This document shows, one piece after another, positions 1 through 34,979 of a DNA stretch of 34,979 nucleotides. The position numbers and the translations under genes are program-made. Each line of letters opens with the position of its first letter. Positions within the stretch are counted from its first letter, which is position 1. Under the pieces are notes generated by a model. That model saw only the letters and a list, made by a program, of their open reading frames with translations. It was not told the DNA's origin and ran no database searches. The DNA is from Deltaproteobacteria bacterium (GTDB taxonomy: Bacteria > Desulfobacterota > Binatia > Binatales > Binataceae), in the NCBI GenBank assembly GCA_003135855.1, contig PNBD01000021.1, forward strand, positions 1,687-36,665. Direction: 5' to 3'.

Positions 1-92
1 CAGAGTAGCTATTCGTTCCTGCGATCGTAAATTTCAAGCCCGCGATTCCGCTCGCGCGCTCGATGACGATTTTGACAATTCGTTCGCGGCGC
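1..92. other. Window-edge non-coding stretch
   Basis: I see no convincing gene here. It lies downstream of the stop codon of the minus-strand secreted protein that ends at 93. There is no obvious hairpin followed by a T-run. Confidence 0.4.
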
Positions 93-845
93 TCAGCCGC
101 AATCTCCCATCGGGCTGCGAACCTTCGCGATGCCGCCATTGATAGGAGTGCAGACCGGCGCCAGCGTATCGGAGCCCTCCGCAGTCGATCCCTTGGTTGC
201 ATCCGCGCTTACGGAAGAGCCATCTATGCTGCATCCGGCCGTCGCGATGCTGCCAGCGTCATCGGCGTTCGCGGTGGCTTTGCAGGCGGCCCCCGCGATC
301 GCCAACGCCCCGACGCCGGTGCCGGCGCCGGTGTCTTTGGCCGACGCTTTCGCCTTGCCGCCCGGGACCTCGGCGAAAGATTCGACTTCGGTTCCAACTC
401 CCGATGAACTTGAGACCGCGGTGCCACCGTCGCCGTTCGCGCCCGCGAAGCCGCCTGTCCTCGCGGTCGCGGTGCCCTTGCCGCCGGCTTCGCCGCTTGC
501 GCTCGCGACACTATCCGCGCCGCTTGCGGTTGCCTTAGCCGTCCCGCCATCTCCAGTCGCGCCTGCCTTACCCTTGTCCTTCGCGTGCGCGGTCGCGGCG
601 CCCATGTTCTTAGCCTGGGCTGCCGCCACGCCAAGGTCCGAGGCATGGGCCTTCGCCTTGTTGGGTGAGCCGATTGAGGCAAGGCAAAGGGCCTCAGTGC
701 CGTCGGCATTCAGATTCGTGACGTCCGTTGCTGTCGTCGAGCATGATTCCTCGTCCGAGGCCGCCCACGCGTCGGTTCGGGCCACGGTGAGCGCAAATAC
801 CACCGCGGCTATTGCCACCCCTACCTGAACGATTCGTGTCTGCAT
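93..845 (-). CDS. Secreted Ala/Gly/Ser/Thr-rich repeat protein, function unknown
   Basis: A 250-residue protein that I do not recognise. The N-terminus is a clear Sec signal peptide: basic start (MQTR), a hydrophobic core at about residues 6-21 and an Ala-rich cleavage region ending near residue 28 (TDAWA). The mature part is low-complexity, with alternating x-A-x-A patterns (AKAHA, TAKATA, TATARTG) broken by Gly-rich turns at roughly 18-20-residue spacing, which could form a beta-solenoid or an extended fibrous region. Six cysteines lie outside the repeat core, near both ends. I chose the ATG at 845 because the signal peptide begins there and a purine-rich GGGAAGGG lies just upstream; the frame is open further upstream, but that extension would bury the signal peptide. 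A surface or extracellular structural role is inference only. Confidence 0.6.
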   Translation of the reverse strand: MQTRIVQVGVAIAAVVFALTVARTDAWAASDEESCSTTATDVTNLNADGTEALCLASIGSPNKAKAHASDLGVAAAQAKNMGAATAHAKDKGKAGATGDGGTAKATASGADSVASASGEAGGKGTATARTGGFAGANGDGGTAVSSSSGVGTEVESFAEVPGGKAKASAKDTGAGTGVGALAIAGAACKATANADDAGSIATAGCSIDGSSVSADATKGSTAEGSDTLAPVCTPINGGIAKVRSPMGDCG

Positions 846-1164
846 AAATTCGCCCTTCCCAGTGCTCGACCGGGAAGTAGCCTGATGGCCCTTGTTCCAG
901 AAAAGGGTTTGCGCGACTTGGCGACCGCATTCGTCACAGCTCTCGATGCTGAGTCGCACGCAGGCCGGCACCACCAGCTAATCCGGGATTTCCATTTTGG
1001 AGTCTCCGATCTCACCTCCCTATAGGCCAGACAGGCTATGTGTTCAAGGATTCAGCCCGGAAGAAAACCATCCTGGCTGCTGAACGGCGGCACCATCAGA
1101 TACCAGCCCACAAGCGCGAGCGCGGCGGCGTGGCGGAACCTCATCCTCGCAAAGCGCCAATCCG
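846..1164. other. Intergenic region between secreted-protein gene and broken hydrolase
   Basis: About 320 bp between divergent genes. On the minus strand a GGAG-type ribosome site precedes a five-codon reading frame (MEIPD, start at 995) that ends in TAG at 978-980 and is then open, in frame, into the secreted-protein gene. It may be a leader peptide or chance. No convincing promoter hexamers, RNA gene or repeat were found. The plus-strand end could hold the decayed 5' end of the hydrolase, whose frame is open back to a TGA at 1081 but has no start codon upstream of the GTG at 1165. Confidence 0.35.
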
Positions 1165-1898
1165 GTGATCATTAAGGGCGAAGGCGCGCCCGTGGTTTAT
1201 CTTCACGGTCCCTTCGGCCAGGAATGGGACGGATTCCTCGACGACCCGGCGGCGCATCGCCGCGTCTATGCACCTGTGCATGCCGGTGCGGAGGAAACCG
1301 AGGATCTCGAGCAGCTTGACGGGCTGTCAGATCTGATTCTGTACTACGACGATCTGTTTGACCGTCTCGGGCTCGAGCGGTTGATCTGATCGGGCATTCG
1401 TTCGGCGGAATGGTTGCGGCGGAGTATGCGGCGACGTTCCGCGATCGCGTGCGCAAGCTGGTGCTGATCGACGCGATGGGATTATGGCATGACGACGCGC
1501 CCATCGCGGATCATCTGCTGGTTTCGCCGGAGAAGCTGGTGAAGCTGCTGTTTCATGATCCATCGAAGCCGGAAGTCAAAGCGAAGCTCGCGATGCCGGC
1601 GGAGCGCGAGGCGCTGAACGCCGCGATAGTAGATCGCTTCGGCGCGCTGGCAAGCACCTCGCATTTCATACATCCGATTCCAGAGCGCGGGCTGAAGCGG
1701 CGGCTAAGGCGGATCACGGCGGAGACTCTCGTGCTATGGGGCGCGCAAGATGCGCTGGTCCCGCCATCTTATGCAGCGGAATTTGTTGCCCTGATTCCGA
1801 ACGCGCGCGCTCTGATGATTCAAGGAGCGGGTCACCTGCCGCAAATCGAGCAGCGCCAACTTGTTTCGGAGCATCTGGCTAGATTTCTGAGGGACTAG
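1165..1898 (+). pseudogene. Alpha/beta-hydrolase, split by a frameshift near 1385
   Basis: Two reading frames together make one alpha/beta-hydrolase of about 245 residues. The first (1165-1389) carries the oxyanion-loop motif VVYLHG and ends at GLERLI then TGA. The second frame, open from before 1383, reads LIGHSFGGM, the nucleophile elbow with catalytic Ser. It continues through WGAQDALVP (acid Asp) and GAGHLPQIE (His) to a normal end. The triad is therefore intact but lies across the break. Adding one base near 1384 would restore GLERLxLIGHSFGG, so the lesion is a net one-base deletion, either real or a sequencing error. The only start in the first frame is a GTG at 1165, and the protein begins short of the usual N-terminal strand. 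Substrate is unknown; such hydrolases often serve C-C bond or ester hydrolysis in aromatic catabolism. Confidence 0.75.
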
Positions 1899-1971
1899 CT
1901 CTGCCGGCGACACTGACGACTGGCCACTTAAGCTCTTAAGCCGCCAACCTAGGTGTGATACTAGTTGTCGA

Positions 1972-2298
1972 ATGCTATACGAACTGCGAATTTATCATTG
2001 CATGCCGGGCAAGTTGCCCGCCTTGCTGACGCGTTTCGAGACCGCAACCGTTGCCCTGTTCGAGAAGCACGGCATCCAGCAAGTTGGCTTCTGGACGGTA
2101 GCAATCGGGGAATCGAACGCAGACCTTTACTACATCCTGAAATGGGATTCGCTGGATGAGCGCGAAAAGAAATTCGCGGCCTTTCAGGCGGATCCGGCCT
2201 GGGTTGCGGCACGCGCCAAGAGCGAGGAAGGCGGCCCACTAATCGCGTCGTTCAGCAATTCGATTCTAACGCCTACCAAGTTTTCCTCACTGAAGTAG
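1972..2298 (+). CDS. NIPSNAP-family protein
   Basis: A 108-residue single-domain protein that starts MLYELRIYHCMPGK and continues through FEKHGIQQVGFWT and LYYILKWDSLDER to a short C-terminal tail. This is the pattern of the NIPSNAP family, small ferredoxin-like alpha+beta-barrel proteins that usually form dimers and often sit in catabolic clusters beside oxygenases and CoA-ligases. No catalytic residues are defined for the bacterial members, so the biochemical role is unknown. Length is normal for a one-domain member. The ribosome site is weak. The gene converges on the Rieske beta subunit with only 7 bp between the two stop codons. Confidence 0.85.
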   Translation: MLYELRIYHCMPGKLPALLTRFETATVALFEKHGIQQVGFWTVAIGESNADLYYILKWDSLDEREKKFAAFQADPAWVAARAKSEEGGPLIASFSNSILTPTKFSSLK

Positions 2299-2305
2299 AG
2301 CGTCG

Positions 2306-2797
2306 TTACAGAATGAAGCTGATCTTGCCGTGCGGACGGAGCGCTTCGTTGTCCAAGATGGCCCTTCTTTCCCGAATTTTCAGATCGTTGCCCTTACGGA
2401 CCAGCTTGTAGTCGTAGTGTCCGATGTAAGTGTCGACCGACTCGTAGCGCATCCGATGCACCGCGAAGTTGGCGGTCACAAGGATGTTCTCGCCAACGGC
2501 TGCGACCACGCGCACATTGGCGATCATGCGGCGGGTGCGCGAGCGTGGATTTTCCGACCACGCCGCCTTGCCGAGCAACTGCTTCACGCGAGATCGGATC
2601 CGGACCGCGTCATCCGCGATTATGAATAGCGTATTTCGCGAGTCACCTTCGGGAACGTCAGTCGGCGGGACCTCATAGACGGCGTCTTCAGTGAGAAGTT
2701 CGAGCCACTCGTCGAGCCGCCACTCATCGAGCAACGCGGCTTCCTTGTAGAGAAGGTCCTCGACTTCATTGCGGCTCGGTAGTTCGGTCGTGCTCAT
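2306..2797 (-). CDS. Aromatic-ring-hydroxylating dioxygenase, beta subunit
   Basis: A 163-residue SnoaL/NTF2-like cone protein matching the small subunit of Rieske ring-hydroxylating oxygenases. Typical signatures are the N-terminal helix VEDLLYKEAALLDEWRLDEW, the strand region LTEDAVYEVP, and C-terminal RRAILDNEALR with HGKISFIL. The beta subunit is structural and supports the alpha3beta3 hexamer. The ATG at 2797 overlaps the alpha-subunit stop in an ATGA arrangement, which fixes the start and implies translational coupling; the longer open frame upstream is only a shadow of the alpha gene. It is the last gene of the minus-strand catabolic operon that begins with the FadR-type regulator. Confidence 0.92.
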   Translation of the reverse strand: MSTTELPSRNEVEDLLYKEAALLDEWRLDEWLELLTEDAVYEVPPTDVPEGDSRNTLFIIADDAVRIRSRVKQLLGKAAWSENPRSRTRRMIANVRVVAAVGENILVTANFAVHRMRYESVDTYIGHYDYKLVRKGNDLKIRERRAILDNEALRPHGKISFIL

Positions 2798-4086
2798 GCT
2801 GCTTTCCTCGCGCGCCTTAGCTGCGGTTCGGTCATCAACTGATTCCAGCGACGCCAGAACGCGCGCATCTGCAGTTCGTCGGTGATCGACGGATGCTCGC
2901 GCTTCATGCCGCGCGAGATGTCGGACCATCCGACTTCACGATTGGCAAAGCCGCGCTGACAGGACTCGAGCATCTCGACGTCGTCGGGCGTGGCGAATCC
3001 GCCGGGGCCGAGGAAGGTCAGGAAGTTGTCGAGGCGCAGCGCCGAGTCCTCCGCGCTCTCGTCCGCGGGCGCCAACGCCCACGCGTTCACCTCCATGTAG
3101 TCGGGCGAAACCGGATAGAAGGTGCGGACCGTGATCGCCATGATGTCGTTGATTACGAGATTGGGAAAAATTCCAAGGTTGCGGCTGGTCTCGCAGATGC
3201 GCCGGGCGCGCTCGGGACCGAAGCGTTCGTCGAATCGGCGCCGCAATTGCTCAAAATGCTCCTTGCGATGCTCACCGAAGGGCGCGACCCAGTGTGCGAT
3301 CGGACGGCCCCACGCGCTCTGATACTCGACCACAGCGTGGCCATTGCCGAGATCAACCGCCTGCTGTCGCGCGGGAGCTGTGAGGTTGCTGTTTTTGAAG
3401 TCGATGCCGATGTCGTTGAGAAAACTGAAATAGCGCTGATGAGTCGGCAGGCCGTGATAACCGTCGTAGCTGTTCTCCACCAACAGCTTCCAGTTGGCGC
3501 GTGCGCTGTACGATTGCTGCCCGGCGACGATCTTCATTCCAAGTTCGGACTGATCTGCAACCAGATCGAGGTACTCGCGCGCGCCGGCGAGGTAGTCATA
3601 TAGGCTCTGCGCCGCGGGATCGAAGCAGGCGAAAATGAATCCGCGATAATTGTCCACCTGCGGCGGTGAGGCCAACCCCATTTCGTCGCGCTTGAATGCG
3701 TCGCTGTAGGAGTCTTCGCCCGGCACTCCGACCAATTGACCGCGCGAGTTGTAGGTCCACGCGTGATACGGGCATTGGAACGTCCTGGCATTGCCGGACT
3801 TCTGGCGACAGACCAGTGAGCCGCGATGAGTGCAGGTATTTAGCAGGACGCGCACGACGCTGTCGTCGCCGCGCGCGAGGATCATTGGCCGGCCCGCGAC
3901 GTTGCGCGAGCGATAGTCACTGGCGTGCGGCACCTCGGACTCGTGCCCGACATAGATCCAGCACTTGTCGAAGACTCGACGCCGCTCCTCGTGGAGGCAT
4001 TCCGGATCGGTAAATGCGCGACGATTGACGCGAAACAATCCCGCGTCCTGATCATCGATGATGTAGTTCTCAGCCGATTTATCCAT
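2794..4086 (-). CDS. Rieske aromatic-ring-hydroxylating dioxygenase, alpha subunit
   Basis: A 430-residue catalytic subunit of a Rieske non-haem iron oxygenase. The N-terminal Rieske domain has the [2Fe-2S] ligands C85-x-H87 and C105-x2-H108 (in CTHRG and CPYHAW). The C-terminal domain has the mononuclear iron motif D208-x2-H211-x4-H216 in ENSYDGYHGLPTH and a later Asp-rich stretch (ATPDDVEMLE) that probably supplies the carboxylate ligand. Length is normal. The start at 4086 is preceded by AGGAGAGG at good spacing. Expected role: cis-dihydroxylation of an aromatic or related substrate with electrons from a ferredoxin. No ferredoxin or reductase gene is seen in the window, so these must be encoded elsewhere. 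It lies 35 bp after the SDR gene, which probably encodes the matching dihydrodiol dehydrogenase. The substrate cannot be read from sequence. Confidence 0.95.
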   Translation of the reverse strand: MDKSAENYIIDDQDAGLFRVNRRAFTDPECLHEERRRVFDKCWIYVGHESEVPHASDYRSRNVAGRPMILARGDDSVVRVLLNTCTHRGSLVCRQKSGNARTFQCPYHAWTYNSRGQLVGVPGEDSYSDAFKRDEMGLASPPQVDNYRGFIFACFDPAAQSLYDYLAGAREYLDLVADQSELGMKIVAGQQSYSARANWKLLVENSYDGYHGLPTHQRYFSFLNDIGIDFKNSNLTAPARQQAVDLGNGHAVVEYQSAWGRPIAHWVAPFGEHRKEHFEQLRRRFDERFGPERARRICETSRNLGIFPNLVINDIMAITVRTFYPVSPDYMEVNAWALAPADESAEDSALRLDNFLTFLGPGGFATPDDVEMLESCQRGFANREVGWSDISRGMKREHPSITDELQMRAFWRRWNQLMTEPQLRRARKAA

Positions 4087-4121
4087 GATACCTCTCCTGC
4101 ATTCGACGGCGTGCGTCAGTT

Positions 4122-4934
4122 CTACTTGTCGGACGGATTCCAGGCCCAGTAACGCGCGATCGCGCCCGCATCGACGCGGAGATCGGTGCCCGTGATCATC
4201 TCGGCGTCGTCCGATGCGAGAAAAACCACGGCGCGTCCATAGTCGCTCGGCCTCGGCAGCTTTAGCATCGGCACGCCCCTGCGAAACGGCTCGAACGCCT
4301 GCTTCAATTGGTCGGCGTTGCGAACGGTGCGGCCCCATCGAGCGGCGCGCTCCAATGACTCGGAAGGATCGGTCGCGGTCGGTGTAAGGCTGTTGACGCG
4401 GATGCTGCGCGCGACCAGTTCCATCGCGGCCGAGCGCGTGAAATTCAAAAGACCGCTCTTGCCGGTGCAATACGCGATGTTGTTCGGCTCGCCCTGATGT
4501 CCCGCGGTCGAAATAATATTGATGATGCTGCCCTTGCGATTCTGTTCGATCATCGACTTGGCGACATGCTTCGTGAACAGGAAAGTGCCGGTGAGAATGA
4601 TCTCGAGCTGGCGCTGCCATTCATCGAGCGGCATGTCGAGCACGCCTTTCTTGTTGAAGATGGCGGCGCTGTTCACGAGGATATCAATTCCCGCGAACGA
4701 CTCGCGCGCCGCAGCGACTGACGCGACTACCTGGCGCTCGTCGGTGACGTCGCAGGTTACGCCGATCGCGCGGCCACCCGTGCTCTTGATGTAGCGCGCG
4801 CAGTCGGCGGCATTGTCGGCGCGCGCGTCGACGCAGACGAGCGCGGCGCCCTCGGCCGCGAGACCCTCGGCGATACCGCCACCGATATTCGTGCTGGTCC
4901 CGGTGACCAGGGCCACCTTTCCTTTCAATTTCAT
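4122..4934 (-). CDS. SDR-family dehydrogenase (probable cis-dihydrodiol dehydrogenase)
   Basis: A 270-residue classical short-chain dehydrogenase/reductase. It has the NAD(P)-binding TGTSTNIGGG at residues 11-20, DV at 62-63, NSA at 88-90 in place of NNAG, catalytic S142 and the Y155-x3-K159 pair (YCTGK). The C-terminal GTDLRVDAGAI matches the family. An acidic residue (D36, in VDAR) at the end of beta2 favours NAD over NADP. Placed between a Rieske oxygenase and an extradiol ring-cleavage enzyme, it most likely oxidises the cis-dihydrodiol to a catechol-type product; this role is inferred from context. Spacing is 35 bp to the Rieske alpha gene and 33 bp from the extradiol gene, so co-transcription is likely. 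Confidence 0.9.
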   Translation of the reverse strand: MKLKGKVALVTGTSTNIGGGIAEGLAAEGAALVCVDARADNAADCARYIKSTGGRAIGVTCDVTDERQVVASVAAARESFAGIDILVNSAAIFNKKGVLDMPLDEWQRQLEIILTGTFLFTKHVAKSMIEQNRKGSIINIISTAGHQGEPNNIAYCTGKSGLLNFTRSAAMELVARSIRVNSLTPTATDPSESLERAARWGRTVRNADQLKQAFEPFRRGVPMLKLPRPSDYGRAVVFLASDDAEMITGTDLRVDAGAIARYWAWNPSDK

Positions 4935-4967
4935 CTCGGCTCTCCGCGATCGTCGATCGGCGGCCGT

Positions 4968-6011
4968 TCAACGCGGCGGCGGCGCCATCAGGAAACATTT
5001 CGAGGAATTAAAAATCCAGGTATCGATGAATTCGGTTTCGGCAGGCTTCCGATGGAGTTCGCTGAGCGCGCCGGCAAGGCACATCCAGTTGAGAATTTCC
5101 TGCTGGCCGCTTGCCTCGACTGACGACGCGGGATAGTTCCGCCACGCGTCGTAATTGCCCGCGCGCAAGGCGTCGAACAGCGTGCGATCGGCGGGCGTGT
5201 CCGGATAGAGGAAATGATTCTTCTCGGTGAGAAAGGCGTGCGACCATCCCGACGACGCAATCAGCGCGACCCGCCACGGACTCTTCGCGAAGATGCGTGC
5301 GGTTGCGGCGCCGAGGTCGAACAATCTTCGCGGCGTGGGTGCCGGCGGATCGAGCTGCGCCTCCGACGGCGGATTTTCGAACATCGGCAGACCGCCGCGC
5401 TGAGCGATCACTTTGCGCCCGTAACAATTGATCGCGAATGGAATGATTGGATACGGAAACCCTTTGCGATCGTAATCGAGGTAGAGCACCGCATTGGCGA
5501 ACGCGTGGCCCAGCGGATGATGCAGCGGCTTGTAGGAATACGCGGTATCGAAGCCGGCCTCGATCAGGCCGCCGGCAAGATATTTCGCGGCAGTCACGTC
5601 GCCGGGGATATGGAACTTTTTGTCGGCCGGATCATGCCACACGTTGTGCGCGGGCGGAGCGAACTCGAATGATTCGTGCGCGTAGATGCAATACGGCGGG
5701 ACCACGTCCTCGCGGAAATTTTCGTACTGATCGTCGCCCCACACGACGATAAAATCGGGGCGAAACTCGTCGATTTGCGCGCGCGCCTTGCGCAGCGATT
5801 GCCGCAGCCGCTCGCGATGCTTGCCCGCGGCGCTCGTGCCCTCGTCGTTGCCCCATTCCGCGCGCATCGCGTCGGGCCAGTTTTCCACGCGCCGGAATTT
5901 TTCGGGCAGATGCGGATTCTGGAGCATCCGCTTGAGAATCCACGACATCGATTCGTCGGCGCCCGCCAGCGGCGGATAGTGAGTTATTCCTGCCGCGAGA
6001 ATCTCACCCAT
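4968..6011 (-). CDS. Class III (LigB-type) extradiol ring-cleavage dioxygenase
   Basis: A 347-residue protein of the LigB/PCA-4,5-dioxygenase catalytic-subunit superfamily, which uses Fe(II) to cleave catechol-type rings next to the hydroxyls. Visible signatures are the N-terminal GITHYPPL with ligand candidate H11, the WGDDQYENF motif (residues 91-99), the HHPLGHAF block around H164-H169 that supplies the active-site histidine, SSGWSHAF (253-260) and the C-terminal segment SGQQEILNWMCLAGAL. Length is somewhat above a lone LigB domain. The start at 6011 has GGAGG upstream at good spacing. Its position between the CoA-transferase and the dihydrodiol dehydrogenase supports ring cleavage after the Rieske step. 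Substrate is unknown; relatives act on protocatechuate, gallate, 2,3-dihydroxyphenylpropionate and larger polycyclic catechols. Confidence 0.88.
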   Translation of the reverse strand: MGEILAAGITHYPPLAGADESMSWILKRMLQNPHLPEKFRRVENWPDAMRAEWGNDEGTSAAGKHRERLRQSLRKARAQIDEFRPDFIVVWGDDQYENFREDVVPPYCIYAHESFEFAPPAHNVWHDPADKKFHIPGDVTAAKYLAGGLIEAGFDTAYSYKPLHHPLGHAFANAVLYLDYDRKGFPYPIIPFAINCYGRKVIAQRGGLPMFENPPSEAQLDPPAPTPRRLFDLGAATARIFAKSPWRVALIASSGWSHAFLTEKNHFLYPDTPADRTLFDALRAGNYDAWRNYPASSVEASGQQEILNWMCLAGALSELHRKPAETEFIDTWIFNSSKCFLMAPPPR

Positions 6012-6061
6012 TTGATTGTCCTCCGATCCGGCTGCGGTTCATTTTCATTTCGTCGGACGCC

Positions 6062-7252
6062 TCAGGCGGCGCTGCTATCGTCGTGGAGAATCCGTTTCTC
6101 GTAAAGCGCCGCGATGCGATCTGTGGAATACCCCAATACGCCGGAAAGAACACGCGCGTTATCGCCGCCGAGTGCCGGTACATAGTTGCGAGCTTCGGCC
6201 GCGGCATTGGTAAATTTAAACGCCGGATTCGGCACTTTGAGCTGTCCCGCGCCGTCATCGATCACGCTGAAACTTCCCCGCTGCTCAAGATGCGGATGCT
6301 GAAGGGCCTCGCGCACAGTGTAATACCGCGAGCAAGGAACGCCTCCCCTGGTTAGTATGTCTTCGCACTCTTCGGCGGTCCGCGTCGAGGCCCACTCGTC
6401 GAGCATCGACATCAACGTCGTCCAATTCGCGGCCCTGCCCTTCGCCGTGCCGAAACGAGGATCAGCCGTCCATTCGGGATGACCGACCGCTCGCCCCAAC
6501 GCCTCAAAATTATTCGGCTTGACCGCGGCGATCATGATGAAGCCGTCTTTCGCGCGCGTCGGCTGAAACGCATTTGTGCGCTTCGATTGCGGAAACTGCG
6601 CTTCCTGAAATTCGTAGATGAGCATGCCGAGCACGCCGTCCATCATCGAGAGATCGATAGAATCGCCGCGGCCGGTGCGCTCACGCGCGAGCAGCGCTGA
6701 TTGAATCGCGCCGAACGCGTAAGTACCGCCGAGCACGTCGCCAACGAAGATGCCGGTATTGAGCGGGCGCTCGAGGCCGTTCTGATACGACAGGTTGACC
6801 AGGTCGAAGCCGCTCGCCGCGTGCAGCATCGGCGCATACGCGCTGCGGGTCGCCCACGGACCGCTTTGGCCGAAGCCCGAAATCGAGCAGTACACGAGCC
6901 GCGAGTTGAGTTTCGCAAGGGTCGCATAGTTGAGGCCGAGCCGCTGCATCACGCCGGGTCGCGAGTTCTCGACCAGCACGTCGGATTTGGCGGCGAGTTG
7001 CTGGACCAGTTCGATCGCGCCGGGTTGGCGCAGATCGATCGCGAGACTTTTCTTGCCGCAATTCAGATGAGCGAAGTAGGCGCTCTTGCCAGCGCGGATC
7101 GGCGGTTGCGTGCGGATGAAGTCACCTTCGGGCGGCTCGATCTTGATCACCTCGGCGCCGAGATCCGCGAGCAGCCGCGTGCAATACGGGCCCGACACGA
7201 TCGTCGTAAAATCGAGGACCCGCACGCCGCCCAGAATTTCGTCATTATTCAA
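6062..7252 (-). CDS. CaiB/BaiF (class III) CoA-transferase
   Basis: A 396-residue class III CoA-transferase, which moves CoA between acyl-CoA thioesters through an aspartyl-CoA intermediate. The N-terminus GVRVLDFTTIVSGPYCTRLLADLGAEVIKIE is diagnostic. D172 in FVGDVLGG is at the position of the catalytic Asp (D169 of formyl-CoA transferase), and GRGDSIDLSMMDG follows as expected. Length is typical. The start is uncertain: the frame opens with a TTG at 7252 and no strong ribosome site; an ATG at 7245 is out of frame and a GTG lies at codon 10. It is 16 bp after the FadR-type gene, so coupling is likely. In this operon it probably activates a carboxylic acid derived from ring cleavage, feeding the divergent acyl-CoA dehydrogenases (inference). 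Confidence 0.92.
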   Translation of the reverse strand: MNNDEILGGVRVLDFTTIVSGPYCTRLLADLGAEVIKIEPPEGDFIRTQPPIRAGKSAYFAHLNCGKKSLAIDLRQPGAIELVQQLAAKSDVLVENSRPGVMQRLGLNYATLAKLNSRLVYCSISGFGQSGPWATRSAYAPMLHAASGFDLVNLSYQNGLERPLNTGIFVGDVLGGTYAFGAIQSALLARERTGRGDSIDLSMMDGVLGMLIYEFQEAQFPQSKRTNAFQPTRAKDGFIMIAAVKPNNFEALGRAVGHPEWTADPRFGTAKGRAANWTTLMSMLDEWASTRTAEECEDILTRGGVPCSRYYTVREALQHPHLEQRGSFSVIDDGAGQLKVPNPAFKFTNAAAEARNYVPALGGDNARVLSGVLGYSTDRIAALYEKRILHDDSSAA

Positions 7253-7268
7253 TTTAAGACTTCGTCAT

Positions 7269-8093
7269 TCATTCGGCGGCCTCGGCGCGGTCCTTTTCTT
7301 TCAGCAGCGACAGGTAGTGGCGATTGAGGCGCTCGAGATGCTGCTCCATTTCCGCGACGGCCGCGTCGCTCTCGCCCGCTTCAAAATGCTTCATGAAACG
7401 CCGGCGCGAGGGGATCACCCAGGGATTTCGTTTTTGTCCGATCGCATGGATGAAGTGCTGCATCACGTCGATCAGCGCTTCCATCACGATCACCATCACC
7501 GGATTTTTGGTGGCGCGCGCGATGATGCGATGAAAGTCGAGATGGATCGCCGCCTGGTCGAAGAAGTCGATTTTCTCGCGCGCGGCGAGCTCTGCCGAGG
7601 CGATATTCGCGTTGAGCGCGTCGATGTCCTCCGCGGTCGCGCGTTCACACGCGGCGCGAACTGCGATCGATTCGATCATTACTCGCGCTTCGGTCAGATG
7701 CTCCGGCTGGATCGCTCCCATGTGGAACATGTCGCGCAGCCCGGTGATGATCGCGTCGCCGGTGCTCTCGCGCACAAAGGCGCCGCCGGTCGCGCCCTTT
7801 TGTAAGCGCAGCAGCCCGGCATTCTCGAGCGACCGAAGCGCCTCGCGCAGCGTGTTGCGCGACACCCCAAACTGTTCGGCGAGTACGCGTTCCGGCGGCA
7901 ATCGGTCGCCGGAGCGCAGCCGGCGAGCGGCCAGCTCCTTGCGGATCTGCAGCGCGATCTCTTCGAACGCGCGGGAGGTCTTGATCACGCGGAACTCCGC
8001 GGTTGAGCTTCCGCGCGTCTGGTTGTTGGTTGGAGCGGAGCCACGAATTTTTAGCGCGCCGTTGTTGACAGTGGTGGTGGGTTTGTGGTCCAT
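7269..8093 (-). CDS. FadR/GntR-family transcriptional regulator
   Basis: A regulator of about 274 residues with an N-terminal winged helix-turn-helix (RLPPERVLAEQFGVSRNTLREALRSLE, then the wing GATGGAFV) and a C-terminal all-helical FCD domain. The FCD domain has the expected Asp/His metal or effector site around LDFHRIIARATKNP and a conserved HFEAGESDAAVAEMEQHLERL helix. FCD regulators usually bind an organic acid or acyl-CoA and repress a neighbouring catabolic operon. I place the start at the ATG at 8093; in-frame ATGs at 8105 and 8111 are possible, and the latter has a GAGGAG 12 nt upstream. A perfect palindrome sits exactly at this 5' end (8094-8104). The gene leads the catabolic operon and diverges from two acyl-CoA dehydrogenase genes, so it probably controls both. 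Confidence 0.92.
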   Translation of the reverse strand: MDHKPTTTVNNGALKIRGSAPTNNQTRGSSTAEFRVIKTSRAFEEIALQIRKELAARRLRSGDRLPPERVLAEQFGVSRNTLREALRSLENAGLLRLQKGATGGAFVRESTGDAIITGLRDMFHMGAIQPEHLTEARVMIESIAVRAACERATAEDIDALNANIASAELAAREKIDFFDQAAIHLDFHRIIARATKNPVMVIVMEALIDVMQHFIHAIGQKRNPWVIPSRRRFMKHFEAGESDAAVAEMEQHLERLNRHYLSLLKEKDRAEAAE

Positions 8094-8104
8094 TGGTTCA
8101 ACCA
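8094..8104. promoter_or_regulatory. Candidate FadR-type operator palindrome
   Basis: TGGTTCAACCA is a perfect 5+1+5 inverted repeat. It resembles the TGGT-N-ACCA half-site pattern reported for FCD-type GntR regulators. It lies against the 5' end of the regulator gene and about 90 bp from the divergent acyl-CoA dehydrogenase start. A minus-strand TTGACA at 8138-8133 could be the -35 box of the regulator, which would place the palindrome close to its transcription start, fitting autorepression. Binding is inference. Confidence 0.5.
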
Positions 8105-8181
8105 TTAACATCTTGAGGCTGCGCTCCTCAAATGTCAAGCGCGAAGCTCAAGATACTTTTTGACAAATCAGACCAGCGAAC

Positions 8182-8186
8182 GGAGG
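8182..8186 (+). promoter_or_regulatory. Ribosome-binding site fixing the start of the first acyl-CoA dehydrogenase
   Basis: GGAGG sits 8 nt before a GTG at 8195. This favours the GTG over the longer open frame beginning at 8132, whose extra 21 codons do not look like an acyl-CoA dehydrogenase N-terminus. Confidence 0.7.
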
Positions 8187-8194
8187 ACAACCAA

Positions 8195-9277
8195 GTGATC
8201 TCTTTTGAACTGACTGACGAGCAAAAGCTTGCGCAGTCGATGGTGCGGGACATGGCCCTGACGGCGCTGCGGCCGGCCGCGCGCGACGCCGACGATCGCG
8301 AGGCAATTCCATCGTCGATTCTCGACGAGATTTGGTCGACTGGAATCGTCCAGTCGCAAGCGGACGCTGACCAAGGCGCGCGATCGGCCACGCTGAACGC
8401 AATCTTGCTCGAGGAACTGGCGGTGGCGGACGCTTCGTTCGCGATCGCTGCGGCGGCGCCAATCGGATTTCTGAGCGCGATCGCCACGCAAGGCTCGCCC
8501 GCGCAGAAGAAAAATCTGCTGCCGTTGTTTGCGGGCGACAAGTATCGCTGCGCGGCCGTGGCAATCATGGAGCCGGATTTCGGCTTCGACGTTTCCACGA
8601 TCCGCACTACTGCCACCAAAACGCGGGACGGTTATCGCCTGTCAGGCATCAAAGGCCTGGTTCCGCTCGCGGGCCAGTGCAGTCATTTCCTCGTTGTCGC
8701 GCAATGCGATGGAGCGTCTGAGGCATTCATCGTCGATCGCGACATCAGGGGCGTCACCGTCGGCGAGAAGAAGCCGAATGTCGGACTGCGCGCGCTCGCG
8801 ATGGCGACCGTGAGTTTCAAAGATGTCGATTTGAAGCCAGCCGCCCGCCTCGGTGAAGGCGCGGGATGCGACGTTCAGCGGATTGTCGATTCAGCTCGTA
8901 CGGCGCTGTCGGCGATCATGATCGGTACCAGCCGCGCCGTGATGGAATTCGTGATGCCATACACGAAGGAGCGGGTCGTGCACGGCGATGCGCTGGCCAA
9001 GAAACAGACTATCGCGTTTCGCCTGGCCGACATGCGGATCGAAACCGACGCGATGCGCTGGATGACGTGGAAGGCCGCCTCGATCCTCGAGCAGGGCGGC
9101 GATGCGACCAGGCAGGCGCAACTCGCATACACCTATGCAGGCGAGCAGGCGATGTGGATTGCCGACGAAGGCGTTCAGATGCTCGGCGGCCACGGCTATC
9201 TGCGCGATAACCCGGTCGAGATGTGGTATCGCGACACGCGCACGGTATCAGTGCTGGAAGGCGCAATCGGAGTTTGA
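8195..9277 (+). CDS. Acyl-CoA dehydrogenase-like subunit with degenerate flavin motif
   Basis: A 360-residue member of the acyl-CoA dehydrogenase family beginning (GTG) ISFELTDEQKLAQSMVRDM. The fold is complete: N-terminal helices, the middle beta domain (residues ~110-210) and the C-terminal helical domain with GVQMLGGHGYLRDNPVEMWYRDTRTVSVLEG. The usual FAD-contact motif TEPxAGSD is replaced by MEPDFGFD. The protein stops six residues after starting the VLEG motif (E355), so the usual C-terminal helix (EIQRxIIAR in its neighbour) is missing. These traits are typical of one partner in heteromeric acyl-CoA dehydrogenases such as those of steroid side-chain degradation. The start is set by GGAGG at 8182-8186. 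The next acyl-CoA dehydrogenase gene follows after 27 bp, so the two are probably co-translated. Confidence 0.88.
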   Translation: MISFELTDEQKLAQSMVRDMALTALRPAARDADDREAIPSSILDEIWSTGIVQSQADADQGARSATLNAILLEELAVADASFAIAAAAPIGFLSAIATQGSPAQKKNLLPLFAGDKYRCAAVAIMEPDFGFDVSTIRTTATKTRDGYRLSGIKGLVPLAGQCSHFLVVAQCDGASEAFIVDRDIRGVTVGEKKPNVGLRALAMATVSFKDVDLKPAARLGEGAGCDVQRIVDSARTALSAIMIGTSRAVMEFVMPYTKERVVHGDALAKKQTIAFRLADMRIETDAMRWMTWKAASILEQGGDATRQAQLAYTYAGEQAMWIADEGVQMLGGHGYLRDNPVEMWYRDTRTVSVLEGAIGV

Positions 9278-9304
9278 TCGCACAACAAATAAGAGGAAAA
9301 CGCG

Positions 9305-10447
9305 ATGATAGATTTTGAACTCACGACGGCAGACGAGAAAATTCTGAACAGCGCCCATGAGCAAGCGATCATCGGAAGGCGCTACGCGCGCTACTACGAC
9401 AAGCACGAGGACGAACTCACGCCAGCCGAATTTCCCGAAGCGGCAAATCTTCCGAACCCGACCAGGCTCGCCGAAGAAGGGGTGAGCGGGAGCAGCGGCT
9501 CAAGGATCCTCCATTCACTGGTGATGCTGGAGACTTACTGGGGCGGACTCGCGCTGCATCGGAGCAAATGGGGACTCGGCAACACGGTGCTCAAGACGGT
9601 CGCGACTCCGGAGCAATTCGAGAAGTGGAAGAACCACACGATCGCGATCGCGATCACCGAGCCCGGTGCAGGCTCAGACCCGGCGAATATTCGAACGACC
9701 GCGACCTTCGATCGCGAGACCGGCGAATGGGTTATCAACGGTGAGAAAATTTTCATCTCGCAAGCCCAATCAGCGGACGCTGCGATGGTGCTGTCGCGAT
9801 TCATCGCGCCTGACGGAAGCCGCGGCATGACGACATTTCTGGTCGAAAAGGGGACGCCTGGATTCACCGTCGGGCCGCAGCTCAAGAAGCTTGGCATCCG
9901 CTCGCACGACACCTGCAATCTTCTTTTTGAAAATTGCCGGATACCGGAATTCAACCACATCAAGGGCGACTTCAAATCGACGATGTCGGTGTTCAACGAC
10001 TCGCGGCCGATGGTCGGCGCGATGGCGCTGGGAGTTGCGCGCGCGGCGCTCGATTTCACCCGTGAAAAGTTTGCGGAGCGGGGAATCGAAATCAGCTATC
10101 GCGGCGGATTGCGCAGCCGGTCGGCCGTGGTCGATCGTTTCATTCGGCTGGAGGCGATCTACGAAGCGGCGTTGCTGACGGTGCTGCGTTCGAAGTGGCT
10201 CGAGCAGCAGGATGTTCCGCCGAAGGTGGAAGCGTCGATCGCGAAAGCGGCCGGCGGCAAAGCGGCGAGGAAGATCACGCAGGGATGCGTCGAGTTGCTC
10301 GGTCCCGAGGCGCTCTCGGAAGATCATCCGCTGGATCGATGCTTCAGAGACGGCCGCATCTTCGATATCTACGAGGGCGCGGGCGAAATCCAACGTCTGA
10401 TAATCGCGCGCTCGATACTCGGCTACACTGGGCGCGATCTGAGGTAA
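9305..10447 (+). CDS. Acyl-CoA dehydrogenase
   Basis: A 380-residue flavin-dependent acyl-CoA dehydrogenase that introduces an alpha,beta double bond in an acyl-CoA. It has the complete flavin motif ITEPGAGSD, the strand-domain signature WVINGEKIFIS, and the C-terminal DIYEGAGEIQRLIIARSILGY with the catalytic-base candidate E357. AGAGGA precedes the ATG. In the middle a loop after the N-terminal helices (NLPNPTRLAEEGVSGSSGSR) is unlike common short-chain enzymes and suggests a bulky substrate. It pairs with the degenerate paralogue just upstream, and both diverge from the FadR-led operon. It probably acts on the CoA ester produced after ring cleavage; substrate is unknown. Confidence 0.93.
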   Translation: MIDFELTTADEKILNSAHEQAIIGRRYARYYDKHEDELTPAEFPEAANLPNPTRLAEEGVSGSSGSRILHSLVMLETYWGGLALHRSKWGLGNTVLKTVATPEQFEKWKNHTIAIAITEPGAGSDPANIRTTATFDRETGEWVINGEKIFISQAQSADAAMVLSRFIAPDGSRGMTTFLVEKGTPGFTVGPQLKKLGIRSHDTCNLLFENCRIPEFNHIKGDFKSTMSVFNDSRPMVGAMALGVARAALDFTREKFAERGIEISYRGGLRSRSAVVDRFIRLEAIYEAALLTVLRSKWLEQQDVPPKVEASIAKAAGGKAARKITQGCVELLGPEALSEDHPLDRCFRDGRIFDIYEGAGEIQRLIIARSILGYTGRDLR

Positions 10448-10470
10448 CCCGAACGGACACGTTGAAGTGC

Positions 10471-10506
10471 GCGCGTGCTGAACCCCTCGCGGGGTTTCAG
10501 CGCGTA
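10471..10506. terminator. Hairpin between convergent genes, possible terminator
   Basis: The arms GCTGAACCCC and GGGGTTTCAGC pair with a single bulged base around a TCGC loop, and CGC-containing flanks extend the stem. It lies between the stop codons of the acyl-CoA dehydrogenase and the convergent luciferase-like gene. There is no T-run on either side, so intrinsic termination is uncertain. Confidence 0.45.
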
Positions 10507-10528
10507 CTCCCCGGCGCGGTCGGCGCGA

Positions 10529-11905
10529 TCAGGCTTTCGCCTCGAAGTCGAGGCCCAGCGCGGGATTCTTGACTTGTCCGCCACACGCACGCGCCAGCAG
10601 CGGCTTTACCTCTTCGGCAAAGTACTGCATCTGATCCTCGATTTCGGTGGTGCTGAAACCGCCCTTCTCAAACCATGCGTTGAACGCGAAATCCTCGTAG
10701 CCGCAACTTTCCTTGATGCGCATGATCCGGGCGGTCACTTCCGCGGGCGTGCCGAACAGAGCGACTTCCTTTTTGAGCAATAGCGCGGGATCGACTTTCT
10801 TGGCGGGATCGAGTTTTTCCTCGTCCGCATCCGCAAGCACGGAGGCGAAGCCGAAGGGTCCGTAGTAATCCCACTGCACCTCGAGCGCATCGCTGAAGCG
10901 CTTCAGTTCGCGCTCGCGATTTTGTCCGGGCAGCACGAGATGAATGTATCGCCCGGTAAGGACGCCGCGCCGTTTTTCAGAATCCCAGCCGTATTTCAGC
11001 GCACCGCGGCCGAGCCGATCGGGCCATCCCGCCTTCTCGGATTCGGTGTAGAAGAGTTCGACGTTCTTCTTCAGACGCGAGTTGGGCTCGACGATGAAGT
11101 ATCCGTTCAGCCCGCGCTCGGCCGCCCACTTGATCGATCGCTCGGTCGTCAGCGGCTCCCACATTTGCGGATAGGGACGTTGCAGCGGCTGCGGAAAAAC
11201 CTGCAGCTCCTTGAGCGTAGTCGCGCTTTGCGTCACCGGGTTCGCGCCGCCGTAAGGATCGACCGGCCCGATGTTCAGCACCTCTTCGAGTTTGCGCCCC
11301 GCTTTGCCGGACTCGAAATACGCGATCGTCTGCTTATGGTTCCATCGCGTGAACACCGGCGGGATCGTGAAGAACTGTCCCTGATGCGAAAACGACGGCT
11401 GCGTCCATGCCTTGAGGATGATCTCGTACGCCTCCTGGTAGTAGGCGCGGTTGCGCTCCTGGTCCTGGATGGTTGCGAACGGCCAGCCGAAAACCTCGGC
11501 CTCGCGCGGTTGATAGCCGCGCCCGATGCCAAATTCGAGGCGCCCGCCGCTGATGATGTCGAGCATCGCTGCCTGCTCGGCGATTCGGATCGGATGCCAC
11601 CACGTAACGATGTTGGCGGCCTGGCCAAGCCGGATCTGTCGCGTGCGCGCGGCGATCGCAGTCTCCGCCAGCAGGGGATTCGGGCTGAACTCCGCGCCTT
11701 CGGGCTGGAAGTGATGTTCGGTCATGAAAAAATAATTGAAGCCGAGCTTGTCGGCGAGAATTCCCTGCCGAATCTGGCTGACCAGCGTGCGCTGGCTCGA
11801 CTCGTGAACTACGGCGAGGTTGCCGTCATTGATCGCGACACCTGAGGAGGTCCTTACGACCGGTAGATCCGATGCGCCGTTGTGAAAAACGCCTATTTCG
11901 ATCAT
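10529..11905 (-). CDS. Luciferase-like (LLM class) flavin-dependent monooxygenase
   Basis: A 458-residue TIM-barrel oxidoreductase of the bacterial-luciferase superfamily, which uses reduced FMN or F420. It begins IEIGVFHNGASDLP and carries FFMTEHHFQPEG (the EHH motif), IRLGQAANIVTWWHPIRIAEQAAMLDIISGGRLEFGIGRGYQPRE and a C-terminal helix region. It is about 100 residues longer than a minimal family member, with an insertion after the WNHKQ segment. AGGAG six bases before the ATG at 11905 fixes the start; the open frame upstream is only a shadow of the amidohydrolase gene. It is the last gene of the minus-strand run LLM, channel, TetR, amidohydrolase, LLM. Substrate is unknown. Confidence 0.9.
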   Translation of the reverse strand: MIEIGVFHNGASDLPVVRTSSGVAINDGNLAVVHESSQRTLVSQIRQGILADKLGFNYFFMTEHHFQPEGAEFSPNPLLAETAIAARTRQIRLGQAANIVTWWHPIRIAEQAAMLDIISGGRLEFGIGRGYQPREAEVFGWPFATIQDQERNRAYYQEAYEIILKAWTQPSFSHQGQFFTIPPVFTRWNHKQTIAYFESGKAGRKLEEVLNIGPVDPYGGANPVTQSATTLKELQVFPQPLQRPYPQMWEPLTTERSIKWAAERGLNGYFIVEPNSRLKKNVELFYTESEKAGWPDRLGRGALKYGWDSEKRRGVLTGRYIHLVLPGQNRERELKRFSDALEVQWDYYGPFGFASVLADADEEKLDPAKKVDPALLLKKEVALFGTPAEVTARIMRIKESCGYEDFAFNAWFEKGGFSTTEIEDQMQYFAEEVKPLLARACGGQVKNPALGLDFEAKA

Positions 11906-11984
11906 GGCTGCTCCTATCGGACGTGCGCGCCGTCGTTCGGCGAGATATGCAAATCGCAGGTTACTCCAATCGCGACGATTTCCG

Positions 11985-13223
11985 TTAGCTGGCGAGCGAG
12001 CGACGCCGCAACAACAGATCGACGTCGAACTTGAACATCTTCGCCGCGTTGAGCCCGAGGATCTTCGCGCGCGTCCCGTCGCTGAGCGATCCCATCTCGC
12101 GCTCGATCGCCTCGGCCGAATGCGGCCAGGTGCCTTCGGCATGCGGGTAGTCGTTGGCCCACATGAAGTTATCGACCAGGTTGAACTGCTCGGCGAGCGC
12201 GAGCCCCGCGCGATCCTCCTGAAAGGTCGCGGCGCCATGGCTGCGAAAATACTCGCTCGGCAGTTTTTTGAGCTTCGGATACGCCCACAGATGATGCTTG
12301 CGATACGCCTCGTCCATCGCATCGAGCGCCCACGGCACCCAGCCAATGCCGCTTTCGACCGCGGCGAAGTTGAGCTTGGGAAATCGCTCGAGCACTCCCG
12401 ATCCACAGAGACTCGCGACCGGCTCGATCGTCGGAGAGAGCGAATGCGAGACGTAGTTGATTACGGCGCCGCCTTCCTTGCGCGCCGCGCGCGGATCGCG
12501 TCCGGTCGAGACGTGGAAAGTGATCGGCAGATCGCAATCCACGATCGCGGCCCACATCGGATCGTAATTGAGCAGATTGTAATTCGGATCGCGCGAGTCA
12601 TGACCGCCGAAGATCGGCTTGCATGGCAGCGTGAGGAATCGAAATCCCATCTTTGCGACCCGCTTGATTTCGGCGATCGCGAGCGGGATGTCGCTGGTCA
12701 TGATCGCGGCGGCCGGCGACATGAAATCGTTGTGCTGGGCGAACAACTCCCACGCGTAATCGTTCCACACCCGGCATTGCACCATGCCGAATTCGGCGTC
12801 GCGAGTTGCGAACATCATGAGACCCTTGTTGGGAAAGACGATCTCGGCGTCGATTCCATCGCGCAGGTGGTCGCGGATTCGCCCTTCGGGATCGGCACCG
12901 ACATTGCCGCGCAAGCGATCTTCGCTGCCTTCGCGCGGCACGCCGGCGATCATGCGCGCGCGGACTCGCGACTTGCCCACGCCCTCGGCGACGAACCACC
13001 GTTCGCCGTTGGCATCGACCTCGACGTGCGGCAATCGGTCGCGAAACTTTCGATCGATGCACTCGTACCACAGCTTGCCCGGCTCGTTGCCATGGCAATC
13101 CGCGGAAATCATCAGATAGCGGTTCGGATCGTCGGGCCGCGCGGTGCGCTTCCAGCCATCGTGTCCCGGCGTCTCGAGCCGCCACCGATTCTTTTCGTCA
13201 ACGCTGACCTGAGTCTGTTCCAT
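11985..13223 (-). CDS. Amidohydro_2-family metal-dependent hydrolase
   Basis: A 412-residue amidohydrolase of the COG2159/ACMSD-like group, TIM-barrel enzymes that hydrolyse or decarboxylate aromatic and cyclic carboxylic substrates. Metal-site features are D42-x-H44 (ISADCHG), the histidine in ITFHVSTGRD, the histidine-bearing VSHSLSPTIEPVASL and the late NDYPHAEGTWPHS with its Asp and His residues. The internal strand FAAVESGIGWVPWALD is typical of the group. A GAGGTGA ribosome site precedes the ATG at 13223. It lies 31 bp after the TetR gene and 79 bp before the luciferase-like gene. The recurrent pairing of such hydrolases with LLM oxygenases in this window suggests that they act in sequence on an unknown ring compound. 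Confidence 0.9.
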   Translation of the reverse strand: MEQTQVSVDEKNRWRLETPGHDGWKRTARPDDPNRYLMISADCHGNEPGKLWYECIDRKFRDRLPHVEVDANGERWFVAEGVGKSRVRARMIAGVPREGSEDRLRGNVGADPEGRIRDHLRDGIDAEIVFPNKGLMMFATRDAEFGMVQCRVWNDYAWELFAQHNDFMSPAAAIMTSDIPLAIAEIKRVAKMGFRFLTLPCKPIFGGHDSRDPNYNLLNYDPMWAAIVDCDLPITFHVSTGRDPRAARKEGGAVINYVSHSLSPTIEPVASLCGSGVLERFPKLNFAAVESGIGWVPWALDAMDEAYRKHHLWAYPKLKKLPSEYFRSHGAATFQEDRAGLALAEQFNLVDNFMWANDYPHAEGTWPHSAEAIEREMGSLSDGTRAKILGLNAAKMFKFDVDLLLRRRSLAS

Positions 13224-13254
13224 GGTCACCTCACGCAGCCTCGAAGAAATACGT

Positions 13255-13999
13255 TCATCTGATGCCACTCTGTTTCGCTGATAGTCGCACGCCTTTCTGC
13301 AACAGGCGAACGAGAAGATCGCCGATTTCCTCGACAGTGGATGAGCCATCCGCTCGGTACCATTCCGGCGCCCAGTTGGCGGCGCCGATGATGAGCATTC
13401 GCAACGCACTACGATCCACTTCAGGGTCGAGTTGTCCGGCTTTCATCGCGGCGGCGATCAAATTGTCAAAGAATTTTCCATAAGCTCGAAATTTCTCATT
13501 GACTCTCTGCCACATCTCTTCGGGATACTGCCCGATCGAACGTACTACGGCGCGCGCATAGTCATTCTCGACCAGTTGGAACTTCAAATGGGCTCGGAGT
13601 GCCGCTTCCAGTCGCTGAAGGGGCGAGCTGTCAGCCGGGAGTGCGTCGACCACCGCTCGCGCGCGCGAACGACAACGTGACACCCTGTTGGAGCACTTCC
13701 TCGATCAATTCCTCGCGCGAATCGAAGTGATAGTAGAGGCTGCCGGACTGAGTTGCGGCTTCTTCGGCGACTTCGGCGAGCATCGTGCCAGCGTAGCCGC
13801 GGCGGGCCAGCACTTTCGCCGCCGCATCGAGGATCTTTTTGCGCTTGAGTTCGCCGCGCGATGGGCGTTGGCGCGGTTGTTTCTGTGACAATCTGCGCGC
13901 CGCCTTCATCGGTATCGGTCGAATGGTCTTTTGCTTCAGTTCACGCCGCATTCCAATTTCGCCAACGCTGGACAGTTTAAACTTGGGGATCTTGAACAA
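13255..13999 (-). pseudogene. TetR-family regulator, split by a frameshift at a (CG)n tract
   Basis: Two minus-strand frames join into one TetR-type repressor of about 245 residues. The first has a basic N-terminus and the HTH (KILDAAAKVLARRGYAGTMLAEVAEEAATQSGSLYYHFDSREELIEEVLQQ shape). The second carries the ligand-binding half, from ALPADSSPLQRLEAALRAHL through WAPEWYRADGSSTVEEIGDLLVRLL. The frames switch at the run of five CG units at 13658-13667. One extra CG would read smoothly through FARARAVVDALPAD, so a unit has been lost in this copy or in the read. The start may be 13999 or the internal ATG at residue 31 (MKAARR). It opens toward the downstream amidohydrolase and LLM genes, and a 16-bp palindrome lies upstream. 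If the lesion is real, the repressor is off. Confidence 0.85.
13658..13667. repeat. (CG)5 dinucleotide tract at the TetR frameshift
   Basis: Five CG units occur exactly where the two TetR reading frames change. Addition of one unit restores a single open frame. Slipped-strand mispairing, a fixed mutation or a read error would all look the same here. Confidence 0.75.
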
Positions 14000-14029
14000 G
14001 TGTCAGCGGATTACCAGATGGTGAAATCG

Positions 14030-14045
14030 AATTCTAATTAGAATT
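14030..14045. promoter_or_regulatory. 16-bp palindrome upstream of the TetR gene, candidate operator
   Basis: AATTCTAATTAGAATT is a perfect inverted repeat in an otherwise GC-rich region. It lies about 30 bp upstream of the TetR start at 13999 and is followed by a partial direct copy (TTAGATTC). TetR regulators usually bind such 14-18 bp palindromes in their own promoters, so autoregulation is likely. Binding is not shown. Confidence 0.55.
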
Positions 14046-14115
14046 AGATTCAGTTGCCAAGCGCGTGCAAAATCATTCGGCTGCGCAACCACTCATTCAA
14101 AACAAGCGGCCTCAG

Positions 14116-14997
14116 CTAAAATAAACGATCGAAACGAAATGAGTATCCGAGGCCGAAAAAATGATCGAGGGAGCTGCTGTTGAGCCCGAAGCCCGCCTGG
14201 AAATCGATCTGTTGATGATCGGTCACGCGATATACCGCGCCGGTGTCGAGGATCTGAGAGGGCCGCTGATGATCATAGTCGCCGACATACTCGATGAGCG
14301 CATCGGCGCGCGGGCCGAGTTCCCTTCCGATCGCGATGGTCGGTTCAAAGGTAGGATTTCGCTGGGACAAACTCGGAAACCAGATGACCGTGAACATCCC
14401 GCTGACTGACCATCCATCGGCAATTCCTTTCGACCATGGAAATTGGAGGAACGGATCGTAGCCGGGACCCGAGACTTTTTTTGCGCCGGTTGGAAAAAAC
14501 AAGCCGGCGGTCGCGGCCAGAGTGAAGTCATGCGGCAGGGGAAACTCGCGCTTGACCTCCACTCCGACATCGGAGAATCCGGACGATAGGCGGCTGTCAG
14601 TCGAATAGAAATAGGTGGGCACGTTGAGCACAAACTCGGTGCATCGCGCGACGCCAAGCCGCACAATCGTTTCCGACCCATCGATCACGTTGGAGTGATC
14701 GCGAGCGGTCCAGGTAACGCCATTTTCCACCTGCAAGCTTCCATACGGAACCGTGAGGGCCGAATTGGTGGTGTTTGGGCGGTCGGTGTTGATTGGGTCG
14801 GAATCAGTCGGGCATCCGCTATCCGCAGCGGCGACGGTCGGCAACGCGGTCACGACGCCGATGATCGATGCGACGACAAATGCGATTACGATGACAACCG
14901 CAGTCTGGCGGAGATCGTCGATGATTCTGGAATGGCCCGCATTCTTGCGGACCAGTGGCGCCGCAGTGCTTAGCGAACACAGCGACGCGATCGACAT
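14116..14997 (-). CDS. Outer-membrane channel, phenol MetA-pathway type (PF13557-like)
   Basis: A 293-residue protein with a long N-terminal region, a hydrophobic segment (residues ~33-55, VVIVIAFVVASIIGVVTALP) and then a beta-barrel. The hallmark is INTDRPNTTNSALTVPYGSLQVENGVTW, followed by amphipathic strands with alternating aromatics and the C-terminal FGLGYSFRFDRLF, ending in Phe as in outer-membrane barrels. This is the putative phenol-degradation MetA family, thought to pass hydrophobic aromatics across the outer membrane. The signal region is unusually long; an internal start would give a normal signal peptide, but no good ribosome site marks one. It lies 33 bp after the LLM gene and upstream of the TetR gene, implying uptake of the cluster's substrate. 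Confidence 0.82.
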   Translation of the reverse strand: MSIASLCSLSTAAPLVRKNAGHSRIIDDLRQTAVVIVIAFVVASIIGVVTALPTVAAADSGCPTDSDPINTDRPNTTNSALTVPYGSLQVENGVTWTARDHSNVIDGSETIVRLGVARCTEFVLNVPTYFYSTDSRLSSGFSDVGVEVKREFPLPHDFTLAATAGLFFPTGAKKVSGPGYDPFLQFPWSKGIADGWSVSGMFTVIWFPSLSQRNPTFEPTIAIGRELGPRADALIEYVGDYDHQRPSQILDTGAVYRVTDHQQIDFQAGFGLNSSSLDHFFGLGYSFRFDRLF

Positions 14998-15030
14998 CGA
15001 AACGGCCCGATGATCACGGCGGCGTCGGAC

Positions 15031-16137
15031 TTAACGTCCTCCGGCAGCCGCGCTTTGCTCGCCCCGGGCAGAGCTCCGCTGGACTTGCGGCAACACTTCG
15101 TTCGCGAACAGTTTCATGCTGCGCTGCGCCACCTCGAGCGGCATCCCGCCGAACTTGAAAGTGCCGATGAATTCCGCCGCGTCCATCGTGCTGGCGATTG
15201 TGCGGAGCGTCTCGACGCACTGCGCGGGTGTGCCATAGACCTGGGTCTTGGTGAACATCTCACGGAATGAGCTTGCGCTGTTCTTGGTCGCATCCGCCAT
15301 TTTCGCGTGGAACTCGTAGCCCTTCGCGTTGCGGAAATGTTCCGGCTCGTCGTATTCGTAATGGCTGATGGCCGTATCGGCATAGTTGCCCATCCACTTC
15401 TCGGCGCCTGCGAGGGCCTCTTTCTCGGTCTCCCCGCAATAGATGAAGCACGAGACCATCGGCCGTTTTGCAGTATGGCCAAACTTCGCGCACGACTCCT
15501 TGAAATGGTCGTAGTCCTTCTTGTGCTCGGCCCACGATTTTTGCGGGATCACCAGCATCCCCATGCCCTGCTTCGCCATGATGTCGCCGGTTTCCGGTGA
15601 GATGATCGCGCCGTAGAAACGATCGGTGAGATTTTTGCGGCGGGGCTGCGGACGGATGCTCATCTCGGGAATCTGATTGTACTTGCCCTGGTAGGAAAAA
15701 CGCTCCTGCGTGAGCGCCAGCCGAACTATTTCCGCTCCTTCAACGAAGCGCTCGCGCGATTCGCTCATCGGCACACGGAAGCCATCGTACTCGATGCGGC
15801 CCGATCCGCGGCCGAAGCCAAGCGTGAGCTCGCGGTCGCCGCAATAGAGTTCGAGCATCGCGATCTGTTCGGCGACGCGCACCGGATCGTGCCACGGCAG
15901 CACCACGACCATCGAACCAAAGCCGACGCGACTCGTGCGGCCGGCCATAAAAGTCAGGAACTGCAAAACGTCCGGGATCATCGTGTACGGCGAGAAATGA
16001 TGCTCGACGCCCCAAATCGAATCGAAACCGAGCGGCTCGACCATCTCGGCGAGTGCCAGGTCTTCGCGATAGATCTCCCAGTCGGGCTTTTGCGCACGGA
16101 AGTAGTTTTGAAAAAAGAACGATGCTCCGACCTTCAT
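15031..16137 (-). CDS. Luciferase-like (LLM class) flavin-dependent monooxygenase
   Basis: A 368-residue member of the bacterial-luciferase superfamily starting MKVGASFFFQNYF. The motif FDSIWGVEHHFSPYTM carries the EHH signature of the FMN-dependent alkanal-monooxygenase-like branch, followed by VGFGSMVVVLPWHDPVRVAEQIAMLELYCGDRELTLGFGRGS. The C-terminus (VYGTPAQCVETLRTIA, FGGMPLEVAQRSMKLFANEVLP) is standard. GGAGGAAA precedes the ATG at 16137. It is the first gene of a minus-strand run that continues with the outer-membrane channel. It shares the family but little length or local sequence with the LLM at the end of the same run, so two different oxidation steps are likely. Substrate is unknown. 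Confidence 0.92.
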   Translation of the reverse strand: MKVGASFFFQNYFRAQKPDWEIYREDLALAEMVEPLGFDSIWGVEHHFSPYTMIPDVLQFLTFMAGRTSRVGFGSMVVVLPWHDPVRVAEQIAMLELYCGDRELTLGFGRGSGRIEYDGFRVPMSESRERFVEGAEIVRLALTQERFSYQGKYNQIPEMSIRPQPRRKNLTDRFYGAIISPETGDIMAKQGMGMLVIPQKSWAEHKKDYDHFKESCAKFGHTAKRPMVSCFIYCGETEKEALAGAEKWMGNYADTAISHYEYDEPEHFRNAKGYEFHAKMADATKNSASSFREMFTKTQVYGTPAQCVETLRTIASTMDAAEFIGTFKFGGMPLEVAQRSMKLFANEVLPQVQRSSARGEQSAAAGGR

Positions 16138-16436
16138 GCGATTTCCTCCGGTTGGCGTCTTCCGATAGGCGTTTTCCGATTGGCGTTTGGAGTTGCGAAT
16201 GCCGCCGCAAGCACGATCGCGCGCCGAACCTCAGTCAGTTACGAGCAGTCAGTACTTTCACCGTTAGTGCAATCCAATGCGATTTACAAGTTTCGGTCTT
16301 CGCTCCGCGCGCGCACGATGGACGGTAACGATGGTGTCGCGGGGGGTACAGCGTGGTTCGACGACCCGCAGCCGCGTCCTTGACGATTCGATCATCAAGC
16401 GGTAACGCTCCGAGTGACGCTTGGAGGTACAGAGGC
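16138..16436. promoter_or_regulatory. Divergent promoter region between LLM and aldo/keto reductase genes
   Basis: About 300 bp between two divergent operons. It contains a 14-bp tandem repeat (16154-16188) near the LLM gene and two copies of CAGTCAGT around 16230-16250. No strong promoter hexamers could be assigned by eye. No coding signal was found, although the aldo/keto reductase frame is open upstream of its true start. Confidence 0.4.
16154..16188. repeat. 14-bp tandem repeat, two and a half copies
   Basis: Copies GGCGTCTTCCGATA (16154-16167) and GGCGTTTTCCGATT (16168-16181) are followed by GGCGTTT (16182-16188). It lies just upstream of the LLM ribosome site, so it is in its 5' leader or promoter. 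Confidence 0.7.
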
Positions 16437-17432
16437 ATGGAGTATCGGCAATTCGGCAAGACCGGCATCAAGATTTCGGAGTTGGGATTCGGATGCTGGG
16501 AGATTGGCGGCGGCTATGGGAGTATCGAAGAGACCGAGTTCATCAAGGCGGTGAACCGCGCGCTCGACCTGGGCCTAAACTGCTACGACACGGCTGAGGC
16601 TTATGGCTTCGGTGCGTCAGAGAAGTCACTCGCGAAGGCGCTGGGCTCGCGCCGCAAGGAAGCGGTTATCACCACCAAATTCGGGGTCGGCTACCCGGAT
16701 GCGACCAATTATCGAGATGGCAGCCGCAAGCGGATGATGTCGTGCATCGAGAAGAGCCTCACCAATCTCAATACTGACTACGTCGACGTCTATCTCGTAC
16801 ACTGGCCGGACGTGAACACGCCGCTCGAAGAGACGATGGCTGCGCTTGACGATCTGGTGAAGCAGGGCAAGGTGCGGGCGGTCGGAGTATCTAACTTCCG
16901 CCTCAGTCAGATCCAGGAGGCGATGCGCACGCGGCGAATCGACGTCGTGCAATACTGCTGGAACATGTTCGATCGGCGGATGCAGAAGGAAATTTTCCCG
17001 TATTGCCGCGAGCACAATATCGGTGTGATGGCGTACGGCTCGCTCGCGTACGGAATGCTGACCGGCACGCTGAGCGAGGAGAAGACTTTCGAAAAAGACG
17101 ACTGGCGGTCCAAACGAGGTCAACTGGGGAATCTCAACCTGTTTCAGCATCTGTTCGGCCCCGATCATTTCCTTAACAACCTGCGCGCGGTCGATGAGTT
17201 GAAGGTGGTTGCAAAACGCCATGGCAAGACCCTGCCGCAGCTTGCGCTGCGATGGACATTGTCGAATCCGGTAATCAGCACGGCGCTGGTCGGATGCCGC
17301 AATCCGCGCGAGGTTGACGACAATGTCGGCGCTTTGGGATGGTCAATTTCGGATGCCGACATGAAAGAGATTGACGCGATCTTCGCGAAGCACAAGGTAG
17401 TCAGCAGTCCCGAGTCGTGGCTGGAGAGCTAG
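16437..17432 (+). CDS. Aldo/keto reductase
   Basis: A 331-residue NADPH-type aldo/keto reductase. The catalytic tetrad is visible as D51 (NCYDTAEAYG), Y56, K81 (VITTKFG) and H122 (VYLVHWPD). The C-terminal cofactor region includes LRWTLSNPVISTALVGCRNPREVDDN. I start it at 16437 because EYRQFGKTGIKISELGFG is the standard N-terminus and AGAGG/GGAGG lie just upstream. The enzyme probably reduces a carbonyl or acts in reverse as an alcohol dehydrogenase. It leads a plus-strand set with two amidohydrolases (47 bp to the first), so a shared pathway is likely. Subfamily and substrate cannot be settled from sequence alone. Confidence 0.93.
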   Translation: MEYRQFGKTGIKISELGFGCWEIGGGYGSIEETEFIKAVNRALDLGLNCYDTAEAYGFGASEKSLAKALGSRRKEAVITTKFGVGYPDATNYRDGSRKRMMSCIEKSLTNLNTDYVDVYLVHWPDVNTPLEETMAALDDLVKQGKVRAVGVSNFRLSQIQEAMRTRRIDVVQYCWNMFDRRMQKEIFPYCREHNIGVMAYGSLAYGMLTGTLSEEKTFEKDDWRSKRGQLGNLNLFQHLFGPDHFLNNLRAVDELKVVAKRHGKTLPQLALRWTLSNPVISTALVGCRNPREVDDNVGALGWSISDADMKEIDAIFAKHKVVSSPESWLES

Positions 17433-17479
17433 TAAGGTATTAAATAGTTCTGTGCACCGTTAGGTGACGGAGGAACGCA

Positions 17480-18871
17480 ATGCCGATTCAGAAATTCGCA
17501 CCGATGACGAAAAATTTCCCCACTTTTGATTGCGACGCTCACGTCACTGAGCCGCCATGGTTGTGGGAACGCGCTAAAGACTGGTTGACCAAGGACGAGT
17601 ACGACGCTCTCAAGAATACCATCTGGTACGATGCGGAGACCGAGCAGTTGATCGTCAATGGCAAGGCCGGCGCGGGAATCGGCTCGCAGCGCATCCACGG
17701 TTCGCCGGGCATGGTCAACGTGCTATCGCTGGCGGGCCCCGGCCTTAAGCATGACATCCAGCGCGCGCTCAATGTGCGCAATCTGAAAGCCAAGACCGCC
17801 CTAACTGCGGAACAGGCGGACTATATCGATCACAAGGGTTCGTACCAGCCCAAGCCGCGGCTCCGCGACATGGACGTCCAGGGTATCGATCAGGTGATGC
17901 TGATTCCGACCGATATCGACACCTATCCCTGGCTGCTGAATGCGGTGGGCGCCAAGGCGATGTGCAAGGCCTACAATGAGTGGGCTCACGAGTACTGCCA
18001 GGAGAATCCCGAGCGGCTCTATTTTGCTGCGATGCTGCCGATGCAGGATCCCAAGTTCGCCGAGCAGGAAGTCTATCGCATTGCGGCGAAGGGATGCCGC
18101 GTTGGCTTGGTCAGACCGATCGACGCAATGGGCAATTTTCCGATCCAGCCCAAGTACGAGCGCGTCTGGAGAGCGATGGAGGAAACGGGCGTCGTTTACG
18201 GGATGCATCCGTTCCCGGCGTTCGGATCGCTCAAGCCGCCCGGCTACACCGAGCAGCATTCCGGCGCAGAGCTGATCTCACTTACCGCTACTTCGTCGGG
18301 CCTGCCGCATTCCTTCCTGATCAACGTGCAGGACTTCCAGGCGGAAGCATCGCTATGGGTAACGATGGCGCTGATGTCGGGATTCTTCGAAAGCTTCCCC
18401 AAACTGCGCGCCGCAGTATTTGAGGCGTCGTCAACCTGGCTCAGCTTCGTGCTCGATGAATGCGACAAGGCCTACAAGCTATACCGCAACGAGCGCAAGC
18501 TGCGGCCGCTGAAGCAACTACCCAGCGAAACTTTCTTCGAACGCTGCGTGACAGGCTTCGAGGGCGACGAAGCTCCACCGTCGCGGTACCCGGAATTCTA
18601 CGAGAACATCCTGGCGTGGTCGTCGGACGTATATCATCACGACGGTGACGATGCGTGGCGCGCGATCGATACGATGCGCAAGTGCGAGCTGCCCGAACCG
18701 TACCAGGCAAAGTTCCTCGGCGGCAACGCGCGCAAGCTTTACAAGATCGACGAGCCTAAGAAGTTCATTGCCGATCGCGTGACTGAAATCGAGCGGCCCG
18801 ACTGGTGGCCCACCGAAGAGGAAGTCAAGCAATCGCTCAAGCCCGAGGCGGCGGTTCTCCGACAGTGGTGA
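17480..18871 (+). CDS. Amidohydro_2-family metal-dependent hydrolase
   Basis: A 463-residue TIM-barrel hydrolase of the COG2159 group. D19-x-H21 in FDCDAHVTEP marks the N-terminal metal site, VVYGMHPFPAFG supplies the central histidine, and the C-terminal WSSDVYHHDGDDAW supplies the last Asp/His set. The strand DVQGIDQVMLIPTDIDTYPW is characteristic. The start has GGAGG at 7 nt. It is longer than the ACMSD prototype, with an extra segment after the first strand (residues ~35-110). The next gene, 33 bp on, encodes a paralogue, so a gene duplication with divergence, or a two-step hydrolysis, is plausible. No substrate can be named. Confidence 0.9.
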   Translation: MPIQKFAPMTKNFPTFDCDAHVTEPPWLWERAKDWLTKDEYDALKNTIWYDAETEQLIVNGKAGAGIGSQRIHGSPGMVNVLSLAGPGLKHDIQRALNVRNLKAKTALTAEQADYIDHKGSYQPKPRLRDMDVQGIDQVMLIPTDIDTYPWLLNAVGAKAMCKAYNEWAHEYCQENPERLYFAAMLPMQDPKFAEQEVYRIAAKGCRVGLVRPIDAMGNFPIQPKYERVWRAMEETGVVYGMHPFPAFGSLKPPGYTEQHSGAELISLTATSSGLPHSFLINVQDFQAEASLWVTMALMSGFFESFPKLRAAVFEASSTWLSFVLDECDKAYKLYRNERKLRPLKQLPSETFFERCVTGFEGDEAPPSRYPEFYENILAWSSDVYHHDGDDAWRAIDTMRKCELPEPYQAKFLGGNARKLYKIDEPKKFIADRVTEIERPDWWPTEEEVKQSLKPEAAVLRQW

Positions 18872-18904
18872 GCCAGGCGGCGTAGCACGCGAAAGAGGTC
18901 AGGC

Positions 18905-20194
18905 ATGGCGCAAAAGCAATTTGCAGTTTTCGACGGCGACTCGCATGTCGTCGAGCCGACCGAGTTATGGACCAAATATCTCGATCCCGAGTACCGAACG
19001 CTCGGAAAGACCGCGCTCTGGCGTGAGGAAGGCAGGCACGGATCGTATCTGAAGGTAAATGGCAAAGTTTTTCGCGATACCATGAACTCGAACATCCCGC
19101 GTCACGCAATTTGGCGTCCGGGAATGACTTGGGAGCAGGTCGGCGAACTCGATCCGGATACACATCATGCGGCGAGCGCGGGGGCATCGAATCCCGAAGC
19201 GCGAATCAAGGACATGGACGCGATGGGCGTCGATCAGGCGCTGCTGTATCCGACCTGGTTTGCCGAGGGATTCCATCTGGTCGAGGACCCGGACATCGCG
19301 TACGCGCTGGCGCGCGCATACAACGACTGGATCGCTGACTTCTGCAAACGGGCGCCGGATCGGCTCTTCGCCGCCTCGATGGTTCCGCTGCAGAACATCG
19401 ACTACGCGATCGAGGAGCTACGTCGTACCGCAAAGATTCCGTGCTTCCGTGGCGCGTTCATCAGGCCGATGTTCCTCGAGGGCCATTACTTCACGCATCC
19501 GATTTACAACCCGCTCTGGGCGGAGCTTGAAAATCTCGGCATCACGGTCGCCGTTCATCCGGCAGCAGGCCTGTGGAATCCGGAATGGACCTCGCACGGT
19601 CCGTTCTTCGAAAAAGTGAGCACAAGGGTCAACCTGCGCGCGTTTACGGTCGCTGGCGGAGGTGGTCCCGCGGCCGGTGGCGGCTCCGATATCACGTTCG
19701 GGTTCACTGCATCGCCGCCGATGGGTCATCCGATCGCGCCAATAATTTCGCACTGGCTCGATAACCACATGTTCGTCGCCTCGACGCTGATTGGATTCAC
19801 CGTCATGGAGCGCTACCCCAACATGAAGATGGTTGTCTCGCACGGTAAAGCTTCATGGATGGAGGAAGTGTTGGAGAAGATGGAGGCCTCGACGCGGACG
19901 ATCCCGTTGCTACATCACTATCCGGTGCGAACTGACACCGAGGAGATGTGGGAAGAGGGGAAGATCATGCTCGGATTCGACGCCGAGGAGCGCCTGATCC
20001 AAAAGCAGCCCGAACAATTTGAAGAGAAAATCATTTGGGGCTCGCGCTATCCGCATCACGACACGACCAGCGCGTGGGACGCGATCGAAAAACTAATGCG
20101 GGCCAACGTTGCGCAATCGACGATCGCAAGGATGCTAGGTGGTAACGCCGCCGAGCAGTTCGGCATCAAGCTGTCGCAGAAGGTCGGTGCCTAA
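18905..20194 (+). CDS. Amidohydro_2-family metal-dependent hydrolase (paralogue)
   Basis: A 429-residue paralogue of the preceding gene. Metal-site features are D12-x-H14 (DGDSHVVEP), ITVAVHPAAGLWNPEW and WGSRYPHHDTTSAWDA. IKDMDAMGVDQALLYPTWFAEG is the matching TIM-barrel strand and LGGNAAEQFGIK the family C-terminus. A Gly-rich insert (AGGGGPAAGGGSDITFG, about residues 250-266) is not in its neighbour and could be a flexible active-site loop. AGAGG precedes the ATG. It is the last gene of the aldo/keto reductase set and converges on pncC 43 bp away. Decarboxylase or hydrolase activity on a cyclic carboxylate is the family expectation; the substrate is unknown. Confidence 0.9.
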   Translation: MAQKQFAVFDGDSHVVEPTELWTKYLDPEYRTLGKTALWREEGRHGSYLKVNGKVFRDTMNSNIPRHAIWRPGMTWEQVGELDPDTHHAASAGASNPEARIKDMDAMGVDQALLYPTWFAEGFHLVEDPDIAYALARAYNDWIADFCKRAPDRLFAASMVPLQNIDYAIEELRRTAKIPCFRGAFIRPMFLEGHYFTHPIYNPLWAELENLGITVAVHPAAGLWNPEWTSHGPFFEKVSTRVNLRAFTVAGGGGPAAGGGSDITFGFTASPPMGHPIAPIISHWLDNHMFVASTLIGFTVMERYPNMKMVVSHGKASWMEEVLEKMEASTRTIPLLHHYPVRTDTEEMWEEGKIMLGFDAEERLIQKQPEQFEEKIIWGSRYPHHDTTSAWDAIEKLMRANVAQSTIARMLGGNAAEQFGIKLSQKVGA

Positions 20195-20237
20195 GCGCGG
20201 CCCGGTAAGTCGTCGAATAGCGAAATAGAATCCGCGA

Positions 20238-20720
20238 TTACGAGGTCAGGCTCTGCAGCAACAGGTTCAATGCGGCGGCGGAGAACGTTCGCATGTTTGC
20301 GATCCTGTCGGCGATCCCAGTCTCGACGGTGATCGAGCGTTCGGCGGGGCCGGCGATCGCGATGCAACTATGTCCCGCGGCGTCGCCGTAACGATTGCCG
20401 GTGGGTCCGCTCGCGCCAATCTCAGAAATACTCCACGTGGTGCCGAATTTCTGCAGCGCGGCGCGGGCCAGGATCAGAGCGCCTTCTTCGGTGACCGACT
20501 TGATGTGCGCAAAAGCGGCGTCGGGCACCTCGAGAATCGCGCGGCGCGCCTTCAGCGTGTAAACGACTGAGCCCGCGACGAAGTAGGCTGACGCGCCCGG
20601 CACGCTGAGCAGCGCCGCTGAAATGAGGCCGCCGGTTGTCGACTCGGCGGTGCTGATCGTTTCTCGTCGGCTCTTCAGCAGCGCGCCCACTTTCTCGGCG
20701 ATTGGCAGCAATTGTTGCAT
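20238..20720 (-). CDS. pncC: CinA C-terminal-domain amidase (nicotinamide-nucleotide amidase, PncC)
   Basis: A 160-residue stand-alone CinA C-terminal domain, the length of PncC/YgaD. It opens with ISTAESTTGGLISAALLSVPGASAYFVAGSVVYT, the core family motif including the catalytic-Ser region, then SVTEEGALILARAAL and IGASGPTGNRYGDAAG. The enzyme deamidates NMN to nicotinate mononucleotide in pyridine-nucleotide recycling, in the cytoplasm. The usual GIAGP is GASGP here, a mild change. An AGGAAA ribosome site sits about 11 nt before the ATG. It is a single minus-strand gene between two plus-strand sets, with no functional link to its neighbours apparent. Confidence 0.9.
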   Translation of the reverse strand: MQQLLPIAEKVGALLKSRRETISTAESTTGGLISAALLSVPGASAYFVAGSVVYTLKARRAILEVPDAAFAHIKSVTEEGALILARAALQKFGTTWSISEIGASGPTGNRYGDAAGHSCIAIAGPAERSITVETGIADRIANMRTFSAAALNLLLQSLTS

Positions 20721-20890
20721 CGGATTTTGTTTCCTTGGCGAAGATGCGAAAAGATCGTCAGCTTTCGCGCTTCACTTATCGTCCTCATCGGATACGAAAT
20801 TCAAGGCGTGCGCGCACAAACTTCGCGGAGCAAAATTTCAAAGCGGTTGCCTTAGACAGCAGAAAAAAATAAACCGCAGTAGTCACGCAT

Positions 20891-21622
20891 ATGGATCCCA
20901 AGGGCAAAGTTGCACTGATTACCGGCGGCGCGCGCATCGGCCAAGTCGTCGCGCAGGCGCTCGCCACGCGCGGCTGCGCTCTCTCGTTGATCTATCGAGG
21001 TTCTCGCGACGCGGCGGAGCAAACCGCGTCGGCAGCGCGAGGCGTCGGCGTGGACGCCATTGTGCTACGAGCGGACGCGACCGACGAGGCGCAGGTGGCC
21101 GCCGCGGTGACCGAGACGGCGCAGAAACTGGGGCGTCTCGACATCCTGATCAACATGGCCTCCATCTACGTGAAGACGCCGAATCCAGGCACGAAGGATT
21201 GGTCGCTCGCGATGGATTCCAACGCGAAGAGCGCGTTCATGTTCTCGATTCACGCCGCCCCGGTGATGAAGTCCGGTGGCAGCGGCCGCATCATAAATAT
21301 TAGCGACTGGCTGGTGGCGAGTGGCCGTCCGAATTACCGCGACTACGCACCGTACTATATGTCGAAGGCGGCGGTGAGCGCGCTCACGGAGAGTCTCGCG
21401 CTCGACCTGGCGCCGGATATTCTCGTCAATGCGATCGCGCCCGGGCCGATCCTGGCGCCGCCCGACTTGACCAGTGAACAGAATGATCGCGTCATCAAGG
21501 CGACTCCGCTCGCGCGATGGGGTGGCGGTGATGAGATAGCCAAGGCCGTCCTCTTCCTCATCGAAACTGAATTCGTCACCGGCGAATGCATCCGCGTTGA
21601 CGGTGGCCGCCATCTCGCGTGA
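20891..21622 (+). CDS. SDR oxidoreductase of the pteridine-reductase / FolM type
   Basis: A 243-residue short-chain dehydrogenase. The dinucleotide loop reads TGGARIG (11-17), which together with NMAS (88-91), instead of NNAG, recalls pteridine reductases (PTR1, FolM) rather than classical FabG. NISD at 136-139 places D139 near the classical serine position, as the Asp in PTR1, with the Y155-x3-K159 pair following. The C-terminus (ECIRVDGGRHLA) is standard. Expected activity is NADPH-dependent reduction of a dihydropterin or another carbonyl. There is no clear ribosome site before the ATG at 20891, so the start is less certain. It is followed 48 bp later by two membrane-protein genes, and no folate gene is nearby. 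Confidence 0.85.
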   Translation: MDPKGKVALITGGARIGQVVAQALATRGCALSLIYRGSRDAAEQTASAARGVGVDAIVLRADATDEAQVAAAVTETAQKLGRLDILINMASIYVKTPNPGTKDWSLAMDSNAKSAFMFSIHAAPVMKSGGSGRIINISDWLVASGRPNYRDYAPYYMSKAAVSALTESLALDLAPDILVNAIAPGPILAPPDLTSEQNDRVIKATPLARWGGGDEIAKAVLFLIETEFVTGECIRVDGGRHLA

Positions 21623-21670
21623 TGTCTGCCGTCTTCGGGAATCGAGCATCGAATAAATTCGGGAGCGAGC

Positions 21671-22273
21671 GTGGGCGATTCCGAAATAAACACTGAAGCG
21701 GGCCCGACCAAGGTTCCGGAGCCTGCTCCGACGCTTCCGATTGCGAGCTGGACCAGCCGCTTCGAAGCGATCGTGTTGCGCCGCATCCTGGTCGTTGGCC
21801 TGCTCTGGATCCTGGTGATGATCGGTCTTTTTCTCACCAACATCTCGCACGAAAAGGCGCGCTTCTATTGGAGCGCGATGTTTCCGATTTTCGGCCTGGT
21901 CAGCATCTGGCACGAGTTGATGGGACGCGGCCGCGGCATCGCGCCGGTCTGGAAAATGCTCGCCGTGCAAGCACTCCACTGGCTCGGGCCGATCATCGCG
22001 GTGCGAATCATCTTTCTCCAACTCGCGCGTGGACAAATGGACGCGGATGCGGTTGCGCTGGTGACGCTGCTGATTCTGGCGGTCACCAGCTTTCTTGCCG
22101 GCGTCCACCTCGATCGCAGTTTCTATTGGGTCAGCGCGGTGATTGCCTTTGCGGCCGTGATAGGCACCGAAGTCGAAGCGTATCTATGGCTGCTGGCGGT
22201 GATTGCGATCGTCGCGATCGCGATTACAGTCTTTGCCGCGAGTGCGCTGCGCCGCGCTCCCGCTGGATCATAG
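21671..22273 (+). CDS. Polytopic membrane protein, function unknown
   Basis: A 200-residue protein that I do not recognise. After about 34 hydrophilic residues there are six hydrophobic stretches, near residues 35-55, 64-82, 93-115, 126-146, 150-168 and 170-193. Short basic loops (GRGRG, LARG) and a basic C-terminus (RRAPAGS) follow the positive-inside rule. The start is a GTG. It lies 8 bp upstream of the DUF502 gene, so the two are probably translated together and might form one inner-membrane assembly (inference). Confidence 0.72.
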   Translation: MGDSEINTEAGPTKVPEPAPTLPIASWTSRFEAIVLRRILVVGLLWILVMIGLFLTNISHEKARFYWSAMFPIFGLVSIWHELMGRGRGIAPVWKMLAVQALHWLGPIIAVRIIFLQLARGQMDADAVALVTLLILAVTSFLAGVHLDRSFYWVSAVIAFAAVIGTEVEAYLWLLAVIAIVAIAITVFAASALRRAPAGS

Positions 22274-22281
22274 AAGCAAGC

Positions 22282-22959
22282 ATGCTCGGCAAAATCAGGC
22301 GCAATATCGTCGCAGGAATTCTGACCTTCATTCCAATCTGGCTGACCGCGTGGGTGATCAGCGTGCTGGTCGGGATCCTGCTTTCGCTCGGGAGCCCGAT
22401 CGTCAATGTGTTCTTCTCATGGCTTCGCGGCGTTGCGCCAGGACTCGCGGCCGCGTTCTCGGCGCCTTGGTTTCAATCGACCGTCGCAATCGCAACCGTG
22501 CTCGCAGCGTTGTACCTGCTTGGCGAAATCGCGACCGCGGTCGCCGGCCGCCGCTTGCTCGCGACCTTCGACTATCTGATGGCGCGGATTCCAATCGTGC
22601 AATCGATCTACGGCGCCGCTCGTCAACTCGTGACCAGCTTCCAGGACAAGCCGGGCGGCCAGCAGCGCGTCGTGCTCATCGAATTTCCGTCGCCTGAAAT
22701 GAAAACGATCGGGCTAGTGACGCGAATCTTCAACGACGCCGATACGGGCGAGGAAATCGCCGCGGTCTATGTCCCAACCACGCCGAATCCTACTTCGGGA
22801 TACATGGAATTGGTTCCTACCAGCCGGCTCGTGATGCTGGACTGGACGATCAACGAAGCGATGACTTTCATCATGTCGGGCGGGGCGGCGGCGCCATCCA
22901 AGCTCAACTACTCCAAAGGCGCCGCAAAGCCCGTCAGCGTTGTGAAGACCGTTCGTTGA
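22282..22959 (+). CDS. DUF502-family inner-membrane protein
   Basis: A 225-residue protein of the DUF502 (COG2928) family. Two transmembrane segments, at residues ~8-34 and ~66-86, are followed by the conserved cytoplasmic signature PIVQSIYGAARQL (104-116) and VPTTPNPTSGYMELVP (164-179). The function of the family is unknown in bacteria; the plant homologues (COV proteins) are membrane proteins affecting vascular patterning and trafficking. The ATG at 22282 is 8 bp after the preceding membrane-protein stop, with no strong ribosome site, which suggests translational coupling. Length is normal and nothing is missing. Confidence 0.87.
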   Translation: MLGKIRRNIVAGILTFIPIWLTAWVISVLVGILLSLGSPIVNVFFSWLRGVAPGLAAAFSAPWFQSTVAIATVLAALYLLGEIATAVAGRRLLATFDYLMARIPIVQSIYGAARQLVTSFQDKPGGQQRVVLIEFPSPEMKTIGLVTRIFNDADTGEEIAAVYVPTTPNPTSGYMELVPTSRLVMLDWTINEAMTFIMSGGAAAPSKLNYSKGAAKPVSVVKTVR

Positions 22960-23217
22960 GTCGCCCGCATCGTGTGGCGATGGCAGCGCGCGAAGATCAC
23001 GACAGTACCGCACCGTGGCGATGAATTGCGCGGCAATGCGCAAATTAGTCCGCGATTGTCCTCCGCGGAACAGGATTCGATCCTTACGCGCGATAAAGGC
23101 ATCGCTTGTTTACCTTACTTGACCAGTCTCGCTTGCTTGAAGATCTTTGGAGCCCGAAAATACTAGCGAGAGATCCAAAACGAAAAAAATCGTGAGACTC
23201 GTCACGGAGGTGCGATT
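22960..23217. other. Intergenic region upstream of the small secreted protein
   Basis: About 258 bp without a gene. The 3' half becomes AT-richer (TTTACCTTACTTGACC, then CGAAAATACTAGCG). This could hold the promoter of the small secreted-protein gene, but no hexamer pair is convincing. No repeat or RNA gene was seen. Confidence 0.35.
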
Positions 23218-23577
23218 ATGAATCGCCTATCGATTTCGTTAGCAGTACTGTCGATGACCGTCCTTTTCGCCGCGCCGGCGATGGCAGAGGATCAGACTCT
23301 CGCGACGGTCACCAATGGCAACACCACCACCGAATTCAAGGCGGCCGGCACCAAGGGCGTCGATATGAATAAGCTGCGGCCGTGGAGCGAGTTCGCGAAC
23401 GGTCATCCCGATATCGCGAAGCAGCTTACCTACAAGCCGGCACTGATCAGCGACGACGGGTACGCGAAGAATCATCCGGAACTCCAGGCGTTCTTCTCGA
23501 CGCATCCCGACATTCGCGAAGCGATGATCCAGAATCCGGGCAACTTCGTGGCGATTCCGCCGCGCCCCGGCGAATAG
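23218..23577 (+). CDS. Small secreted protein with HP[DE][IL] repeats
   Basis: A 119-residue protein with a signal peptide (residues 1-23, cleavage after APAMA). The mature part reads WSEFANGHPDIAKQL, NHPELQAFF and THPDIREAMIQNPGNF: three HP-[DE]-[IL] units separated by short linkers with conserved Pro/Asn. I have no function for it; repeats of this type look like short helical hairpins and may bind a surface or partner. GGAGGTG precedes the ATG at ideal spacing. It is flanked by a terminator-like hairpin and a convergent ppk gene, so it is likely monocistronic. Confidence 0.78.
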   Translation: MNRLSISLAVLSMTVLFAAPAMAEDQTLATVTNGNTTTEFKAAGTKGVDMNKLRPWSEFANGHPDIAKQLTYKPALISDDGYAKNHPELQAFFSTHPDIREAMIQNPGNFVAIPPRPGE

Positions 23578-23635
23578 CGATCGCTGTTACGCTCGACTCA
23601 TGAGCGGCGGAGGTTTCGTCGCTAATTGAAAAACA

Positions 23636-23679
23636 GATGGCCGCGATCCTCATATCGGGGTCACGGCCATCAAAATTTT
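23636..23679 (-). terminator. Intrinsic terminator downstream of ppk
   Basis: The arms GATGGCCG and CGGCCATC pair perfectly, and the stem extends past one mismatch through GA and CC pairs around an AT-rich loop. Read on the minus strand, the stem is followed by TGTTTTT, a good U-tract. On the plus strand it is followed by AAAATTTT, so it may work both ways between the convergent genes. Confidence 0.72.
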
Positions 23680-23698
23680 CGACAGGGAAGGCGACGCG

Positions 23699-26005
23699 TC
23701 AATCGTTGCCGTTTGGCCTGATCGCGCGCCGCGCGAAACCTTTGGAGCGGCGTTTCTTTACTTTGGTCTCCTCGATCTGCCGCGTCTCGGCGAATTCGAT
23801 CAGCGCCTGCTGACAGCCGGGCGCAGCGTCCGAGGCGGGCGTTTTTATGTACGTCCCATCCGGTTGCATTTCCCACTGGCATCGATTCGGCCGCAGTTGG
23901 ATGTCCATGATCGCCCGCAATTCCTTGCGCAGTTGCGGATCCTCGACTGGCGCAACGACCTCGACCCGGCTTTCGAGATTGCGCTTCATGCAATCGGCTG
24001 AGCCGATGAAATATTCCTCGTTGCCGCCGTTTCGGAAATAGTAGATTCGTCCGTGCTCTAGAAAGCGGCCGACGATACTGATGACGCGCGTGCTTTCCGA
24101 AAGTCCCGCAATCCCCGGACGGAGGCGGCAGGTGTCGCGAACGATCAGTTCGACTTTCACGCCCGCCTGCGAGGCGCGATAAAGCGCGCGCGTGACGTCC
24201 ACGTCTTCCAGCGCATTCATCTTGAACTGAATCACGCCGGGAGAGGCCGGCGAATGAAGCTTGATTTCGCGATCGATGCGCATCAGCAGCGCACGCTTCA
24301 GAAGCACCGGTGCGGGCAGGATCTTTCGATAAGGACGATCGGGCATATAGCCAGTCGTCAGGTAGTTGAATAACTCAGTGAGGTCCTCGCCAATGGTGTC
24401 GTCGCAGGTCAGCAATCCGTAGTCAGCGTAAAGCCGGGCCGTGCCGGGATGATAATTGCCGGTGCCGATATGCGCATAGCGGCGGAGCCCCGTGTAATCC
24501 TGGCGTATCACCAGGATCACCTTGGAATGGGTCTTCAGCCCCATCACGCCGTAGGTCACATGGATGCCGAAAGACTCAAGGCGCTCGGCGAAGTAGATGT
24601 TAGCCGCTTCGTCGAAGCGCGCCTTCAACTCGACGACCACCGCGACCTGCTTGCCGTTGCGCGCCGCATCGCACAAATAGCTGATAATTTTCGAGTCGCT
24701 CGAAGTCCGGTACAGCGTCATCTTGATCGCGCGTACCTTCGGATCTTCGGCGGCCTCGCGCAGGAAGCGCTCAACCGAGGTCGAGAAAAACTCGTACGGA
24801 TGCAACAGCAGAACGGATCCGATGTCGCGAATGACATGGAAGATGCTGCGGCCGGGCGTGAGCCGCGGATGGTCCACGGGATGATGCGGCGGATCATGCA
24901 GCGCGGGCGCGTCGATCGATGCCAGCTCCATCAGGTCACGCAGCGAGAGCATCCCCGCGACTTCGAACACGTCCGAGCGCTCGTCCAGTCCCAACTCGGC
25001 CGCCAGCATCCCGCGATGCGTGGCGTTCATGCCGGTCATCACTTCGAGCCGCACGATCGGCGCGAAACGGCGATCGCGAAGTTCTGATTCGATCAGCGCG
25101 AGCAGATCGTCCGCCTCGTCTTCGTCGCGTTCAGTATTGGCGTTGCGCGTGACGCGGAACAATTCGGACGAATCGATCAGCATCGAGGGAAACAGCAGAT
25201 CGAGATTGTTCGCGATCACGTCCTCGAGCTTGACGAAGTCGGCCTGATTGCCGATTCGGATGAAGCGTGGAATGCCAAAACCAAGCGGCACCTTGACCCG
25301 CGCCAGCAACGGATCCGAATCATTCTGATAACGCGCGGTGACCAGCAGGTTCAGCGACAGATTCGAAACGAACGGAAACGGATGCGCTGGATCCATCGCC
25401 TGCGGCGTCACCAGCGGGAAAATATTCTTGTAGTAGTACTCGCGGACAGTCTTGCGCTCCTCGGCGGAGAGACTGTCGTAGAGGCGCAGCCGGATCCCGT
25501 GACTCTCGAGCTGTCCGAGAATTTGCGGCGCCAGTTCACGCTGCCGCTGCTCCATCTCGCGCACCACCGCGTAGCACTCGACGATTTGCTGCTGCGGCGT
25601 GCGTCCATCGACGGTCAATTCCTGCATCCCGGCCACCACCTGCTGCTTCAGGCCGCCGATGCGTTTCATGAAAAACTCGTCGAGATTCGACGCCGTGATC
25701 GCGAGGAACTTGAGGCGTTCCAGGAGCGGGTTCCGCTCGTCTTCAGCTTCGTGCAAAACGCGGCGGTTGAAGGCAAGCCAAGTCAGTTCGCGATTCAGAA
25801 AAAGATCGGGCGAGGCGAGATCCTTGTCGATTCGCGGCGGCGCGGCTTTCTCGATCGCGAGCGCACCGTTGCCGGTTGGCGACTCTGGAGCAGTCGAGCC
25901 GGTCTGCTGATTAGCGCCAGAAGGTAGCGGCGCCTCGGTCGGCGCGGCGGCGATAGCAGCTACGGCAGTCTCAGTCTGATTACTCATATTGCTAGTCTGA
26001 TCCAC
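23699..26005 (-). CDS. ppk1: Polyphosphate kinase 1
   Basis: A 768-residue polyphosphate kinase, which reversibly transfers the gamma-phosphate of ATP to polyphosphate. After a low-complexity Ala/Pro/Thr/Ser extension of about 60 residues, the family N-domain starts at DLFLNRELTWLAFNRRVL. The catalytic phospho-acceptor region is LKTHSKVILVIRQ with H493, the second conserved His is H651 (FLEHGRIYYFRNG), and MTLYR and AHIGTGNYHPG are also present. The protein is slightly longer than the usual 690-720 because of the N-terminal extension. The start may be a GTG at 26005 or the ATG at 25987; neither has a strong ribosome site. It is transcribed alone, divergent from a TetR gene, with a terminator at 23636-23679. 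Regulation by phosphate is possible but no Pho box was identified. Confidence 0.96.
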   Translation of the reverse strand: MDQTSNMSNQTETAVAAIAAAPTEAPLPSGANQQTGSTAPESPTGNGALAIEKAAPPRIDKDLASPDLFLNRELTWLAFNRRVLHEAEDERNPLLERLKFLAITASNLDEFFMKRIGGLKQQVVAGMQELTVDGRTPQQQIVECYAVVREMEQRQRELAPQILGQLESHGIRLRLYDSLSAEERKTVREYYYKNIFPLVTPQAMDPAHPFPFVSNLSLNLLVTARYQNDSDPLLARVKVPLGFGIPRFIRIGNQADFVKLEDVIANNLDLLFPSMLIDSSELFRVTRNANTERDEDEADDLLALIESELRDRRFAPIVRLEVMTGMNATHRGMLAAELGLDERSDVFEVAGMLSLRDLMELASIDAPALHDPPHHPVDHPRLTPGRSIFHVIRDIGSVLLLHPYEFFSTSVERFLREAAEDPKVRAIKMTLYRTSSDSKIISYLCDAARNGKQVAVVVELKARFDEAANIYFAERLESFGIHVTYGVMGLKTHSKVILVIRQDYTGLRRYAHIGTGNYHPGTARLYADYGLLTCDDTIGEDLTELFNYLTTGYMPDRPYRKILPAPVLLKRALLMRIDREIKLHSPASPGVIQFKMNALEDVDVTRALYRASQAGVKVELIVRDTCRLRPGIAGLSESTRVISIVGRFLEHGRIYYFRNGGNEEYFIGSADCMKRNLESRVEVVAPVEDPQLRKELRAIMDIQLRPNRCQWEMQPDGTYIKTPASDAAPGCQQALIEFAETRQIEETKVKKRRSKGFARRAIRPNGND

Positions 26006-26215
26006 ACCGCCCCCGCCGCATCATTCTAACTGCTGTAACAGGCGATTGCCTATACTGGATGCGCGTTCATTACACGAATTAACATCTTTTAGCGCCTGAA
26101 AGTGGTTCCTAAAGCTGTTTGTTAAAGTAACCTTGATTGTGTAAAGAAAAGGCAGGTTTTACGTGAATCGCACCGCTAGGGCGCGATTCGGTCAGCCAGT
26201 TTCCGGCTTTTAGCT
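26006..26215. promoter_or_regulatory. AT-rich divergent region between ppk and tetR
   Basis: About 210 bp, clearly AT-richer than its surroundings (TTAACATCTTTTAG, GTTTGTTAAAGTAACC). It must hold the promoters of both genes. I could not assign hexamers or a paired CTGTNAT Pho box with confidence. Confidence 0.4.
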
Positions 26216-26896
26216 ATGACGCCAGCGATTAGATCGCGAAATGTTCAGCGGCTCGCGCGCAAGCCGAGAGCCCTTCACGCAATCGAGAGTGGCAGCCGCC
26301 GCCGGCGACGACGCCGCCGTCCCGAGGATGCACTGTCCGAGATCCTCGAGGCGGCCGAGGCTTTTCTGCGCGAGCATCCATTCCACGCCATGACCGTTGA
26401 CGATTTGATGACGCGGACCGGACTCTCGCGGCCGTCGTTCTACGAATATTTTCACGACCGGCACGATCTCGTTATCAAGCTAGTCGAAAAGCTTCGGAAT
26501 CGGATTTTTCCGGTCACCGAAGAATGGCTGAACGGTCAAGGCGATCCTCGCGCCGAACTCAGAAGCGGACTCGCGGGCTTCATCAGCATCTACCAGGAGC
26601 ATGGACATCTGATGCGCGCACTTTCGTCCGCAGCCACGCAAGACCGGCAAGTCGCGGAGGTGTACGGCGGGTTGCGGGACGGCCTAGTCGAGGCGTCGGC
26701 CGAGCGTATCCGAGGCGAGATCCGCCAGGGCCGCACCCGGCCACTCGATCCTGACGAAACTGCGCGAGCGCTGGTAATTATGGGCGATCGCTATCTCGCC
26801 GAGAAATTCGAGCAATCGGACGAACCCGACGTTCACGCCGCGATCGAGGCGCTGACGACGATCTGGATGCGCGTGTTGTACGACGGCAGCGACTGA
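26216..26896 (+). CDS. TetR-family regulator, EthR-like
   Basis: A 226-residue TetR-type regulator. The HTH reads ILEAAEAFLREHPFHAMTVDDLMTRTGLSRPSFYEYFHDR (residues ~43-82), the pattern of the EthR branch. An octa-arginine run (R28-R35) directly precedes the HTH, an extreme form of the basic N-terminal arm that in some TetR proteins contacts the DNA minor groove. The C-terminal ligand domain is full length. No ribosome site is visible before the ATG at 26216, so the start is tentative. It diverges from ppk and is 47 bp upstream of an M20 peptidase, either of which could be its target. Confidence 0.88.
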   Translation: MTPAIRSRNVQRLARKPRALHAIESGSRRRRRRRRPEDALSEILEAAEAFLREHPFHAMTVDDLMTRTGLSRPSFYEYFHDRHDLVIKLVEKLRNRIFPVTEEWLNGQGDPRAELRSGLAGFISIYQEHGHLMRALSSAATQDRQVAEVYGGLRDGLVEASAERIRGEIRQGRTRPLDPDETARALVIMGDRYLAEKFEQSDEPDVHAAIEALTTIWMRVLYDGSD

Positions 26897-26943
26897 AATC
26901 GCGGTCCGCCAGCGCTCCGCCATTACTCAGTTAGTATGCACTT

Positions 26944-28131
26944 ATGAATGACTATTTGTACGAAGTCGCTCGCCGACTGATCGAGTTCGATACGGTCAGC
27001 GCGAACAGCGTTGTTCCGGCGATGGACTACCTAGCGAAGGAATTCGCGTCGCGCGGGTTCAAGACCGCACTGCAGCCGATGGAACTGCTCGGCGTGTCGC
27101 AAGCGAACCTGGTCGCATGGGCGGGACCTCCTCGCAGCGACGGACTGATCATCTCCGCTCACGTCGATACGGTTCCTTACGCGGGGCAGCCCGGATGGGA
27201 GCGCGAACCACTGAAATTCGAGGCCGCGGGCGATCGAATTTACGGCCGCGGCACCAGCGACATGAAAGGCTTCATCGCGCAATGCCTCGACGCGATGCGT
27301 ACGCAAGACCTCTCCAAGCTCAAGCGGCCGCTGGTGTTCGTCTTAACTGCGAGCGAAGAAGTTGGATGCCTGGGCGCGCATGAAGTCGCGCCCGCGCTCA
27401 AGCAGATTCTCGGCGAGTGCCCGGTTCCCAAGCTAGCGTGGATTGGCGAGCCGTCCACCTACGAGGTCTATCACGCGCACAAAAGCATCGTGTCGTTCGG
27501 TGTGACGGTTCGCGGCATTGGCGGTCACAGTGGCGCACCGGCCAAGGGCGTCAATGCGATTGCAGTGATGGGCCGCGTGATCGAGGCAATTGGACGGTTG
27601 CAGGAAGAGCGCCGGATGTCGCCGGATGCGGATTTCCAGACGATCTTTGCCGACGCGCCGACCGACGTGATCAATTTCGGAACAGTGCGTGGCGGACTGG
27701 CGCTCAACATGATCGCCGAGGAATGCGTATTGCGCATCAGCTACCGCACACTGCCCAATGCCGACCCGCTGCAGTTGTATCGCGAAGTAGAGCAGCGCGT
27801 CGCAGCGATCGATACGCATGACTACGCATCGCGGGAGCATCGCGCAACGATCGAAATCGGACTTCCGATGGTGGTGCCGCCGCTCAATTCCCCACGTGGC
27901 ACGGCGCTCGAGCGGGCGCTGTTCGACGTAACCGGCGCGAAGACCTCGGGCGGCGCTCTGTACGGCACCGACGGCGGATGGTTCACCAGCTCGGGTATCG
28001 TGTCGCTGATCTGCGGGCCGGGCGATCTCGATCAAGCGCATCAGCCGAATGAGTATATTCGCCGCGAGCCGTTCGAACGCGGCACGGCTATTGTGCACAA
28101 AGTGATCGAGCGCCTCTGCAATAGCGACTAG
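26944..28131 (+). CDS. M20-family metallopeptidase (ArgE/DapE/CPG2 group)
   Basis: A 395-residue zinc hydrolase of the M20 family, which removes an acyl or amino-acid group from an amide. The two-metal site is visible: H73 and D75 in SAHVDTVP, D106 in GRGTSDMKG, SEEVG with E138-E139, E169 in WIGEPS and the late His in HQPNEY. The dimerisation domain starts near IVSFGVTVRGIGGHSG. Acetylornithine deacetylase or succinyl-diaminopimelate desuccinylase activity is possible, but no arginine or lysine genes are nearby, so an amidase or N-deacylase role is just as likely. Its TAG stop lies inside the first of two hairpin repeats (28120-28181). Confidence 0.9.
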   Translation: MNDYLYEVARRLIEFDTVSANSVVPAMDYLAKEFASRGFKTALQPMELLGVSQANLVAWAGPPRSDGLIISAHVDTVPYAGQPGWEREPLKFEAAGDRIYGRGTSDMKGFIAQCLDAMRTQDLSKLKRPLVFVLTASEEVGCLGAHEVAPALKQILGECPVPKLAWIGEPSTYEVYHAHKSIVSFGVTVRGIGGHSGAPAKGVNAIAVMGRVIEAIGRLQEERRMSPDADFQTIFADAPTDVINFGTVRGGLALNMIAEECVLRISYRTLPNADPLQLYREVEQRVAAIDTHDYASREHRATIEIGLPMVVPPLNSPRGTALERALFDVTGAKTSGGALYGTDGGWFTSSGIVSLICGPGDLDQAHQPNEYIRREPFERGTAIVHKVIERLCNSD

Positions 28132-28181
28132 CTATTGGACTGAGATTTAAGCTAATAGCGATTAGCTATTGAACTGAGATT
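28120..28181. repeat. Two near-identical 28-bp direct repeats, each with a short hairpin
   Basis: Copies at 28120-28147 and 28154-28181 differ at two positions. Each contains AATAGC and GCTATT as a perfect 6-bp stem around a 5-nt loop. The first hairpin contains the stop codon of the M20 peptidase. AT-rich and unlike the surrounding sequence. There is no U-tract, so simple termination is doubtful; a repetitive extragenic element or protein-binding site is possible. Confidence 0.8.
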
Positions 28182-28221
28182 ATCGACCTGCTAATCGCCG
28201 CCAGCAAACACCCGCCATCGA

Positions 28222-29235
28222 TCAACTGAAGTGCGGCATCAGATGCGTGCAGGCGTCGTCGAATGTCTTCTGTGGCGGCACCCCAGGCACCTCGAAGAAT
28301 ACCGGCGCGTTCATTCCCGCTTCGATCAGGCGCGCCAGGTTCTCGCGGCATCGCGCCGGACTGCCGGCGATGGTGAACGTATCGATCATCGAATCGGTCA
28401 CCATGTCTTTGGGGACGACGCCGCGCGCGAAGCTCTCGCCGAAGGCCTTGATCGTTTCGGGCGCGAGCCCCGCGGTCGCGAAGATCGGAGTGGTGGGCTG
28501 CGGCGCCATCACCGAAATCAGGATCGCGACGAAAGGCCGGAGCGCATCGCGAGCCGCGCGTTCGTTCTCCGAGATCGACGACAGAATGTACGCGCTCACC
28601 GGAAAATCGGATTTGTCGCGCTGCGATTTTTCGAGCCCGATGCGCAGATGCTCGGTGGCGAACTTGACGTAAGCCGGCGACGACATCACGCTGAGCAATA
28701 GTCCGTCGGCGATCTCGCCGGTCATTGCCAGGTTCTTCGGACCCAGCACGCCCAGGTGAATCGGAATCTCGGCGCGAGCCGGCTTGAAACTCAACTTGAT
28801 TCGATCAGTCTGAAACACCCGTCCCGCGTATGAGACCTCTTCGCCGCGAAACAACGCACGCGTGATATCGATCATCTCGCGCATCGCAGCCGCCGGCCGC
28901 GTGTACGGAATCTTCAGCCGCCCGCCAATCCAATCTTTCAATCCCGTGCCGATTCCCATGATCGCGCGCCCGCCCGACAGTTCATCGAGCGCCGCGAACT
29001 CCATCGCCGTGAGCGAGGGATGGCGCGTGTAGGGATTAATGATGCCGAGCCCGACTTTTATCTTGTTGGTCGAGCACGCCACCGCTGCCGCGAGCGTGAA
29101 TGCGCCGCGGTAGAAAGGATCCTCCGGGACCCAGAAAGTGCCGAAGCCCAGTTCCTCCGCGCGCTTCGCGTGCGACACGAACTCGCGAGCACTGAGGCTT
29201 TCGAAACCGACGCCGAATTCGCGAACTTTGGGCAT
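28222..29235 (-). CDS. LLM class oxidoreductase (Mer/F420-dependent type)
   Basis: A 337-residue luciferase-like oxidoreductase. The start PKVREFGVGFESLSAREFVSHAKRAEELGFGTFWVPED, then IKVGLGIINPYTRHPSLTAMEFAALDELSGGRAIMGIGTG and IHLGVLGPKNLAMTGEIADG, matches the methylenetetrahydromethanopterin-reductase-like branch that usually uses F420. Cofactor preference cannot be proved from sequence. GGAGA lies about 9 nt before the ATG at 29235. It follows the SnoaL-like gene by 15 bp and is probably co-transcribed with it. Confidence 0.9.
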   Translation of the reverse strand: MPKVREFGVGFESLSAREFVSHAKRAEELGFGTFWVPEDPFYRGAFTLAAAVACSTNKIKVGLGIINPYTRHPSLTAMEFAALDELSGGRAIMGIGTGLKDWIGGRLKIPYTRPAAAMREMIDITRALFRGEEVSYAGRVFQTDRIKLSFKPARAEIPIHLGVLGPKNLAMTGEIADGLLLSVMSSPAYVKFATEHLRIGLEKSQRDKSDFPVSAYILSSISENERAARDALRPFVAILISVMAPQPTTPIFATAGLAPETIKAFGESFARGVVPKDMVTDSMIDTFTIAGSPARCRENLARLIEAGMNAPVFFEVPGVPPQKTFDDACTHLMPHFS

Positions 29236-29250
29236 CTCGATTGTCTCCGC

Positions 29251-29706
29251 TCAGCGGTCGAAGCCCATTCGCGGCTGGTCCTGCGGCGCGCACCACGAAA
29301 AATGGCAGTGCCACATCTTCCACGCCGAGTTGCCGTTTTCGTCTTCGCGCAGGTAGATCTCGGTACTGCGGAACTTGCCGCTGCCGGGAATCGCCGTTCC
29401 ATCTTCCATCGTGATTGCGAAATCTGCGGTGCAGGTGAGCCACCCAGTGTCGCCGCGAATCTGGATGCTCAAGTTTTCGTCCTGGCCGAGTTTAGCGCGC
29501 GCCTTTGAGCCGATCAGAAATTTCCAGAGCGTCGCCCACTCCTCGATTCCGCTGTAGGTCCAGCCGTTCAGGTTGTAGCCGAAGAATTTGTCGCCACCGA
29601 CGAACGCCTCCCGCATCATCGGGATGCTGCCCTTGCGATTCGCCTCGGTCCACACGTTGTGTAGCCGCGTGATTTCGCGAACATCCTGCTCGTGGCTGTT
29701 GCCCAT
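29251..29706 (-). CDS. SnoaL-like/NTF2-fold protein
   Basis: A 151-residue cone-shaped NTF2-fold protein, seen from the N-terminal helix DVREITRLHNVWTEANRKGSI, the SGIEEWATLWKFLIG helix and the strand pair WLTCTADFAITMEDG...KFRSTEIYLRE, with a final WKMWHCHFSW strand. Such proteins act as polyketide-cyclase-like enzymes, isomerases or hydratases, or as small binding proteins. The pocket residues are not diagnostic. It has GGAGG at good spacing before the ATG at 29706. It is the leading gene of a pair with the F420-type LLM, so it may act on the same substrate. Confidence 0.8.
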   Translation of the reverse strand: MGNSHEQDVREITRLHNVWTEANRKGSIPMMREAFVGGDKFFGYNLNGWTYSGIEEWATLWKFLIGSKARAKLGQDENLSIQIRGDTGWLTCTADFAITMEDGTAIPGSGKFRSTEIYLREDENGNSAWKMWHCHFSWCAPQDQPRMGFDR

Positions 29707-29836
29707 GGCCGAATCCTCCGCGTGGTCTTCGCGTACATATAGCTGACTTGTATCTGATTTGCGCGAAATTGCATCTCCATCGATGCGGTCGGAGGGTTTG
29801 TCGCGCGCGCATCGATTCCGCTAAGTTTGCCGCGAC

Positions 29837-29842
29837 AGGAGG
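29837..29842 (+). promoter_or_regulatory. Strong Shine-Dalgarno pointing at an interrupted start codon
   Basis: AGGAGG lies 5 nt before the ATG at 29848. That ATG opens the frame of the MBL-fold gene, but the third codon is TAG. The site therefore marks the natural start of the gene, not the GTG at 29872, which has no ribosome site of its own. Confidence 0.75.
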
Positions 29843-29871
29843 ATCGCATGAATTAGTTCAAAATCGGCGAC

Positions 29872-30699
29872 GTGAAAATTACCCGTATCATAGAAAGCGA
29901 GGCGCCGTGGCCGGGTACATGGCTGCTCCCCAACGCGACGTACGAAAACGTGAAGAAGGAGGCGGACTGGCTCTATCCAACTTTCTCGGACGAGAAGGGC
30001 AAGCTGCGGATGAGCATCCATGCGCTGGTGCTGGAATCGCAGGGCAAACGCATCATTGTCGACACCTGCATTGGCAATGAAAAGGTGCGCAGCAATGCCG
30101 CCTGGAACAATCTGCAGACGCCCTTTCTGAGCGACCTCGAGAAGGCCGGTTTCGCGCGCGACAAGATCGATCACGTGGTCTGTACGCATCTGCACGTCGA
30201 TCACGTTGGCTGGAACACGATGCGCAAGAACGGGAAATGGGTGCCGACTTTTACCAACGCGCAGTACCTGATCGGCGGCACCGAGTGGGATTTCTGGTCG
30301 AAGTCGGACGTCAAGGACATGCGCGATCCGGTCGAGGATTCAGTGCGGCCGGTGATCGAAGATGGGATGGCGAAGCTGGTCGATTCCAATTATCGCGTCA
30401 CCGACGAAGTGTGGCTCGAGCCGAGTCCGGGCCACACCCCGGGGCATCACAGCGTGCGCATTTCATCGAAGGGCGTCGAAGCGGTGATCACCGGCGACCT
30501 GATGCATCATCCGATTCAATGCCGCTATCCGGAATGGGACGACACGTTTGATTCAGACGGCGCACTCGCGAAAAAGACGCGGCGCGCGTTTTGTGAGAAG
30601 TACGCAGACAACGGGGTGCTCGTATTCGGCACGCATTTCGCGACGCCGTCCGCGGGCAAGATCGTTAAGAAGGACGACTCGTTCCGCTTCGTTGCATAG
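29872..30699 (+). CDS. Metallo-beta-lactamase-fold hydrolase, natural start interrupted by TAG
   Basis: A 275-residue MBL-fold hydrolase counted from the GTG at 29872. The metal motif is THLHVDH (H106, H108, D110, H111), followed by GHTPGHHS, GDLMHHP and the C-terminal GTHFATP. The fold matches lactonase and organophosphate-hydrolase-like members. The real start appears to be the ATG at 29848, preceded by AGGAGG, but its third codon is TAG; a CAG codon there would read MNQFKIGDVKITRI, the expected N-terminus. Translation may begin weakly at the GTG, may re-initiate, or the gene may be silent. A terminator follows at 30715-30763. It diverges from the SnoaL-like gene. Substrate is unknown. Confidence 0.85.
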   Translation: MKITRIIESEAPWPGTWLLPNATYENVKKEADWLYPTFSDEKGKLRMSIHALVLESQGKRIIVDTCIGNEKVRSNAAWNNLQTPFLSDLEKAGFARDKIDHVVCTHLHVDHVGWNTMRKNGKWVPTFTNAQYLIGGTEWDFWSKSDVKDMRDPVEDSVRPVIEDGMAKLVDSNYRVTDEVWLEPSPGHTPGHHSVRISSKGVEAVITGDLMHHPIQCRYPEWDDTFDSDGALAKKTRRAFCEKYADNGVLVFGTHFATPSAGKIVKKDDSFRFVA

Positions 30700-30714
30700 C
30701 GATTCAGTTTGCGG

Positions 30715-30763
30715 GCGGCGCCAATCGTGCTCGACACGGCTGGCGCCGCTTTTCTTCTTCTTT
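30715..30763 (+). terminator. Intrinsic terminator after the MBL-fold hydrolase
   Basis: A perfect 9-bp stem (GCGGCGCCA with TGGCGCCGC) around a 17-nt loop is followed by TTTTCTTCTTCTTT. It terminates the plus-strand MBL gene and its T-rich end overlaps the last codons of the convergent GST gene. Confidence 0.8.
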
Positions 30764-31541
30764 ACGACACTTCGCTCGAAAATCGGATGGTCTTTTTCTT
30801 CAGTCCTGCGAGAACCACCTCGACGCCGCCGCTACGCATCATCCATTCGAGGCGATGATCGCGATACTGGCGCGCGAACGCGCCTGACTCGAGCATCTGC
30901 GGCAGCACATCGAGCGAGCCGGCAAACTGCTGGGTCGCTTCGATCGTCTTGCGCACGCTCGACCGCTCTTCCACCCGGCTGACCCACGTCGCCAGCGGCG
31001 TGTTTGCTTTGGGACCGACACCCCAGACCACCGAGCCATGCACGTGCGGATAGACGCTCAAATCTCCATAGCCGAACGAGGCGCCGTTGAAATACTGCGA
31101 CGAACCAAGCTCTCGCTCGAGCCACTTGAACACGCCGGCAGTCTGTTCCGTGGCGCGCGATTCGAGCTGCATCGCCGCGTCGCCGGTGACCCGTTTCCAC
31201 GCGCGAACTTCCATCAGTCCCCAATTGATCGCTTCGTAATAGGTGTCGCACACGTCCTCGATCATGCGGACTCGCGCGCGCTCGCGCGGCGTCGGCGGCA
31301 GCATCGGCGGGGTCGGCCACTTCTCCTCGAGGTAATCGAGAATGATCGTCGAATCGAAAATCGCGAAGCCATCGTCAACCAACGCCGGCACTTCGAGCCG
31401 CGGATTCATTTTGCCGAACTCGGTCGGACCGCCGCTGAACGCGTCCGGCACTTCGACCTCGAACGCCACGTTCTTTTCGTAGAGTGAGATCTTGACCTTC
31501 TGCACGTAGGGCGAAAACGGATGCTCGTATAGTTTCAACAT
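30762..31541 (-). CDS. Glutathione S-transferase family protein
   Basis: A 259-residue glutathione transferase. The thioredoxin-like N-terminal domain reads LKLYEHPFSPYVQKVKISLYEKNVAFEVEV, then MNPRLEVPALVDDG and FDSTIILDYLEEKWP, the glutathione-binding region. The remainder is the all-helical C-terminal domain with SFGYGDLSVYPHV at the expected place. The S-P-Y near the N-terminus suggests a Ser- rather than Cys-type active site. I start at 31541 because the conserved strand begins there, with AAGGA about 8 nt upstream. It converges on the MBL-fold gene and diverges from an LLM gene. Conjugation or isomerisation of a xenobiotic is a reasonable guess. Confidence 0.9.
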   Translation of the reverse strand: MLKLYEHPFSPYVQKVKISLYEKNVAFEVEVPDAFSGGPTEFGKMNPRLEVPALVDDGFAIFDSTIILDYLEEKWPTPPMLPPTPRERARVRMIEDVCDTYYEAINWGLMEVRAWKRVTGDAAMQLESRATEQTAGVFKWLERELGSSQYFNGASFGYGDLSVYPHVHGSVVWGVGPKANTPLATWVSRVEERSSVRKTIEATQQFAGSLDVLPQMLESGAFARQYRDHRLEWMMRSGGVEVVLAGLKKKTIRFSSEVS

Positions 31542-31685
31542 GATGGGTCCTTTTCGATTTCGTGGTTGCGGCTTCAAACCATACGCGGATTTTCGTCGCG
31601 CGAAAATGGTGCTAGTTGAGTGGCGATGCTACTGGAGTGAGTCAGGCAAGTTGGCCGACGCGCGCACGTCGCGAGTCGCACCGCA

Positions 31686-31691
31686 AAGGAG
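31686..31691 (+). promoter_or_regulatory. Ribosome-binding site deciding the LLM start
   Basis: AAGGAG lies 7 nt before the ATG at 31699 but only 1 nt before the ATG at 31693, so the former is favoured. Confidence 0.6.
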
Positions 31692-31698
31692 CATGGCG

Positions 31699-32751
31699 AT
31701 GGAATTTGGAATTGCACTGGCGTCGAATCTCGATGCGTGGAAAACAGTCAAACGCGCCGAGGAACTCGGCTTTTCGCATGCGTGGTTCTACGATTCGCAA
31801 ATGCTGGCGCCCGACATATTCGTCACGATGGCTCTGGCAGCCGACCGGACGTCAAAGATCAAACTCGCGATGGGCGTGCTGGTGCCGACCAACCGGATCG
31901 CGCCGGCCGCCGCCAACGGTCTCGCGTCGCTGAACAAGCTCGCACCGGGACGAATTGTCTTCGGCGTCGGCACCGGATTCACGGCGCGCAACACGATGGG
32001 CCTTGGCCCGATGCGGCTTAGCGATCTGCGCGAATATCTGCGCGTCGTGAAAGGCTTGCTCGGCGGCGAAACTGTGGAATGGGAATGCGAAGGCGCGCGC
32101 CACAAAATTCGATTCCTCAATCCCGAGGCGGGCATGATCAACATCAAGGATCGAATCCCGCTGCATCTGTCGGCCTTCGCTCCGAAAGCGCGCAAGTTGA
32201 CCGCTGAAATTGCCGACGGATGGATCAACTTCACGCCTACCGTGGCGCGCGCGATTTCTGAGGCGGGCGAACTTGCCAAGGCGTGCAAAACGGTCGGACG
32301 CGCGCCGGAGAGCCTGTATCGCACCAGCTTCGCGCTCGGATGCGTGCTCGGCGAAACTGAATCAGCGGGCAGTGCTCGCGCCAAGGCGCAAGCCGGTCCG
32401 ATGTCGGTCGTTTATCTGCATGGACTGGTCGAAGCGACGCTGGGTTTCGGAGTGCCGCCGGAAATTGCGGCGATCATCGAGGCGTATCGCAAGCAGCACG
32501 CGACCTATCAGCCGGCCGACGCGCGTTACCTGCAAATGCATAAGATGCATTTGATTGGCGTGCGCCCCGAAGAAGAAAAATTCCTCTCGCCAGAGCTGAT
32601 CAAAGCGACCACCTTCACCGCGACGGCGACGGAGTTGCGCGATCGCATTCGTGCGCTGCGCGACGGCGGTTACGATCAATTCGTGATTCAACTGGTCCCA
32701 GGTCACGAAGCGGCGCTCGAGGATTGGGCCGCCGTCTTCGACAGCGTGTGA
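31699..32751 (+). CDS. LLM class oxidoreductase (F420-dependent type)
   Basis: A 350-residue luciferase-like oxidoreductase starting MEFGIALASNLDAWKTVKRAEELGFSHAWFYDSQ. It carries LAMGVLVPTNRIAPAAANGLASLNKLAPGRIVFGVGTGF and IPLHLSAFAPKARKLTAEIADGW, which place it near F420-dependent reductases of the Mer type. The C-terminus (TATATELRDRIRALRDGGYDQFVIQLVPGHE) is standard. The start is set by AAGGAG at 31686-31691. It diverges from the GST gene and converges on the GT2 gene 27 bp away, so it is likely monocistronic. Substrate is unknown. Confidence 0.9.
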   Translation: MEFGIALASNLDAWKTVKRAEELGFSHAWFYDSQMLAPDIFVTMALAADRTSKIKLAMGVLVPTNRIAPAAANGLASLNKLAPGRIVFGVGTGFTARNTMGLGPMRLSDLREYLRVVKGLLGGETVEWECEGARHKIRFLNPEAGMINIKDRIPLHLSAFAPKARKLTAEIADGWINFTPTVARAISEAGELAKACKTVGRAPESLYRTSFALGCVLGETESAGSARAKAQAGPMSVVYLHGLVEATLGFGVPPEIAAIIEAYRKQHATYQPADARYLQMHKMHLIGVRPEEEKFLSPELIKATTFTATATELRDRIRALRDGGYDQFVIQLVPGHEAALEDWAAVFDSV

Positions 32752-32778
32752 CTACGCTCTCTCGCTGATGGTCTGACT

Positions 32779-33570
32779 TTAGTCCCGCGCGACCCGCTCG
32801 AAACTTTTCCGCGGGACAAAGCGATAGCGGATGAGCGTCCAAATCGCGCTGATGCCATCGGTCCAGTGCAGCTTCTTTCCCTGATCTTCCAGCCGCGGGC
32901 GATAGGAGATCGGGACCTCGTGAATCTTCTCACCCAGGCGGGAGATCTTCGCCGTCACCTCGGGACAGAAGTCGAATCCGTCGCGTTCGAGGATTATTCG
33001 TTGGAGGAGGTTGCGGTGGAAGGCCTTGTATCCGGTCGCCTCATCATGGATGTGGCATCGGTAGAGCAGGTTGGTAAGCAGCGTCAAAAACTTCGCGCCC
33101 AGATACAGCCTGAGGCCGCGGCTAGGATGGTCGCTCCGCACACCGTACACTGCGTTGGTCTGACCCTCGAGCAACGGCTTCAATAAGGCCGGATAATCGG
33201 AGGGATGATACTCGAGGTCGGCGTCCTGGATGATCACGAACTCGCCTCGCACCAGCTTCAGCGCGCTGCGAATCGCCGCCGCCTTGCCCCGATTGACCGG
33301 ATGCCGTAGCACTTGCAGGTCGGCCAGCGGCCGGCATCGGCGAACTTTTTCTCCAGTGCCATCGGTCGAGCCGTCGTCAACTACCACGATCTCTTTCGCG
33401 AGCGGGACGGCGTCGACTGCGCTGATCACTTTCTCGATTGATTGGGCTTCGTTGTAAACCGGCACTATCACCGACAGCAGAACACTGCCGTCAATTCCCA
33501 AGCGCGGCGCGGCTGCTGGTTGTGCCATCGGACCCCAAGAGGTGCTTGCGTCGGCGTGCGCGGCGCTCAT
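32779..33570 (-). CDS. Family 2 glycosyltransferase (DPM1-like)
   Basis: A 263-residue GT-A fold glycosyltransferase of family 2. It shows VIVPVYNEAQSIEKVI (35-50), DDGSTDGT (65-72), NRGKAAAIRSAL (93-104), and the DxD-type IIQDADLE with D116-x-D118 that binds the nucleotide-sugar metal. The short length and lack of transmembrane helices resemble dolichyl- or polyprenyl-phosphate sugar transferases without the membrane tail. The ATG at 33570 lies 2 bp after the stop of the collagen-like gene, so the two are almost certainly co-transcribed and coupled. It could supply a lipid-linked sugar, or directly glycosylate the collagen-like protein (inference). The longer open frame upstream overlaps the collagen-like gene and is not needed. 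Confidence 0.92.
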   Translation of the reverse strand: MSAAHADASTSWGPMAQPAAAPRLGIDGSVLLSVIVPVYNEAQSIEKVISAVDAVPLAKEIVVVDDGSTDGTGEKVRRCRPLADLQVLRHPVNRGKAAAIRSALKLVRGEFVIIQDADLEYHPSDYPALLKPLLEGQTNAVYGVRSDHPSRGLRLYLGAKFLTLLTNLLYRCHIHDEATGYKAFHRNLLQRIILERDGFDFCPEVTAKISRLGEKIHEVPISYRPRLEDQGKKLHWTDGISAIWTLIRYRFVPRKSFERVARD

Positions 33571-33572
33571 TC

Positions 33573-34979
<1,407 letters not shown>

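Follow-up and report, generated by a model that had tools for sequence, protein, structure and literature searches.

This locus raises the question of how a gene that sits behind a strong ribosome-binding site comes to carry a stop at its third codon, when the rest of its frame is whole. Direct reading of the forward strand of the window (the whole stretch of 34,979 nucleotides analysed here) confirmed the layout that a previous sequence-only reading had described: a Shine-Dalgarno AGGAGG (29837-29842), a 5-nt spacer (ATCGC), an ATG (29848-29850), AAT as the second codon, TAG as the third (29854-29856) and then an open frame for an MBL-fold hydrolase (29857-30699) of 280 sense codons that closes with a TAG at 30697-30699. 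The duplex of AGGAGG with the anti-Shine-Dalgarno tail was computed at -10.3 kcal/mol, and the nearest conventional restart codon is an in-frame GTG (29872-29874) that lies 15 nt past the early stop. Upstream on the same strand, a -35-like element (TTGTCG, 29798-29803) and a -10-like element (TAAGTT, 29822-29827), 18 nt apart, fall in one conserved footprint, TTGNNN-N17/18-TAAGTT, which among 29 loci scanned precedes the hydrolase gene in all 5 congeners whose N-terminus could be read (G001 and G003-G006) and in 2 further family members (L010 and L011). We infer a promoter role for this footprint, and as it ends (29798-29827) only 9 nt 5' of the Shine-Dalgarno sequence in the window, the mRNA leader is expected to be very short. 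An Rfam search at the hydrolase locus returned no match.

The frame after the stop encodes what appears to be a complete enzyme. It matched Pfam Lactamase_B (PF00753) with E = 5e-17 and 62.9 bits, above the gathering score of 22.7, and it holds the metal-binding motif HLHVDH (30187-30204) followed by a His (30433-30435), an Asp (30496-30498) and a His (30634-30636). The residues that we take from family knowledge to be metal ligands (H111, H113, D115, H116, H193, D214 and H260) are thus all present, with the HxHxDH motif and the later His, Asp and His intact, and the protein has no excess of unusual residues and no damage at conserved ones. A structure model built from 45 sequences reached a mean pLDDT of 95.7, and its best PDB matches by Foldseek were a reconstructed ancestor of methyl parathion hydrolase, methyl parathion hydrolase itself, LrsL and AidC, with 5hif at the top. 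The hydrolase shares both its fold (TM about 0.8 and Foldseek E as low as 8e-26 against 4zo2, 7y7u, 5hif and 1p9e) and the HxHxDH motif with the quorum-quenching lactonases AidC, AidB, YtnP and LrsL and with methyl parathion hydrolase, yet it is only 20-26% identical to those four structures, and it falls far under the NCBIfam cut-offs for the best-matching model, AidB-type lactonase (81.4 bits against 360), and for YtnP lactonase (78.8 bits against 425). Judging from sequence, it is a related yet separate subfamily in the branch of the AidC/AidB/YtnP lactonases and methyl parathion hydrolase. In the window, the hydrolase is flanked by genes for two luciferase-like monooxygenases, a SnoaL-like protein and a GST, which together with it form a five-gene block (28222-32751) that is common to G003, the closest relative; the stretches from G001 and G006 instead have M20-peptidase and polyphosphate-kinase genes near the hydrolase.

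Comparison across orthologues placed the early stop on a single lineage. Matches at E <= 0.001 occurred in 50 of 58 genomes, the window's own counted, many of them being weaker superfamily matches, and 113 loci (L001-L113) gave 98 distinct 5' ends once 3 distant paralogues, 2 loci that lacked the N-terminus and 10 duplicates were left out. Among these 98, the start lies exactly three codons before a conserved Trp/Phe as ATG in 67 and as GTG or TTG in 8, and at another nearby distance from that residue in 22; the stop is found only in the window, as would be expected of a pseudogene made by a nonsense mutation. The sequence-only reading would have given way had orthologues started later, and instead all 97 other 5' ends possess an upstream start codon with no stop between. 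The ATG at 29848-29850 is the ancestral start: it occupies the matching position in every congener whose N-terminus could be read, namely G001, G003, G004, G005 and G006, and all 5 have ATG AAC CAG; G002, whose match begins only at residue 78 at a contig end, stands outside this count, and the more distant L036 reads ATG GAC CAA. The match to orthologues begins at the first codon after the window's stop. Hence the proposal that a C-to-T change turned CAG into TAG agrees with the congeners, and one change indeed suffices for the stop, although a second, synonymous C-to-T in codon 2 adjoins it and the difference as a whole is not the single change first described.

From G003 to the window the sequence thus runs from AACCAG to AATTAG, with only the second change creating the stop, and 5 outgroup sequences polarise both T's to the window's lineage. 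The CC-to-TT pair gained no support as a special damage signature: the 4.5 kb common to the window and G003 holds 140 adjacent double differences, so at this distance such a pair needs no special cause. Between the two genomes the hydrolase is 94.6% identical in amino acids, more than any of the other four genes in the shared block (82.6 to 90.5%), and 89.8% identical in nucleotides, with dN 0.030, dS 0.487 and dN/dS 0.06. Taken together with the lack of unusual residues, these values indicate that the gene was under constraint until recently. Polarised changes number 26 on the window's lineage and 10 on that of G003 (52 were unpolarised), and 2 polarised amino-acid changes fall on each lineage; the event may be too recent for a signal of relaxation.

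These observations are best explained, and probably so, by a nonsense mutation that struck codon 3 of this conserved MBL-fold hydrolase gene recently and on this lineage only, and that is perhaps leaky through weak restart. Ribosomes recruited by the strong Shine-Dalgarno sequence would make fMet-Asn and terminate at UAG, with the outcome that the full-length enzyme would not be made, or that a little N-terminally shortened protein would arise by restart at the GTG at 29872; the gene would then be either a pseudogene in the making or an allele with strongly lowered expression, and in both cases too young for other damage. It is most likely that expression of the hydrolase is abolished or greatly lowered, and the stop appears to have arisen recently. 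Nascent bacterial pseudogenes of the nonsense-mutated kind likewise carry one stop, private to one genome, close to the beginning of a gene that is otherwise intact and under constraint, the only difference here being that the stop comes as early as codon 3 and restart is formally possible. Two features count against this account: the strong constraint and top conservation within the block would be compatible with continued expression as well, and the genome holds no close second copy (the next best match has 22% identity), so that loss of the hydrolase would go without a paralogue to buffer it.

The strongest rival to a recent nonsense mutation, which we consider unlikely but not negligible, is that the base at 29854 in the draft is an error or a minority variant, the gene being intact in the population. 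In favour of this, the window lies on contig C129 of a draft genome of 4,499,885 bases in 157 contigs (90.36% complete, 3.82% contaminated), and the hydrolase is otherwise constrained and undamaged; moreover, other single stops interrupt otherwise whole frames in 474,562 sampled bases of this genome, at C72:83120 (an aldo/keto reductase) and C103:16117 (a repeat protein). Arguing against an error, both neighbouring bases differ from G003 and the remaining differences from that genome are mostly synonymous (62 codons against 15 non-synonymous), which is like real evolution and unlike random error. From the assembly alone, a real T at 29854 looks the same as a consensus error or a minority strain.

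A wider test for disrupted genes, which scored codon usage and sees only stops with 60 open codons on each side, flagged 56 stops, 24 of which were read by eye; the other 32, mostly ones whose opposite strand had an equal or better score, were left out. Full translation of four of the 24 gave two apparently real single stops, one tandem gene pair and one probable selenocysteine site. The first of the single stops is a TAA in an aldo/keto reductase frame on the minus strand (L199, G000:C72:80001-100000, at 3120-3122), a codon that reads CAA in 5 of 6 congeners (G001 and G003-G006) and CAC in the sixth, G002; this comparable event in the same genome counts in favour of a nonsense mutation in the hydrolase. 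The second, also a TAA, lies inside the repeats of a long, repeat-rich, surface-type protein frame (L203, G000:C103:1-20000, at 16117-16119). Occasional nonsense codons, real or artefactual, are therefore ordinary in this draft genome. A TAA on the window's own contig (C129:68685) was a false alarm by eye, an SDR-like protein whose likely start is inside the open frame, and the window's hydrolase was the only start-stop case accepted in the sampled bases. The selenocysteine candidate is a thioredoxin/AhpC-like frame (L200, G000:C69, at 4251-4253) with TGA at SADW*PYC, where Cys would presumably be expected; a tRNA-Sec was found at L205 (G000:C124:45632-45723; 72.4 bits, with ARAGORN in agreement), and probably the frame is a selenoprotein and the lineage decodes selenocysteine.

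Functional restart, in which ribosomes terminate at the TAG and reinitiate at the GTG at 29872 so that the gene stays alive at a reduced level, is improbable, more so than an assembly error. Translational restarts after early nonsense codons occur in lacI, and the window resembles them in having an early stop with an in-frame start codon, here 15 nt on, shortly downstream. The same arrangement is seen in termination-reinitiation gene pairs, for which PMC10666635 reports a cut in reinitiation of 40-80%, not its abolition, at a +14-nt gap in E. coli; a leak through the GTG is thus possible. Here, by contrast with both systems, the GTG pairs weakly with the anti-Shine-Dalgarno tail (-2.1 kcal/mol against -10.3 at the ATG) and the product would lose an invariant residue. 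That product would lack FKIGD, which includes a Gly found in every one of the 98 orthologues and belongs to a part modelled at pLDDT of about 98, and a start at the GTG position was seen in none of the orthologues examined (98 distinct 5' ends). The aligned codon is GTG in just 28 of the 98, the window included, and so is not a kept start. We accordingly rejected the GTG as the ancestral start given its weak pairing, the lack of any orthologue seen to start there and the Gly that would be lost, and the suggestion of a start or re-initiation at this codon survives only as a possible weak leak.

A still bolder interpretation, that the two-codon fMet-Asn-stop frame is a selected leader tuning or coupling translation of the hydrolase, is very unlikely. 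The combination of strong Shine-Dalgarno, minimal frame and restart codon 15 nt downstream speaks for it, but the arrangement is found in 1 of 7 genus genomes. The pattern AGGAGGN{3,10}ATGNNNTAG gave 11 hits across those genomes against 16 for a reversed control, which is the chance level, and none of the other hits precedes a long frame (the longest has 65 codons, compared with 280 in the window). What lifts the window's SD-ATG-AAT-TAG above chance is hence its long frame and the homology to orthologues, which sets in with the codon directly behind the stop. A conserved-looking AGGAGGCGGATGAAGTAG in four congeners stands before a frame of only 65 codons. It is similarly very doubtful that the mini-ORF is a selected, lineage-specific valve that halts most ribosomes at codon 3 and lets a small, fixed share of them restart at the GTG; if true, the hydrolase would lack its N-terminal residues and its level would be kept low.

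Insertion of an amino acid at the UAG of codon 3 can be dismissed almost entirely, for although the genome seems to have selenocysteine at TGA (the tRNA-Sec and the candidate SADW-U-PYC protein), RF1 is present (profile match, 516.6 bits), none of 40 tRNA matches, all covered by ARAGORN in a genome about 90% complete, has the anticodon CTA, TAG ends 84 of 298 coding-like frames in the 474,562 sampled bases and the early TAG is not kept in relatives, so that UAG terminates here, as the sequence-only reading had argued in regarding general recoding as unlikely, and the suppression it had left open becomes very unlikely. As the genome is about 90% complete, there is a slight chance that a UAG-reading tRNA was missed.

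The early stop of the hydrolase is most likely an ordinary kind of event with no special decoding trick, and a recent nonsense mutation remains the account we favour. A codon-3 stop behind a perfect ribosome-binding site is easily missed by ORF calling, because a caller working on DNA alone starts the frame at the GTG (listed as 29872..30699) and so hides the lesion. If expression persisted despite the stop, the locus would offer a natural experiment on how efficiently translation restarts in an uncultured lineage.
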